Shown: piece after piece, positions 1 to 64,000 of the stretch
Layout: the number at the start of each line of letters is the position of its first letter
Position numbering within the stretch: position 1 is the first letter of the stretch
Source: Streptococcus mitis
GTDB taxonomy: Bacteria; Bacillota; Bacilli; Lactobacillales; Streptococcaceae
NCBI RefSeq assembly: GCF_016658865.1
Contig: NZ_CP067992.1
Coordinates: 949,001-1,013,000, forward strand
Direction of reading: 5' to 3'
Length of the DNA stretch: 64,000 bases
Made by a program: the position numbers and the translations under genes
Notes under the pieces: model-generated
Seen by the model: the letters and a program-made list of their open reading frames with translations, nothing else
Told to the model about the DNA's origin: nothing
Database searches by the model: none

Positions 1-2471
1 TTTCTTACATTGATGGTAAACAACCGAGTCAAAAGGCAGAGAATTTAACACCTGATGAAGTTAGTAAAAAAGAAGGTATTAATGCTGAGCAAATTGTTAT
101 CAAGATTACGGATCAAGGTTATGTGACTTCTCATGGAGACCATTATCATTACTATAATGGCAAGGTTCCTTATGATGCTATCATTAGTGAAGAACTGCTG
201 ATGAAAGATCCGAATTATCAGTTGAAGGATTCAGATATTGTCAATGAAATCAAGGGTGGCTATGTGATTAAGGTAGATGGTAAGTATTATGTCTATCTAA
301 AGGATGCAGCACATGCTGATAATGTTCGCTCAAAAGAAGAAATTACTCGTCAGAAGCAGGAACACGGTAGTAATCACGGAGGTGGTTCTAGCGATAAAGA
401 GGTAGTCGCTGCCAGAGCTCAGGGTCGTTATACAACAGATGATGGTTATATCTTTAATGCATCTGATATTATAGAAGATACGGGAGATGCCTATATCGTT
501 CCTCATGGTAATCACTTCCATTATATTCCTAAGAGTGACTTGTCTGCCAGTGAATTAGCTGCTGCTCGAGCCTTCCTATCTGGAAAAGGTAGTCAAACAA
601 GCTCAGTTGGCTATCGTCCGTCTACAAATTCTTCTAACAGTAGCTCATCAGAGGCATCGAATAGTAGTTCATATGGACAAACAAATCAAAGCAATGTTGA
701 GACAAATACCAGAAGATGGACTCCAAGTGTTAGCCCACAAGTGGATAATAGCTATCAAGCTAGTCCGAGTGAAGACGTATCCAGTCTCTTGAAACAGCTT
801 TATGCCTTGCCACTCAGCCAACGACATGTGGAATCAGATGGGCTTGTCTTTGATCCGGCGCAGATTACAAGAAAAACTACGAATGGTGTTGCAGTGCCTC
901 ACGGAGACCATTATCACTTTATCCCTTATTCTCAAATGTCTGATTTAGAGCAGAAGATTGCGAGAATGATTTCTGAAAATTATCAAGGAAATCATACTAC
1001 TGCAGGTGGTAAAGAATTAAAACCAATTCCGACTCCAAGCCTTCCAAAACCAATTCCTGCTCCAGAGCCTACCCCAATACCAAGTCCACAACCTGTACCA
1101 AATCCTAAACCAACTCCAAGCAATCCAATTGATGGAAAATTGGTAAAACAGGTGATTCGAAAGGTGGTTGATGGTTATGTCTTCGAAGAGAATGGAATTT
1201 CGCGTTATATTTCTGCCAAGGAACTTTCAGCAGAAACTGTTGCAGCCATTGATGATAAACTTGCCAAACAAGAAAGTTTGTCTCATGAGTTAGGAGCTAA
1301 GAAAACCAATCTTGCATCTGCTGATCAAAAATTTTACAACAAAGTTTATGATTTACTAGCAACAGTTCATCAAGATTTGATTTCCAATAAAGGGCGCCAA
1401 GCTGATTTTGACGCTTTGGATAGACTATTGGAACGTCTCAACGATGAGTCAAGTGATAAGGTCAAGTTAGTTGATGATATCCTTGCTTTTCTAGCGCCGA
1501 TTCGTCATCCAGAACGTTTAGGAAAACCAAATGCACAAATAGCTTACACAGATGATGAGATTCAAGTAGCCAAGTTGGCAGGCAAGTATACAACAGAAGA
1601 TGGCTATATCTTTGATCCACGTGATATTACCAGTGATGAGGGGGATGCCTATGTAACTCCGCATATGAGCCACAGTCATTGGATTAAGAAAGAAAGTTTG
1701 TCTGAAGCTGAAAGAGCATCAGGTCAAGCTTATGCTAAAGAGAAAGGTTTGACTCCTCCTTCAACAAATCATCAAAGTTCAGGAAATACTGAGGCTAAGG
1801 GAGCAGAAGCGATTTACAATAGAGTAAAAGCAGCTAAGAAGGTACCACTTGACCGTATGCCTTACAATCTCCAACATACTGTGGAAGTTAAAAATGGAAG
1901 TTTGATTATACCTCATTATGACCATTACCATAACATCAAATTTGAGTGGTTTGACGAAGGACTTTATGAGGCACCTAAGGGGTATACTTTAGAAGAGCTA
2001 TTTGAAACTGTGAAGTATTATGTCGAACATCCAAACGAACGTCCGCATTCAGATAGTGGTTGGGGCAATGCGAGCGACCATGTTCAAAGAAACCACAATA
2101 GTCAAGCTGCTAACAATCAAACAGAGAAACCAACAGAGGAGAAACCTCAGACAGAAAAAATTGAGGAGGAAAAACCTCGCGAAGAAAAACCGAAAAATGA
2201 GAAAGCAGAATCTCCAAAACCAAAAGAACCAGAGGAATTAGAAGAATCACCATCGGAACCAGAGGAACATCAGGTTGAAACTGAAAAGGTTGAAGAAAAA
2301 CTGAGAGAGGCGGAAGAGTTACTTAAAAAGATTAAGGATCCAATTCTTAAGTTCAATGCCAACGAAACTCTCACAGGATTAAAAAATAACCTGTTATTTG
2401 GTTCTCAGGACAACAATACTATTATGGCAGAAGCTGAAAAGCTATTAGTCTTGTTAAAGGAGAGTAAGTAA
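1..2471 (+). CDS. Histidine triad surface protein, PhtD/PhtA/PhtB type (5' end outside window)
   Basis: Zinc-binding streptococcal surface protein of the Pht family, thought to capture zinc and hand it to AdcAII. The reading frame is open to the window edge (first full codon at base 3), so the signal peptide and about 45 residues lie outside. Five HxxHxH triads are visible: HGDHYH, HGNHFH, HGDHYH, HMSHSH and HYDHYH. A proline-rich spacer (PTPSLPKPIPAPEPTP) separates the third triad from the middle domain. The tail from about codon 660 is Glu/Lys/Pro-rich and ends without an LPXTG motif. Five triads and the overall order match PhtA/B/D rather than PhtE (six). Which paralogue it is cannot be fixed from this fragment. 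It ends in a strong terminator and is a separate unit from adcAII. Confidence 0.93.
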   Translation, partial: SYIDGKQPSQKAENLTPDEVSKKEGINAEQIVIKITDQGYVTSHGDHYHYYNGKVPYDAIISEELLMKDPNYQLKDSDIVNEIKGGYVIKVDGKYYVYLKDAAHADNVRSKEEITRQKQEHGSNHGGGSSDKEVVAARAQGRYTTDDGYIFNASDIIEDTGDAYIVPHGNHFHYIPKSDLSASELAAARAFLSGKGSQTSSVGYRPSTNSSNSSSSEASNSSSYGQTNQSNVETNTRRWTPSVSPQVDNSYQASPSEDVSSLLKQLYALPLSQRHVESDGLVFDPAQITRKTTNGVAVPHGDHYHFIPYSQMSDLEQKIARMISENYQGNHTTAGGKELKPIPTPSLPKPIPAPEPTPIPSPQPVPNPKPTPSNPIDGKLVKQVIRKVVDGYVFEENGISRYISAKELSAETVAAIDDKLAKQESLSHELGAKKTNLASADQKFYNKVYDLLATVHQDLISNKGRQADFDALDRLLERLNDESSDKVKLVDDILAFLAPIRHPERLGKPNAQIAYTDDEIQVAKLAGKYTTEDGYIFDPRDITSDEGDAYVTPHMSHSHWIKKESLSEAERASGQAYAKEKGLTPPSTNHQSSGNTEAKGAEAIYNRVKAAKKVPLDRMPYNLQHTVEVKNGSLIIPHYDHYHNIKFEWFDEGLYEAPKGYTLEELFETVKYYVEHPNERPHSDSGWGNASDHVQRNHNSQAANNQTEKPTEEKPQTEKIEEEKPREEKPKNEKAESPKPKEPEELEESPSEPEEHQVETEKVEEKLREAEELLKKIKDPILKFNANETLTGLKNNLLFGSQDNNTIMAEAEKLLVLLKESK

Positions 2472-2498
2472 CTATACAACAATTATATGAGATAAAAA

Positions 2499-2530
2499 GG
2501 GAGCAGAATATGGATTCTGTTCTCTTTTTT
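2499..2530 (+). terminator. Intrinsic terminator after the first pht gene
   Basis: An 11-bp stem (2499-2509 with 2514-2524, loop ATGG) is followed by six T residues. It isolates the first pht gene from the adcAII operon. Confidence 0.85.
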
Positions 2531-2550
2531 ATGAAATTGTGTAAAAATTC

Positions 2551-2579
2551 TTGACATATTTTCTAAATAAAGATAAACT
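2551..2579 (+). promoter_or_regulatory. Promoter of the adcAII-pht operon
   Basis: TTGACA at 2551-2556 and TAAACT at 2574-2579 are separated by exactly 17 bp. The start of transcription would fall inside the AdcR-like operators just downstream. Confidence 0.75.
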
Positions 2580-2580
2580 A

Positions 2581-2615
2581 TTTACTAGTTAATTAAATGG
2601 TTAAACACTAGTTAA
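2581..2615 (+). promoter_or_regulatory. Two AdcR-like zinc operators
   Basis: The AdcR consensus is TTAACYRGTTAA. TTTACTAGTTAA at 2581-2592 matches it at 11 of 12 positions, and AACACTAGTTAA at 2604-2615 matches at 9 of 12. They lie between the -10 box and the ribosome binding site of adcAII, so zinc-loaded AdcR would block initiation here. Confidence 0.75.
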
Positions 2616-2621
2616 GGAGTT

Positions 2622-3542
2622 ATGGTGAAAAAGAGGACGATTTTAGTATTGATGACCAGTGTATTGGCTCTGGTATTAGCTGCTTGTGGCCAAAAGGAAA
2701 GCCAGTCAGGTAAAGGGATGAAAATTGTGACCAGTTTTTATCCTATCTATGCCATGGTCAGGGAAGTATCTGGTGACTTGAATGATGTACGAATGATTCA
2801 GTCAAGTAGTGGAATTCACTCCTTTGAACCTTCAGCAAATGATATCGCAGCCATCTATGATGCAGATGTCTTTGTTTACCATTCGCATACGCTCGAATCT
2901 TGGGCAGGAAGTCTAGATCCAAATCTAAAAAAATCCAAAGTTAAGGTTTTAGAGGCTTCTGAAGGAATGACCTTAGATCGTGTTCCAGGATTAGAAGATA
3001 TGGAAGCGGGTGATGGTGTTGATGAAAAAACGCTTTATGACCCTCATACTTGGTTAGATCCTGAAAAAGCTGGCGAAGAAGCCCAAATTATAGCTGATAA
3101 ACTTTCAGAGGTTGATAGTGAACACAAAGAAACTTACCAGAAAAATGCGCAAGCCTTTATCAAAAAAGCTCAAGAATTGACTAAGAAATTCCAGCCTAAA
3201 TTTGAAAAAGCGACTCAGAAAACCTTTGTAACACAACATACGGCCTTTTCTTATCTAGCGAAGAGATTTGGACTTAATCAACTTGGTATTGCAGGCATCT
3301 CTCCTGAACAAGAACCAAGTCCACGACAACTAACAGAAATTCAGGAATTTGTAAAAACCTATAAGGTTAAAACAATTTTTACAGAAAGTAACGCTTCTTC
3401 AAAAGTAGCTGAAACTCTTGTCAAATCAACAGGTGTAGGTCTTAAAACTCTAAATCCTTTAGAGGCAGACCCGCAAAATGACAAGACTTATTTAGAAAAT
3501 CTTGAAGAAAATATGAGTGTTCTAGCAGAAGAATTGAAATGA
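2622..3542 (+). CDS. adcAII: Zinc-binding lipoprotein AdcAII (Lmb family)
   Basis: Cluster 9 solute-binding lipoprotein that delivers Zn2+ to the AdcBC permease. Residues 1-21 are a lipoprotein signal peptide ending in the lipobox LAAC, with Cys22 as the lipidated residue. The four zinc ligands expected from Lmb/AdcAII are present at their usual numbers: His66 (GIHSFEPS), His142 (DPHTWLDP), His206 (TQHTAFSY) and Glu281 (NPLEAD). The ATG at 2622 is preceded by AAGGAG. The gene is followed after only 7 nt by the second pht gene, the known adcAII-pht co-transcription. It lacks the His-rich loop and C-terminal ZinT domain of AdcA. Zinc repression through AdcR is inferred from the operators upstream. 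Confidence 0.95.
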   Translation: MVKKRTILVLMTSVLALVLAACGQKESQSGKGMKIVTSFYPIYAMVREVSGDLNDVRMIQSSSGIHSFEPSANDIAAIYDADVFVYHSHTLESWAGSLDPNLKKSKVKVLEASEGMTLDRVPGLEDMEAGDGVDEKTLYDPHTWLDPEKAGEEAQIIADKLSEVDSEHKETYQKNAQAFIKKAQELTKKFQPKFEKATQKTFVTQHTAFSYLAKRFGLNQLGIAGISPEQEPSPRQLTEIQEFVKTYKVKTIFTESNASSKVAETLVKSTGVGLKTLNPLEADPQNDKTYLENLEENMSVLAEELK

Positions 3543-3549
3543 GGAGATT

Positions 3550-6500
3550 ATGAAAATAAATAAGAAGAAACTTGCTGCTGGTGCAGCTGTCGTCCTTTCT
3601 TTAAGTCTGTGTATTTATGCATTGAATCAACATCAGACAGGAGAGAATAAAGATACGAATCGTGTATCTTATGTCGATGGGAAACAAGACACTCAAAAAA
3701 CAGAGACACAAACACCAGATCAAGTCAGCAAAAAAGAAGATATCCAGGCTGAACAGATTGTTGTGAAAATTACTGATCAAGGTTATGTGACTTCACACGG
3801 TGATCATTTCCATTATTATAATGGGAAAGTTCCTTTTGATGCGATTTTCAGTGAAGAACTTTTGATGAAAGATGCCAATTATCAACTTAAAGACGCTGAT
3901 ATTGTTAACGAAGTCAAAGGTGGTTACATTATCAAGGTGGATGGTAAGTATTATGTTTACCTTAAGGATGTGGCACATGCGGATAACGTTCGTTCGAAGG
4001 ACGAAATTGAACGCCAAAAACAAGGTCATACTCACGATGCACCAACATCTAATAGTGCAGTGGCGCTTGCTCAATCTCAAGGTCGCTATACTACTGATGA
4101 TGGCTACATCTTTAATGCATCTGATATTATAGAGGATACTGGTGATGCTTATATCGTTCCTCACGAAGGACATTACCACTACATTCCAAAGAGTTCCTTG
4201 TCTGCTAGTGAATTGGCTGCAGCACAAGCTTACCTCTCTGGAACTAGAAATCAGCCTAGTGTGACTGACTATCGTCCAAGTACAAATGGGACTGGTCAAA
4301 CTACCAAGCCTATTCAACAGGCTGAAATACCAAGTAATAAAGCCGAGAGTCTTCAAAGTCTATTACAGCAGCTCTATGCTCTTCCAAGTACTCAACGATA
4401 TGCTGAATCGGATGGTTTGACTTTTGATCCTGCTAAGATTTTAAGCAGGACACCGAGTGGTGTAGCGATTCCTCATGGAAATCACTATCATTTCATTCCC
4501 TATACAAAGCTTTCTGCATTAGAAGAAAAGATTGCGAGAATGATTCCTCTAACTAGTGACAGTGTGAAACCAACACCATTGGAGAATCCAAGCAAACCAG
4601 CAGAAAAACCTACTCAGCAAAACCATCATCATGAGAAAGACGGTGACCATGGAAGTCAGGCCCCTAAGCATGAAGAACATGGACATGACGCTCATCATGA
4701 TGAAGACCATGATCATGGTTTTGATGCCAATCGTGTCATCAGTGAGGATGAGCAAGGCTTTATCATGACCCATGGTGACCACAATCATTATTTCTTTAAG
4801 AAAGATTTGACAGCAGACCAAATTAAGGCTGCTCAAGATCATCTGAAAGGTAAAAAACCATCAGTACCGAGTCCAGCCCATGATGATGAACACGATAACG
4901 ATAATCATGGCCACAAACATGATGAAGACCATGATCACGGTTTTGATGCCAATAGCGTCATCAGTGAAGATGCGGCAGGCTTTGTCATGAGTCACGGAGA
5001 CCATAATCATTACTTCTTCAAGAAGGATCTAACATCAGAACAAATCAAGGCCGCGCAGGATCATTTGAGAGGTAAAGCGACAGTAACACCTAGCCCAGCC
5101 CATGATGATGAACACGATAACGATAATCATGGCCACAAACATGATGAAGACCATGATCACGGTTTTGATGCCAATCGTGTCATCAGTGAAGATGCGGCAG
5201 GCTTTGTCATGACTCACGGAGACCATAATCATTACTTCTTCAAGAAAGATTTGACAGCTGACCAAATTAAGGCCGCACAGGATCATTTGAGAGGTAAAAC
5301 GACAGTAATACCTAGCCCAGCCCATGATGATGAACACGATAACGATAATCATGGCCACAAACATGATGAAGACCATGATCACGGTTTTGATGCCAATCGT
5401 GTCATCGGCGAGGATGAGCAAGGCTTTGTTATGAGTCACGGCGACCACAATCATTACTTCTTCAAGAAGGATTTGACAGCAGATCAAATTAAGGCGGCTC
5501 AGGACCACTTGAAAACCCATCATGATACAGAGCCTGTAAAACCTCTTGCTAAAACGGTAGAGTCTTTCTCAAGAGATGCTAGCGATGAAGAAAAAATTGC
5601 TTACATTTCTAAGACCTACGGTGTTCCACTTGAAGCGATTAGAATTTCAAACGGATTCTTTGTCTTTGGAAATCCTGACCAAGCCTACGATCCAACTCAT
5701 ATCCATCCCTATGCTGTTCGTAAGGAACATGTTCGTTTGCCACTCCAAACTGGAAATCCAGAACTTGATTTCCTAAATGAACTCTATACCACTGCCTTAC
5801 GTGATGGTGTGTCTCCTTATAGCTTACAGGTAGAAAATGGTAGTTTTGTGATTCCTCATGGTGACCACAATCACTACATCAAGGTTCAAACAAAGGGATA
5901 TGAAGTGGCTTTGAAAAACAAGATTCCAGCTCTCCAATCCAACTATCAACCTGGAGCTTTTGATGAGAAGGCAGTCTTGGCAAAAGTAGATCAACTTCTA
6001 GCTGAAAGCAGAAGCATCTACAAAGATAAACCTATTGCACAAAGACAGATTGAGTTAGCCTTAGGTCAGTTTACTGAAAACATGAAGAAATTGGCAACTA
6101 ATTCTACAGCAGGTTATCTTGCAACACTTGATCTCTTTGATAAGCAATATATCCATATCGATGAAAGTGTCAAACCTGTTGAAACAAGTGCTTTAGATAA
6201 GAAATATCAGGCCTTGATTGATAAAATCAACACACTGGATACAGACACTTATGGACTTCCTAAGAAAGACCTACTCGTTCGACTCCAAGAAGCTAAGTTA
6301 GCTAAAGATGAGGCTGGTTTAGCAGCGGTTGAATCACAACTTCAAGCTCTTCAAGACTTTAATGATCGAACAGGTGTTACAACTGTAGAATACATCAAGT
6401 ATTTCTACGAACACGTAAATGACGGTCGTTTAAATGATGAACTTCGAAACAAAGTGGCTCAGTTGACTTGGACCTTGTATCAATCTCAATCCTTCCTGAA

Positions 6501-7365
6501 GGCAGCAGAATTGAACAAATTATTCCCAAGTATCTATCAAGCAAAACAAGAAGTGGAAGAAGCTTTGAAAGCTCAACCAACTACTGCTAAATCAAGTCAG
6601 ACAGTTCTAGATACTGAAAAAGTAGATAACCAAAGTGCTAAGACAGCTATTTATGCCTTCTTGAAAGAATTGTACGGAGACTTTATGCTTGAAGAGCATG
6701 TCAATCATGTTAGCAAGGAACAAGTAGAAAGTCTCTTGAGCAAGGCAACTCAACTTTTGGAACAAATCCAAGAAGAAGGAATCAGACAATCCTTGGCAGA
6801 AGAAGTAGAAAATCTCAAAGCTGCCACAAACAAGGCTGATGCAGACTTGGATGAAGTAAACAGCCAGGTAAAAGATGTCTTGACTCGTATCGCTAGCGCC
6901 CTTCAACAAGAGAAGGAAAATGCAGAGCAAGATCCTCAGACACTTGTACTCTATCAAAAACTCTACGATATTCTTATGTCGCTTCACGCATACTTAGAAA
7001 ACAATAAGGGTTCTGATGCCGACTTTGATAAGGTGGATGCATTACTAGATCAACTTTCTGCTAAGAGTAAGGATAAAGCCGCTTTACTTGAATTGACAAA
7101 AGCTATCCTAGTCTTGAATCAAGAAATCAAGTCAAAATCAAACGCGAGTGAAGAAGCAAGTCCAGCGACAAATGCTGAGTCAAATGATGATAAGACAAGT
7201 ACCAAAACTGAAACATCAGTAGCTACAGAATCTAACAGTGAAACTGCAAGGGACGAAAACAAACCAAGCAACACAACCGATTCTAAACCTGCTGAACCAG
7301 TTTCAGAAAAGGAAACAACAGAATCTACAACAAGTACTGGAAATCAAGAAAAACCTGCTGAATAA
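3550..7365 (+). CDS. Large histidine triad protein, PhtE-like, with repeated triad modules
   Basis: Pht-family zinc-binding surface protein of 1271 residues, longer than pneumococcal PhtE (about 1040). Residues 1-25 form a signal sequence with a hydrophobic core (AAVVLSLSLCIYAL). Eight HxxHxH triads can be counted. Four of them (THGDHNH or SHGDHNH) sit in tandem 74-residue modules that also carry very His/Asp-rich linkers (HKHDEDHDHGFDAN). The second half (about residues 800-1190) is predicted helical, and the last 80 residues are Ser/Thr/Glu-rich low complexity without LPXTG. It is co-transcribed with adcAII: the adcAII stop overlaps this gene's ribosome binding site. Extra triads suggest higher zinc capacity, which is inference. 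Confidence 0.92.
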   Translation: MKINKKKLAAGAAVVLSLSLCIYALNQHQTGENKDTNRVSYVDGKQDTQKTETQTPDQVSKKEDIQAEQIVVKITDQGYVTSHGDHFHYYNGKVPFDAIFSEELLMKDANYQLKDADIVNEVKGGYIIKVDGKYYVYLKDVAHADNVRSKDEIERQKQGHTHDAPTSNSAVALAQSQGRYTTDDGYIFNASDIIEDTGDAYIVPHEGHYHYIPKSSLSASELAAAQAYLSGTRNQPSVTDYRPSTNGTGQTTKPIQQAEIPSNKAESLQSLLQQLYALPSTQRYAESDGLTFDPAKILSRTPSGVAIPHGNHYHFIPYTKLSALEEKIARMIPLTSDSVKPTPLENPSKPAEKPTQQNHHHEKDGDHGSQAPKHEEHGHDAHHDEDHDHGFDANRVISEDEQGFIMTHGDHNHYFFKKDLTADQIKAAQDHLKGKKPSVPSPAHDDEHDNDNHGHKHDEDHDHGFDANSVISEDAAGFVMSHGDHNHYFFKKDLTSEQIKAAQDHLRGKATVTPSPAHDDEHDNDNHGHKHDEDHDHGFDANRVISEDAAGFVMTHGDHNHYFFKKDLTADQIKAAQDHLRGKTTVIPSPAHDDEHDNDNHGHKHDEDHDHGFDANRVIGEDEQGFVMSHGDHNHYFFKKDLTADQIKAAQDHLKTHHDTEPVKPLAKTVESFSRDASDEEKIAYISKTYGVPLEAIRISNGFFVFGNPDQAYDPTHIHPYAVRKEHVRLPLQTGNPELDFLNELYTTALRDGVSPYSLQVENGSFVIPHGDHNHYIKVQTKGYEVALKNKIPALQSNYQPGAFDEKAVLAKVDQLLAESRSIYKDKPIAQRQIELALGQFTENMKKLATNSTAGYLATLDLFDKQYIHIDESVKPVETSALDKKYQALIDKINTLDTDTYGLPKKDLLVRLQEAKLAKDEAGLAAVESQLQALQDFNDRTGVTTVEYIKYFYEHVNDGRLNDELRNKVAQLTWTLYQSQSFLKAAELNKLFPSIYQAKQEVEEALKAQPTTAKSSQTVLDTEKVDNQSAKTAIYAFLKELYGDFMLEEHVNHVSKEQVESLLSKATQLLEQIQEEGIRQSLAEEVENLKAATNKADADLDEVNSQVKDVLTRIASALQQEKENAEQDPQTLVLYQKLYDILMSLHAYLENNKGSDADFDKVDALLDQLSAKSKDKAALLELTKAILVLNQEIKSKSNASEEASPATNAESNDDKTSTKTETSVATESNSETARDENKPSNTTDSKPAEPVSEKETTESTTSTGNQEKPAE
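4657..5520 (+). repeat. Four tandem 222-bp coding repeats
   Basis: The same segment, starting CATGATGAAGACCATGATCA, recurs at 4696, 4918, 5140 and 5362, a constant 222-bp period (74 codons). The second, third and fourth copies are nearly identical in DNA, and the first is more diverged. Each unit encodes one His/Asp-rich linker plus one HGDHNH triad. Near-identity points to recent unequal exchange, so copy number is likely to vary between strains. Confidence 0.9.
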
Positions 7366-7367
7366 CT

Positions 7368-7404
7368 AAAAAAGACGAGGTAGCTTTGCTACATCGTCTT
7401 TTTA
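7368..7404. terminator. Bidirectional terminator between pht and pepT
   Basis: AAAAAGACGAGGTAGC pairs with GCTACATCGTCTTTTT across a TTT loop with one mismatch. A and T tracts on both sides serve the two convergent genes. The pepT stop codon lies inside it. Confidence 0.85.
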
Positions 7405-8625
7405 GTCTTTATAAGCTACGATACCAATGATGGTATCAACTGCACGTTCCATAGTCTGAAGGCTGACGTATTCAAAACGTCCGTGCATGTTTTCACCACC
7501 CGCAAAGATATTTGGAGTTGGGATTCCCATAAAGGAAATTTTAGAGCCGTCTGTCCCTCCACGGATTGGTTCGATTATAGGAGTGATACCTAAATCTTCC
7601 ATAACGGCTTTAGCAATGGTAATTGGAGTCATATCTTTTTCAATGACTTCTTTCATATTGTAGTACTGGTCTGTCAAGTTTAGAGTGACACGGTCGCTAC
7701 CAAGTTCTTGATTCATCTTATCAGTGATAGACTGCATAGCTGCTTTACGAGCTTCAAAGGCATCTTTTTCAAAATCACGAATGATGTAGCTTGCACGCGC
7801 CTCTTCGACACTACCTGTCACATCCATTAGGTGGTAGAAGCCTTGGTAACCTTCTGTTAACTCAGGTCGGTCATTCTCTGGAAGTTGATTATGAAAATCA
7901 ATTGCTAGCTGAAGGGCATTGACCATCTGATCTTTGGCGGTACCAGGGTGGACATTGCGTCCTTGGAAATGCAATTCAGCCCCAGCTGCTGAGAAAGTCT
8001 CGTACTGAAGTTCTCCGAGAGGTCCGCCATCTACAGTATAGGCAAAATCAACATCAAAATCTTCTGCATCAAATTTATTAGCACCAACACCGATTTCCTC
8101 ATCTGGACCAAAACCAACACGAATCTCACAGTGTTTGATTTCAGGATGGGCAGTCAGATATTCAATAGCAGTCATAATTTCAGCAATCCCTGACTTGTCA
8201 TCAGCTCCTAGTAAGGTTGTTCCATCGGTTGTGATGAGTGTTTGTCCTGGATATTTTTCAAGACTCTTGAAGTCGGCTGGATCGAGTTTGAAACCAGAAT
8301 TTCCAAGTTCAATCACACCACCATCGTAGTTTTCAATTACCTGTGGATTGACTCCTTCGGCATTAAAATCAGCAGTATCCATGTGAGATATAAAGCCAAT
8401 CTTACGTGTTAAAGATGGATCATTGGCTGGCAAGGTTCCAATTGCAAAACCATTTGGTAGATAATAAACATTTTGTAATCCAACACGTTTCATTTCAGGA
8501 ATAAGAACATTGGTTGCAAAGTCAACCTGACTCTGCGTACTTGGAGTAGTAGTAGAGTGTTCATCAGAGCGCGTGTTGACCTTAACGTAGGTTAAGAAGC
8601 GGTCCAAGAGATTGGGATAAGTCAT
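7402..8625 (-). CDS. pepT: Peptidase T (tripeptide aminopeptidase)
   Basis: Cytoplasmic di-zinc M20B aminopeptidase that removes the N-terminal residue of tripeptides during peptide utilisation. The 407-residue length is typical. Metal and catalytic residues are visible: His81 and Asp83 (HMDTAD), Asp142 (GADDKSG), the Glu176-Glu177 pair (PDEEIG), Asp199 (TVDGGP) and a late His in [10 protein letters not shown]. It stands alone on the minus strand, convergent with the pht operon and divergent from hemH. Confidence 0.96.
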
Positions 8626-8717
8626 AAAAAACTCCTTTTGAATTCATTTTTTCCATTGTATCATAGAAAAGAGAGAAAAACAAAAGACTGAAGTTAGGGA
8701 AATTCGCTATGTTGGCG

Positions 8718-8746
8718 TTTACTTATCAACGAATTCATGATAAAAT
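8718..8746 (+). promoter_or_regulatory. Probable hemH promoter
   Basis: TTTACT at 8718-8723 and TAAAAT at 8741-8746 are 17 bp apart, with an extended -10 (TGA) at 8738-8740. Confidence 0.5.
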
Positions 8747-8778
8747 AAACTTGATAAAAATATCACAAGGAAGCGATT

Positions 8779-9873
8779 ATGAAAAAAGCAATTTTAATGA
8801 TGACTTTCGGTTCGCCAGAAGAGATTACCTTTGAAGGTGTGGCTGATTTTTTCACAAATATTCGTCGTGGAGTGAGACCTCAAGACCACGAGATTCAAAC
8901 TCTCTATGATAATTATGTACTAATTGGAGGGACGCCTCTGCAAAAAATTACTCGAGAAGAGGTTGCCTTGGTAGAAGCTAGGTTGGGGAATGAGTATAGT
9001 GTTTATTTTGCTAATAAGTTTTCCAGACCTTTTATTCCAGATGTGATTGGTCAGATGGAAGCAGACGGCATTGAACAGTGTATTTGCCTGATTTTGGAGC
9101 CCCATTATTCTTTTTACTCTGTCATGGGATACGAGAAATTTTTAGAAAGCAAACAAATTCAATTTTTAGTTATCAAGGACTGGTATCAAGAAGAAGCGCT
9201 CTTAAACTATTGGGCAGATGAAATTGATAAGATTTTAAAAGAAGAAGTAAAGCAGGATAGCTTTAAAGTCATCTTTTCAGCTCATAGTGTACCAATTTTT
9301 GCCTTGGATTTTGGAGACCCTTATATCGACCAAATTTTTGAAAATAGCAAGCTAGTCGCTGAAAAGCTGGGTTTGAGTTCCGAGCAATATACTAACACTT
9401 GGCAAAGTGAAAGTGATATCGGGATTCCATGGATTAAGCCAGATGTCTTGGAGTATCTTAGAGAGCAGAAAGAACATCCAGACCATTATATTTTCGTACC
9501 TATTAGTTTTATCAGTGAGCACATTGAAGTCTTGTTTGACAACGATGTGGAATGTTATGACTTGTGTCAGGAATTTGGGGTGAACTATCATCGTCCACCA
9601 ATGCCAAATACAGATTCTCGTTTGATTGATGCCTTGGTCAATACAGTCAGAGCCAATGAACATCAAGAATTTAAGGAATTTCTCCCAGAAGAAGAAACCT
9701 TTGATGAGTTAGTTCCTTCAGATGAGACTAAAAATATTTTGGCCGAATCTGAAGATTTACAAATGCCGGAATTTGTGAAAAAACTGATTGAGAAAAAAGG
9801 TCGGGAAAATGTTAAGATGCCTTATCTTATTAAGAAAATGCTTGAAAAAGCAGGCAAGTTAACTAAAGAGTAA
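8779..9873 (+). CDS. hemH: Ferrochelatase
   Basis: Inserts Fe2+ into a porphyrin ring. The class-I chelatase fold shows the catalytic His169 (FSAHSVP) and the acidic face with Glu247 and Glu250 ([11 protein letters not shown]). Length is 364 residues; the last 50 (from [10 protein letters not shown]) form an acidic then basic extension beyond the usual core. No other haem-synthesis gene is nearby. Streptococci are generally haem auxotrophs, so this is an orphan enzyme whose physiological substrate is uncertain. The ATG follows AAGGAAG. Confidence 0.92.
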
Positions 9874-9877
9874 AGAA

Positions 9878-9908
9878 AAAAGGATTTAGCCTTGCGCTAA
9901 ATCCTTTT
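9878..9908. terminator. Bidirectional terminator between hemH and mscL
   Basis: AAAAGGATTTAGC (9878-9890) pairs perfectly with GCTAAATCCTTTT (9896-9908) across a CTTGC loop. Confidence 0.9.
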
Positions 9909-9914
9909 AATTGA

Positions 9915-10298
9915 TTATTTTTTCTCAAGAAGAGCTTTGATTTCCTGAAGTACTTCCAACTCAGTTGGACCAGCTGGAGCTTCTTCAGCTTCTTCTTTCT
10001 TAGTAAGGCTTTGAGCTTTTTCAATACCTTTGATAACGAAGAAGAGAACAGTACCGATAACTAGGAAGTTGATAACAGCACTCAAGAATTTACCATATGT
10101 AACACCATTCCAAGCAAGCTCAGCGATGTTTTGTACTTTCGCAGCTTCCAAGGCTGGATTCAAAATAAGTGGAGTGATGATATCGTTAACAAGTGATGTA
10201 ACGATTGCACCAAAAGCAGTAGCAATGATTACACCGACAGCAAGGTCAACAACGTTACCACGAAGCAAAAATGCTTTAAGATCTTTTAACATTTTCAT
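9915..10298 (-). CDS. mscL: Large-conductance mechanosensitive channel
   Basis: Pore protein that opens under membrane tension to release solutes on hypo-osmotic shock. The 127 residues show the usual layout: N-terminal amphipathic helix (FLLRGNVVDLAVGVIIATAF) running into TM1, a periplasmic-type loop, TM2 (INFLVIGTVLFFVIKGI) and a charged C-terminal helix (ELEVLQEIKALLEKK). The start ATG follows GAAAGGAAATT. An alternative start two codons later is possible. Confidence 0.96.
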   Translation of the reverse strand: MKMLKDLKAFLLRGNVVDLAVGVIIATAFGAIVTSLVNDIITPLILNPALEAAKVQNIAELAWNGVTYGKFLSAVINFLVIGTVLFFVIKGIEKAQSLTKKEEAEEAPAGPTELEVLQEIKALLEKK

Positions 10299-10377
10299 AA
10301 TTTCCTTTCAAAAAATTTTTACACTTTATTATATATTAATTAAGAAGTTCTTGCAAGCTATATGCTTAAATTTTTTC

Positions 10378-10809
10378 TTATTTTTTAAAAATAAATACCT
10401 TACTAAAAATGTAATTGAGGATAATTATTAAGAATTGTGCAATAACTGTTTCAATACTATTCACCTCATTAATATTATAATTTACAAATTGCCCGATAAT
10501 ATTAGGAAACTGAGTTACAAAGAGAAAAGTTAAAAACAAGTCTAAAAGAAAAGTAGAAAGACGTGCCAGAGTAAATTTCACTAAACGGTTTGGCCAATTC
10601 TGCCTATCTTGTTTAAATACGATTGTATCATTTGTAATAAATGCAAACAGGATACCGATAACATTTGCTAGTCCAGTAGCAAGCAGTTCTCTATGAGTTA
10701 GTTGATAAATGAATAATCTAGATAGAATGGAGACAAGAGTAGTTGCTATTCCAAAAAAGAGATAGGCTAAGAGCTCATTCTCGAAGAGACTTTGAATGTG
10801 TTTTTTCAT
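10378..10809 (-). CDS. GtrA-like four-helix membrane protein
   Basis: A 143-residue protein with four hydrophobic segments and the family hallmark NVIGILFAFITNDTIVF. GtrA-like proteins are linked to membrane translocation of undecaprenyl-linked sugars or to teichoic acid decoration. The exact substrate here cannot be read from sequence. It is monocistronic, divergent from queT and tandem with mscL on the minus strand. Confidence 0.85.
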   Translation of the reverse strand: MKKHIQSLFENELLAYLFFGIATTLVSILSRLFIYQLTHRELLATGLANVIGILFAFITNDTIVFKQDRQNWPNRLVKFTLARLSTFLLDLFLTFLFVTQFPNIIGQFVNYNINEVNSIETVIAQFLIIILNYIFSKVFIFKK

Positions 10810-10839
10810 GCTTTTAGTATAGCATAAAGCAGGCTATTG

Positions 10840-10848
10840 TGCTATACT
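10840..10848 (+). promoter_or_regulatory. Extended -10 promoter of queT
   Basis: TGCTATACT is an extended -10 box 22 nt upstream of the riboswitch aptamer. No good -35 box is visible. Confidence 0.55.
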
Positions 10849-10870
10849 AGTAAGGTTGATTGAACCAACC

Positions 10871-10928
10871 CTTGGTGCTTAGCTTCTTTCACCAAGCATA
10901 TTAAACGCGAGTAATCGCCAAAGGAGAA
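10871..10928 (+). promoter_or_regulatory. Class II preQ1 riboswitch (COG4708 RNA)
   Basis: The 58-nt sequence has the P2 hairpin CTTGGTG...CACCAAG, the conserved AGCTTCTTT loop, the short GCGAGTAATCGC hairpin and CGCCAAAGGAG at its end. It agrees closely with the pneumococcal preQ1-II aptamer as I remember it. The Shine-Dalgarno AAAGGAG is part of the fold, so preQ1 binding would close the ribosome binding site of queT, a translational off-switch. Confidence 0.93.
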
Positions 10929-10931
10929 CAA

Positions 10932-11441
10932 ATGAAAAAATTAACTATTCGTGATGTAGCAGACATTGCAATTGTTGCTGCTATCTATGTCGTTTTAACT
11001 GTAACACCGCCCCTAAATGCTATTAGCTATGGTGCTTATCAGTTCCGTATTTCAGAAATGATGAACTTTATGGCTTTTTACAATCCTAAGTACATCATCG
11101 GAGTTACTATTGGTTGTATGATTGCTAATTTCTTTAGCTTTGGATTGCTAGATGTCTTTGTTGGTGGTGGATCAACCTTGGTCTTCCTCAGTCTAGGTGT
11201 TTGGCTTTTTGCAAAATACAGCAAAGACTACCTCTTTAATGGATTAATTCGAAAAGATCATTTCTTCTTTTCAATCCTCTTTTCAATTTCCATGTTTACC
11301 ATCGCCGCAGAGTTGAATATTGTAGCAGAATTACCATTTTTCCTTACTTGGTTTACAACAGGAATTGGTGAATTTGCCTCATTAATTATTGGAGCGATTA
11401 TTATCGGTAAAATTGGTCGTCGAATTGATTTAAGCAAATAG
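10932..11441 (+). CDS. queT: QueT family preQ1/queuosine-precursor transporter subunit
   Basis: Substrate-specific (S) component of an ECF-type transporter for queuosine precursors. The 169 residues give about five or six membrane helices. The family signature TVTPPLNAISYGAYQFRISE lies near the N-terminus, and INFFSFGLLDVFVGGGSTL-like text (ANFFSFGLLDVFVGGG) is in the middle. The preQ1-II riboswitch immediately upstream makes the substrate assignment firm. ECF energising subunits would be encoded elsewhere. Confidence 0.93.
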   Translation: MKKLTIRDVADIAIVAAIYVVLTVTPPLNAISYGAYQFRISEMMNFMAFYNPKYIIGVTIGCMIANFFSFGLLDVFVGGGSTLVFLSLGVWLFAKYSKDYLFNGLIRKDHFFFSILFSISMFTIAAELNIVAELPFFLTWFTTGIGEFASLIIGAIIIGKIGRRIDLSK

Positions 11442-11450
11442 AAGAAAATA

Positions 11451-11480
11451 AGCTAGGTAACTCTTACCTGGCTTTTTCTT
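11451..11480 (+). terminator. Terminator after queT
   Basis: AGCTAGGTAA (11451-11460) pairs with TTACCTGGCT (11464-11473), one G-T wobble, followed by TTTTCTT. Confidence 0.8.
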
Positions 11481-11501
11481 ATGGAAAATTTCTAAGGAAA
11501 C

Positions 11502-11530
11502 TTGACAAGATTTTCTAACTATAGTATACT
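11502..11530 (+). promoter_or_regulatory. Promoter of tRNA-Thr
   Basis: TTGACA at 11502-11507 and TATACT at 11525-11530 have 17-bp spacing, ending 10 nt before the mature tRNA. Confidence 0.85.
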
Positions 11531-11540
11531 TTTTAAGTAA

Positions 11541-11613
11541 GCTGATTTAGCTCAGTTGGCAGAGCGCATCCATGGTAAGGATGAGGTCGCCGGTTCAATC
11601 CCGGCAATTAGCA
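11541..11613 (+). tRNA. tRNA-Thr (anticodon GGU)
   Basis: A 73-nt cloverleaf: acceptor GCTGATT pairs with AATTAGC (one G-T), the D-arm contains AGCTCAGTTGGCAGAGC, and the anticodon stem CATCC/GGATG holds the loop ATGGTAA. The anticodon GGT (GGU) reads ACC/ACU threonine codons. The T-arm is CCGGTTCAATCCCGG and the discriminator base is A. CCA is not encoded. Confidence 0.95.
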
Positions 11614-11628
11614 TGATATTTACAGGGA

Positions 11629-11654
11629 AACTCTTGAGCACAAGAGTTTTTTCT
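11629..11654 (+). terminator. Terminator after tRNA-Thr
   Basis: AACTCTTG (11629-11636) pairs with CAAGAGTT (11641-11648), then a T run. Confidence 0.85.
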
Positions 11655-11749
11655 TATGCTCAAGAGAAAAAATTCTGACTTTTGTATAATAAAAGTCATC
11701 CTGCAAAAATTTCTTATTGACAAAACCACTTATTTCTAGTAATATAATA

Positions 11750-11899
11750 GACGCGATGAGTCGATAGGTAGTCTTCGGACTACTATTGAGCATAAGGAGG
11801 TCATAACGCAGGAGCGGACCTTGATGAGTTGTGTGAACCTGCTCATCACATGAAGATGCCTCTTAGTCCCTAGTTTAGCGACTGGGGATTTTTATTTTC
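11750..11899 (+). ncRNA. asd RNA
   Basis: Structured RNA of the type described upstream of asd in lactic acid bacteria and detected as a separate transcript in Streptococcus pyogenes. Visible elements are a GTAGTC/GACTAC stem closed by TTCG near the 5' end, conserved CATAAGGAGGTCATAACGC, a TGATGAG/CTCATCA stem, and a 10-bp terminator stem (11865-11874 with 11881-11890) followed by T residues. A promoter-like TTGACA (11717-11722) with TATAAT (11743-11748, 20 bp) or TAATAT (11740-11745, 17 bp) precedes it. asd has its own promoter after the terminator, so this RNA is probably independent rather than a leader. Its function is unknown. Confidence 0.85.
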
Positions 11900-11919
11900 C
11901 AAAAAATGATGAAAAAGCT

Positions 11920-11947
11920 TTGCAATTCATGGAAAAAGTAGTATAAT
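11920..11947 (+). promoter_or_regulatory. Promoter of asd-dapA
   Basis: TTGCAA at 11920-11925 and TATAAT at 11942-11947, 16 bp apart. It lies between the asd RNA terminator and the asd start codon. Confidence 0.75.
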
Positions 11948-11992
11948 ACATCTATTATAGAAATTTTTAGAAAATTCCGAAAGAGGTTATTT

Positions 11993-13069
11993 ATGGGATA
12001 TACAGTTGCTGTAGTCGGCGCGACAGGTGCTGTCGGAGCTCAGATGATAAAAATGTTGGAAGAATCAACACTTCCAATCGATAAAATTCGTTTACTTGCT
12101 TCTGCACGTTCAGCAGGCAAGACTTTGAAATTTAAAGATCAAGATATTACGATTGAAGAAACGACTGAAACAGCTTTTGAAGGAGTTGATATTGCTCTCT
12201 TTTCAGCAGGTGGTTCTACATCAGCTAAATATGCACCATACGCAGTTAAAGCTGGAGCGGTAGTAGTAGATAATACATCTTACTTCCGTCAAAATCCAGA
12301 TGTTCCTTTGGTTGTTCCAGAGGTCAATGCTCATGCACTTGATGCCCACAACGGTATCATTGCCTGCCCTAACTGTTCAACAATCCAAATGATGGTGGCT
12401 CTTGAGCCAGTTCGCCAAAAATGGGGCTTGGACCGTATCATTGTTTCAACTTACCAAGCAGTTTCAGGTGCTGGTATGGGAGCAATTCTTGAGACACAAC
12501 GTGAACTTCGTGAAGTCTTGAATGATGGAGTGAATCCACGTGATTTACATGCCGAAATCTTGCCTTCAGGTGGTGACAAGAAACACTATCCTATTGCCTT
12601 CAATGCTCTTCCACAAATTGATGTCTTCACTGACAATGATTACACTTACGAAGAGATGAAGATGACTAAGGAAACTAAGAAAATTATGGAAGATGACAGC
12701 ATTGCAGTATCTGCAACATGTGTGCGTATTCCAGTCTTGTCAGCTCACTCTGAGTCAGTTTACATCGAAACAAAAGAAGTGGCTCCAATCGAAGAAGTGA
12801 AAGTAGCTATCGCAGCCTTCCCAGGTGCTGTTCTTGAAGATGATGTAGCTCATCAAATCTATCCACAAGCCATCAATGCAGTTGGTTCACGTGATACCTT
12901 TGTTGGTCGTATCCGTAAAGACTTGGATGCTGAAAAAGGAATCCACATGTGGGTTGTTTCAGATAACCTGCTCAAAGGTGCTGCTTGGAACTCAGTTCAG
13001 ATTGCAGAAACTCTTCACGAACGTGGATTGGTTCGTCCAACGGCCGAATTGAAATTTGAATTAAAATAG
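11993..13069 (+). CDS. asd: Aspartate-semialdehyde dehydrogenase
   Basis: NADPH-dependent reduction of aspartyl phosphate to aspartate semialdehyde, the branch point to lysine/diaminopimelate, threonine and methionine. The 358 residues begin with a Rossmann loop ([12 protein letters not shown]). The catalytic cysteine is Cys128 in PNCSTIQM, and a catalytic His lies in VLSAHSE. It is followed by dapA, the next lysine-pathway enzyme. The product may also feed carboxyspermidine synthesis from the polyamine operon at 33-35 kb. Confidence 0.96.
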
Positions 13070-13080
13070 TCATATTGTTT

Positions 13081-13105
13081 AGGAGTTCAGATGAACTCCT
13101 TCTTT
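13081..13105 (+). promoter_or_regulatory. Hairpin in the asd-dapA gap
   Basis: AGGAGTTCA and TGAACTCCT form a near-perfect palindrome followed by TCTTTG. It looks like a weak attenuator or an mRNA processing/stability structure between the two cistrons. Confidence 0.45.
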
Positions 13106-13125
13106 GAAATAGAGAGGTGTTTCTC

Positions 13126-14061
13126 ATGTCTTATCAAGATTTAAAAGAGTGTAAAATCATCACAGCCTTTATTACTCCCTTCCACGAGGATGGTTCCATC
13201 AACTTTGATGCCATTCCAGCCTTGATTGAGCATTTGTTGGCGCATCATACGGATGGAATTCTTCTCGCAGGGACCACTGCTGAGAGTCCAACCTTAACCC
13301 ACGATGAAGAGTTGGAACTGTTTGCAGCTGTACAGAAAGTTGTCAATGGGCGTGTTCCTTTGATTGCGGGTGTGGGTACCAATGATACGCGTGACTCTAT
13401 CGAGTTTGTCAAAGAAGTAGCAGAGTTTGGTGGTTTCGCAGCTGGGCTTGCTATTGTTCCTTACTACAACAAACCTTCTCAAGAAGGGATGTATCAGCAC
13501 TTTAAAGCTATTGCAGATGCTTCTGACTTACCTATTATTATCTATAATATTCCAGGGCGTGTGGTTGTCGAATTGACTCCAGAAACCATGCTTCGTTTGG
13601 CTGACCATCCAAATATCATCGGTGTCAAAGAATGTACTAGCTTGGCAAATATGGCTTACTTGATTGAGCATAAGCCAGAGGAGTTTTTGATTTATACAGG
13701 TGAGGATGGAGATGCTTTCCATGCCATGAACCTTGGTGCGGATGGGGTTATTTCTGTTGCCTCCCATACAAATGGGGATGAAATGCACGAGATGTTTACG
13801 GCCATTGAAGAAAGCGATATGAAGAAAGCAGCAGCAATTCAGCGTAAGTTCATTCCTAAGGTTAATGCCCTCTTCTCTTACCCAAGTCCTGCCCCAGTCA
13901 AGGCCGTTCTTAACTACATGGGATTTGAAGCTGGACCAACTCGTCTACCTCTTGTTCCAGCACCAGAAGAAGATGCCAAACGCATTATTAAGGTTGTTGT
14001 AGATGGCGACTACGAAGCAACTAAGGCAACTGTAACAGGTGTCTTAAGACCAGATTACTAA
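13126..14061 (+). CDS. dapA: 4-hydroxy-tetrahydrodipicolinate synthase
   Basis: Condenses pyruvate with aspartate semialdehyde, the first committed step to lysine and diaminopimelate. It is a TIM barrel with [16 protein letters not shown], the Tyr motif IYNIPGR and the Schiff-base Lys in IIGVKEC. I place the start at ATG 13126 ([10 protein letters not shown]): AGAGAGG at 13111-13117 is then 8 nt upstream. The in-frame GTG at 13117 would lie inside that ribosome binding site. Length from this start is 311 residues. Confidence 0.95.
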
Positions 14062-14071
14062 TAATTACAAT

Positions 14072-14112
14072 AAAATCCATGACCGATTGAACGATCATGG
14101 ATTTCTTATTTT
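14072..14112. terminator. Terminator between convergent dapA and mnmE
   Basis: AAATCCATGA (14073-14082) pairs with TCATGGATTT (14095-14104), followed by CTTATTTTCC. It can act on both strands. Confidence 0.8.
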
Positions 14113-15479
14113 CCTAAACAGAATTGGCTAAAGAGTTGGGTGATGAGTTCATCTGGAGCAGCATCTCCAGTAATTTCTCCGAGAATTTCCCAAGTACGGG
14201 TCAAGTCAACTTGAAGCAAGTCAACTGGCATACCTAGTTCCAGCCCTTCATTAACAGCCTGTAGGCTTTCAACAGCCTTCTCAATCAAGGAAATATGACG
14301 GGCGTTTGACAAGTAAGTAGCATCTTGCTCAACCAAACCAGCATTTTCAAAGAAGAGGTTGTTGATTCTCTCTTCAATCTTATCGATGTTTTGGTTTTTA
14401 AGGACTGAGATACGAATAACGTCTTCAGGGAGTTCTGAAGCTTCAATTGCTTCAGGAAGATCAGTTTTATTAAGAAGAATAATAAGGTTTGTATCTTGGC
14501 TAATTTCAAGAAGTTGTCTGTCTTGAGCAGTCAGTGGTTCACTAGCATTTAGCACTAGTAAAACTAAGTCAGCTTCCTTAAGTGCTTTTTTTGAACGCTC
14601 AACTCCAATTTGTTCAACGATATCATCCGTTTCACGGATACCAGCTGTATCAATCAATTTGAGAGGAACACCATTGATGTTGACGTATTCTTCAATGACA
14701 TCTCGAGTAGTACCAGCAATATCTGTAACGATAGCCTTGTCCTCACGCAAGAGGTTGTTGAGAAGGCTTGATTTCCCAACGTTGGGACGGCCGATGATAG
14801 CAGTGGAAATTCCTTCACGAAGGATTTTACCACGACGTGCTGTTCTAAGGAGATTAGTTAGCAATTGCTCAAACTCCATAGTCTTCTCACGAACAACAGC
14901 AGTAGTCGCTTCTTCAACATCATCATATTCAGGATAGTCGATATTGACCTCAACTTGGGCAAGTGTATTGAGGATTTCTTGACGGGTATTATTAATCAGG
15001 TCAGAAAGGGAACCATCAAGTTGTTTGACCGCAATGTTCATGGCCTTGTCTGTCTTGGCGCGGATGATATCCATCACCGCCTCAGCCTGAGTCAAGTCCA
15101 CACGTCCATTTAGGAAGGCACGTTTGGTAAATTCACCAGGTTCAGCCAATCGAGCTCCTTCACGGATAGCTAGTTGGAGAATCTCATTGGTCACCGCAAT
15201 CCCACCGTGAGTGTTAATCTCGATAATATCCTCACGAGTGAAGGTCTTTGGAGACTTCATAGCTCCAACCATAACCTCGTCCATGACTTTACCAGTCAGA
15301 GGATCAATAATGTGACCGTAGTTGAGAGTGTGGCTAGCAACCTGTCTCAAGTCTTTCCCTTTAAAAATCTTTTGCGCAATAGCAAAACTTTCTGTTCCGC
15401 TCAGGCGGACAATACCGATAGCTCCTTCACCTAGTGGAGTAGATATAGCAGCGATGGTATCAAATTCACGTGTAATCAT
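14106..15479 (-). CDS. mnmE: tRNA uridine-34 modification GTPase MnmE (TrmE)
   Basis: Works with MnmG to make (carboxymethyl)aminomethyl-uridine at the wobble position. The N-terminal tetrahydrofolate-binding domain (about 1-118) precedes a helical domain with an embedded G domain: G1 [13 protein letters not shown] and NKTD. The C-terminus is the family hallmark FCLGK. The start is set at ATG 15479 ([13 protein letters not shown]), preceded by AAAGGAAAC; an upstream in-frame ATG at 15536 lacks such a site and would add residues not seen in the family. Length is 457 residues. Confidence 0.96.
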
Positions 15480-15584
15480 AATGTTTCCTTTAATAAATAG
15501 CTCTTTTCTTGGAAAATTCTCCAAGTGTCTTTTCAAATTGTAACAAATTTGGACTATTTCTTCAATGGATGCTACTTGGAGATT

Positions 15585-15613
15585 GAAAAAGCCTAAGCAA
15601 TTCTGCTTAAGCT
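15585..15613 (-). terminator. Terminator of the tautomerase gene
   Basis: Read on the minus strand, AGCTTAAGCA pairs with TGCTTAGGCT (one mismatch), followed by TTTTC. Confidence 0.75.
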
Positions 15614-15616
15614 AGC

Positions 15617-15799
15617 TTATTTGGTGCGCATTTCACCTTGAGGGAAGTAAGTTCCTTCTGGCATGTCATTGATGATGACATGAACAGCAGATTGAGGTGC
15701 TCCAGTGTTACGGACAACAGCTTCCGTTACTTCCTTAGCAAGAGCCTTCTTTTGCTCGAGCGTGCGTCCTTCAAATAAATCGATGCGTACAAATGGCAT
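15617..15799 (-). CDS. 4-oxalocrotonate tautomerase family protein
   Basis: Small tautomerase of 60 residues. After removal of Met the catalytic Pro1 is exposed (MPFVRIDLFEGRT), which fixes the start at 15799 rather than the upstream in-frame ATG at 15814. The Arg residues near positions 11 and 39 of the family are only partly matched. The physiological substrate is unknown, as for most orphan members. Confidence 0.9.
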   Translation of the reverse strand: MPFVRIDLFEGRTLEQKKALAKEVTEAVVRNTGAPQSAVHVIINDMPEGTYFPQGEMRTK

Positions 15800-15851
15800 A
15801 ATAGCTTCCTCCACTAGTTTTTGATTTCTTCTATTTTACCACATTTTGCCG

Positions 15852-15880
15852 TTTAAAGCTTAAGAAAATTATGATATACT
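15852..15880 (+). promoter_or_regulatory. Promoter of the tdk-prfA-prmC operon
   Basis: TTTAAA at 15852-15857 and TATACT at 15875-15880, 17 bp apart, with an extended -10 TGA at 15872-15874. Confidence 0.65.
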
Positions 15881-15922
15881 AGAATGTAGCAAAAATTTAG
15901 AAATGGACGTGAAGCAAGAAAC

Positions 15923-16513
15923 ATGGCACAGTTGTATTATCGTTATGGGACCATGAACTCTGGTAAGACGATTGAGATTCTCAAGGTGGCCTATAACTAT
16001 GAGGAGCAAGGAAAAGGTGTTGTCATTATGACCTCGGCTCTGGATACGCGTGACGGTGTTGGCTATGTATCGAGTCGAATTGGTATGAAACGCCCTGCCC
16101 TTGCGATTGAGGAAACGACAGATATCTTTGGTTATATCCGAGATTTATCTGAAAAACCTTACTGTGTGCTAGTTGATGAGGCCCAGTTTCTCAAGCGTCA
16201 TCATGTTTATGACCTAGCTCGTGTTGTAGACGAGTTAGATATACCCGTCATGGCTTTTGGTTTGAAAAATGACTTTCGCAATGAACTATTCGAAGGTTCC
16301 AAGTATCTCTTGCTCTTAGCAGACAAGATTGACGAAATCAAGACCATTTGTCAGTATTGCAAGAAAAAGGCAACCATGGTGTTGCGTACTCAGGATGGTG
16401 TGCCAGTCTATGATGGCGAACAAATTCAGATCGGTGGTAATGAAACCTATATCTCAGTTTGCCGTAAACATTATTTTGCCCCTGAAATCAATAAGGAGAA
16501 TGAAGAAAAATGA
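15923..16513 (+). CDS. tdk: Thymidine kinase
   Basis: Salvage enzyme phosphorylating thymidine to dTMP. Type II TK, 196 residues: P-loop GTMNSGKT near residue 9, Asp-Glu of LVDEAQF, and a zinc ribbon with CQYC and VCRKH. The last four bases overlap the prfA start (ATGA), so it heads a translationally coupled operon of tdk, prfA, prmC and Sua5. Confidence 0.96.
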
Positions 16514-17589
16514 ACATCTATGATCAACTACAAGCTGTAGAAGACCGTTATGAAGAATTAGGAGAGTTGCTGAGTGACCCAGATGTGGTCTCTGACACCA
16601 AGCGTTTCATGGATCTTTCCAAAGAAGAGGCTTCAACTCGTGATACGGTAACAGCCTACCGCGAATACAAACAAGTCCTTCAAAATATTGTCGACGCTGA
16701 GGAAATGATTAAAGAATCAGGCGGAGATGCGGACTTGGAAGAAATGGCTAAGCAAGAGCTCAAAGATGCCAAGTCTGAAAAAGAAGAATATGAAGAAAAA
16801 CTGAAAATCTTGCTCCTTCCAAAGGATCCAAACGATGACAAGAACATCATCCTTGAAATTCGTGGAGCGGCTGGTGGTGACGAAGCTGCACTTTTCGCTG
16901 GAGATTTGCTAACCATGTATCAAAAGTATGCGGAAGCCCAAGGCTGGCGCTTTGAAGTTATGGAAGCTTCTATGAATGGTGTCGGTGGTTTCAAAGAAGT
17001 CGTTGCCATGGTTTCAGGTCAATCTGTTTACTCTAAACTCAAGTACGAATCAGGTGCCCACCGTGTGCAACGTGTTCCTGTGACAGAAAGCCAAGGTCGT
17101 GTCCATACATCAACTGCCACAGTTCTTGTCATGCCCGAAGTCGAAGAAGTAGAATACGATATTGATCCAAAAGACCTTCGTGTTGACATCTATCACGCCT
17201 CTGGTGCTGGTGGACAGAACGTCAATAAGGTTGCGACTGCCGTTCGTATCGTTCACTTGCCAACCAATATCAAGGTTGAGATGCAGGAAGAACGTACCCA
17301 GCAGAAAAACCGTGAGAAGGCCATGAAAATCATCCGTGCGCGTGTTGCTGACCACTTTGCACAAATTGCTCAGGATGAACAAGACGCTGAGCGTAAGTCA
17401 ACAATCGGTACTGGTGACCGTTCAGAACGAATCCGTACTTATAACTTCCCACAAAACCGTGTCACAGACCACCGTATCGGCTTAACCCTCCAAAAACTAG
17501 ATACGATTTTATCTGGTAAATTGGACGAAGTTGTGGATGCCTTGGTTCTTTATGACCAAACACAAAAATTAGAAGAATTAAACAAATAA
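16510..17589 (+). CDS. prfA: Peptide chain release factor 1
   Basis: Recognises UAA and UAG in the ribosomal A site and triggers peptide release. The GGQ catalytic loop is at 234-236 ([10 protein letters not shown]), and the codon-recognition PxT motif is PVT at 190-192, which marks RF1 rather than RF2. It overlaps tdk by 4 nt and prmC by 1 nt; PrmC methylates the GGQ glutamine, so the gene order is functional. Confidence 0.97.
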
Positions 17590-18425
17590 TGAAATTAGCT
17601 CAATTATTTTCAGATTTTGAAGAAGAGTTGATAAGACAAGGAGAGGAAGCTGAAAGCCTCTCTTTTGTCTATCGTAGCCTGAAAAATCTATCTTTTACGG
17701 ACTTTGTTTTTGCCCTCCAGCAGGAAGTGACGGAAGAGGAAGAAGTATTTGTAAAAGGAATTTTCCAACAGTTAGCAGCTCATAAACCGGCACAGTACAT
17801 TATTGGACAGGCAGATTTTTATGGGATGCAGTTAAAAGTTGATGAGCGAGTATTGATTCCTCGTCCAGAAACAGAGGAGTTGGTGGAGCTTATCCTGGCT
17901 GAAAATTCTGAGGAAAATCTTAAGGTCCTAGATATTGGGACTGGAAGTGGAGCTATTGCTCTCGCCTTAGCAAAAAACAGAGCAGATTGGTCAGTGACAG
18001 CAGCGGATATTTCCCAAGATGCTTTAGATTTAGCTAGCGAAAATGCTAAAAATCAAAAACTTAATATATTTTTTAAAAAATCTGATTGTTTTGCAGAAAT
18101 TTCTGAAAAATATGATATAATTGTATCCAATCCACCCTATATCTCTCGTGAAGATGAGTCAGAGGTAGGCTTGAATGTTTTGTATTCAGAGCCTCATCTA
18201 GCTCTCTTTGCAGACGAGGATGGCCTAGCTATTTACCGTAGAATTGCGGAAGATGCAAAGTACCATCTCAAGGATGGTGGTAAGATTTACCTTGAAATTG
18301 GATACAAGCAAGGTCAAAGTGTTCCTGATCTTTTTAGGAAAAATCTTCCTGAAAAAAGAGTACGAACACTCAAGGACCAATTTGGTCAAGATAGGATGGT
18401 CGTGATTGATGATGGACAGGATTAG
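17589..18425 (+). CDS. prmC: Release factor glutamine methyltransferase PrmC (HemK)
   Basis: SAM-dependent N5-methylation of the GGQ glutamine of RF1 and RF2. 278 residues: SAM motif VLDIGTGSGAIAL at 113-125 and the substrate motif NPPY at 181-184. Its ATG overlaps the prfA stop (TAATG). Its end overlaps the Sua5 gene by about 17 nt. Confidence 0.96.
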   Translation: MKLAQLFSDFEEELIRQGEEAESLSFVYRSLKNLSFTDFVFALQQEVTEEEEVFVKGIFQQLAAHKPAQYIIGQADFYGMQLKVDERVLIPRPETEELVELILAENSEENLKVLDIGTGSGAIALALAKNRADWSVTAADISQDALDLASENAKNQKLNIFFKKSDCFAEISEKYDIIVSNPPYISREDESEVGLNVLYSEPHLALFADEDGLAIYRRIAEDAKYHLKDGGKIYLEIGYKQGQSVPDLFRKNLPEKRVRTLKDQFGQDRMVVIDDGQD

Positions 18426-19011
18426 ACAAGAGTTGGAAAAGGGTGGGGCAGTTGTTTTACCTACAGAGACAGTTTACGGTCTCTTTGCCAAGGCTCTAGA
18501 CGAAAAAGCAGTTGATCATGTATACCAGCTCAAACGTCGTCCTAGAGATAAGGCACTCAATCTCAATATCGCCTCTCTAGAGGACATCTTGAACTTTTCT
18601 AAGAATCAGCCATCTTATCTGCAAAAACTTGTAGAGACCTTTTTGCCAGGTCCCTTGACCCTTATTCTCAAAGCCAATGACAGAGTTCCCTATTGGGTCA
18701 ATTCTGGTCTTGCAACTGTTGGATTTCGGATGCCGAGTCATCCTATTACCCTTGATTTGATTCGAGAGACAGGTCCCTTGATTGGGCCGTCTGCCAATAT
18801 TTCAGGTCAGGCAAGTGGAGTAACCTTTGAACAAATTCTGAAGGATTTTGACCAAGAGGTTCTGGGTCTGGAAGACGATGCTTTTCTAACTGGACAGGAT
18901 TCAACGATTTTGGACTTGTCTGGAGACAAGGTGAAAATCTTACGCCAAGGGGCCATTAAGCGAGAAGATATTCTTGCTAGGTTGCCAGAGATTTCTTTTG
19001 AGGAGGAATGA
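18409..19011 (+). CDS. L-threonylcarbamoyladenylate synthase (Sua5/YciO/YrdC)
   Basis: Makes threonylcarbamoyl-AMP for t6A at position 37 of ANN-decoding tRNAs. Motifs are PTETVYGL near the N-terminus, KRRPRDKALNL, and the SGPSANISG-type stretch (IGPSANISGQASG). Possible starts are TTG 18406, ATG 18409 and ATG 18412; either ATG is acceptable. The protein is a single YrdC domain of about 200 residues without the C-terminal Sua5 domain, so the TsaC-type name also fits. Confidence 0.92.
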   Translation: MMDRIRQELEKGGAVVLPTETVYGLFAKALDEKAVDHVYQLKRRPRDKALNLNIASLEDILNFSKNQPSYLQKLVETFLPGPLTLILKANDRVPYWVNSGLATVGFRMPSHPITLDLIRETGPLIGPSANISGQASGVTFEQILKDFDQEVLGLEDDAFLTGQDSTILDLSGDKVKILRQGAIKREDILARLPEISFEEE

Positions 19012-19012
19012 G

Positions 19013-19444
19013 ATGCTAAGAGATTTAAGAGAAACTGATGTGAAATCCATTTGTGAAATTAACCAAGAAGCCTTAGGTTATTCTTTTAGTATGGAGGACA
19101 CGGCTAGTCAATTTGCTAGACTATCTCAGGATTCCCATCATTTCCTACTTGGCTATGAGGATGAATCTAGTCATGCCTTGCTTGGATATGTCCACGCTGA
19201 GGTTTACGAATCCCTTTATTCCAAAGCAGGATTTAATATTTTAGCCTTAGCAGTTTCACCTCAAGCGCAAGGTCAAGGTATTGGTAAAAGCTTATTACAA
19301 GGGTTGGAAGAAGAAGCAAAAAGACGTGGTTATGAGTTTATCCGCTTAAACTCTGCCGATCATCGTCTGGGTGCTCATGCATTTTATGAAAAAGTTGGTT
19401 ATACTTGTGATAAAGTGCAGAAACGGTTTATTCGTATCTTTTAG
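19013..19444 (+). CDS. GNAT family N-acetyltransferase
   Basis: Acetyl-CoA-dependent transferase of 143 residues. The CoA-binding motif is visible as AVSPQAQGQGIGKSLLQGL, followed by LNSADHRLGAHAFYEKVGY. The start is ATG 19013, two nucleotides after the Sua5 stop and preceded by GAGGAGGAA. Its place after prmC/Sua5 is conserved in streptococci, but the substrate is unknown; it is not clearly RimI. Confidence 0.88.
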   Translation: MLRDLRETDVKSICEINQEALGYSFSMEDTASQFARLSQDSHHFLLGYEDESSHALLGYVHAEVYESLYSKAGFNILALAVSPQAQGQGIGKSLLQGLEEEAKRRGYEFIRLNSADHRLGAHAFYEKVGYTCDKVQKRFIRIF

Positions 19445-19493
19445 TTTATTTTCTTACACTAAAGGACCAGTTACACTATAAAGGAGAAGACCT

Positions 19494-20750
19494 ATGATTT
19501 TTGACAAAGATGATTTTAAAGCCTATGATGCTGATCTCTGGAATGCTATTGCCAAAGAAGAGGAACGCCAACAAAACAACATTGAATTGATTGCTTCGGA
19601 AAACGTTGTTTCCAAGGCTGTTATGGCAGCTCAAGGGTCTATCTTGACGAATAAATATGCCGAAGGCTACCCGGGCCGCCGTTATTATGGTGGAACTGAT
19701 GTGGTAGACGTGGTAGAGACTCTTGCTATTGAACGCGCAAAAGAAATTTTCGGTGCAAAATTTGCCAATGTCCAACCACACTCAGGAAGCCAAGCCAACT
19801 GTGCGGCTTACATGGCCTTGATTGAGCCAGGTGATACCGTTATGGGGATGGATTTGGCAGCTGGTGGACACTTGACTCACGGAGCTCCTGTCAGTTTCTC
19901 AGGTCAAACTTATAACTTTGTGTCTTATAGTGTGGATCCTGAAACAGAACTCTTGGACTTTGATGCTATCTTGAAACAAGCCCAAGAAGTAAAACCAAAA
20001 TTGATTGTAGCAGGTGCTTCAGCTTATTCTCAAATTATCGATTTTTCAAAATTCCGTGAAATTGCTGATGCTGTTGGAGCTAAGCTCATGGTAGATATGG
20101 CTCATATCGCTGGTTTGGTTGCTGCTGGTCTTCACCCAAGTCCAGTACCATACGCTCATATCACTACAACAACGACTCACAAAACCCTTCGTGGACCTCG
20201 TGGTGGTTTGATTTTGACCAATGATGAAGATTTAGCTAAGAAAATCAATTCAGCTATTTTCCCAGGTATTCAGGGTGGTCCTTTGGAGCATGTTGTGGCA
20301 GCTAAAGCTGTTTCTTTCAAAGAAGTATTAGATTCAGCCTTCAAGGAATATGCTGCTAATGTTATCAAAAACAGCAAGGCTATGGCAGATGTCTTCTTGC
20401 AAGACCCTGATTTCCGTATTATTTCTGGTGGGACTGAAAACCATCTCTTCCTAGTGGATGTGACTAAAGTTGTAGAAAACGGAAAAGTTGCTCAAAACTT
20501 GCTGGATGAAGTCAATATTACCCTAAATAAAAACTCAATCCCTTACGAAAGCTTGTCACCATTCAAGACAAGTGGTATTCGTATCGGAGCAGCAGCCATT
20601 ACTGCACGTGGATTTGGTGAAGAAGAAAGTCGCAAAGTGGCTGAACTTATTATTAAAACCCTTAAGAATGCAGAAAATGAAGCTGTCTTAGAAGAAGTGA
20701 GAAGTGCAGTTAAAGAATTAACAGATGCCTTCCCATTATACGAGGACTAA
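19494..20750 (+). CDS. glyA: Serine hydroxymethyltransferase
   Basis: PLP enzyme converting serine and tetrahydrofolate to glycine and methylene-THF. 418 residues: the PLP lysine is Lys230 in [15 protein letters not shown], with [13 protein letters not shown] and [13 protein letters not shown] in the N-terminal part. AAAGGAG precedes the ATG. The next gene begins 7 nt after its stop, so the two are probably co-transcribed. Confidence 0.97.
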
Positions 20751-20757
20751 AACTTTT

Positions 20758-21732
20758 ATGGACATTTATATTAAGAAAGCTATTATTCATCAGTTCAGTC
20801 CGGATGATACCGAGCTGTTCCTAGCGGATAAGTTTCTCAATATTACTCCAAAAATCGAAGAATACTTGCGTAAAAAAATTGAACGTGTGTATTCAGATGA
20901 AGCCAAGACTGGGATTTTCGAAGAAGAAAATCCCTTCTTCAATCACATCACAGACGATTTGTTGGAGACATCAGTAACACTGGCTAATCTCTGGAAAGAA
21001 GAGTTCAGTATTTCTGAAAATCTAAAGACCAATGACTTGATTTTTGTGCAATTTTCTAAAGAAGGTGTAGAACATTTCGCTTTCTTGCGAATTGCCTTGC
21101 GGGAAACCCTGACCCACCTCGGAGGAGAAGTTGATAATCCAATCAAGCTAACTCAGAATAACCTGCCTGGATTTGGAACAGGAGCTGACGAAGCCTTGGT
21201 TGTCAATCTTCAAAGTCGAAAGTATCACCTGATTGAAAAACGAATCAAGTACAACGGGACTTTTTTGAACTATTTTTCAGATAATCTTCTTGCCGTTTCC
21301 CCTAAGATTTCACCCAAGAAATCTATCAAAGAACTAGAAAAAACGGCTCAGAAAATTGCTGAAACTTTTAACACAGATGATTTTCAATTTCAATCCAAGG
21401 TCAAATCAGCGATTTTCAATAATATAGAAGAAAGTAATGAATTGTCACCTGAAAAATTGGCCAACGACCTTTTTGACAATAATCTGACGGCTCGTTTGAG
21501 CTTTATTGATCAAGTCAAGGAAGCCGTACCAGAGCCTGTTCAATTTGATGAAATTGATGCCAGTCGCCAGCTTAAAAAATTTGAAAACCAAAAACTATCC
21601 TTGTCAAATGGAATTGAGCTCATCGTTCCCAATAACGTCTATCAAGACGCCGAATCTGTTGAGTTTATCCAAAACGACAACGGAACCTACTCTATCTTAA
21701 TCAAAAATATCGAGGATATCCAAAGTAAATAA
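20758..21732 (+). CDS. Nucleoid-associated protein, NdpA/YejK-like
   Basis: Protein of 324 residues resembling the 37-kDa nucleoid-associated protein family (NA37/YejK), identified from the N-terminal IKKAIIHQ and the central ETLTHLGG and [12 protein letters not shown] segments. I place the start at ATG 20758 (MDIYIKKAI) rather than an in-frame codon inside glyA. Its stop overlaps the next start (TAATG). The role in streptococci is not established. Confidence 0.75.
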
Positions 21733-22346
21733 TGTTTAAACGAATTCGAAGAGTGCTTGTACTAGCAGTCTTCCTTTTTGCTGGCTATAAAGCTTACCGC
21801 GTTCACCAGGATGTCAAGCAAGTCATGACCTATCAACCCATGGTGCGAGAAATCTTGAGTGAAAAAGACACCCCAGCAAACGAAGAGCTTGTGCTCGCTA
21901 TGATTTATACTGAAACAAAAGGAAAAGAAGGCGATGTTATGCAGTCTAGTGAGTCTGCAAGTGGTTCCACCAACACCATCAATGATAATGCTTCTAGCAT
22001 TCGGCAAGGCGTTCAAACTCTGACAGACAATCTCTATCTGGCCCAGAAGATGGGGGTGGATGTCTGGACGGCTGTTCAAGCCTACAATTTTGGACCTGCC
22101 TATATCGATTTTATCGCCCAAAATGGCAAGGAAAACACCTTGGCTCTGGCCAAACAGTACTCTCGTGATACTGTAGCTCCCCTGCTGGGTAATACCACTG
22201 GAAAGACTTATAGTTATATTCACCCCATTTCCATTTTTCATGGAGCCGAACTCTATGTAAATGGAGGAAACTATTACTATTCTAGACAGGTGCAACTCAA
22301 CCTTTATATCATCAAATGTTTCACTCTCTTTTCAACATCTGGTTAG
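21732..22346 (+). CDS. Membrane-anchored lysozyme-like (GH23-type) protein, Pmp23-like
   Basis: 204 residues: an N-terminal signal anchor ([15 protein letters not shown]), then a lysozyme-like domain with the probable catalytic Glu in [20 protein letters not shown], and [14 protein letters not shown] typical of Slt/CwlT-like folds. The size and layout match the pneumococcal peptidoglycan hydrolase Pmp23, required for normal septum formation. It is translationally coupled to the preceding gene. The last codons and the stop lie inside an intrinsic terminator. Confidence 0.82.
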
Positions 22347-22360
22347 ACCAGGTGTTTTTG
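22336..22360 (+). terminator. Terminator overlapping the end of the lysozyme-like gene
   Basis: CATCTGGT (22336-22343) pairs with ACCAGGTG (22347-22354), followed by TTTTTG. The stop codon TAG is in the loop. Confidence 0.8.
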
Positions 22361-22419
22361 TTATAAGTTTTTTTTAAGATATATATATTACTCTAGAAAG
22401 GTAAAGGAGGAAATTCCCT

Positions 22420-23394
22420 ATGAGAAAGAAACTCTTTCTGACCAGTGCTGCGGTCTTGTGGGCAGTAACAGCTATGAATAGTGTCCAAGCAGCAACAGAT
22501 GTTCAAAAAGTCATCGATGAAACCTATGTCCAACCTGAATATGTCCTAGGTTCATCATTGTCTGAAGATCAAAAAAATCAAACCCTAAAAAAACTAGGCT
22601 ACAATGCCTCAACAGACACCAAAGAACTCAAGACCATGACACCTGATGTCTATTCTAAGATTATGAATGTTGCCAATGACTCAAGTTTACAGTTGTATTC
22701 ATCAGCCAAGATTCAAAAACTAGGTGACAAGTCGCCACTTGAGGTCAAGATTGAAACACCAGAAAACATCACTAAGGTGACTCAGGATATGTACCGCAAT
22801 GCGGCCGTAACTTTGGGTGTGGAGCACGCCAAAATCACTGTAGCAGCACCTATTCCAGTTACAGGTGAGAGTGCCTTAGCCGGGATATACTATTCTCTAG
22901 AAGCTAATGGAGCTAAGGTGCCACAAGCCAACAAAGACTTGGCTCAAGAAGAGTTGAAGGCTTTGTCCGATATCAATGCTGAAAACAAGGACAAAACAGG
23001 CTATGATGCTAATAAATTAAACGTTGCCCTCGCTGATATCAAGTCAGGACTCGCCAAAGCTAAAGAAAGCAAGGGAAATCTGACGGAGGAAGATGTCCGT
23101 AAAATCGTTGAAGATACCTTAAAAAATTACAAACTTGATCAGGTTATAACAGGAAACCAGATCAATATCATCATCAATTTTGCTTTAAATCTCTCAAAAA
23201 GTGATATCCTCAGCAATGCAGACTTCACTAAAACCCTGAATGACCTTAAACAAAGTATTGTTTCACAAGCTGGTGACAGTTTTAAAAATATCAACCTTAA
23301 CTTTGATGCTGATAAGGCGCTAGAAGAAGGTGGTAACTTCTTAAGCTCCCTCTGGCAAGCCATTGTCAACTTCTTCAAGAGTTTTGGTTCTTAA
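22420..23394 (+). CDS. Secreted DUF1002-type protein
   Basis: 324-residue protein with a classical signal peptide (LFLTSAAVLWAVTAMNSVQAA, cleavage near residue 25). The body matches DUF1002/YpuA-like proteins, with ITVAAPIPVTGESALAGIY as the recognisable core. The C-terminal end is amphipathic (FLSSLWQAIVNFFKSFG) and could touch the membrane. AAAGGAGGAAATTCCC gives a strong ribosome binding site. No function is known for the family. Confidence 0.8.
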   Translation: MRKKLFLTSAAVLWAVTAMNSVQAATDVQKVIDETYVQPEYVLGSSLSEDQKNQTLKKLGYNASTDTKELKTMTPDVYSKIMNVANDSSLQLYSSAKIQKLGDKSPLEVKIETPENITKVTQDMYRNAAVTLGVEHAKITVAAPIPVTGESALAGIYYSLEANGAKVPQANKDLAQEELKALSDINAENKDKTGYDANKLNVALADIKSGLAKAKESKGNLTEEDVRKIVEDTLKNYKLDQVITGNQINIIINFALNLSKSDILSNADFTKTLNDLKQSIVSQAGDSFKNINLNFDADKALEEGGNFLSSLWQAIVNFFKSFGS

Positions 23395-23403
23395 GAAATT
23401 TCA

Positions 23404-23412
23404 TGGTATAAT
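23404..23412 (+). promoter_or_regulatory. Extended -10 promoter of rlmCD
   Basis: TGGTATAAT begins 10 nt after the preceding stop codon. It gives a leader of about 50 nt before the rlmCD start. Confidence 0.65.
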
Positions 23413-23455
23413 AGATGGTAACCGTAACGTTGCCGTCTTTTTTGTCGGCCAATAG

Positions 23456-24826
<1,371 letters not shown>

Positions 24827-24828
24827 TT

Positions 24829-24855
24829 CTCAAAAGGTTCAGTGAACCTTTTGAG
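24829..24855. repeat. Perfect 27-bp palindrome after rlmCD
   Basis: CTCAAAAGGTTCA and its exact inverse flank a single G. It is placed like a terminator but is followed by TCCCACAGACG, without a T tract. The remaining sequence up to about 25008 holds nothing I recognise. Confidence 0.7.
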
Positions 24856-25029
24856 TCCCACAGACGCATCCGTTGAGGCGGTATCACTGCTTGTACGAGT
24901 TGAAGCATCAGCGAAGAAAAAGTAGATGTTCAGCCCATGGGATAGGACTCGGAGAATGAGGAGGGAATATGATGAGATGATACAGAAAGCCTGAACTGAT
25001 CAGGTGACGTGCTTATTTACATTAGCCTA

Positions 25030-25620
25030 ATGATGAAAATAGAAAGATTATCGATGGTTATATTGGAATTGTACCAAAATGATTATTCTAAAGATATAGT
25101 CGCGTTTGATTCAATAAAAGAGGGGAAAACTTTTGTAGCTCAAATCCCTGGATATACTTTAGAAACAGAAGATGGATTTGAAGTAGAGTTTTTTAATCCT
25201 ACAAATCTACCAGACTATCTGGAAATTATCTATAACGGAAACATTGTACCTTTGTCTAAATTTATGTTCGATCCTGAGGGAAATGTAGACATTATTTGGA
25301 AAGAGATTTCAAATTTATCCGAACCAAACGAAAAAGTAATTGAAGGCTATTCCAAAATCGATGCCTATGTTGTTAACAACGATGAAGTTAAAACCTATGT
25401 GGAAGCAAGAGAAGCGAACTATCGGCAGGCAAAAGACTTTCTAGAATGCAGTGGATATGAAGTAGACAGAAGCTTTTTCGGAAGTGAAGACGGTGAAGCG
25501 ATTTTTTACAGAAAAAAAGGGAGCGAAGATTGGCATTTCTTGTGTCACTTAGACCCAATGTTTGTAGAGATTGAAGATGTAGAAGGATATGTTAAAGAAG
25601 AAGTGGGAGAGATTCAATAG
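25030..25620 (+). CDS. Uncharacterised acidic protein
   Basis: About 197 residues, strongly acidic, no signal peptide or membrane segment. Segments such as GYTLETEDGFEVEFFNPTNLPDYLEI and YRKKGSEDWHFLCHLDP show well-formed codon use, so I accept it as coding. The start is uncertain: GTG 25009, ATG 25030/25033 and ATG 25054 are in frame and none has a good ribosome binding site. I do not recognise the family. It opens the accessory zone after rlmCD. Confidence 0.6.
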   Translation: MMKIERLSMVILELYQNDYSKDIVAFDSIKEGKTFVAQIPGYTLETEDGFEVEFFNPTNLPDYLEIIYNGNIVPLSKFMFDPEGNVDIIWKEISNLSEPNEKVIEGYSKIDAYVVNNDEVKTYVEAREANYRQAKDFLECSGYEVDRSFFGSEDGEAIFYRKKGSEDWHFLCHLDPMFVEIEDVEGYVKEEVGEIQ

Positions 25621-25892
25621 TCAATCAAAGTTCCTTGTGAGTATGTACCTTTGCTAGTAAAAGCGTCAAAACGTTGTAACGAAGGGGGTAAGAAAATCAT
25701 TGAGTGTAAGCCTTTTTCTTGTTTAGAGGGAAAGTATTAGAGTAGCCTCTCATAATTTATACTAGATTTGATAACTTATTTGAGATAGATTTTATTTATA
25801 TAAATACTGTGAAAATTTTTTAATACCAAAGATTTAAAGTTACTGTGTTAAAAATCCTCTCCACTTTTAAACTAATGCATTATAAAATCCAG
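25621..25892. other. AT-rich gap without recognisable gene
   Basis: The stretch between the uncharacterised acidic protein and the ribbon-helix-helix promoter has short stop-interrupted frames only. I see no tRNA, terminator with T tract or convincing pseudogene in it. Confidence 0.5.
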
Positions 25893-25922
25893 TTGACACA
25901 AGTGTTACACCTGTGATAGAAT
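25893..25922 (+). promoter_or_regulatory. Promoter and palindromic operator of the RHH regulator
   Basis: TTGACA at 25893-25898 and TAGAAT at 25917-25922 (18 bp). The spacer is filled by a 19-bp near-perfect palindrome at 25897-25915, CACAAGTGTTACACCTGTG; only one symmetric pair mismatches. A repressor bound here would cover both promoter boxes. Confidence 0.7.
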
Positions 25923-25940
25923 TAACTAGAGGTGAAGTAA

Positions 25941-26129
25941 ATGGCAACTGATAAAAATAGAATAATGATTAGCTTGGATGATAAAAATCTAGAGAAACTT
26001 GAAGATTTAGTAGAAGATGCTAGAGATAGAAGAGGAATGCGTTTAACAAAATCCCAAGTTATAGAATTGCTCCTAAATACCGTTGATTATTTCGATGATA
26101 TTATGGGAGCTATTTACTCAAAAAAATAA
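25941..26129 (+). CDS. Ribbon-helix-helix (CopG/Arc-like) regulator
   Basis: 62 residues: a basic N-terminal beta-strand (NRIMISLDD) followed by two helices (NLEKLEDLVEDARDRRG; TKSQVIELLLNTVDYF), the RHH DNA-binding fold. RHH dimers bind short inverted repeats, and a 19-bp inverted repeat lies in its own promoter with a second copy before the next gene, so autoregulation and control of the neighbour are likely. ATG 25941 follows GAGGTGA. It could also serve as an antitoxin, but no adjacent small toxin is seen. Confidence 0.82.
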   Translation: MATDKNRIMISLDDKNLEKLEDLVEDARDRRGMRLTKSQVIELLLNTVDYFDDIMGAIYSKK

Positions 26130-26152
26130 CAGCAAAAATGCTATTATTTTTT
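26124..26152 (+). terminator. Terminator between the RHH and ATP-grasp genes
   Basis: AATAACAGCA pairs with TGCTATTATT around AAAA, followed by a T run. It implies that the ATP-grasp gene has its own promoter. Confidence 0.7.
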
Positions 26153-26182
26153 TACAAACAGGTGTAACACTAGTGATATAGG
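26151..26182 (+). promoter_or_regulatory. Second RHH operator with promoter-like boxes before the ATP-grasp gene
   Basis: AACAGGTGTAACACTAGTG at 26157-26175 matches the inverse of the first operator at 17 of 19 positions. As in the first promoter, the operator begins right at the -35-like box (TTTACA 26151-26156). The -10 is unclear: GATATA at 26175-26180 or TGATATAGG. Either would place the start of transcription only a few bases from ATG 26192, giving a nearly leaderless mRNA. Confidence 0.6.
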
Positions 26183-26191
26183 AGTGATGAA

Positions 26192-26950
26192 ATGGTTGTT
26201 TATATTAGACAAAGCAAACTACCAAGTGAAGTTTCAATTAATAAGTATAATGCTCAAGTAGGTGCTTACTTACAAGGAGAAGAAGTTATTTTATATCAAT
26301 CTTTTTCAGAAATAAAACAGTTAACAAGTGATGATATAGTTGTAGATTATATAACGGAGACTAGAGCATTACTAAAAATGATGGGCTTAAACGTTCCGGT
26401 TTATGACTATCCTATTGAGCTTAAAGAGTTTTATGGTCGAAAGATTTATGCAGGTATTTTAGGAGAGATTGTGAATATACCTGATAATTGGGGAAAATTT
26501 ATTAAGCCTAAAGCTGGTTCAAAAGTCTTTACTGGAAGAGTTGTTAATGGAACACATGATTTAATAGGTATTGGTCTACCTTTCGATTATCCTATATGGA
26601 TTAGTGAGGTTGTAGAATTCATAGCTGAATGGCGCTGTTTTGTGTTAGATAGTCAAGTATTAGATGTTCGCCCCTATACAGGTGATTATCATGCACATTT
26701 TGATGCAAGTGTAATTGATGAAGCCATATCATGTTGGAAAGATGCTCCAGTCGCTTATGGGCTAGATATCGGTGTTACTCGCGATGGCAGAACACTTGTT
26801 GTTGAAGTAAATGATGGTTATGCATTGGGAAATTATGGACTCTCTCCTTTAAACTCAGTCAATTTTCATAAAGCTAGATGGAAAGAAATGGTAAAACCCT
26901 ATTTTGAAAAAGATGATGTTTTTAAAATCCAACAGGACATTATTTTCTAA
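26192..26950 (+). CDS. ATP-grasp enzyme of the R2K type
   Basis: 252-residue cytoplasmic protein with an ATP-grasp layout. The lysine pair of the RAGNYA subdomain appears as KFIKPKAGSKVFTG (Lys105, Lys107, Lys111). Then come SEVVEF, EWRCFV with Arg148, and the metal-binding ExN in VVEVNDG (Glu205, Asn207). The family (DUF4343/R2K) contains predicted ATP-dependent peptide or amino-acid ligases. Published comparative genomics places prokaryotic R2K families in phage-host conflict. It sits between an RHH regulator sharing its operator and an ADP-ribosylglycohydrolase. The substrate is unknown. Confidence 0.8.
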   Translation: MVVYIRQSKLPSEVSINKYNAQVGAYLQGEEVILYQSFSEIKQLTSDDIVVDYITETRALLKMMGLNVPVYDYPIELKEFYGRKIYAGILGEIVNIPDNWGKFIKPKAGSKVFTGRVVNGTHDLIGIGLPFDYPIWISEVVEFIAEWRCFVLDSQVLDVRPYTGDYHAHFDASVIDEAISCWKDAPVAYGLDIGVTRDGRTLVVEVNDGYALGNYGLSPLNSVNFHKARWKEMVKPYFEKDDVFKIQQDIIF

Positions 26951-27006
26951 AAAAATATGTTAGTTAGCCCAAATAGAAAGTCCCAAAATGAATAAGGAGG
27001 AATCTT

Positions 27007-27861
27007 ATGCTAGGAGCAATTATTGGAGATGTTGTCGGTTCTGTTTACGAATGGAACAATCTCAAAACGAAGGACTTTCCTTTATTTCGGAAAGACTGCT
27101 TTTTTACAGATGACACGGTTATGACCTGTGCCGTTGCTGAAGCGATTATGAATGGGGGACAAAAAGTCGACTTCATTGACGCGATGAAGAAATATGGCAG
27201 AATGTATCCGAATGCTGATTACGGTGCTCGGTTTAATGCATGGCTAAACAGCGATAACCGTGAGCCTTATAATAGCTTTGGGAATGGATCAGCTATGCGT
27301 GTTTCTCCATGTGCTTGGGTCATGGACTGTGGTTTTTATGCGAGAGCTGCTACGTGGCCATCATCTAGAAGACTTGCGAGTCTTTCTGCAGAGGTAACCC
27401 ATAATCATCCCGAAGGTATAAAAGGCGCTATGGCTACAGTTGATGCTATCTTTCTGTGTCGTTTTTACTTTGGTGGTTATTGTAGAGAATACGAGCAACC
27501 AATTAATGACAATCACACAGAATGTAAAAGACGAATTAAGGATTATATAGAGAAGACATACGGCTACAATCTATCTCAAACTTTAGATGAAATCCGTCCT
27601 AACTATCGTTTTAACGAAACATGTCAGGAAACTGTCCCTCAAGCCATTATTGCCTTTCTTGAAAGTAGGGACTTCGAAGATGCGATAAGAAATGCCATCT
27701 CACTTGGTGGCGATAGTGATACACTTGCTGCAATAACTGGTAGCATTGCAGAGGCAGCTTATGGTATTCCTGATTGGATAAACGAAAAGGCCTATTCTTA
27801 CTTGGATGAACCCTTAAAGGATGTAGTTATGCGATGGAATAATAAGGTTGATATAAAATAA
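27007..27861 (+). CDS. ADP-ribosylglycohydrolase family protein
   Basis: 284 residues of the DraG/ARH fold, which removes ADP-ribose from proteins or nucleic acids. Binuclear magnesium motifs are at both ends: FFTDDTVMT near residue 38 and SLGGDSDTLAA near residue 238, with GNGSAMRVSP in between. AAGGAGG precedes the ATG 57 nt after the ATP-grasp gene. No ADP-ribosyltransferase is encoded nearby, so its target is either host-derived or encoded elsewhere. It may act with the ATP-grasp enzyme. Confidence 0.92.
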   Translation: MLGAIIGDVVGSVYEWNNLKTKDFPLFRKDCFFTDDTVMTCAVAEAIMNGGQKVDFIDAMKKYGRMYPNADYGARFNAWLNSDNREPYNSFGNGSAMRVSPCAWVMDCGFYARAATWPSSRRLASLSAEVTHNHPEGIKGAMATVDAIFLCRFYFGGYCREYEQPINDNHTECKRRIKDYIEKTYGYNLSQTLDEIRPNYRFNETCQETVPQAIIAFLESRDFEDAIRNAISLGGDSDTLAAITGSIAEAAYGIPDWINEKAYSYLDEPLKDVVMRWNNKVDIK

Positions 27862-27972
27862 AAGAGTTTCAATCTCCGGTACATCATATTTCGCTTTTCG
27901 GCTTTTTTATTATATAATGGGATGTCCATGATGAAATATAAAGATTTCTAACGAAGATTAAGGAGAAAATTA

Positions 27973-28857
27973 ATGAAAAAAGTAATGTTAATTATCAACC
28001 CTACCTCTGGTGGGGAGAAGGCTTTGGATTACAAAAATAAGCTGGAGAATAAAGCCAAAGATTATTTTGAGCATGTGGAAACCAAAATCACCGAAAAAGC
28101 ACTAGATGCGACTAACTTCGCTTCAGAAGCTTCAGAAGAAGGTTATGATGCTGTCCTTGTTTTTGGGGGAGACGGTACCGTCAATGAAGTTATTTCTGGT
28201 ATTGCCGAAAAGGACTATGTTCCTAAGTTGGGTATTATACCTGGTGGGACTGGTAACCTCATTACAAAACTTTTGGAGATCAATCAAGACATCGATGGCG
28301 CTATTGATGAACTCGATTTTGATTTAACCAATAAGATTGATATCGGTAAAGCAAATGATAATTATTTTGGTTATATCTTTAGTGTTGGTTCACTTCCTGA
28401 AGCAATTCATAATGTTGGAATCGAAGAAAAAACCAAGTTTGGTGTTCTTGCCTATGCTTTTAATACCGTGAAGTCTGTTATGACAGATCAGGTCTTCAAT
28501 ATTCATGTCGAAACTGAAAATGGAAATTATAGTGGTGAGGCCAGCCACGTTTTGGTTCTTTTGACTAATTATTTTGCTGATAAAAAGATTTTTGAAGAGA
28601 ACAAAGATGGTTATGCCAATATTTTGATTCTAAAAGATGCTTCAATCTTTTCAAAATTATCTATCATCCCTGACTTATTAAAAGGTGATGTTGTAGAAAA
28701 TGACAACATTGAATATATAAAAGCTCGTCATATCAAAATTTCATCAGACATTGAACTAGAATCTGATGTTGACGGCGATAAATCGGATAACCTACCAGTT
28801 GAGATTAAAGTACTTGCTCAGCGTGTAGAAGTTTTTTCAAAACCAAAAGAGGAATAG
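27973..28857 (+). CDS. Diacylglycerol kinase/YegS-type lipid kinase
   Basis: 294 residues of the DAGK catalytic family: nucleotide-binding NPTSGG near the N-terminus and VFGGDGTVNEVISG at about 62-75, then GIIPGGTGNL. It phosphorylates diacylglycerol or a related lipid at the cytoplasmic membrane face. DgkB would be the housekeeping member; I cannot say whether this is it. It has its own ribosome binding site (AAGGAGAAAATT) and its own terminator. Confidence 0.88.
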   Translation: MKKVMLIINPTSGGEKALDYKNKLENKAKDYFEHVETKITEKALDATNFASEASEEGYDAVLVFGGDGTVNEVISGIAEKDYVPKLGIIPGGTGNLITKLLEINQDIDGAIDELDFDLTNKIDIGKANDNYFGYIFSVGSLPEAIHNVGIEEKTKFGVLAYAFNTVKSVMTDQVFNIHVETENGNYSGEASHVLVLLTNYFADKKIFEENKDGYANILILKDASIFSKLSIIPDLLKGDVVENDNIEYIKARHIKISSDIELESDVDGDKSDNLPVEIKVLAQRVEVFSKPKEE

Positions 28858-28866
28858 TATATAAAG

Positions 28867-28890
28867 AAAGCCTTTTTAAGGCTTTTTATA
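28867..28890 (+). terminator. Terminator after the lipid kinase gene
   Basis: AAAGCCTT pairs with AAGGCTTT across TTT and is followed by TTATA. Confidence 0.75.
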
Positions 28891-28978
28891 TTCTCAAAAT
28901 CAAACCGCTCGAAACTATGGACAAACCTTGCAAATAAAATACGAAAGTAGTATAGAGAAGATTTTACAAGCAGACTAT

Positions 28979-29007
28979 TTGTCGTCTTGCTACAATTGGT
29001 ATATAAT
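28979..29007 (+). promoter_or_regulatory. Promoter of the 29-kb gene pair
   Basis: TTGTCG at 28979-28984 and TATAAT at 29002-29007, spaced 17 bp. Confidence 0.6.
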
Positions 29008-29038
29008 TTAACATAGAGAAAATAGGAGGATTTATCGA

Positions 29039-29350
29039 ATGGAATTAAAAGATTTTACAGAAAAAGAACAGGAAATGATTAATAAGGGGCTTACGACGTC
29101 TAAGATTAGTGATAAGGAAACTGCTGAGAAGATTCTTGCACTAGTACCACAAGACTTGATTAAGCGAATCCCGTTTTTTGTCAGAAAGCATGCTATGACA
29201 CGCACGATTAAACGCATTTCAATTGAACACCCTGAACTCTACGCTGCAGCTCAAACAAGTGGTGAAATTCCAGAAAAAGAACGCGAAGAATTGCGTCAGA
29301 TTATCACAACTATCTTTGAACAAAAGATGAATAAGCATAGTATTAAGTAG
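29039..29350 (+). CDS. Small uncharacterised helical protein
   Basis: 103 residues, mixed charge, no signal peptide. It is predicted mostly helical (DFTEKEQEMINKGLTTSKIS; EKEREELRQIITTIFEQKM). TAGGAGG precedes ATG 29039. It ends 3 nt before the alpha/beta hydrolase start, so the two are one transcript. I do not recognise the family. Confidence 0.7.
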   Translation: MELKDFTEKEQEMINKGLTTSKISDKETAEKILALVPQDLIKRIPFFVRKHAMTRTIKRISIEHPELYAAAQTSGEIPEKEREELRQIITTIFEQKMNKHSIK

Positions 29351-29353
29351 AGA

Positions 29354-30070
29354 ATGAAAATATATTTTATTGGCGGTTTGGGAAGCAATGTCTATCATAG
29401 CAAGGATTTTCTTCAAGAACTAGATTCGCAGGTTTATTTTCTAAATCCATATGAAGATCATCTTCGAGATGAGACAGAATTGAAATCATGGTTTAAAAAA
29501 TCGATAGAAGAGGAAGAATCTATTTGTCTGATAGGCCATTCTCTTGGAGGAGATTTGGCGCGTTATCTTGCATCGGAATTTTATGAAGTGACAAAACTGA
29601 TTCTTTTGGATGGTGGCTATCTAGATTTAGATAAGATTTTACCTTTAGATACAGAGTTAGAGGAAACTAAAAACTATATTGAATCTCAAGTCATTTCGGA
29701 CTTAAATCTTCTTATTTCTAAAGAAAAATCCGAAGCAAATCATTGGTCAGAAAATATGGAGAAAGCCGTAAGACAGTCCTATCACTGGAGTTCTGAGTAT
29801 AATAGATATGAGTTATCTATAAATTATGAAAATATAGAAGTGATACTCAGCCTACGGAGGAAAATACAAGCTTTTAAAAGAGAAGTGGGAGATACCTTGT
29901 TTATCAGTCCTTGCTATTCCAATGGAGCTACATGGAGAGAGGAAGCCTTAAAAGAATTGCCAGACTATTTTGATACTATTTTTCTAGAGAACGTTAGCCA
30001 TGAAGTTTATACTGAAGCACCCAAAGAAATCGCTAGTATGATTAATGAGTGGCTCGATTATTCTCAATGA
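29354..30070 (+). CDS. Alpha/beta hydrolase
   Basis: 238 residues without signal peptide. The nucleophile elbow is IGHSLGGDLARYL (Ser near residue 64), with a likely acid in LILLDGG or downstream and a C-terminal His in NVSHEVYTEAP. The substrate is unknown. It is co-transcribed with the small protein upstream. Confidence 0.82.
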   Translation: MKIYFIGGLGSNVYHSKDFLQELDSQVYFLNPYEDHLRDETELKSWFKKSIEEEESICLIGHSLGGDLARYLASEFYEVTKLILLDGGYLDLDKILPLDTELEETKNYIESQVISDLNLLISKEKSEANHWSENMEKAVRQSYHWSSEYNRYELSINYENIEVILSLRRKIQAFKREVGDTLFISPCYSNGATWREEALKELPDYFDTIFLENVSHEVYTEAPKEIASMINEWLDYSQ

Positions 30071-30088
30071 GCTACTTATATTGCTTGA

Positions 30089-30190
30089 AAAAAGCATGTT
30101 TTTGCCAATGCTAATAAACGAACTGCTTTATTCGTTTTGGTGAAATTTATACAATTAAATGGCTATCGTTTTTCTGTTACCATTAAATAA
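30089..30190 (+). pseudogene. Remnant of a Fic/Doc-family toxin gene
   Basis: A 33-codon frame after an in-frame TGA reads HVFANANKRTALFVLVKFI and then QLNGYRF before TAA at 30188. This is the Fic/Doc active-site motif (HxFxxxNKRTA) and the following helix of Doc-type toxins. The rest of the domain, a start codon and an antitoxin partner are absent, so it is a decayed fragment. Confidence 0.72.
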
Positions 30191-30216
30191 GCACAAGATT
30201 CGTTAAGATACATTTA

Positions 30217-30244
30217 AAAGAACTAGTGGACTAGTTCTTTTTAT
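30217..30244 (+). terminator. Terminator after the Fic/Doc remnant
   Basis: AAAGAACTAG (30217-30226) pairs with CTAGTTCTTT (30231-30240) across TGGA, then TTTAT. Confidence 0.8.
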
Positions 30245-30329
30245 ATCCGCTTTCATATTATACAGTTTATAAAAATCTATATAAAATATTATATTTCCGA
30301 ACAAAAGTAGATGTTTTTTAAAAAAGTAC

Positions 30330-30358
30330 TTTACAGAATGTTGGAAGTATGATATAGT
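30330..30358 (+). promoter_or_regulatory. Promoter of the unidentified RNA
   Basis: TTTACA at 30330-30335 and TATAGT at 30353-30358, 17 bp apart, with an extended -10 TGA at 30350-30352. Confidence 0.75.
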
Positions 30359-30364
30359 AATAAA

Positions 30365-30691
30365 GCTTAGAAAATGAGATGATGTTTTCTAGCAAATATA
30401 AACCCGAGTAAAAAACGCCTACGGACAGGCAGGGTTGAATGCCGAAGCGTGGTTGAAAAACCACATTATTGATAGGGTTAAAAGCCTACTTTTATAAGTT
30501 GATGTTAGGACACTTGTCCTAATTCATAAATTTTAGTGTGGTGAAAGCACACGTCATCTTGTGAAACGATCAATAAAGTACGTAATATTTGCTACTAGAG
30601 AGTTAGGAAACATCAGGAACAGACATACTCAACAGAAACAAACATAAAAACGTCGGAAGATTGCAGAGCAGGTGAAAACCTGCTCTTTTTT
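30365..30691 (+). ncRNA. Unidentified structured RNA of about 325 nt upstream of the polyamine operon
   Basis: A good promoter and a perfect intrinsic terminator (AGAGCAGGT 30665-30673 with ACCTGCTCT 30678-30686, GAAA loop, T run) bracket a non-coding stretch rich in hairpins. These are GCTTAGAAAA/TTTTCTAGC (30365-30393), GCCT/AGGC (30417-30430), GTGGTT-GAAA-AACCAC (30449-30464), TTAGGACA/TGTCCTAA (30505-30522) and GTGTG/CACAC (30536-30552). AACCC at 30401-30405 can pair with GGGTT at 30432 or 30475, suggesting a pseudoknot or switch. No long frame is open. It does not match tmRNA, RNase P RNA, SRP RNA, the lysine riboswitch or a T-box as I know them. It is either an independent RNA or a terminating leader of speA. 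Confidence 0.7.
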
Positions 30692-30754
30692 CATGAGTCA
30701 ACCTTTAGTTCCTTAGTTTTCATAAGGTTCTAAAAATATGGAAAGGAGTATGTC

Positions 30755-32215
30755 TTGAAAGAGTTAGATCAAAACCAAGCCCCAATTTATGAGGCCTTGG
30801 TGAAGTTACGCAAGAAAAGAATTGTTCCCTTTGATGTACCAGGTCACAAACGCGGACGAGGAAATCCAGAACTTGTCGAACTGTTAGGTGAAAAATGCGT
30901 TGGCATTGATGTTAATTCGATGAAACCCTTGGATAATCTTGGTCACCCCATTTCGATTATTAGAGATGCCGAGAAACTGGCTGCGGATGCTTTTGGAGCA
31001 GCCCATGCCTTTCTCATGATTGGTGGAACAACCTCATCGGTGCAGACTATGATTCTGTCAACCTGCAAGGCAGGAGATAAGATTATTTTACCACGAAATG
31101 TCCATAAATCTGCTATCAATGCGCTGGTTCTATGTGGTGCTATTCCCATCTATATAGAGATGAGTGTAAATCCTAAGATTGGTATCGCTTTAGGTCTTGA
31201 AAATGACCGAGTAGCACAGGCAATAAAGGACCATCCAGATGCCAAGGCCATTTTGATTAACAATCCTACTTACTACGGAATCTGTTCAGACCTTAAAGGT
31301 TTAACGGAAATGGCTCATGAAGCTGGCATGATGGTTTTAGTAGATGAGGCCCACGGAGCACACTTACATTTTACTGATAAACTTCCAATTTCTGCTATGG
31401 ATGCAGGTGCTGATATGGCAGCAGTTTCCATGCATAAGTCTGGTGGGAGTTTGACTCAAAGCTCGCTTCTTTTAATCGGGGAGCAGATGAATCCTGAATA
31501 CGTACGTCAGATTATCAATCTTACCCAGTCAACATCCGCCTCTTACTTGTTGATGGCTAGTTTAGATATTTCGCGTCGCAATTTGGCTCTTCGTGGTAAA
31601 GAGTCGTTTGAGAAGGTCATTGAGCTATCCGAGTATGCTCGTCGTGAAATCAATGCCATAGGTGACTACTATGCCTACTCAAAAGAGTTAATAGACGGTG
31701 TTTCGGTTTGTGATTTTGATGTGACCAAGCTGTCAGTTTACACTCAGGGTATTGGCTTAACAGGTATCGAGGTTTATGACCTCCTACGAGACGAATACGA
31801 CATTCAGATTGAGTTTGGTGATATTGGCAATATCTTGGCCTATATTTCGATTGGTGATCGTATCCAAGACATCGAGCGCTTAGTCGGTGCTTTGGCTGAT
31901 ATCAAGAGACTTTATTCACGAGATGGGAAGGACTTGATAGCTGGAGAATATATTCAGCCCGAGTTAGTGCTGTCTCCACAAGAAGCCTTCTATTCAGAGA
32001 GAAAAAGTTTGTCTTTAGACGAATCTGTTGGACAGGTCTGTGGAGAATTTGTCATGTGCTATCCTCCAGGGATTCCTATCTTGGCTCCTGGTGAACGCAT
32101 TACACGTGAAATTGTAGACTATATCCAATTTGCCAAGGAACGTGGTTGCTCCCTCCAAGGGACGGAAGATCCTGAGGTCAATCACATCAACGTCATTAAG
32201 AGAAAGGAGAACTAG
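30755..32215 (+). CDS. speA: Arginine decarboxylase (Orn/Lys/Arg decarboxylase family)
   Basis: PLP enzyme of the aspartate-aminotransferase fold, 486 residues. The PLP lysine is in SMHKSGGSLTQSS, and DEAHGAHLHF holds the cofactor-binding Asp. Many databases call it lysine decarboxylase (cad); the downstream agmatine deiminase and carbamoylputrescine amidase make arginine the logical substrate, giving agmatine. It starts at TTG 30755 after AAGGAG (30744-30748). An ATG at 30750 is in another frame and closes after two codons. First gene of a six-gene operon with overlapping or abutting cistrons. Confidence 0.9.
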   Translation: MKELDQNQAPIYEALVKLRKKRIVPFDVPGHKRGRGNPELVELLGEKCVGIDVNSMKPLDNLGHPISIIRDAEKLAADAFGAAHAFLMIGGTTSSVQTMILSTCKAGDKIILPRNVHKSAINALVLCGAIPIYIEMSVNPKIGIALGLENDRVAQAIKDHPDAKAILINNPTYYGICSDLKGLTEMAHEAGMMVLVDEAHGAHLHFTDKLPISAMDAGADMAAVSMHKSGGSLTQSSLLLIGEQMNPEYVRQIINLTQSTSASYLLMASLDISRRNLALRGKESFEKVIELSEYARREINAIGDYYAYSKELIDGVSVCDFDVTKLSVYTQGIGLTGIEVYDLLRDEYDIQIEFGDIGNILAYISIGDRIQDIERLVGALADIKRLYSRDGKDLIAGEYIQPELVLSPQEAFYSERKSLSLDESVGQVCGEFVMCYPPGIPILAPGERITREIVDYIQFAKERGCSLQGTEDPEVNHINVIKRKEN

Positions 32216-33076
32216 ATGGATTTATGGTTTTCTGAAGTTCATACTCCAGATGTCAAATTGTCCCTGAGAACAGCCAAGCAACTCTACGCTGGTAAAAGTG
32301 AATGGCAGGATATCGAAGTCTTGGATACACCAGCTTTTGGAAAGATTTTGATTTTAAATGGGCACGTCTTGTTCTCAGATGCGGATGATTTTGTCTACAA
32401 TGAAATGACCGTCCACGTTCCCATGGCTGTCCACCCAAATCCCAAGAAAGTCTTGGTTATTGGGGGTGGTGACGGTGGTGTTGCCCAAGTATTAACACTC
32501 TATCCTGAACTGGAGCAAATCGATATTGTGGAACCAGATGAGATGTTGGTTGAGGTCTGTCGTGAGTATTTCCCAGATTTTGCCGCAGGGCTAGACGATC
32601 CTCGTGTTACCATTTACTACCAAAATGGGCTACGCTTTTTGCGAAACTGTGAAGATGACTATGATATTATCATCAACGATGCGACAGATCCCTTTGGCCA
32701 TACGGAAGGGTTATTTACCAAGGAATTTTACGGTAATAGCTATCGAGCTCTTAAAGATGACGGCATCATGATTTACCAGCATGGTAGTCCCTTCTTTGAC
32801 GAGGATGAGTCGGCTTGCCGAAGCATGCACCGCAAGGTCAATCAAGCCTTTCCAATTAGTCGGGTTTATCAGGCCCATATACCAACCAGCCCAGCTGGCT
32901 ATTGGTTGTTTGGATTTGCATCGAAAAAATACCACCCTGTCAAAGATTTTGACAAGGAAGGCTGGAAAAAACGCCAGCTTTTCACAGAATACTACACTGC
33001 AAACTTACACGTGGGAGCTTTTATGTTACCCAAGTATGTAGAAGACATTTTAGAAGAAGAGGAAGGAAAAAAATGA
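32216..33076 (+). CDS. speE: Spermidine synthase-like aminopropyltransferase
   Basis: 286 residues of the polyamine synthase fold: VIGGGDGGVAQVL for decarboxylated-SAM binding and INDATDPFGHTEGL with the catalytic Asp. It would transfer an aminopropyl group to putrescine. Its ATG follows the speA stop directly. No S-adenosylmethionine decarboxylase (speD) is in this operon, so the supply of its co-substrate is unclear. It overlaps the next gene by 4 nt. Confidence 0.92.
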   Translation: MDLWFSEVHTPDVKLSLRTAKQLYAGKSEWQDIEVLDTPAFGKILILNGHVLFSDADDFVYNEMTVHVPMAVHPNPKKVLVIGGGDGGVAQVLTLYPELEQIDIVEPDEMLVEVCREYFPDFAAGLDDPRVTIYYQNGLRFLRNCEDDYDIIINDATDPFGHTEGLFTKEFYGNSYRALKDDGIMIYQHGSPFFDEDESACRSMHRKVNQAFPISRVYQAHIPTSPAGYWLFGFASKKYHPVKDFDKEGWKKRQLFTEYYTANLHVGAFMLPKYVEDILEEEEGKK

Positions 33077-34332
33077 GTCGTTTATTAGTTATTGGATGTG
33101 GGGGCGTTGCCCAAGTTGCTATTTCAAAGATTTGTCAAGATAGCGAAACATTTACAGAAATTATGATCGCTAGCCGTACCAAATCAAAATGTGATGACTT
33201 GAAGGCTAAACTGGAAGGCAAAACAAGTACAAAGATTGAGACAGCTGCTCTTGATGCTGACAAGGTAGAAGAAGTGATTGCCCTGATTGAAAGCTATAAG
33301 CCAGAAGCTGTTTTGAACGTAGCTTTACCATATCAAGATTTAACAATTATGGACGCTTGTTTGGCGACAGGTGTTCACTATATTGATACAGCCAACTACG
33401 AAGTAGAAGACACAGAAGACCCTGAGTGGCGTGCTATCTATGAGAAACGTTGTAAGGAACTTGGTTTTACTGCCTACTTTGACTACTCATGGCAATGGGC
33501 TTATCAGGAGAAATTCAAAGAGGCAGGCTTAACCGCTCTACTTGGTTCTGGTTTTGACCCAGGTGTGACTAGTGTCTTTTCAGCCTATGCCCTCAAACAC
33601 TACTTTGATGAAATCCATTATATCGACATTTTAGACTGTAATGGTGGTGACCACGGTTATCCATTTGCAACTAACTTTAACCCAGAAATCAATCTCCGTG
33701 AGGTTTCAGCACCAGGTTCTTACTGGGAAGATGGAAAATGGGTCGAAGTGGAAGCTATGTCTATCAAGCGCGAGTACGATTTCCCTCAAGTTGGACAAAA
33801 AGACATGTATCTCCTTCACCACGAAGAAATCGAATCATTGGCCAAAAATATTCCAGGTGTCAAACGGATTCGTTTCTTTATGACTTTTGGTCAATCTTAC
33901 TTGACGCACATGAAATGTCTTGAAAATGTTGGACTCCTTCGTACGGATACTATTGATTTCAATGGTCAAGACATCGTTCCAATTCAATTCTTAAAAGCCT
34001 TACTTCCAGATCCTGCTAGCCTTGGCCCACGTACTGTAGGTAAAACCAATATCGGCTGTATCTTTACAGGTGTAAAAGATGGCGTTGAAAAGACCATCTA
34101 TATCTATAATGTTTGCGACCATCAGGAATGTTACGCAGAGGTTGGTTCACAAGCAATTTCATATACAACAGGTGTTCCAGCCATGATTGGGACAAAATTA
34201 GTTATGAACGGTACTTGGAAACAAGCTGGAGTGTATAACCTTGAAGAGTTGGATCCAGATCCATTCATGGAAGCTTTGAATGAGTATGGTTTGCCATGGG
34301 TTGTGGTTGAAAATCCGCAAATGGTGGACTAA
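33073..34332 (+). CDS. Saccharopine dehydrogenase-like carboxy(nor)spermidine dehydrogenase
   Basis: 419-residue Rossmann enzyme (VIGCGGVAQVAISKI at the N-terminus). In this context it most likely condenses putrescine with aspartate semialdehyde and reduces the product to carboxyspermidine, the substrate of the next gene. The family name saccharopine dehydrogenase is historical. It starts with ATGA overlapping speE and ends overlapping nspC by one base (TAATG). Confidence 0.9.
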   Translation: MSRLLVIGCGGVAQVAISKICQDSETFTEIMIASRTKSKCDDLKAKLEGKTSTKIETAALDADKVEEVIALIESYKPEAVLNVALPYQDLTIMDACLATGVHYIDTANYEVEDTEDPEWRAIYEKRCKELGFTAYFDYSWQWAYQEKFKEAGLTALLGSGFDPGVTSVFSAYALKHYFDEIHYIDILDCNGGDHGYPFATNFNPEINLREVSAPGSYWEDGKWVEVEAMSIKREYDFPQVGQKDMYLLHHEEIESLAKNIPGVKRIRFFMTFGQSYLTHMKCLENVGLLRTDTIDFNGQDIVPIQFLKALLPDPASLGPRTVGKTNIGCIFTGVKDGVEKTIYIYNVCDHQECYAEVGSQAISYTTGVPAMIGTKLVMNGTWKQAGVYNLEELDPDPFMEALNEYGLPWVVVENPQMVD

Positions 34333-35459
34333 TGAAGTTAGAACAAGTACCAACGCCAGCCTATGTCATTGACTTGGCCAAGTTAGAAGCTAATTGCCGC
34401 ATTCTACAATATGTTCAAGAAGAAGCTGGTTGCAAGGTTTTACTTGCCCAGAAGGCATACTCCCTCTACAAAACCTATCCCTTGATTAGCAAGTATCTAT
34501 CTGGTACGACAGCCAGTGGACTCTATGAAACTAAGCTAGCTAGAGAAGAATTTCCAGGAGAAGTCCATGTATTTGCGCCTGCTTTCAAGGATGCAGACTT
34601 GGAGGAATTGCTGGAGATAACGGACCATATCGTCTTTAACTCAGAGAGACAGTTGCGTAAACACGGGCCTCGTTGTCGAGAGGCTGGTGTCAGTGTTGGT
34701 TTGCGCCTCAACCCTCTGTGTTCAACTCAAGGAGATCATGCGCTCTATGATCCTTGTGCACCTGGCTCCCGTTTTGGAGTTACCCTAGACAAGATACCGA
34801 GTGATTTACTAGATCTAGTTGATGGACTTCATTTTCATACTCTTTGCGAGCAAGGCTCGGATGATTTAGAGACAACTTTGAAAGCTGTAGAAGCGCAGTT
34901 CGGTTCTTACTTACATGAGGTCAAATGGCTCAATATGGGGGGCGGACACCACATCACAAGAGAAGGTTACGATGTGAATTTGCTGATTTCAGAAATCAAG
35001 CGTATCCGAGAAACTTACAATCTTGAAGTCTATATCGAGCCGGGTGAAGCCATTGCGCTCAATGCTGGTTATCTAGCGACTGAAGTATTGGATATTGTCG
35101 AAAACGGTATGGAAATCTTGGTTTTAGACGCCTCTGCGACCTGCCATATGCCTGATGTACTTGAGATGCCCTATCGTCCACCTTTGATAAATGGCTTTGA
35201 GGCACAGGAAAAAGCCCATACCTATAGACTTTCTTCCAATACTTGTCTGACGGGCGATGTGATTGGTGATTATAGCTTTGAAAATCCAGTCCAAATCGGT
35301 GATAGACTTTATTTTGAAGACATGGCTATTTACTCATTTGTTAAAAATAACACCTTTAATGGTATTGGATTGCCAAGTCTCTATCTCATGGACGATCAGG
35401 GTGACTGTAGCTTAGTCAAAGCCTTCGGCTATCAAGATTTTAAAGGGAGATTATCATGA
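34332..35459 (+). CDS. nspC: Carboxynorspermidine/carboxyspermidine decarboxylase
   Basis: 375-residue PLP enzyme of the alanine racemase-like fold-type III. PLP lysine is in [22 protein letters not shown] lines the phosphate side, and the C-terminal Cys-containing motif is [16 protein letters not shown]. It decarboxylates carboxyspermidine to spermidine. Its stop overlaps the aguA start. Confidence 0.93.
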
Positions 35460-36541
35460 TGGACAGTCCCAAAAAATTAGGCTATCGTATGCCAGCAGAG
35501 TACGAATCACATCATGGTACCCTCATGATATGGCCGACTCGACCAGGTTCATGGCCTTTTCAAGGAAAAGCTGCTAAAGCAGCTTTTAGCCAGATTATCA
35601 AAACCATAGCAGAAGGGGAAAGAGTCTATCTTTTGGTGGAGCAAGACTATCTATCTGAAGCCCAAGACTACCTTGGAGATAGCGTTATTTATCTAGACAT
35701 TCCCACCAATGATGCCTGGGCCCGTGATACAGGTCCGACTATTCTTCTTAATGATAAAAGGGAAAAGTTGGCAGTAGACTGGTCTTTCAATGCTTGGGGT
35801 GGTGCTGTTGATGGTCTCTACCAAGACTATGAAGATGATGACCAAGTAGCCAGTCGTTTTGCTGAGGCCTTGGAAATGCCTGTCTATGATGCCAAACCTT
35901 TTGTTCTGGAAGGTGGCGCGATACACAGCGATGGTCAAGGAACCATTCTCGTGACTGAAAGTTGTTTGCTCAGTCCTGGTCGAAATCCTCACCTGAATAA
36001 AGAAGAGATTGAAAAGGTCTTACTAGAGAGCCTTGGTGCCAAAAAAATCATTTGGTTGCCTTACGGTATTTATCAAGACGAGACAAATGAACACATTGAT
36101 AATGTTGCTGCCTTTGTTGGTCCTGCAGAGATTGTTTTGGCTTGGACAGATGATCAAAACGATCCTCAGTATGCCATGTCAAAAGCAGATCTCGAACTCT
36201 TAGAACAAGAGACAGATGCAAAAGGTCGTCACTTCACCATTCATAAACTTCCAATTCCAGCGCTTCATCAAGTTGTAACCAAAGAGGATTTGCCAGGCTA
36301 CATCTATGAAGAAGGAGAAGAAGAGCGATACGCAGGTGAACGACTAGCAGCTTCCTACGTAAACTTTTATATCGCCAATAAGGCTGTCCTTGTTCCCCAG
36401 TTTCAAGATGTCAATGACCAAGTAGCCTTAGATATTCTCAGTAAGTGTTTCCCAGACCGTAAAGTTGTCGGAATTCCAGCCAGAGATATTCTTTTAGGTG
36501 GTGGCAATATCCACTGTATCACCCAACAAATCCCAGAATAG
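35456..36541 (+). CDS. aguA: Agmatine deiminase
   Basis: Converts agmatine to N-carbamoylputrescine and ammonia. 361 residues of the pentein fold: [23 protein letters not shown], and the catalytic cysteine Cys354 in GGGNIHC near the end. Two adjacent ATGs (35456, 35459) follow AAAGGGAG; either is possible. Coupled to nspC. Confidence 0.96.
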
Positions 36542-36550
36542 GAGAAAAAG

Positions 36551-37426
36551 ATGAGAAATGTAAGAGTTGCAGCCATTCAGATGCAATGTGCCAAGGATGT
36601 GGCAACAAATATCCAAACCGCAGAGCGTTTAGTACGTCAGGCTGCAGAACAAGGCGCGCAAATCATTCTCTTACCCGAGTTGTTTGAACGTCCCTATTTC
36701 TGTCAGGAACGCCAGTATGACTACTACCAGCATGCCCAGTCGGTGACAGACAATACAGCTATTCAACATTTTAAAACCATTGCCAAGGAGCTAAAGGTCG
36801 TTTTACCAATCAGTTTCTATGAAAAAGATGGCAATGTCTTGTATAACTCTATTGCCGTTATTGATGCTGATGGGGAAGTGCTGGGCGTCTACCGAAAGAC
36901 CCACATACCAGATGATCATTATTATCAAGAAAAATTCTATTTCACGCCTGGCAACACAGGTTTCAAGGTCTGGGATACTCGCTATGCCAAGATTGGGATC
37001 GGTATCTGTTGGGATCAATGGTTCCCTGAAACGGCCCGATGTCTTGCGTTAAATGGTGCTGAATTGCTCTTTTATCCTACAGCTATCGGTTCAGAGCCAA
37101 TTTTGGATACGGATAGTTGTGGTCACTGGCAACGTACCATGCAAGGACACGCAGCAGCAAATATTGTTCCAGTTATTGCTGCCAATCGCTATGGTTTAGA
37201 AGAAATCACTCCTAGTGAGGAAAATGGTGGACAAAGTTCCAGTCTTGACTTCTACGGTTCATCCTTTATGACGGATGAAACAGGAGCTATTCTAGAGCAA
37301 GCTGAAAGACAAGAAGAAGCTGTTCTGTTAGCTACTTATGACCTAGACAAGGGAGCAAGCGAGCGCCTAAACTGGGGCTTGTTTCGAGATAGAAGACCCG
37401 AAATGTATCGACGTATTACGGACTAG
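36551..37426 (+). CDS. aguB: N-carbamoylputrescine amidase
   Basis: Nitrilase-superfamily amidohydrolase of 291 residues that yields putrescine, CO2 and ammonia. The catalytic triad is complete: Glu43 (LPELFE), Lys116 (YRKTHIP) and Cys153 (GICWDQWFPE). Last gene of the polyamine operon; with speA and aguA it gives a complete arginine-agmatine-putrescine path. I see no clear intrinsic terminator in the 190 nt after it. Confidence 0.95.
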   Translation: MRNVRVAAIQMQCAKDVATNIQTAERLVRQAAEQGAQIILLPELFERPYFCQERQYDYYQHAQSVTDNTAIQHFKTIAKELKVVLPISFYEKDGNVLYNSIAVIDADGEVLGVYRKTHIPDDHYYQEKFYFTPGNTGFKVWDTRYAKIGIGICWDQWFPETARCLALNGAELLFYPTAIGSEPILDTDSCGHWQRTMQGHAAANIVPVIAANRYGLEEITPSEENGGQSSSLDFYGSSFMTDETGAILEQAERQEEAVLLATYDLDKGASERLNWGLFRDRRPEMYRRITD

Positions 37427-37586
37427 TAGGAGAGAAATGAGAGATTCATTCTGCTAGATTAACTTCTTATTTGCAACTATAAGGATACTATGTTGTCTAG
37501 TAAGTGGATTTTATATTTTAACCCTCTAAGGCTTTCTCGCGCTTTTATGTGAGGAGCTTTTCTGTTTAAGCTTTATCAATAAAACA

Positions 37587-37595
37587 TGCTATAAT
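37587..37595 (+). promoter_or_regulatory. Extended -10 promoter of the two-component genes
   Basis: TGCTATAAT lies 23 nt before the response-regulator start. No convincing -35 box at the right distance. Confidence 0.6.
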
Positions 37596-37617
37596 AGTTG
37601 CAGAAAGGTTGGTATTT

Positions 37618-38319
37618 ATGGCTAGGATATTGGTTATTGAAGACAATAGTGACATTCAAGAGATTTTGCGAACACTTCTTACTGAGGAGCATGAGGTGAT
37701 TCAAGCCTTTTCAGGAACTGAAGGAATCATGCGTTTTGACCAAGGTGGGATTGAACTCGTTTTACTAGATATCATGCTTCCTGGGAAAAATGGGGATCAG
37801 GTTTTAAAAGCCATCAGGGAACAAAGTCAAATTCCAGTCATTATGCTAACGGCTTTGAGCGATAAGAAGTTAATCAGTCAATACCTCTTAGACGGTGCAA
37901 ATGATTACATAGTCAAGCCTTTTGATTTGGACGAAGTCTTTGCCAGAGTTACTGTTCAACTACGCCAAAGTGCAGAAAAACAGCCTGTGGAAATAGTAAT
38001 AACTGAAAATATGCCACAAAACTTGAAAAATATCCAGTTTGATGCAGAAAGTTTTGAAATCAAAAAAAGTCAGGAAACCATTCGCCTTGCCAAGAAAGAA
38101 TGCTTGATTCTCCAAACTCTCCTTAAACACCCTAAGAAAATTTTCACCAAGGAAGAACTTTATGAATTGGTCTGGGAGGATAGCTACCTACCTGGAGATA
38201 ATACTCTCAATACGCATTTGAGTAATCTTCGTAAAAAATTAAACCAGCTTGACCCAAATCAAGAATATATTGAAACCATCTGGGGAGTTGGGGTAAGATT
38301 AAAAGGAGACAAGCAATGA
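37618..38319 (+). CDS. OmpR-family response regulator
   Basis: 233 residues: receiver domain with the acidic pair in VIEDN, phosphorylation site Asp51 (LVLLDIMLPG) and Lys in DYIVKPF; then a winged-helix output domain ending ETIWGVGVRLKG. ATG 37618 is chosen because AGAAAGG lies 9 nt upstream; an earlier TTG (37609) abuts that site. Overlaps the kinase gene by 4 nt. Confidence 0.94.
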   Translation: MARILVIEDNSDIQEILRTLLTEEHEVIQAFSGTEGIMRFDQGGIELVLLDIMLPGKNGDQVLKAIREQSQIPVIMLTALSDKKLISQYLLDGANDYIVKPFDLDEVFARVTVQLRQSAEKQPVEIVITENMPQNLKNIQFDAESFEIKKSQETIRLAKKECLILQTLLKHPKKIFTKEELYELVWEDSYLPGDNTLNTHLSNLRKKLNQLDPNQEYIETIWGVGVRLKGDKQ

Positions 38320-39194
38320 CCTACATGATAATCTTTATCCTACTGGTACTCCTAATTATTTTATCGGTTGCATTGATTCGCTATCATCTAGCACTTAAAA
38401 ACTTGAGTCAACAGATTGAAGATAAAATTCTCACGGGTAGTATGAAAAGAGTCGGAGTCAGCATTTTTTCCAAACATTTTTTACATCTCTACCAGCAGAT
38501 TGAGAATCTATTTCAGGAAGTAGAGCAATCTCGACTGGTGATGAAAAGGGAAAAGCAGACTCTGGATATGGCCATCAGCAATATCGCCCATGATATTCGG
38601 ACGCCTCTGACTATCGCTTCAGGCTACACCCAACAATTGATAAAGTCTCCTGAAAACAAAGGAGAAACCTTACAAAAAGTAGCCCAGCATCTTGATTTAG
38701 TTTCCAAACGTTTGGAGGCTCTCCTAGAATACCGTCGTTTGATGGAAGGAGCTGTCAAACCGAAACTGGAAGAAGTAGATCTATCAACTTTTATCACCAA
38801 AAAGACTTTGGCTTATTATGATGTTTTTCAGGCGGCAAATATCACACTTGATTTTAAGGTTGAAGCTGGTCTGAAAATGATGACTGATGAAGACTTACTG
38901 GATCGAATTTTACAAAATCTGCTTGGAAATATCCTCAAACATGGCAAGGAAGAAGCGCGTCTATCTTTGCGAAAGGAAAGGGAACAGCTTGTCTTAGAGA
39001 TTGCAAACCTTGTTAAACAGCCCATCAAAAAAATAGAAAATCTTAGCAATCGTTTTTATTCTGAAAATCTATCAGACACGGAAGAATCCTCTGGTTTAGG
39101 CCTTTATATCACTGAGGAATTATGTCATCTTCTCGGTACAGAGATGAAACTAAGCACAGATGGCCAGTGGTTGTCGGTTTTCATTTATTTTTAA
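38316..39194 (+). CDS. Sensor histidine kinase with a single N-terminal membrane helix
   Basis: 292 residues: one hydrophobic segment (about 4-23), a short linker, HisKA with His92 (SNIAHDIRTPLT) and an HATPase domain with SSGLGLYITEELC. No extracellular sensor domain is present, so it probably senses within the membrane or through the neighbouring ABC transporter. This is typical of kinases that control peptide-antibiotic resistance pumps. Convergent with the ABC genes. Confidence 0.9.
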   Translation: MTYMIIFILLVLLIILSVALIRYHLALKNLSQQIEDKILTGSMKRVGVSIFSKHFLHLYQQIENLFQEVEQSRLVMKREKQTLDMAISNIAHDIRTPLTIASGYTQQLIKSPENKGETLQKVAQHLDLVSKRLEALLEYRRLMEGAVKPKLEEVDLSTFITKKTLAYYDVFQAANITLDFKVEAGLKMMTDEDLLDRILQNLLGNILKHGKEEARLSLRKEREQLVLEIANLVKQPIKKIENLSNRFYSENLSDTEESSGLGLYITEELCHLLGTEMKLSTDGQWLSVFIYF

Positions 39195-39202
39195 CGAAAT
39201 AA

Positions 39203-39236
39203 ACCTCCTCTGTAGGCTAGAGGAGGTCATTTTTTA
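39203..39236. terminator. Terminator between the kinase and ABC permease genes
   Basis: ACCTCCTCT (39203-39211) pairs with AGAGGAGGT (39219-39227), then CATTTTTTAT; it also fits the opposite strand. Confidence 0.85.
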
Positions 39237-39986
39237 TAAACTTTTCTTTTTGAAAACTGCCAGTCCACTTAGATTAAAGATTACAATAACAGCTAAGGTA
39301 ACTATAAGTGTATAGAAAATGGATTCACTATTAGCAGTCATAGCATAGAAAAACTGCAATGATAAATATGGCAAAATTTTGATATTTGGAAAAATGATCA
39401 TTGGCATAGAAAGTGAGATAGAGCTGACCAAATAACCAATAAATACCGCAAGATAAGAATGACTAACATAGAGGATGAAGGAAACAATGGAAAGCCAAGC
39501 AAGGAGGCAAAGAAATTGAAGGAAAATGGTTACCAGTAGATTGCCAATAAAGCCATCAGGCATAGTTCCAAATCCATTTAAGATAGTTGCTGGAATAAAG
39601 GCAATCACAAGGCTGATGATGACTTGTAAAAGTGCAATACAAGCCAATACAAAGGCTTTCGCTAGAAAAAACTCGGTACGAGAGACACCCACTGTTAAAT
39701 TATTTTTATAGAGTTTGCCGATTAAATCAACTCCAAGAACGAGGCAGGCTAGGATGATGCAGAGAAAAACGAGGTTTGAACCTTGACTAGATGCGTTGAT
39801 CAGGGCTTGTACACCGTCCCAACCATGGGTTGGAATGTCTGGCTCTTCTGTCTGGATTGCCATTAGATGGCCAGTAGCTCCAAAAATAGCCCCCATTAAC
39901 ATGAGTACAAAGAGAATGAACTCTGTAATCCAGAATCCTTTGGAACGGAAAAGACGGTAAAAGTCTGCTTGAATGGTATGTATCAT
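39234..39986 (-). CDS. ABC-2 type permease of a peptide-immunity exporter
   Basis: 250 residues with six predicted membrane helices and a soluble loop after the first (HLMAIQTEEPDIPTHGWDG). Of the LanE/LanG or BcrB type by size and operon. AGGAGG precedes the ATG, which lies 10 nt after the ATPase gene. Only one permease gene is present, so the exporter is a homodimeric permease or recruits another. Confidence 0.82.
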   Translation of the reverse strand: MIHTIQADFYRLFRSKGFWITEFILFVLMLMGAIFGATGHLMAIQTEEPDIPTHGWDGVQALINASSQGSNLVFLCIILACLVLGVDLIGKLYKNNLTVGVSRTEFFLAKAFVLACIALLQVIISLVIAFIPATILNGFGTMPDGFIGNLLVTIFLQFLCLLAWLSIVSFILYVSHSYLAVFIGYLVSSISLSMPMIIFPNIKILPYLSLQFFYAMTANSESIFYTLIVTLAVIVIFNLSGLAVFKKKSL

Positions 39987-39996
39987 GATTTTCCTC

Positions 39997-40905
39997 CTAT
40001 TGGACCAATTGAGTGAAGTATTCTTCTAGGTTTTGACGGGCATAGTAAATCTCGTCAATGGCAACATCTGCCAAGGTTAATTCCTTGAGAATCTGTTTGA
40101 CATCTTGTTCCTGACCAAAGATGTGGATTTCGTTTTCAGGATTGACAACCTTGAACTGGAGCTGGATTTGTTCTTTCAATACTTGACAAGCTTTCTCTTG
40201 GTCGGCTGTCTTAAGCACAATATAATCCTCACTTAGTGTTTCAAATTCAGCTTTGCTGATTTCACGGATAATCTTGCCTTGATCTAAAATACCAAAACGA
40301 TTAGCTACGAGGTAGAGTTCTGACAAGATATGGCTAGAGATGAGAATGGTTATCCCTTGTTCTTGATTGAGCCGTTGAATCATCAGACGAAATTCTTTGA
40401 TACCGATTGGGTCGAGACCATTGATAGGTTCATCTAAGATTAGGAAGTCTGGTTTAGATAGGAGGGCAATGGCGATACCAAGTCTTTGTTTCATTCCTAG
40501 CGAGAAATCACGAAAGACTTTCTTACCTGTATCTGGCAAACCTACATAGTCCAGCGTTTCTCGAATGACTTGATCAGCATTTGGAATATGACGAATCATA
40601 CAGTAATATTTCAGATTTTGATAGGCTGTTAAGTGATTATGAGCTACGGGTGATTCAATCACTGAACCTACTCGAGATAGAGCCTTGGTCCACTCATTTT
40701 CCGATTGACTAGAAAAGAGGGAAACAGTTCCTTTATCCGCAAACAGCAGTTGCGTAATAATTTTGATTAAGGTGGTTTTCCCAGCTCCGTTCTTCCCAAT
40801 AAGTCCATAAATATCTCCCTCTCTTATCGTTAGATGAAGATCCTGAAGAATAGCTTGTTTGTCGAAGTTTTTGGACAATCCATGAATGTCAAGTACTGTT
40901 TTCAT
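39997..40905 (-). CDS. ABC transporter ATP-binding protein, LanF/BcrA type with an E-loop
   Basis: 302 residues: Walker A GKNGAGKT at 37-44, signature FSLGMKQRL, Walker B FLILDEPINGLDP. At the Q-loop position the sequence is SVIESP, with Glu84 instead of Gln; this E-loop is described for lantibiotic immunity (LanF) ATPases. The start is ATG 40905 (MKTVLDIHGLSKNF), preceded by AAAGGAGAG; an upstream in-frame ATG at 40959 has no such site. Role: export of antimicrobial peptides, inferred. Confidence 0.9.
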   Translation of the reverse strand: MKTVLDIHGLSKNFDKQAILQDLHLTIREGDIYGLIGKNGAGKTTLIKIITQLLFADKGTVSLFSSQSENEWTKALSRVGSVIESPVAHNHLTAYQNLKYYCMIRHIPNADQVIRETLDYVGLPDTGKKVFRDFSLGMKQRLGIAIALLSKPDFLILDEPINGLDPIGIKEFRLMIQRLNQEQGITILISSHILSELYLVANRFGILDQGKIIREISKAEFETLSEDYIVLKTADQEKACQVLKEQIQLQFKVVNPENEIHIFGQEQDVKQILKELTLADVAIDEIYYARQNLEEYFTQLVQ

Positions 40906-41011
40906 GATTCTCTCCTTTTGATTTATTTTGTTAACTTTAGTATAAAGCATAGAAATCAAAGAAAGCTCAAGGATTTCTAAAGAGTTTCTAAAGTTTTAGG
41001 AATTCTTAAAT

Positions 41012-41040
41012 ATCAAAACCCAGTTGACACGAACTGGGCT
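41012..41040 (-). terminator. Terminator of the HAD phosphatase gene
   Basis: CCCAGTT (41019-41025) pairs with AACTGGG (41032-41038); on the minus strand it is followed by TTTTGATATTT. Confidence 0.8.
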
Positions 41041-41046
41041 TCTTAA

Positions 41047-41856
41047 TTATAAAATATATTTCTCAATGGCACGCGCAACACCGTCTTCTTCGTTGCTTGC
41101 TGTAACGGCATCCGCAAGGGATTTGACATAATCGCTGGCATTTCCCATTGCAATGCCAAGTCCTGCAAACTGGAGCATTTCAATATCGTTATTAGCATCG
41201 CCCATGGCCATGATTTCTGAGGAATCAATCTTCAAAATATCTGCTAGTCGAGAAAGAGCAGTAGCCTTTGTCGTACCAAGTGGCATGGCTTCATAAATGA
41301 CTGGTTGCGAACGAACTCCACTAAATCGTTGACAGAGTTCCCCAGCAAAACGCTTCTCAAAATCGTCCGTTTGGCTCTCTGTCCCCAAAAACATCCCTTG
41401 GAACATGCGATACTTGCCACTGGTAGCTTCCTCTAGTGAAATTTCAGTCAGGTCTGAAAAGACCAGCTTGGCATCATTTTGAACAATTTCATTAGGCTTA
41501 CCACCGAGGACAAAATAATGCTCCTCATCAAAAAGAGTCAACTGAACATCACTTTTTTCAGCTAGGTCATAGAGGTATTCGATGTCTGCTGGACTAAGTT
41601 CTTGCCAGTCAACTAGTCCCCAGTCACTTGTCTGGTGAGTTGAACAACCGTTGTTAACAATCACATACTCATTCTGGAGGTCAAGCCCCAGTTTTTTGTA
41701 GTAGGGGAGGACGCCGAAAAGGGGACGACCTGTACAGAGAACCAGTTTGACACCTTTTTCAATGGCTTGGTGAATAGCAGTAATGTGGGCTTGTGGGATT
41801 TCCTTGGCTTCATTGAGGAGGGTTCCGTCCATATCCAAGACTAGTAGTTTAATCAT
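41047..41856 (-). CDS. Cof-type HAD-superfamily phosphatase
   Basis: 269 residues, class IIB HAD hydrolase: nucleophile motif LDMDGTLL, motif II VLCTGRP, and C-terminal MAMGDANNDIEML. Typically dephosphorylates sugar phosphates or flavin-related compounds; the substrate is not predictable. Divergent from rexBA. Confidence 0.93.
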   Translation of the reverse strand: MIKLLVLDMDGTLLNEAKEIPQAHITAIHQAIEKGVKLVLCTGRPLFGVLPYYKKLGLDLQNEYVIVNNGCSTHQTSDWGLVDWQELSPADIEYLYDLAEKSDVQLTLFDEEHYFVLGGKPNEIVQNDAKLVFSDLTEISLEEATSGKYRMFQGMFLGTESQTDDFEKRFAGELCQRFSGVRSQPVIYEAMPLGTTKATALSRLADILKIDSSEIMAMGDANNDIEMLQFAGLGIAMGNASDYVKSLADAVTASNEEDGVARAIEKYIL

Positions 41857-41932
41857 AAGACTTCCTTCTTTATCTTTTGTTATTATTATAGCATATTTTG
41901 GAGGAGAGGAGGAGGAATCTTCGGGCTAATCA

Positions 41933-41941
41933 TGGTATAAT
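41933..41941 (+). promoter_or_regulatory. Extended -10 promoter of rexBA
   Basis: TGGTATAAT 31 nt before the rexB start codon. Confidence 0.6.
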
Positions 41942-41972
41942 AAAAGGTAATGAAAATTGCAACGAGGCAGAG

Positions 41973-44900
41973 ATGAAATTACTTTATACTGATATTCGGA
42001 CTTCTTTGACAGAAATTCTAACCAGGGAGGCGGAAGAGCTAGTTGCTGTGGGCAAGCGGGTCTTCTATATCGCCCCTAACTCTCTTTCTTTTGAAAAGGA
42101 ACGCGCCGTGCTGGAATGCTTGTCCCAGCAGGCTTCTTTTGAGATTACTGTCACGCGCTTTGCGCAGATGGCTCGTTACCTGATTTTGAATGATTTGCCT
42201 GCAAAGACCAGTCTTGATGACATCGGTCTTGGGATGGCTTTTTATAAATGTCTTGTCGAACTTGATCCCAAGGACTTACGTGTTTATGGAGCTATCAAGC
42301 AGGAGCCTCAATTTATCCAGCAGTTGATTGATCTTTATCACGAGATGACGACTGCTCAAATGAGTTTTTTGGATTTGGAGAGTTTGACGGATGAGGACAA
42401 GAGGGCCGATTTACTCTTGATTTTTGAGAAAGTAACGGCATATCTCAATCAAGGCCTGTTAGCTCAGGGAAGCCAGTTGTCCCATTTGATTGAGGCTATT
42501 GAGAATGACAAAGTAAGTAGTGATTTTAGTCAAATCGCCTTGGTCATTGATGGATTTACCCGTTTTTCTGCTGAGGAAGAGCGGATTGTGGACCTACTTC
42601 ATGGCAAGGGTGTTGAGATTGTCATTGGAGCCTATGCTAGTAAGAAAGCCTATACCAGTCCATTCGCTGAAGGCAATCTCTATCAAGCCAGTGTGGAGTT
42701 TCTCCATCATTTAGCTGCTAAATACCAAACACCTGCTCAAGACCGTTCTCAGACTCATGAGAAAACGGATAGTTTTGACAAGGCCTCTCGTTTGCTAGAG
42801 TCTTCTTATGACTTTACAGAGCTCACTTTGGATGTCGATGAGAAAGACCGTGAAAACTTACAAATCTGGTCTTGTTTGACACAAAAGGAGGAGTTGGAGC
42901 TAGTAGCCCGTAGCATTCGTCAGAAATTACATGAGAACTCAGACCTGAGTTACAAGCATTTTCGTATTCTATTGGGGGATGTAGCTTCTTATCAATTATC
43001 GCTGAAAACCATTTTTGACCAGTATCAGATTCCTTTCTATCTTGGTAGAAGCGAATTCATGGCGCATCATCCCTTGACACAGTTTGTCGAGTCTATCTTG
43101 GCTTTAAAACGCTACCGTTTTCGTCAGGAGGATTTGATTAACCTTCTCAGAACAGGTTTGTATACCGACCTTAGACAAGCTGATATTGATGCTTTTGAAC
43201 AATATATCCGCTATCTTGGTATCAATTGCTTGCCAGCCTTTCAGCAAACCTTTACCAAATCCCACCATGGAAAATTTAATCTGGAACGTTTAAATGCTCT
43301 TCGTCTGCGTATTTTAACACCTCTTGAAACCCTCTTTGCCAGTCGAAAACAAAAGGCTGAAAATCTCCTACAAAAATGGAATAGCTTTCTAAAAGAAGGA
43401 GCTGTTACCAAGCAACTGCAAGATTTGACAGCTACTATGGAAGCTCTTGAACAGGAAAGACAGGCCGAAGTTTGGAAGGCATTCTGTCATGTTTTAGAAC
43501 AATTTGCGACCGTTTTTGCTGGTTCACAGGTTAGTCTGGAGGATTTCTTGGCCTTGCTCCATTCTGGAATGAGTTTGTCCCAATACCGTACCATTCCAGC
43601 GACAGTGGACACTGTTCTGGTGCAGAGTTACGATTTGATTGCACCACTGACTGCTGACTTTGTCTATGCCATTGGGCTGACTCAGGACAATTTACCAAAA
43701 ATTGCGCAAAACACCAGTCTTTTGACAGACGAAGAAAGACAGAGCCTAAACCAAGCGACAGAAGATGGGGCGCAATTGCTGATTGCCAGCAGTGAAAACC
43801 TCAAGAAAAATCGCTATACTATGCTTTCCTTAGTCAATTCTGCCCGTAAGCAGCTGGTCTTGTCGGCTCCAAGCCTTTTTAATGAAAGTGAAAGCAAGGA
43901 GTCAGCCTATCTTCAAGAGCTGGTGAGTTTTGGATTTAGTCGAAGAGAGAAGAGGATGAATCACAAAGGGCTGTCTAAGGAAGACATGGGTTCATATCAC
44001 AGTCTTTTGTCGAGTCTGGTTGCCTATCACCAGCAGGGCGAGACGAGTGATACTGAGCAAGATTTGACATTTATTAAGGTTCTGGCGCGTGTCATGGGTA
44101 AAAAACTAGACCAGCAAGGTCTGGAGAATCCAGCCCTCCCAACCAGTCCAAGCAGTAAGCAGTTGAGCAAGGATACCTTGCAGGCTCTCTATCCAGCTGA
44201 ACAGGAATTTTACTTATCTACGTCCGGTTTGACCGAGTTTTACCGGAACCAATACAGTTATTTCCTCCGCTACGTGTTAGGCTTGCAGGATGAATTACGT
44301 TTGCGTCCGGATGCTCGCAGTCATGGAAATTTCTTGCACCGTATTTTTGAACGTGCCTTGCAGTTACCTGACGAAGATTCCTTTGACAAACGTCTAGAAC
44401 AAGCTATCCAAGAAACCAGTCAAGAACGCGAATTTGAAGCTATATATCAAGAAAGTTTGGAAGCCCAGTTTACCAAGGAAGTCCTACTTGATGTAGCTCG
44501 GACGACTGGCCATATTCTCCGACACAATCCAGCCATCGAAACCATCAAAGAAGAAGCAAATTTTGGTGGAAAAGAGCAAGCCTTTATTCAATTGGACAAT
44601 GGTCGCAGTGTCTTTGTACGAGGTAAGGTTGACCGAATTGACCGTTTGAAAGCTGATGGAGCGATAGGGGTAGTAGACTACAAGTCTAGTCTAACTCAGT
44701 TCCAATTTCCTCATTTCTTTAATGGGCTCAATTCCCAGTTGCCAACTTATCTAGCTGCCTTAAAGAGAGAAGGGGAGCAGAACTTTTTCGGCGCTATGTA
44801 CTTGGAAATGGCTGAGCCTGTCCAATCTTTGATGGCCGTTAAAAGTCTGGCAGGTGCAGTAGTAGAAGCTAGCAAATCTATGAAATACCAAGGGCTATTT

Positions 44901-45248
44901 TTAGAAAAAGAAAGCAGTCATTTGGGTGAATTTTACAACAAAAACAAGGCTAATCAGCTGACAGATGAGGAATTCCAGCTCCTACTGGACTACAATGCCC
45001 ATCTTTACAAGAAAGCAGCTGAGAAGATTTTAGCAGGCCAGTTCGCCATTAATCCTTATACCGAAAATGGCAGAAGTATTGCCCCATACGTCCAGCAACA
45101 CCAAGCCATCACCGGATTTGAAGCCAATTATCACTTGGGTCAAGCCCGTTTCCTACAAAAGTTGGACTTGGCTGACGGTAAACGTCTGGTCGGAGAAAAA
45201 CTCAAGCAAGCTTGGTTTGAAAAAATAAGAGAGGAGTTGAATCGATGA
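41973..45248 (+). CDS. rexB: ATP-dependent nuclease subunit RexB (AddB-like)
   Basis: Partner of RexA in double-strand break processing and protection against linear DNA. 1091 residues from ATG 41973 ([12 protein letters not shown]); an earlier in-frame ATG at 41898 has no ribosome site and lies upstream of the promoter. The helicase-like N-terminal half lacks a clear Walker A, and the C-terminal nuclease domain has GVVDYKSS with the catalytic Asp and Lys. Overlaps rexA by 4 nt. Confidence 0.95.
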
Positions 45249-48200
45249 AGCCCATTCCCTTTTTAACTGAGGAGGAAATTCAAAAACTGCAAGAAGCAGA
45301 AGCGCATTCGAGTAAGGAACAGAAAAAAACTGCCGAACAAATCGAAGCCATCTACACTTCTGGTCAAAATATCCTTGTCTCAGCATCGGCTGGTTCTGGG
45401 AAGACTTTTGTCATGGCCGAGCGTATTCTGGATCAGTTAGCGCGTGGTGTCGAAATTTCTCAACTCTTTATCTCAACCTTTACCGTTAAGGCTGCCACAG
45501 AGCTTAAAGAACGTTTGGAGAAAAAAATAAGCCAACAAATCCAAGAAAGTAGCGATGTTGACCTCAAACAACACTTGGGTCGCCAGTTGGCAGACCTACC
45601 CAACGCTGCCATCGGAACCATGGATTCCTTCACACAAAAATTCCTTGGCAAACACGGTTATCTACTTGATATTGCGCCTAATTTCCGTATTTTACAAAAC
45701 CAAAGCGAGCAACTTCTTCTAAAAAACGAAGTCTTTCATGAGGTCTTTGAAGCCCATTACCAAGGTAAACAGAAAGAGACCTTTAGTCATTTGCTGAAAA
45801 ATTTTGCTGGACGTGGAAAAGATGAACGTGGTCTGCGCCAGCAAGTCTATAAAATTTATGACTTCCTCCAATCCACCAGCAACCCTCAAAAGTGGCTGAG
45901 TGAATCTTTCCTCAAAGGTTTTGAAGAGGCTGATTTTACCAGTGAAAAAGAAAAACTGACTGAGCAAATCCAGCAAGCCCTTTGGGATTTGGAAAGCTTT
46001 TTCCGTTATCATCTGGATAACGATGCCAAGGAGTTTGCAAAGGCTGCTTATTTAGAAAATGTTCAGTTGATTCTGGATGAAATTGGCTCCTTGAATCAAG
46101 AGTCCGATAATCAGGCTTATCAAGCAGTGCTTGCGCGTGTTGTAGCAATTTCGAAAGAGAAAAACGGCCGGGCCCTGACTAATGCTAGTCGTAAGTCTGA
46201 TTTGAAGCCACTGGCCGATGCCTACAACGAAGAGAGAAAGGCCCAGTTTGCTAAACTAGGACAACTAGCAGACCAGATAACGATTCTCGACTATCAAGAA
46301 CGTTATCATAAAGACACATGGGAACTAGCTAAAACCTTCCAAGCCTTCATGAGTGATTTTGTAGAATCTTATCGTCAGCGTAAACGTCAGGAAAATGCCT
46401 TTGAATTCACTGATATTAGCCATTATACCATTGAGATTTTAGAGAAATTCCCGCAAGTCCGTGAGGCTTATCAGGATCGCTTCCACGAAGTCATGGTCGA
46501 TGAGTATCAGGATACCAATCACATTCAAGAACGGATGCTGGAATTGTTGTCTAATGGTCACAATCGCTTTATGGTGGGAGATATCAAGCAATCTATCTAT
46601 CGTTTCCGTCAGGCAGATCCGCAGATTTTCAATGAGAAGTTCCAACGCTATGCGCAAAATCCAAAAGAGGGCAAGCTCATTCTCCTCAAAGAAAATTTCC
46701 GTAGTAGTTCAGAAGTGCTGTCAGCAACCAATGATGTCTTTGAACGTCTCATGGACCAAGAGGTCGGCGAAATCAACTATGATAACATGCACCAGCTTGT
46801 CTTTGCCAATACCAAACTGACTCCTAATACAGACAACAAGGCAGAATTTCTCCTCTATGACAAGGACGATACAGGTGAGGAAGAAGAAAGCCCAGCAGGA
46901 ACGAAACTAACAGGCGAAATGCGCTTAGTCATCAAGGAGATTCTGAAACTCCATAAGGAACAAGGTGTTACCTTTAAAGAAATTGCCCTTTTGACCTCCA
47001 GCCGCAGTCGTAATGACCAGATTCTTCTCGCCCTGTCTGAGTACGGGATTCCTGTCAAAACTGACGGAGAGCAGAACAATTACCTACAATCTCTAGAAGT
47101 GCAAGTCATGCTAGACACCCTTCGTGTCATTCACAATCCTCTGCAAGACTATGCCTTGGTTGCCCTTATGAAGTCTCCTATGTTTGGCTTTGATGAGGAC
47201 GAGTTAGCACGTTTGTCCCTTCAGAAAGCAGAGGATAAAGTCCACGAAAATCTCTATGAGAAACTAGTCAATGCACAAAAACTGGCAAGTAGTCAAAAAG
47301 GCTTGATTCATACAGAGTTAGCTGAAAAACTAAAGCAATTCATGGATATCTTGGCTTCTTGGCGTTTGTATGCCAAAACCCACTCCCTCTATGACCTGAT
47401 TTGGAAGATTTATAACGACCGTTTTTACTACGATTATGTTGGGGCTTTGCCAAATTGGCCTGCTAGACAGGCCAATCTCTATGCCCTAGCACTGCGTGCT
47501 GATCAATTTGAAAAGAGCAATTTCAAGGGATTGTCTCGTTTTATTCGTATGATTGACCAAGTTTTAGAAGCCCAGCACGATCTTGCAAGCGTGGCTGTCG
47601 CACCGCCAAAAGATGCAGTAGAGCTCATGACCATCCACAAGAGTAAAGGACTGGAGTTTCCTTACGTCTTTATCCTCAATATGGATCAAGATTTCAACAA
47701 GCAAGACAGCATGTCAGAAGTCATTCTCAGTCGTAAAAATGGGCTTGGTGTCAAATATATTGCCAAAATGGAGACAGGAGCAGTCGGAAATCACTATCCT
47801 AAAACCATCAAACTCTCCATTCCGAGTCTGACCTATAGGCAGAACGAAGAGGAATTACAGCTAGCAAGCTATTCAGAGCAGATGCGTCTGCTGTATGTTG
47901 CCATGACGCGGGCTGAGAAAAAGCTCTATCTTGTCGGCAAGGGTTCGCGTGAAAAGCTGGAATCCAAGGAATACCCAGAAGCTAAAAATGGAAAACTAAA
48001 CAGCAACACTAGACTTCAAGCCAAGAATTTCCAAGATTGGATTTGGACTATCAGTAAAGTATTTGCCAAGGATAATCTCAGTTTTAGCTATCGTTTTGTT
48101 GGTGAAGATCAGCTGACTAGAGAAGCTATTGGAGAGTTGGAAAACAAAAGTCCTCTCCAAGATAGCTCTCAAGCAGATAACCGTCAGTCAGAAACCATCA

Positions 48201-48895
48201 AAGAAGCCCTTGAAATGCTGAAAGAGGTGGAAGTTTACAATACTCTTCATCGCGCAGCCATTGAACTGCCTAGTGTTCAAACCCCAAGTCAAATCAAGAA
48301 ATTCTACGAACCAGTTATGGATATGGAAGGTGTCGAGATTGCTGATCAAGGACAGTCAGTAGACAAGAAAATCAACTTTGATTTGCCAGATTTTTCAACT
48401 AAAGAAAAGGTAACAGGAGCTGAGATTGGTAGTGCTACCCACGAACTGATGCAGAGAATGGACCTCAGTCAGCGACCAACGCTTGCTAGCCTGACAGAAA
48501 CTCTCAAACAAGTTCAAACCAGCCCAGCTGTCAAAGACAAGATTAATCTTTCGAAAATTCTTGCATTCTTTGACACAGCGCTCGGTCAGGAAATTCTCGC
48601 TAATACCGACCATCTTTATCGCGAGCAACCTTTCTCCATGCTCAAACGAGACCAAAAGAGTAAGGAAGACTTCGTTGTCCGTGGTATCCTTGATGGCTAT
48701 CTGCTTTACGAGGACAGAATTGTTCTGTTCGACTACAAGACAGACCGCTACGATGAACCAAGTCAACTCATAGACCGCTATCGTGGTCAGTTAGCCCTAT
48801 ACGGAGAGGCTTTATCACGAGCCTATTCGATTGAAAATATTGAGAAATATTTGATTTTACTCGGTAAAGACGAGGTTCAAGTTGTAAAAGTATAA
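45245..48895 (+). CDS. rexA: ATP-dependent helicase/nuclease subunit RexA (AddA-like)
   Basis: 1216-residue UvrD-type helicase with a C-terminal RecB-like nuclease. Walker A is SASAGSGKT at 46-54, motif [10 protein letters not shown], motif [17 protein letters not shown], motif [16 protein letters not shown]. The nuclease motif near residue 1165 is [10 protein letters not shown]. With RexB it resects DNA ends to a Chi-like site and loads RecA. Coupled to rexB by ATGA. Confidence 0.97.
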
Positions 48896-48913
48896 ATTTA
48901 GAAAGGAGACATC

Positions 48914-50092
48914 ATGACACTTCCAGTTAGAAAATCCCTGCACGATGCGGTTTTACAGGCTTCAAAATCTGATACTTGGGAACAAGCTACCAAGGAATGG
49001 AATGAAGTTTCCTTGATTTTTAACGGTATTGGCCGTAGCAATTGTGTCTGTGGGAATGCCATCAAATACGCCTACGAACTCTTTAACGGTGTCACAGGAC
49101 AACGCCTCTTTCCCATCGGTAGCGACTGCGTCAGACATTTTCATCGATTAAGCCTTGACCAGCAACTAGAAGAGGAAGAAAAACTACTCAGAAAGGTTGA
49201 AAATCTGACCAGAAAAGCCCAGAAAAAGGAAAAAATCAAGGTTAACAAAAGTGACTTTGACGAGCGTCTTCTAAAGTGGCTCTGGGAAAAAGGTGTTTTT
49301 AAACCCAATCGTGGCAATCAATTTACACCTGAGAGAGACTATCAGCTCTTCCTAGAAGTCTTTCAAGGAGGAAGTTGGACCAAGGCAGAACCCAAGAAAA
49401 AGGCTCGGATGGAAGAAGTCCTTGAAAAGTGTATCAAACCCTTTTTACTTGGAAAACCAGATGACCAACTCTACCTTGTCAAGCTAGGCAAGGAGAAAAT
49501 TGACTACGAACAAGCGCTCCGTATCCAGGCAGAGAAAGAGCGCAAGAAGAGGGATAAAATCGCCAAGCAATATGCAGACAATCTGGTTCTAGCCATGGGC
49601 CCAGCAGAACGTGCCTATCAAGATTACTTTGGCTTTACGGAGACCTTGACCCAAGAAGAACGCAAGTGGGAGAAAATACTTTTTGGTAAAAATCGAACAG
49701 AACGGGCTATCAAGGCCAAACAATACCAAAAAGAGCTGGAAAAAGACCAACGAATTGCCAGTCAGGATCCAATTGAGAGAAAGCAGAAGCAGACCTGGCT
49801 TCTCAATTCCTATTTTCGTGAGCTTCCTGAAGAAAAATCCCGCTTTGCTCGACTCTTATTAGAATATCGAAAAAGTGGAGAAGTGCCATTTTCAACTGAA
49901 TATCTGTCAGATCATCTGCTCGACTTTTTCTATAAAATGAAAGCCTTTGAGTTTGAAATCGCACCAGAACAAATTCGAGATTTTCTAAAAGAAAGCCTCC
50001 AGGCAGAACATCTCTCCTCAGCACAGGAAAGCTGGATAGAAGGGATTCTAACAAATTGCATAGTCCCATTTTTATCTCGAATACTCATCTAA
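48914..50092 (+). CDS. Uncharacterised protein with a CxCG zinc-knuckle-like N-terminus
   Basis: 392 residues, cytoplasmic, highly charged. Residues 43-75 carry CVCGNAIKYAYELFNG, then IGSDCVRHF: three cysteines plus His arranged like a small zinc module also seen in phage and mobile-element proteins. The rest is predicted helical with Lys/Glu-rich coiled segments. It starts 18 nt after rexA with GAAAGGAG, so it is probably co-transcribed with rexBA. A link to DNA-end processing is suggested by position only. Confidence 0.75.
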   Translation: MTLPVRKSLHDAVLQASKSDTWEQATKEWNEVSLIFNGIGRSNCVCGNAIKYAYELFNGVTGQRLFPIGSDCVRHFHRLSLDQQLEEEEKLLRKVENLTRKAQKKEKIKVNKSDFDERLLKWLWEKGVFKPNRGNQFTPERDYQLFLEVFQGGSWTKAEPKKKARMEEVLEKCIKPFLLGKPDDQLYLVKLGKEKIDYEQALRIQAEKERKKRDKIAKQYADNLVLAMGPAERAYQDYFGFTETLTQEERKWEKILFGKNRTERAIKAKQYQKELEKDQRIASQDPIERKQKQTWLLNSYFRELPEEKSRFARLLLEYRKSGEVPFSTEYLSDHLLDFFYKMKAFEFEIAPEQIRDFLKESLQAEHLSSAQESWIEGILTNCIVPFLSRILI

Positions 50093-50280
50093 AACTAAAT
50101 ATATAAGACATAGAATTTTATACAAGGTTAATATATAAATTAAGTGAATTTGAAATCAGTCTTCCTTTAAAAAGTAGCTATTACAAACAAAAGCTTATGC
50201 AAAAAAGAATAATTTATGATAGAATAGAGGATAAGAAAGAAAACGTTTTTACAATCTTTTTAATCCGAAGGAGATATATT

Positions 50281-51132
50281 ATGGCTACTATTCAATGGTT
50301 TCCTGGTCACATGTCTAAAGCTCGTCGACAAGTGCAGGAGAATTTAAAATTTGTTGATTTTGTGACTATTTTGGTTGATGCACGCTTACCTCTATCTAGT
50401 CAAAATCCTATGTTGACCAAGATTGTTGGTGACAAACCAAAACTCTTGATTTTAAACAAGGCGGACTTGGCTGATCCAGCAATGACCAAGGAATGGCGTC
50501 AGTATTTTGAATCACAGGGAATCCAGACGCTGGCTATCAACTCCAAAGAGCAAGTGACTGTAAAAGTCGTAACAGATGCTGCCAAAAAACTCATGGCTGA
50601 TAAGATTGCTCGCCAGAAAGAACGTGGTATCAAGATTGAAACCTTGCGTACCATGATTATCGGGATTCCAAACGCGGGCAAATCAACTCTCATGAATCGT
50701 TTGGCAGGCAAGAAGATTGCTGTTGTCGGCAACAAACCAGGGGTTACCAAAGGGCAACAATGGCTAAAAACCAATAAAGATCTTGAAATTCTAGACACGC
50801 CAGGAATTCTCTGGCCTAAGTTTGAGGATGAAACTGTTGCGCTTAAGTTGGCCTTAACGGGAGCTATCAAAGACCAGTTGCTTCCTATGGATGAGGTGAC
50901 TATTTTTGGTATCAATTATTTCAAAGAACATTATCCAGAAAAGCTGGCTGAACGCTTCAAACAAATGAAAATTGAAGAAGAAGCGCCTGTTATTATTATG
51001 GATATGACCCGCGCTCTCGGTTTCCGTGATGACTATGATCGTTTTTACAGTCTCTTTGTGAAGGAAGTCCGCGATGGTAAACTCGGTAACTATACCTTAG
51101 ATACATTGGATGACCTCGATGGCGACGATTAA
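50281..51132 (+). CDS. rbgA: Ribosome biogenesis GTPase RbgA (YlqF)
   Basis: Circularly permuted GTPase needed for late 50S assembly. G4 (NKADL) comes before G1 (GIPNAGKST) and G3 (DTPG), the permuted order. The start is ATG 50281 ([14 protein letters not shown]) after GAAGGAG; an in-frame ATG at 50197 lies upstream of the promoter-like TGATAGAAT (50217-50225). 283 residues. The end overlaps rnhB by 14 nt. Confidence 0.95.
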
Positions 51133-51898
51133 AGAAATCAAAGAACTCCTTGCAACAGTCAAGGACTTAAATAACCCTATTTTTTTAGAACTCGAGCAGG
51201 ATAATCGCTCTGGGGTTAAAAAAGAAATCAGCAAACGTAAAAAAGCCATTCAGGCTGAATTGGATGAAAATTTGCGTTTGGAATCCATGCTTTCCTATGA
51301 AAAAGAACTTTATAAGCAAGGATCGACCTTAATTGCAGGTGTTGATGAGGTTGGTCGTGGTCCTCTTGCTGGGCCAGTAGTTGCTGCAGCCGTTATCTTA
51401 CCTAAAAATTGTAAGATTATAGGTCTCAACGACAGCAAGAAAATTCCTAAAAAGAAACATCTAGAAATTTATCAAGCAGTTCAAGACCAAGCCTTGTCAA
51501 TCGGAATTGGTATAATGGATAATAGTGTCATAGACCAAGTCAATATCTATGAAGCGACCAAACTGGCCATGCAGGAAGCAATCTCTCAGCTCAGTCCTCA
51601 ACCAGAACACCTTTTGATAGATGCCATGAAACTGGATTTGCCCATTTCACAAACTTCCATCATCAAAGGTGATGCTAATTCCCTCTCCATTGCAGCGGCT
51701 TCTATAGTAGCCAAGGTGACACGTGATGAATTAATGAAGGAATACGATCAGCAGTTCCCTGGCTATGATTTTGCTGCTAATGCAGGTTATGGAACAGCTA
51801 AACACTTGGAAGGACTGAAAAAACTAGGAGTTACCCCAATTCATCGAACCAGCTTTGAACCCGTTAAATCACTGGTTTCAGGAGAAAAAGAAAGTTAA
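51119..51898 (+). CDS. rnhB: Ribonuclease HII
   Basis: Removes ribonucleotides misincorporated in [15 protein letters not shown] at 76-87 holds the catalytic Asp-Glu pair, followed by LNDSKK and [10 protein letters not shown]. The start is taken as ATG 51119 ([11 protein letters not shown]); ATG 51110 is also in frame. Both lie inside rbgA, so translation is coupled. 259 residues. Confidence 0.95.
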
Positions 51899-51914
51899 GT
51901 TAGAAGGAATGATT

Positions 51915-53465
51915 ATGGAGGAACAGTCAGAAACACTCAGTTCCAAGAAAGAATTTGCCTTTGCCTCAAGCACCATATTATCCCAAGTTGGACGAGGTAT
52001 CATTGTTGGTCTCGTCGTAGGACTCATCGTCGGATCCTTTCGTTTTTCAATCGAAAAAGGCTTCCACCTGATACAAGGACTTTATCAAGATCAAGCGCAC
52101 CTAGTGCGCAATCTTTTTATCATTGGTCTATTTTATTTAATAGTTTGTTGGGTCAGTGCGAAATTAACTCGATCAGAAAAAGACATAAAAGGCTCAGGAA
52201 TTCCTCAAGTTGAAGCCGAATTAAAGGGACTGATGACCCTCAACTGGTGGGGCGTACTTTGGAAAAAATATATTCTAGGAATTTTGGCTATTGCAAGTGG
52301 CCTTATGCTGGGGCGTGAAGGGCCAAGTATTCAACTCGGAGCGGTTGGCGGTAAAGGAATTGCTAAATGGCTCAAATCCAGTCCAGTAGAGGAACGTTCT
52401 CTTATTGCTAGTGGAGCTGCAGCGGGTTTAGCCGCAGCCTTTAATGCTCCGATTGCAGGACTTCTCTTTGTGGTAGAAGAAGTTTATCACCATTTTTCCC
52501 GATTTTTCTGGGTCTCAACGCTAGCAGCCAGTCTCGTAGCAAACTTTGTCTCTTTGCTCATATTTGGTCTAACACCCGTACTGGATATGCCAGATAATAT
52601 CCCACTCATGACCCTGGATCAGTATTGGATTTACCTCCTCATGGGAATTTTTCTAGGACTTTCTGGTTTTCTTTATGAAAAAGCTGTACTCAATGTTGGT
52701 AGAGTTTATGACTGGCTTGGTCAAAAAATCCATTTAGATAGAGTTTATTATCCAATTCTGGCTTTCATTCTCATCATACCGGTCGGGATTTTCTTGCCAC
52801 AAATCCTTGGTGGTGGAAATCAGCTGGTTCTTTCCTTAACTGAGCAAAATTTTAGTTTCCAAATTCTATTAGCTTACTTTTTAATTCGCTTTGTTTGGAG
52901 CATGATTAGCTATGGAAGTGGCCTTCCAGGAGGAATTTTCCTACCAATTCTGGCGCTAGGTTCCTTACTTGGTGCCCTAGTTGGTGTCATTTGTGTGAAT
53001 ATTGGACTTGTCAGTCAGGAGCAATTCCCTATATTTGTTATTCTAGGAATGAGTGGCTATTTTGGAGCAATATCTAAAGCTCCCTTAACTGCCATGATTC
53101 TGGTAACCGAGATGGTAGGCGACATTCGCAACCTCATGCCACTTGGCTTAGTAACCCTAGTTGCCTATATCATTATGGACCTGCTCAAGGGTGCGCCAGT
53201 CTATGAGGCTATGTTGGAAAAAATGTTACCAGAAGAAGCGACAGATGAAGGAGAAGTCACTCTCATTGAAATTCCTGTATCTGACAAAATCGCTGGAAAA
53301 CAAGTACACGAGCTCAACTTACCACATAACATCCTCATCACAACCCAAGTCCATAATGGCAAGAGCCAAACAGTTAACGGCTCAACCAGAATGTATCTCG
53401 GAGATATGATTCACCTAGTTATTCCAAAAAGTGAAATTGGGAAAGTCAAAGATTTGTTATTGTAG
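51915..53465 (+). CDS. ClC family chloride channel/antiporter with C-terminal TrkA-C domain
   Basis: 516 residues, about ten membrane helices. Selectivity motifs GSGIPQ (93-98), GREGPSIQ with gating Glu135, and GLPGGIFLP. The gating glutamate implies H+-coupled antiport rather than a passive channel. The last 75 residues are a TrkA-C (RCK-C) regulatory domain. I choose ATG 51915: AGAAGGA lies 7-8 nt upstream, whereas ATG 51909 would be only 2 nt from it. Confidence 0.9.
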   Translation: MEEQSETLSSKKEFAFASSTILSQVGRGIIVGLVVGLIVGSFRFSIEKGFHLIQGLYQDQAHLVRNLFIIGLFYLIVCWVSAKLTRSEKDIKGSGIPQVEAELKGLMTLNWWGVLWKKYILGILAIASGLMLGREGPSIQLGAVGGKGIAKWLKSSPVEERSLIASGAAAGLAAAFNAPIAGLLFVVEEVYHHFSRFFWVSTLAASLVANFVSLLIFGLTPVLDMPDNIPLMTLDQYWIYLLMGIFLGLSGFLYEKAVLNVGRVYDWLGQKIHLDRVYYPILAFILIIPVGIFLPQILGGGNQLVLSLTEQNFSFQILLAYFLIRFVWSMISYGSGLPGGIFLPILALGSLLGALVGVICVNIGLVSQEQFPIFVILGMSGYFGAISKAPLTAMILVTEMVGDIRNLMPLGLVTLVAYIIMDLLKGAPVYEAMLEKMLPEEATDEGEVTLIEIPVSDKIAGKQVHELNLPHNILITTQVHNGKSQTVNGSTRMYLGDMIHLVIPKSEIGKVKDLLL

Positions 53466-53473
53466 AAGTTTTT

Positions 53474-53491
53474 ACATAATTTATGTTATGT
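53474..53491. promoter_or_regulatory. Palindrome ACATAA-N6-TTATGT, copy 1
   Basis: An 18-bp site with perfect hexamer half-sites 9 nt after the ClC stop codon. Two further sites of identical geometry lie at 57699 and 62098. Confidence 0.55.
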
Positions 53492-53520
53492 GAAAACGAA
53501 TTTCTTAATTAATACACTAG

Positions 53521-53553
53521 AAAACCGATTCTCAGCAATGAGGTCGGTTTTTT
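53521..53553 (+). terminator. Terminator after the ClC gene
   Basis: AAAACCGA...CTCA pairs with TGAG...TCGGTTTT and continues into a T run. Confidence 0.85.
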
Positions 53554-53610
53554 CTTGTTAGAAATATTATAATATGTTATAAAAAATGATTAAATTATTC
53601 TAGGTTATAG

Positions 53611-53616
53611 TATAAT
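53611..53616 (+). promoter_or_regulatory. Likely -10 box of the lipase module
   Basis: TATAAT followed by AAAAGGAG and the start codon at 53638. A -35 box is not clear. Confidence 0.45.
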
Positions 53617-53637
53617 GAGAAAAGGAGAAAAGCTTAA

Positions 53638-54066
53638 ATGAACAATTCCAGCAATAAAAAAGTCATAAAAGGCTACTAATCGTTTTGTTAGTTGCATTCA
53701 TTACAGCAGGAGGTGTTTTTATGTTTAGTATGTTAGGGAAATCTCAAGAAGAACGTCGGAATAGAGAGTATGAAGTTAGTTTGGTTGAAACTTTAAAAGA
53801 TAGTTATGAGGGTATTGAAGAAATTAGATTTTCTAATGCAAACTACACAAATCCGCCAGGAAGTTGGACTTGCGTAGTTGAACTATATTTTAATGAGAGA
53901 AGCATAAAATATAAAATTAATTATTCAAAAAAAGATAAACGTATTTCTGATGTATCTTTAGAGAGAGAATAAAAAAGAGGACCGTGAATTTTTAAATAGT
54001 CACTTGGGTAAGACTAGTAAACTCACAAAAATTATTTATTCAGATGGTTCAGAAGGAGAATATTAA
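53638..54066 (+). pseudogene. First, frameshifted copy of the membrane-anchored immunity-like gene
   Basis: Starts MNNSSNKKVIKG, stops, then continues in another frame as LLIVLLVAFITAGGVFMFSM. It runs to ISDVSLERE and a stop at 53972, then returns to the first frame as EDREFLNSHLGKTSKL up to TAA at 54064. Each part aligns with the intact copy at 54166. Two frame changes are needed, near 53672 and in the A6 run at 53971-53976. The TAATG junction to the next start is preserved as in the intact copy. Confidence 0.85.
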
Positions 54067-54173
54067 TGGTATACACTTATACTGATAAACAACTTAATGA
54101 ATTAAATCACGGAAAAAATGTTTATAGTGTAAATTCTGAATATGCTGAGAGGAGTGGAGATAACAATGAGTAA
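54066..54173 (+). pseudogene. Duplicated 5' fragment of the lipase-like gene
   Basis: Reads MVYTYTDKQLNELNHGKNVY and SVNSEYAER before diverging, nearly the same as the first 29 residues of the gene at 54588. It marks the end of a 528-bp tandem duplication (53638 to 54166). Confidence 0.88.
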
Positions 54174-54588
54174 AGACAGATTAAGAAAAAGCTATAAACC
54201 ATTATTCATAGTTTTTCTACTCGCAACTATCACAGCAGGAGGTATATTTATGTTTAGCATGTTAGGGAAATCCCAAGAAGAGCGTCAAAATAGAGAATAT
54301 GAAGTTAGTTTGGTAAATGCCTTGAAGAATTCTTATCAAGGGATAGAAGAAATCGAAATTTCCAATCCAACATATACGAACCCTCCTGGCGACTGGTCTT
54401 GTAAGGTTGATATTTTATTTGAAGATGGAGAAAAAATATTCTATGGAATTCCACATAACTTAGATGATAAAGAAAATTATAATGGTCGTATGACTTATGG
54501 ACAGCGAGATTTCCTTAACCTAAGAAAAGGAATAACAACTAATACAGTTACGGTTACATACTCTAACAAAGAAAGAGGGGAGCAGTAA
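54166..54588 (+). CDS. Membrane-anchored small protein, candidate immunity protein
   Basis: 140 residues: basic N-terminus, one hydrophobic helix (PLFIVFLLATITAGGIFMFS), then an extracytoplasmic domain of about 105 residues with TNPPGDWSCKVDI. ATG 54166 follows GGAG at 54154; the upstream in-frame ATG at 54142 lies in the duplicated lipase fragment. It overlaps the lipase-like start by 1 nt. A surface-exposed protein directly coupled to a putative secreted lipase is what an immunity protein should look like, but no known immunity family is recognised. Confidence 0.75.
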   Translation: MSKDRLRKSYKPLFIVFLLATITAGGIFMFSMLGKSQEERQNREYEVSLVNALKNSYQGIEEIEISNPTYTNPPGDWSCKVDILFEDGEKIFYGIPHNLDDKENYNGRMTYGQRDFLNLRKGITTNTVTVTYSNKERGEQ

Positions 54589-55841
54589 TGGTATTTAATT
54601 ATACTGATAAACAACTTAATGAATTAAACCACGGGAAGAATGTGTACAGTATCAATTCTGAATACGCTGAGAGAAATAATAAACCTTTGGTTACAGAAGC
54701 TCCTAATCCGAATCCTTCTTCATCTGATTTTGAAGAAACCAACACTATAACCACTTCAGACGGACAAGAATTCCGTGTCGTTGCAACTAAGTCTCACAAA
54801 GGAACTGGTTTTGATGGTTTGGCGGTTGCACCTATAGTCAACGGCAAACCGGATTATAAAAGTATAGCTGTGATTGCTGCAGGAACTGATCCAGGGAGTC
54901 GCACTAAGGTTGATGTTTCCACTGCCATTATTGAAAGAGAAACATCCTTATCTCCTCAATATTTTGTAGCAGATCGATTTGTAAAAGAAATTATGGAAGA
55001 TCCTAGATATGAAGTCAGTCAACTATCTGGCTATTCACAAGGTTCCTACATGCTGAAAGTAGGAGCTAAATATCATATTCCAACTACAACTTTTAACGCT
55101 TGGTTCACTTATCTATCACTTTCTAACGAGGAAAAAGCATTTATTGATAAAAATCAGGCTATGTTTATAGATTATCGTAGAAAGTCTGATAATGTAGTAG
55201 TTATCAATGATTTCAATCACCCCGAATGGTTTAATAAGTCTTTCTTAAAAATGCCTGATACCATATACTGGCTTGATGGTAATAGCCATAAAATTGAAGA
55301 CTGGGAGTTTGATCCAGTAACAGGTCAAGTTGTTGATGGTAAAGGTGGGAAACCCTTAATTAGTGGTGTTTATCGAGCTTATGCCAACAGTCTCCGAGGA
55401 ATGGCTCATTATAAGGACTTGAAGTCAAAATGGTCATCAGGTGGTATTAGTAGCTCTGAGGAAATATACTTAGATGCAGCTCAAGGTTCTATCCTATCAT
55501 CATCAATGGCTACGGCCGCAAGAACTGGAGCTGATGGAGTGAGCGCCTTAGCCAAGATTGCTAACCAAGAATTACAAGAAATTTGGTCAAAAATCGATTT
55601 TACAAGCTATACAGCCTTAGCTCCCTATGAAGTTGAAGCTCTTTTTGCTAGCCAAGGTATCACTCAAGCACAGTTTATCGATACTTTTCAGGCAGAAACG
55701 GATCAGATAGTCACTAAGATGAATGCTTCCGCCCAAGCATTTGAACAGTTAGATAAACAATTACAGGAAGTCATCGAAAAAACAGTAGCAACAGACACAC
55801 AATTTGCTAAGGAGTTCAGACAATGGAAAGCAGAAATGTAA
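54588..55841 (+). CDS. Lipase-like protein with a helical C-terminal half, TslA-type candidate effector
   Basis: 417 residues without signal peptide. The N-terminal half (about 55-245) has an alpha/beta-hydrolase look: AVIAAGTDPGS, the nucleophile elbow GYSQGS at 148-153 (Ser150), and a possible catalytic His234 in LDGNSHKIEDW. Residues 290-417 are almost entirely helical and could be a secretion-targeting domain. Lipase first and helical targeting domain last is the reverse architecture described for the S. aureus type VII-secreted lipase TslA, whose gene is likewise linked to two small helical partners and immunity genes. Type VII secretion core genes are not in the window. Confidence 0.7.
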   Translation: MVFNYTDKQLNELNHGKNVYSINSEYAERNNKPLVTEAPNPNPSSSDFEETNTITTSDGQEFRVVATKSHKGTGFDGLAVAPIVNGKPDYKSIAVIAAGTDPGSRTKVDVSTAIIERETSLSPQYFVADRFVKEIMEDPRYEVSQLSGYSQGSYMLKVGAKYHIPTTTFNAWFTYLSLSNEEKAFIDKNQAMFIDYRRKSDNVVVINDFNHPEWFNKSFLKMPDTIYWLDGNSHKIEDWEFDPVTGQVVDGKGGKPLISGVYRAYANSLRGMAHYKDLKSKWSSGGISSSEEIYLDAAQGSILSSSMATAARTGADGVSALAKIANQELQEIWSKIDFTSYTALAPYEVEALFASQGITQAQFIDTFQAETDQIVTKMNASAQAFEQLDKQLQEVIEKTVATDTQFAKEFRQWKAEM

Positions 55842-56215
55842 AATGGGATGCTTTTAGGCAAAAAGAGAGGGAAATTCTTAACCTCGAAGAACAATACTAT
55901 CAGCAAAAGAAAAAGTTAGAGAAAAAGACACTAGAATTAGAGGAACGTTCTGCAAGATTAGAAAAGATCATGAACGAAGAAGCTGATAAAATGTACCTAG
56001 TATTAAGAAAGTTTTCATCACCAGCTGATTGTGTTAGAGAGTACTTTACAGACATAGAAAATTTGAGATATCATTCTAACCAAGTTTATAGAACTAATGA
56101 AATAAAACTGGAAGAAGAAAAAGAAAAAATAGATAAAGAATTTCGACAAAGAAAAAATATCTTAGATGAAGAATATCAAAAACTAAGGAGAAATTATGCA
56201 AGCACCAATGAATGA
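55823..56215 (+). CDS. Small coiled-coil protein, candidate secretion partner 1
   Basis: 130 residues, almost fully helical: two long charged coiled coils (EILNLEEQYYQQKKKLEKKT; KLEEEKEKIDKEFRQRKNIL) joined by SSPADCVREYFTDIENLRYH. It starts inside the end of the lipase-like gene, with AAGGAG 8 nt upstream, so expression is coupled. Position and fold suggest a TlaA/Lap-type partner binding the helical C-terminus of the lipase-like protein. Function is inferred. Confidence 0.72.
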   Translation: MESRNVKWDAFRQKEREILNLEEQYYQQKKKLEKKTLELEERSARLEKIMNEEADKMYLVLRKFSSPADCVREYFTDIENLRYHSNQVYRTNEIKLEEEKEKIDKEFRQRKNILDEEYQKLRRNYASTNE

Positions 56216-56486
56216 GTACTATACTGATGAAGAATACCAATACGCTCTAAAACAAATGTATCGCATGATGGAAAAAAATCGTATACTGGCTCAATGCCAA
56301 TTGGCAAAGGTCGCTAAAAATCAAATAAAAGAAAGTTTTGACCAAAAGTCAAAAACAATTGCAAGAGATACTAAAGCAACAATAACAAGTATTAACAGCC
56401 AAATGGACACTGCAATACAAGGAAAAGTCCGCAAGAGTCTTGAAACAAAAATACCTAATATGTTAGTCAAGTATGATGATGTATAA
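56196..56486 (+). CDS. Small helical protein, candidate secretion partner 2
   Basis: 96 residues, helical hairpin type, WXG100-like in size: MQAPMNEYYTDEEYQYALKQ, then a long basic helix. No WXG motif is seen. ATG 56196 follows AAGGAG (56185-56190) and overlaps the previous gene by 20 nt. It is the last gene of the module, 55 bp before difSL. Confidence 0.7.
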   Translation: MQAPMNEYYTDEEYQYALKQMYRMMEKNRILAQCQLAKVAKNQIKESFDQKSKTIARDTKATITSINSQMDTAIQGKVRKSLETKIPNMLVKYDDV

Positions 56487-56541
56487 AGAAGAATTTTTCG
56501 TATGGTTATATAGTTTTCTTTGCATCTATGTCCTCTATAAC

Positions 56542-56572
56542 ATCTTTCCGAAAAACTATAATTTTCTTGAAA
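56542..56572 (+). other. Chromosome dimer resolution site difSL
   Basis: 31-bp site (ATCTTTCCGAAAAACTATAA through CTTGAAA) that agrees with the difSL sequence of streptococci and lactococci as I recall it. It lies immediately upstream of xerS, its normal position. It marks the replication terminus. Its right arm TTGAAA doubles as the -35 box of xerS. Confidence 0.93.
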
Positions 56573-56595
56573 AATATATACGTCTATGCTATACT
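56567..56595 (+). promoter_or_regulatory. Promoter of xerS
   Basis: TTGAAA at 56567-56572 and TATACT at 56590-56595, 17 bp apart, with extended -10 TGC. The -35 lies within difSL. Confidence 0.8.
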
Positions 56596-56624
56596 ACTTG
56601 TAGACTTAATTATGGAGAAAATAC

Positions 56625-57695
56625 ATGAAACGTGAGATTTTACTGGAACGAATCGACAAACTAAAACAAATCATGCCCTGGTATGTTCTGGAATACTATC
56701 AATCTAAGCTGGCTGTGCCCTACAGTTTTACAACCTTGTACGAATACCTCAAGGAATACGATCGATTTTTCAGCTGGGTTTTGGAGTCTGGTATATCAAA
56801 CGCCGATAAAATGTCTAATATTCCTTTATCTGTCTTGGAAAATATGTCTAAGAAAGACATGGAAGCTTTTATCCTTTATCTACGTGAACGTCCTTTACTG
56901 AATGCTAATACAACAAAGCAAGGTGTCTCACAGACAACCATCAATCGTACTTTGTCAGCACTTTCTAGTCTTTATAAGTATTTGACTGAGGAAGTTGAAA
57001 ACGATCAGGGAGAGCCTTATTTCTATCGTAATGTAATGAAGAAAGTTTCAACAAAGAAAAAGAAAGAAACTCTTGCTGCAAGAGCTGAAAACATCAAGCA
57101 AAAACTCTTTCTAGGTGATGAAACAGAAGGTTTCCTAACTTATATCGATCAAGAGTACCCACAACAGCTCTCAAATCGAGCTCTTTCATCATTTAATAAA
57201 AATAAAGAACGTGATTTGGCCATCATTGCCCTTCTCTTGGCATCTGGTGTCCGCTTATCTGAAGCTGTTAATCTGGATCTAAGAGACCTCAATCTCAAGA
57301 TGATGGTTATTGATGTCACTCGAAAAGGGGGCAAACGTGACTCGGTCAATGTCGCGGCCTTTGCAAAACCTTATCTAGAGAATTATTTAGCCATTCGTAA
57401 TCAACGCTATAAGACAGAAAAAACAGATACAGCCCTTTTTTTGACACTCTACAGAGGCGTTCCTAATCGTATCGATGCTTCCAGTGTGGAAAAGATGGTT
57501 GCTAAGTACTCTGAGGACTTCAAAGTGCGTGTAACACCTCATAAACTACGACATACCCTAGCAACTAGGCTCTATGATGCCACTAAATCGCAAGTTTTGG
57601 TCAGTCACCAGCTAGGACATGCCAGTACACAAGTCACTGACCTCTATACTCATATCGTCAATGATGAACAAAAGAATGCTCTAGATAGTCTATAA
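56625..57695 (+). CDS. xerS: Tyrosine recombinase XerS
   Basis: Resolves chromosome dimers at difSL as a single recombinase. 356 residues: SAM-like N-terminal domain and catalytic domain with Arg in [18 protein letters not shown], the HQLGH box and nucleophile Tyr in [22 protein letters not shown] precedes the start. Confidence 0.97.
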
Positions 57696-57698
57696 AAT

Positions 57699-57716
57699 AC
57701 ATAAAATAAATTATGT
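57699..57716. promoter_or_regulatory. Palindrome ACATAA-N6-TTATGT, copy 2
   Basis: Perfect hexamer arms with a 6-nt spacer, 4 nt after the xerS stop codon, in the xerS-lplA convergent gap. Confidence 0.55.
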
Positions 57717-57730
57717 AATATATGATTTTA

Positions 57731-57767
57731 AAAAAAGAAGCTGGTCATACAACCAACTTCTTTTTTC
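57731..57767. terminator. Bidirectional terminator between xerS and lplA
   Basis: AAAAAAGAAG-C-TGGT pairs with ACCA-A-CTTCTTTTTT, with A and T tracts for both directions. Confidence 0.85.
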
Positions 57768-57770
57768 TTT

Positions 57771-58760
57771 TTATCCAACTACCGCTTCAGCAATTTCTTC
57801 ACGGCTGATACCAGCGAAGTAGCGTGTAATATCAATGGTTTCTAGCGCCTTAAGGACATCTTCGCGTTCGTATTTCACCCCACGAAGAACATCTTCTACT
57901 GCAGCAACGTCTTCGATACCAAAGAAGTCACCATAAATCTTGATGTCTTGGATTTTTGATTCGACAACATTAGCAAAGACTTCGACTTTACCACTGGTGA
58001 ATTTTGTCCCACGACGGACGTTAAATTCAGGTGATTTACCGTAGTTCCAGTCCCAAGTTCCAAACTTAGTATCCTTGATGCGATTGATTTCAGCCAATTC
58101 TTCTTCTGAAAAGACGTATTCAGTCATCTCTGGGTACTCTTTTTTCATGTATTCCAAGAGTAAATCACGGAATTCTTCAACTGTGATTTTTTCTGGCAAT
58201 TCATTGACAATATTGGTTACACGAGCACGGACGGATTTGACACCTTTTGATTCAAATTTATCCTTTGAAACCTTGAGGGCGTTGGCTAAGACCGACAAAT
58301 CGACGTCAAAGAGCAAGCAGCCGTGGTGCATGATACGGCCATTGATATAGGCTTGGGCATTTCCACAGAATTTCTTGCCATCAATCTCTAGGTCATTACG
58401 GCCTGTGAACTCAGCTTTAACACCGAGTTGAGCCAAGGTATTGATAACTGGAGTTGAGAAGCTCTTGAAGTCAAAGGCCTTATTTTCATCTTCTTTTGAA
58501 ATGATCGTATAGTTGAGGTTATTTAAATCGTGATAAACGGCTCCACCACCACTGATACGGCGGACTACTTCAATGCCATTTTCACGAACATAATCACGGT
58601 TGATTTCTTCAATAGTGTTCTGGTGACGACCAACAATGATAGATGGTTTATTAATCCAAAGTAGGAAGATTTGATCCTCATCCAAAAGGTGTTTAAAGGC
58701 ATATTCTTCCAAGGCGATATTAAAAGCAGTGTCGTTTGAATGATTAATAATGTATTTCAT
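57771..58760 (-). CDS. lplA: Lipoate-protein ligase
   Basis: Attaches free lipoate to lipoyl domains via lipoyl-AMP. 329 residues: the RRISGGGAVYHDLNNLNY motif and KFCGNAQ in the catalytic domain, plus a C-terminal accessory domain. It follows the dehydrogenase operon by 59 nt on the same strand and presumably lipoylates the lipoyl domain fused to E3. Confidence 0.95.
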   Translation of the reverse strand: MKYIINHSNDTAFNIALEEYAFKHLLDEDQIFLLWINKPSIIVGRHQNTIEEINRDYVRENGIEVVRRISGGGAVYHDLNNLNYTIISKEDENKAFDFKSFSTPVINTLAQLGVKAEFTGRNDLEIDGKKFCGNAQAYINGRIMHHGCLLFDVDLSVLANALKVSKDKFESKGVKSVRARVTNIVNELPEKITVEEFRDLLLEYMKKEYPEMTEYVFSEEELAEINRIKDTKFGTWDWNYGKSPEFNVRRGTKFTSGKVEVFANVVESKIQDIKIYGDFFGIEDVAAVEDVLRGVKYEREDVLKALETIDITRYFAGISREEIAEAVVG

Positions 58761-58819
58761 GAGATACCTTCTTATACGATAGAGACTGGAATAACCTTCC
58801 AGTCTAATCTATCTTTCTT

Positions 58820-60523
58820 TTATTTTTTCTTAGGTGAATGGATGGCCATTCCAAAAACATCTGCAAATGCTTCGTACATCACTTCAGAGTAGGTTGGGTG
58901 TCCGTGGATAGTTTTCAGCATTTCTTCAACAGTAATTTCCATTTCGATAATGCTCGATGCTTCGTTGATTAATTCTGCAGCTGCAGGACCGATGATATGA
59001 ACACCAAGGATTTCTCCGTATTTCCTATCAGCAATAACTTTAACGAAACCTTGAGCTGCATCTGATGCAATGGCACGACCGTTAGCAGCAAAGTTGAACT
59101 TACCGATGGCAACATCGTATTTCTCACGGGCTTGTTCTTCGGTCAAACCTACTGCTGCTACTTCAGGAAGAGTATAGATGGCTGCAGGAGTCAAGTTCAG
59201 TTTGGCAACAGCATGATTTCCTTTAAGGGCATTTTCTGCGGCAACTTCCCCCATACGAAAAGCTGCGTGAGCCAACATCTTAGTACCGTTGATATCACCT
59301 GGTGCGTAAATACCTGGAACTGAAGTTTCCATATATTCGTTGACCTTGATACGACCACGATCCAATTCAAACTCAACATCGCCAATACCTTCAAGATCCG
59401 GCACACGACCGATTGAAAGAAGAGCTTTATTTGCGATGATATCGTCTTTTCCTTCAACCTTGATACGAAGTTGACCATTTTCCTCAATGATTTCTTGCAG
59501 TTTAGTCCCAGTCAAGATGGTCATTCCTTTACGCTCAAGGATCAAGCGAAGGTTCTTAGACACTTCGGCATCCATAGCTGGCACGATACGGTCCATCATT
59601 TCGATAACAGTTACTTTTGAACCAAATGTCATGAAGGCCTGACCAAGTTCGATACCGATAACTCCACCACCGATGATAACAAGGCTTTCTGGTACTTCAT
59701 TCATTTCAAGAATGTCATCACTGGTCATCACAAGTGAAGATTCCATACCTGGAACATTGATCTTGCTGACTTTTGAACCACCAGCAAGGATGATTTTCTT
59801 GGTTTCAAGCAATTCAGAACCATTTACCAAGACATTCTTGTCTTTAGTGATAGTACCAATTCCCTTATGAACAGTAACTCCGTAGCTACGAAGAAGTCCT
59901 GCAACACCACCAACAAGAGTATTAACAACTTTAGATTTAGTTTCTAAAAGTTTTTCCATATCTACAGTGAAGTTTGGATTTTCGATGACGATACCACGGT
60001 TTGCGGCATGACCGATATTCTCGATGATTTCAGCGTTGTGAAGGTAGGTTTTGGTTGGAATACATCCACGGTTCAAGCAGGTTCCACCGAGTTCAGATTT
60101 CTCAACGAGGGCAACCTTACCGCCGAGTTGGGCAGCTTTAATGGCTGCAACATAACCAGCAGGACCTCCACCAATCACAACGATATCAAAAGCATCATCG
60201 CTCTTACCATCATCGTTTGAGGCACTTGCTGCAGGTGCTGGGCTAGCTTCTGGCGCTGCGGCTCCAGCTGTTGGGATATTTTCACCTTCTTCGCCAAGGT
60301 AACCGATAACTTCCGTTACAGGGACTGTTTCACCGTCCCCTTTAAGGATAGCAATCAAGTACCCATCTTCTTCGGCTTCCAATTCCATGCTGACTTTGTC
60401 AGTCATGATTTCTAAAAGTATTTCTCCTTCTTTTACAAATTCTCCGACTTTTTTATTCCATTGGACGATTTGTCCTTCTGTCATATCCACGCCGGCTTTT
60501 GGCATAATTACTTCTAAGGCCAT
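58820..60523 (-). CDS. acoL: Dihydrolipoamide dehydrogenase (E3) with N-terminal lipoyl domain
   Basis: 567 residues. Residues 1-77 are a lipoyl domain with Lys43 in the MTDKVSME turn, followed by an Ala/Pro-rich linker (84-108). The flavoprotein part follows: FAD loop IGGGPAGYVAA, redox cysteines 149 and 154 (GGTCLNRGC) and the C-terminal HGHPTYSE acid-base His. It reoxidises dihydrolipoamide with NAD+. Third in the aco operon (A-B-C-L). Confidence 0.96.
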   Translation of the reverse strand: MALEVIMPKAGVDMTEGQIVQWNKKVGEFVKEGEILLEIMTDKVSMELEAEEDGYLIAILKGDGETVPVTEVIGYLGEEGENIPTAGAAAPEASPAPAASASNDDGKSDDAFDIVVIGGGPAGYVAAIKAAQLGGKVALVEKSELGGTCLNRGCIPTKTYLHNAEIIENIGHAANRGIVIENPNFTVDMEKLLETKSKVVNTLVGGVAGLLRSYGVTVHKGIGTITKDKNVLVNGSELLETKKIILAGGSKVSKINVPGMESSLVMTSDDILEMNEVPESLVIIGGGVIGIELGQAFMTFGSKVTVIEMMDRIVPAMDAEVSKNLRLILERKGMTILTGTKLQEIIEENGQLRIKVEGKDDIIANKALLSIGRVPDLEGIGDVEFELDRGRIKVNEYMETSVPGIYAPGDINGTKMLAHAAFRMGEVAAENALKGNHAVAKLNLTPAAIYTLPEVAAVGLTEEQAREKYDVAIGKFNFAANGRAIASDAAQGFVKVIADRKYGEILGVHIIGPAAAELINEASSIIEMEITVEEMLKTIHGHPTYSEVMYEAFADVFGMAIHSPKKK

Positions 60524-60568
60524 GTCTTCCTTCCTTTATCTATATCTTAAAAATGAATACTCTTGCTC

Positions 60569-61612
60569 TTAAATCAACATTGAGATTGGGTTTTCAATCA
60601 ACTCTTTCAAGTCCTTCATAAACTTAGCACCAGCCATACCATCTACGACACGGTGGTCAATGGTTAATCCTAGGCTCATGATAGGGCGAATCACAATTTC
60701 ACCATTGACGACAACTGGCTTTTCAATTGTCGAACTGACACCAAGGATAGCTGAGTTTGGTTGGTTGATGATAGGACCAAAGGACTGAACGCCAAACATT
60801 CCCAAATTACTGATTGTGAAGGTTGAATTTTGCAGTTCGCTTGGAGCTAATTTACCATCCAAGGTACGGCCAATAACATCTTTGAAGGCTACAACCAGTT
60901 CTGAAAGACTCATCTTCTCAGCATTGTAAACAACAGGTGTCATCAATCCATTATCCATCCCAACTGCCATGGCAAGATTGACATAGTTGTGAGTGATAAT
61001 GGTCTTGCCATCTTCTGTCAATGAAGCGTTGATATAAGGGTGTTTCATAAGAGTCTTAACAACAGCAAGTGAAAGAAGGTCTGTTACAGTAGTCTTCTTC
61101 CCAGTTGCTTCCATGATTGGCTCAAGAACCTTCTTACGAAGAGCCAACATTTCAGTCATATCAACTTCATAGTTGAGGGTGAAGGTTGGCGCAGTTAGGT
61201 AAGATTCAACCATGCGTTGGGCAATAACCTTACGCATTGGTGTCATTGGAATACGCTCAATCTCACCATAAGGAGTGATATTATCAGGAACCTCTTCCAC
61301 TTTTTCAATCTGAGCAGGAGACTTGATGGTGTCGTTTTCGATATTTTCAGGAAGCAAGGCCAAAACATCCTTCTTCATGATTTTACCACGATGACCGGTT
61401 CCTTGAATCTCCTGCCAAGCAATGTTATGTTCGAGGGCAATTCGTTTTGCAAGTGGCGAAATGCGAACCACGTTTGTGTCTTTATAAGTTTCCACGTCTT
61501 CTTTGTGGACACGACCGTTTGCACCTGTGCCAGAAATGTCGTAGAGGTTGATCCCTAAATCATCCGCTAACTTTCTAGCCGCAGGAGTCGCTCTTAGCTT
61601 GTCATCAGCCAT
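60569..61612 (-). CDS. acoC: 2-oxoacid/acetoin dehydrogenase E2 acyltransferase without a lipoyl domain
   Basis: 347 residues from ATG 61612 (MADDKLRATPAARK), preceded by GGAGAGG; an upstream in-frame ATG would read through the repeat region. There is no lipoyl domain. The N-terminus instead has two peripheral-subunit-binding-like segments (RATPAARKLADDLGI...GRVHKEDV and ISPLAKRIALEHNIA...GKIMKKDV). The catalytic domain ends with TIDHRVVDGM (HxxxDG). The lipoyl arm must come from the E3 subunit. Confidence 0.93.
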   Translation of the reverse strand: MADDKLRATPAARKLADDLGINLYDISGTGANGRVHKEDVETYKDTNVVRISPLAKRIALEHNIAWQEIQGTGHRGKIMKKDVLALLPENIENDTIKSPAQIEKVEEVPDNITPYGEIERIPMTPMRKVIAQRMVESYLTAPTFTLNYEVDMTEMLALRKKVLEPIMEATGKKTTVTDLLSLAVVKTLMKHPYINASLTEDGKTIITHNYVNLAMAVGMDNGLMTPVVYNAEKMSLSELVVAFKDVIGRTLDGKLAPSELQNSTFTISNLGMFGVQSFGPIINQPNSAILGVSSTIEKPVVVNGEIVIRPIMSLGLTIDHRVVDGMAGAKFMKDLKELIENPISMLI

Positions 61613-61641
61613 GACCTCTCCAATTCTATTTATGATACAAA

Positions 61642-61728
61642 GGGCGTTAAAAGCGACTGAAAAATAGGAAATCGACGATGGCTTCGATGAAGCCAAGGAG
61701 ATTTATCTTTTTTCCGAGCTTTTAGCCC
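61642..61728 (+). repeat. Covarying hairpin element, unit 1 of 3
   Basis: 87-nt imperfect hairpin. Outer arms GGGC..AAAAGC/GCTTTT..GCCC; A/T-rich segment GAAAAATAGG/ATCTTTTTTC; middle stem AAATC (61669-61673)/GATTT (61700-61704); internal loop GACGAT/AAGGA; inner stem GGCTTC/GAAGCC (61680-61694) with loop GAT. Strand assignment is arbitrary because the element is nearly symmetric. Confidence 0.85.
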
Positions 61729-61750
61729 GTGTTCGAATATAAGATATTAA

Positions 61751-61838
61751 GGACTCAGAGGGCAATGAAAAAATAGGAGATTGACGATGTGTTCGATGAA
61801 CACAAGGAAATCTATCTTTTTTTCGCAGACCTCCGTCC
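61751..61838 (+). repeat. Covarying hairpin element, unit 2 of 3
   Basis: 88 nt. Outer arms GGAC..GAGG/CCTC..GTCC; same A/T segment; middle stem AGATT (61778-61782)/AATCT (61809-61813); internal loop GACGAT/AAGGA; inner stem GTGTTC/GAACAC (61789-61803) with loop GAT. All three stem segments differ from unit 1 with pairing kept. Confidence 0.85.
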
Positions 61839-61860
61839 GAATTCAATTACATGATACTAA

Positions 61861-61950
61861 GGGCGTCAAAAGTCAAAGTGAAAATAGGAAACTTGACGAA
61901 GAAACTTTAGTTTCAAGGAAAGTTTATATTTTTCACACAGACTTTAGCCC
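61861..61950 (+). repeat. Covarying hairpin element, unit 3 of 3
   Basis: 90 nt. Outer arms GGGC..AAAGTC/GACTTT..GCCC; middle stem AAACTT (61889-61894)/AAGTTT (61920-61925); internal loop GACGAA/AAGGA; inner stem GAAAC/GTTTC (61901-61914) with loop TTTA. The period between units is 109-110 nt. Confidence 0.85.
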
Positions 61951-61966
61951 GTGTTCAACTCTACAA

Positions 61967-62026
61967 GCAACTTGGATACAACACGTATCTCAAGTTGCTA
62001 CGGTTGCCGCCATTACGCGGTCAACC
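61967..62026. other. Two further hairpins beside the repeat array
   Basis: GCAACTTGGATAC (61967-61979) pairs with GTATCTCAAGTTGC (61985-61998) with one bulge. GGTTG-CCGC (62002-62010) pairs with GCGG-T-CAACC (62017-62026). Neither has a T tract on the minus strand, so they are probably not terminators of acoB; together with the three units they fill the 507-nt acoC-acoB gap. Confidence 0.6.
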
Positions 62027-62097
62027 TAGTAGACTTACTAAATCTTTCGTCGGTTATTATCAAACCAACTTTTCTTGTGAAAGATAACATTTAATTT

Positions 62098-62115
62098 ACA
62101 TAACTTATATTATGT
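62098..62115. promoter_or_regulatory. Palindrome ACATAA-N6-TTATGT, copy 3
   Basis: Perfect hexamer arms and 6-nt spacer, 4 nt beyond the acoB stop codon. Confidence 0.55.
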
Positions 62116-62119
62116 AATT

Positions 62120-63112
62120 CTATTCTTTATTATATGTTTTACGGATGGCATCTTTGATGCTTTCAACTGTTGGAATCATTGCATTTTCTAGGTTTTGTGC
62201 ATAAGGCATTGGCACATCTTCTCCTGCACAACGGCGGATTGGTGCATCTAGATAGTCAAATGCTTCCGATTCTGAAATAATAGCTGAAATTTCACCGATA
62301 TAGCCACTTGTCTTGTGGGCATCGTTAACCAGAACAACCTTACCAGTCTTCTTAACTGAGTTAATGATGATGTCCTTATCAAGCGGAACAAGGGTACGTG
62401 GGTCCACAATTTCAACAGAAATTCCTTCTTCTGCTAATTCTTCAGCAGCTTGAACCACACGGCGAAGCATTTTTCCATAAGTAACAACTGTTACATCCGT
62501 ACCTTCACGTTTGATTTCCCCAACTCCAAGTGGAATCGTGTAGTCTGGATCAACTGGCACTTCCCCTTTTTGGTTAAATTCTGACTTGTACTCAAGAATA
62601 ATAACTGGGTTGTTATCACGGATAGAAGACTTGAGCAGTCCTTTCATGTCAGCAGGTGTACCTGGAGCCACAACCTTAAGTCCAGGGATATGAGTGAACC
62701 AAGACTCTAGAGATTGTGAGTGCTGGGCTGCAGAACCAACTCCGTTACCAGCTGCACAACGAACAGTCATTGGAACCTGACCTTTACCACCAAACATATA
62801 GCGTGTTTTAGCAGCTTGGTTGACGATATTGTCCATGGCAATAACCGAGAAGTCCATAAAGGTCATATCGACGATTGGACGAAGGCCTGTCATGGCTGCT
62901 CCTGCTGCTGCTCCCGAGATGGCAGCTTCAGAAATCGGACAGTCACGAACACGTTCTGGACCAAATTCTTCAAGCATTCCAACAGAAGTTCCGAAGTCTC
63001 CTCCGAAGACGCCGACGTCTTCTCCCATCAAGAACACATTTTCATCGCGACGCATTTCCTCAGACATAGCAAGGATAATGGTGTCACGGAAGGACATTGT
63101 TTTTGTTTCCAT
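62120..63112 (-). CDS. acoB: Acetoin/pyruvate dehydrogenase E1 beta subunit
   Basis: 330 residues of the transketolase-like E1 beta family: MGEDVGVFGGDFGTS near the N-terminus with the TPP-activating Glu, GLRPIVDMTFMDF, and the C-terminal domain with VVTYGKMLRRVV and DPRTLVPLD. Pairs with the alpha subunit for TPP-dependent decarboxylation. It begins 15 nt after acoA with AAGGAGAAAG. A 507-nt gap separates it from acoC, unusual inside an operon. Confidence 0.95.
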   Translation of the reverse strand: METKTMSFRDTIILAMSEEMRRDENVFLMGEDVGVFGGDFGTSVGMLEEFGPERVRDCPISEAAISGAAAGAAMTGLRPIVDMTFMDFSVIAMDNIVNQAAKTRYMFGGKGQVPMTVRCAAGNGVGSAAQHSQSLESWFTHIPGLKVVAPGTPADMKGLLKSSIRDNNPVIILEYKSEFNQKGEVPVDPDYTIPLGVGEIKREGTDVTVVTYGKMLRRVVQAAEELAEEGISVEIVDPRTLVPLDKDIIINSVKKTGKVVLVNDAHKTSGYIGEISAIISESEAFDYLDAPIRRCAGEDVPMPYAQNLENAMIPTVESIKDAIRKTYNKE

Positions 63113-63127
63113 TTTATCTCTTTCTCC

Positions 63128-64000
63128 TTAGTCTGCGTAAATATCTTCAAATGCTGATTCAAGCGGTGGGAATGGACTTTCCTCTGCAAATTTAACAGAA
63201 GCTTCTACTGCTTCCTTGACTTGAGCTTGGATTTCTTCCAATTCTTCGGCACTTGCAATAGTGTTTTCAATGAGGTACTTGCGGAAGTTTTCGATTGGGT
63301 CTTTTTGTTTCCACAACTCTACTTCTTCGCGCGTGCGATATTTACCAGGGTCAGATGATGAGTGACCAAGCCAGCGATAAGTAACACTTTCGATCAAGAC
63401 AGGACCATTCCCACCACGAACATGATCTACAGCTTTCTTAAATCCTTCATAGACATCGATGACATTGTTACCGTCTTCGATGAACATTCCAGGAATTCCG
63501 TAAGCAGCACTACGTTGATGGATATGCTCCACATTAGTCATTTTCTTGATATCCGCAGAGATACCGTAACCGTTGTTAATGCAATAGAAAATGACTGGTA
63601 GGTTCCAGATAGAAGCCATGTTCACTGCTTCGTGGAAAACACCTTCGTTAGTCGCACCATCACCAAAGAAGCAGACAACAATTTTTCCTGTATTCTGCAT
63701 TTGCTGACTAAGGGCTGCACCGACAGCGATTCCCATACCACCCCCTACGATACCATTGGCACCAAGGTTACCAGCATCAAGGTCGGCAATATGCATAGAT
63801 CCACCTTTACCTTTACAGGTCCCAGTGTATTTACCAAGGATTTCAGCCATCATTCCATTGAGGTCAATTCCTTTGGCAATAGCTTGTCCGTGACCACGGT
63901 GGTTTGAGGTAATTAGATCATCTGGATTGAGAGCCAACATAGCACCCACGTTAGCTGCCTCTTCTCCAACAGAAAAGTGCGTCATTCCTGGCACTTTCCC
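63128..64000 (-). CDS. acoA: Acetoin/pyruvate dehydrogenase E1 alpha subunit (5' end outside window)
   Basis: The frame is open to the window edge, so roughly 35 N-terminal residues are missing. The TPP motif is GDGATNEGVFHEAVNMASIW...NNGYGIS, and the substrate/phosphorylation-loop region is THFSVGEEAANVGAML with SNHRGHGQ. First gene of the minus-strand operon acoA-acoB-acoC-acoL-lplA as far as visible. Whether pyruvate or acetoin is the true substrate cannot be told from sequence. Confidence 0.95.
   Translation of the reverse strand, partial: GKVPGMTHFSVGEEAANVGAMLALNPDDLITSNHRGHGQAIAKGIDLNGMMAEILGKYTGTCKGKGGSMHIADLDAGNLGANGIVGGGMGIAVGAALSQQMQNTGKIVVCFFGDGATNEGVFHEAVNMASIWNLPVIFYCINNGYGISADIKKMTNVEHIHQRSAAYGIPGMFIEDGNNVIDVYEGFKKAVDHVRGGNGPVLIESVTYRWLGHSSSDPGKYRTREEVELWKQKDPIENFRKYLIENTIASAEELEEIQAQVKEAVEASVKFAEESPFPPLESAFEDIYAD

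Follow-up and report, generated by a model that had tools for sequence, protein, structure and literature searches.

The window, by which we mean the whole stretch of 64,000 nt of Streptococcus mitis DNA that was analysed, carries three tandem hairpin units in a gap of the aco operon. A first-pass annotation of the sequence had placed the array between acoB and acoC, which agrees with the match of acoC to NCBIfam NF011416, the name acoB being our assumption from position. The features of the locus are the following:

60569..61612, minus strand: acoC, dihydrolipoamide acetyltransferase (NCBIfam NF011416, 760 bits over 346 aa; ATG taken from the sequence)
61615..61621, minus strand: Shine-Dalgarno GGAGAGG of acoC, read from the sequence, intact and downstream of the array
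61634..61735, plus strand: lineage A hairpin, with GGCTTC/GAAGCC as inner stem (covariance-model match of 100 bits, this unit being a member of the model; fold z -3.92)
61743..61845, plus strand: lineage B hairpin, with GTGTTC/GAACAC as inner stem (model match of 97.5 bits, also a member of the model; fold z -3.54)
61853..61957, plus strand: lineage C hairpin, with GAAAC/GTTTC as inner stem (model match of 103.2 bits, also a member of the model; fold z -4.22)
61967..61998, no strand assigned: a different inverted repeat, GCAACTTGGATAC..GTATCTCAAGTTGC, seen in the sequence on the acoB side of the array
62120..63112, minus strand: open reading frame of the upstream operon gene, presumably acoB

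The unit starts (61634, 61743 and 61853) are spaced by 109 and 110 nt, and the lineage A unit is the array member closest to acoC, giving the order ABC when read from that gene. The position reported earlier (61642-61950) was right, but the full array extends further, over 61634-61957. Each of the three units folds into one long hairpin. Compared to dinucleotide shuffles, the fold energies are lower by 3.5 to 4.2 SD for the plus strand and by 2.4 to 3.1 SD for the minus strand. The claim that the units fold alike, with stems that change in step, was borne out by both folds and letters, and the stems quoted for it are all present in the window, together with the letters GACGAT, GACGAT and GACGAA and AAGGA. 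Rfam returned no family match at the array, and the best match obtained (E 0.4) scored far under its gathering cut-off; elsewhere in the window it assigned a preQ1-II riboswitch (10838-10934), a tRNA (11541-11613) and the MarS (asd) sRNA (11751-11894).

Unit number and order at acoB-acoC in other genomes

The relatives of AcoC belong to mitis-group Streptococcus. A profile of nine copies from the genome under study, run on 80 acoB-acoC loci from other genomes (one of which, L017, ends 362 nt upstream), counted 137 units; the numbers of loci with 0, 1, 2, 3 and 4 units were 9, 24, 31, 13 and 3. Shorter relatives of the unit that are matched by the covariance model R1 described below (e.g. L068, L072, L084) were left out of this count, and a shorter hairpin is still present in two folded loci without a counted unit (L009, L067). 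The length of the gap was within 14 nt of 112, 222, 332, 450 or 560 nt in 56 of the 79 loci measured. All counted units share a single orientation, and the distance from the beginning of the first one to the start codon of acoC is always 21-22 nt. Wherever the spacers were inspected, the Shine-Dalgarno of acoC lies between array and AUG, and thus is not split by the array; with this signal downstream, the aco array represents the unremarkable extreme of an otherwise striking family. The equivalent Shine-Dalgarno in four relatives scored -7.3 to -7.5 kcal/mol against an assumed 16S tail.

When the units were clustered with a cut at 20% distance, lineages A, B and C held 132 of the 137. Neighbouring pairs (n=66 in the 80 loci), read from acoC, were BC (19), AB (16), BA (16), CA (9), BD (2), BE (2), CB (1) and AC (1), and neighbours of the same lineage were found in none of them. 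Some unit junctions create a TATAAT (L010, L011), which would be a candidate promoter element within the array. By eye, a stretch resembling the repeat at 61967-61998 is present on the acoB side in L010, L011, L013 and L020; elsewhere this side is occupied by a different hairpin.

A hairpin family of the genus and its possible relatives

Copies were traced by BLAST and with R1, which was built from the nine copies of the genome under study. With this model 15 copies (E<1e-4) of a unit of about 103 nt were found in this 2.03-Mb genome, nine of which match by construction, being members of the model. The 37 further genomes behind the named Streptococcus loci contain 8-26 copies each (E<=1e-3). 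The covariance model and streptococcal search that the first-pass annotation had proposed revealed dispersed copies throughout the genus, with an R1 match at 1e-6 in 143 of 147 Streptococcus genomes in a search run with stricter filters and at most 27 candidates scored per genome. Order-wide, 41 of 148 genomes were matched; 20 of these belong to the genus, and among the other 21 the best match has an E of 2.7e-12. Five genomes from other families of the order (G192, G206, G184, G207, G310) showed 11 to 23 weaker matches each, with best E of 1e-8 to 3e-12, which possibly represent distinct subfamilies. The array gave no match in plasmids.

Several unusual copies were observed. Three loci (L101, L163, L166) present a variant with an extra side hairpin, GGTTCGGCTTGCCGAAC, which R1 matches in part only. 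Loci of three genomes (L132, L156, L157) show two copies tail to tail between what we take to be rpsN and rpsH. A copy of 157 nt (L179:1926-2082) has its 3' arm broken by about 50 nt.

The first-pass annotation had doubted a match to BOX and named "RUP or another small mobile repeat" as the main alternative. RUP has been described as a hairpin of about 107 bp, mostly intergenic and MITE-like (PMC3049150, PMC2229807). Its descriptions give it a mean GC of 27.5%, a highly conserved sequence, IS630-Spn1 ends and, outside S. pneumoniae, 3 or 9 copies in S. mitis B6 (depending on the paper) and almost none in S. sanguinis. The present family shares the size class, the hairpin and the MITE-like character, and differs from RUP, as described, in mean GC (41%) and median pairwise identity (67%), both over 97 full-length distinct copies, and in its genus-wide range, which includes 15 R1 matches in S. 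sanguinis SK1 (G029). In AT-richness, conservation and host range the units do not fit RUP as described, and the other half of the suggestion, a mobile repeat, was retained. SPRITE, defined by an 18-bp duplex followed by a U-rich tract and by AAAA/TTTT ends, was also rejected, as the units are paired nearly to their GAT..TCA ends and have no terminal U tract.

Ordinary BOX elements are, to judge from the sequence, common in this genome too, a boxA-like motif occurring at 47 places (<=2 mismatches) compared to 0 in a reversed control. The hairpin family resembles BOX (boxA-boxC) as a modular hairpin repeat with paired ends, and a TAGGAA..CGNAG stretch is similar by eye. When R1 was applied, as a one-way test with filters off, to 21 BOX loci of the genome, in-register matches were obtained in seven (9-12 bits, E 0.56-4.7), none of them significant, and pneumococcal BOX (boxA, boxC) was rejected as the earlier doubt implied. 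None of the three known repeats therefore fits the tested features.

Another candidate is the BOX-type repeat family of S. suis (RepSU1), reported as hairpin-forming and composed of several modules, its A and C halves each being some 50 nt long (PMC3049150). Its A1C1 form, with two halves of this length, would fall in the same size class and share the modular, hairpin-forming build, and the in-register BOX matches would fit a remote kinship with BOX; these matches are, as noted, not significant. It is possible, if somewhat doubtful, that the family is this already described repeat, here seen genus-wide. For the S. suis sRNA rss03 (PMC12005413) no relation was seen. We found no description of the hairpin family, or of repeats that split ribosome-binding sites, in the open-access papers searched, and the same holds for its genus-wide reach, settled positions and split sites.

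Pairing in the family was assessed on 108 copies (102 of them distinct) drawn from six genomes; their alignment was made by fitting to the model and is biased in its favour. Double changes are present in 22 of the 27 pairs, 95.8% of the cells pair, and covariation reached 0.556, compared to 0.175 (sd 0.006) after shuffling and at most 0.103 with slid partners. The nine copies of the genome under study alone, aligned with MAFFT, gave a similar picture (0.535, compared to 0.191, sd 0.026, after shuffling). This supports the earlier claim that sequence changes while pairing is kept. Conservation of 90% or higher is found chiefly in the GAT and AAG close to the 5' end, in the AAAATAGG and TCT..TTT of the mid stem, and in the TCA of the 3' end.

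Strong covariation and a conserved mid stem, as well as shared positions (the rpsG junction in five of six genomes, dnaJ in six of six), would suit the proposal of the earlier reader, namely a family of cis-regulatory RNAs that bind a protein or ligand and tune operons, with positions kept because they are useful. The binding site of that proposal, an invariant GACGAW/AAGGA internal loop, did not survive, since both motifs occur together in only 7 of the 102 distinct copies. The nameable host genes share no common pathway, one site can be occupied by different sequence types, and the copy is absent from some genomes; we regard this explanation as unlikely.

Mismatches in the stems were 59 G-U and 35 A-C, leaving out one constant G-U pair (92/100). 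Split by transcription direction, leaving out two ambiguous pairs, the G-U:A-C counts were 10:3 in sense and 15:15 in antisense copies (p=0.18), and these mismatches do not separate constraint at the RNA level from constraint at the DNA level. Their being not far apart is what a strand-blind process would give, such as replication template switching that corrects imperfect palindromes and leaves the arms complementary without selection on structure, but bulges and the constant G-U pair have not been corrected away and a shortened copy at parC (L248) still folds (z -2.7); we regard this explanation too as improbable.

Placement and probable mobility

The copies are positioned with respect to genes by one of their ends. 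With sides that adjoin another copy excluded, 56 of 88 GATAC ends are located at -30..+10 nt of a gene boundary, compared to 5 of 80 of the opposite ends. Two placements are found, after a same-strand stop codon (dnaK, rpsG and also a gene that we presume to be rpsN) or before an opposite-strand start codon.

The preferred reading, a mobile hairpin repeat, can be followed in Streptococcus prophages. Among the 60 of 130 records that were listed, at least 11 have a copy directly upstream of the tape-measure gene, and at least 16 relatives (90.6-93.9% identity) are about 112 nt shorter at this site. Three filled sites, five of the 16 empty ones and one more distant record were aligned. The filled site reads TTTTTGATAGGAAC[copy]TTGATGGAGGG, and the empty one TTTCTAGTAGG in five records and TTTCTGATGG in the distant one. 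An imperfect TTGATAGG/TTGATGG direct repeat flanks the filled site; since the empty sites lack the TTGATGG letters, which the distant record has in part, this short repeat is suggestive rather than proven. The Shine-Dalgarno of the tape-measure site is located downstream of the copy. This pair of filled and empty sites points to mobility on sequence grounds.

No steady target duplication was found at chromosomal sites. Likewise, no transposase or insertion sequence with such ends was found at 30 of the 38 places of the genome under study that carry the end pattern; 22 of these were not already known copies and by eye were coding, rRNA or devoid of a partner end. The units are small and dispersed, with paired ends, and are too short to encode a transposase, hence have none of their own, all of which are features of MITEs. 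A small mobile repeat, which the first-pass annotation had kept as its alternative, is the better reading given the dispersed copies and the filled and empty prophage sites. As many sites are common to several species, movement must be rare now; in this reading the hairpin repeat moved in the past and is mostly settled.

Copies between Shine-Dalgarno and start codon

Thirty-five copies have the start-codon placement within 60 nt. The Shine-Dalgarno is upstream of the copy in 21, downstream in eight (at acoC, dapB and three more genes) and in neither position in six. The 21 belong to six genes, prmA, parC, dnaJ, deoD, carB and one that we take to be pheT, and their AUG follows 4-7 nt after the copy, as in GAAAGGAGT[copy]CTATATG at parC and AAAGGAAC[copy]TTAAATG at dnaJ. 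Their upstream Shine-Dalgarno scores -5.7 to -9.4 kcal/mol; on the downstream side 16 score zero, and the signals of the other five overlap or come after the AUG. A stable structure between Shine-Dalgarno and AUG, with no other Shine-Dalgarno near the AUG, is thus present in these 21 copies at six genes, and not at acoC.

A precedent exists in phage T4, where structure between Shine-Dalgarno and AUG of genes 25 and 38 shortens the effective spacing from 22 to 5 nt and from 27 to 11 nt, as tested by mutation (PMC3014915). The arrangement described here is alike in layout, and differs from T4 in involving a dispersed repeat of about 105 nt at six host genes instead of two phage genes. By eye, removal of the hairpin would leave 5-9 nt between Shine-Dalgarno and AUG in seven of the 21 copies, and the other 14 have 17-24 nt between Shine-Dalgarno and copy, so that bridging there needs a further stem; in predicted folds of these 14, upstream strands can pair with the copy ends. 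In the leaders of L096, L273 and L288 both hairpin ends can pair with a strand that directly follows the Shine-Dalgarno (GATACATTGTTC in the case of carB), which gives a predicted three-way junction, and by eye the letters of this strand track those of the copy.

Of 30 dnaJ loci, 29 carry such a copy, representing three or more sequence types; the remaining locus (L275) is provided with its own Shine-Dalgarno. A further 26 genomes, distant or low in copies, were examined, and the dnaJ start could be located in 21. The Shine-Dalgarno is of the ordinary kind in six of these, including three in which R1 has no match (G041, G042, G179); it is weaker in one and no better than -3.9 in 14. In G055, likewise not matched by R1, a shorter hairpin occupies the same place (z -5.2), and in G048 a weak one (z -0.9). 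At parC a copy end was found in 22 of 30 loci. Of the eight loci without it, one shows a remnant, with GGAG at a distance of 15 nt. The other seven have only a weak Shine-Dalgarno (-2.9), so that a weak signal near the AUG is no proof of bridging. An N-terminal extension through the copy was also considered: of 69 frames, 62 close before they reach the Shine-Dalgarno and seven stay open up to it (nine dnaJ distances of 65 nt in this test are false matches to AGGAG within the hairpin), and translation through the copy seems unlikely from these frames.

The array at acoB-acoC probably belongs to an ancient, MITE-like family of mobile hairpins that seems to be non-autonomous and in which pairing is kept over most of the length; three members of it stand here in tandem. 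From the arrangement and the T4 precedent, the folded hairpin may bring Shine-Dalgarno and AUG close together, and a copy between them would be tolerated only while folded, which would help to hold its pairing. More tentatively, such a hairpin could enter between the Shine-Dalgarno and the start of essential genes without silencing them, being invisible to the ribosome when folded; the genus would then carry many split sites, at which selection for translation keeps the shape as the letters turn over. At acoB-acoC the hairpins would form in the spacer of the mRNA, upstream of the intact acoC Shine-Dalgarno, and matter little for initiation. There the array may grow and shrink by recombination, its units acting as tolerated spacers; any influence on the acoB:acoC ratio or on the stability of the message would, as a guess, be modest at most.

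Should the split sites operate in this way, ribosomes would commonly initiate across a 100-nt hairpin throughout a bacterial genus, and such initiation would no longer be a peculiarity of phages; models of expression would misjudge the genes concerned, and a selfish repeat would have a built-in way of living in dense operons. The acoB-acoC arrays offer a natural series of 0-4 copies for gauging the effect of such hairpins.
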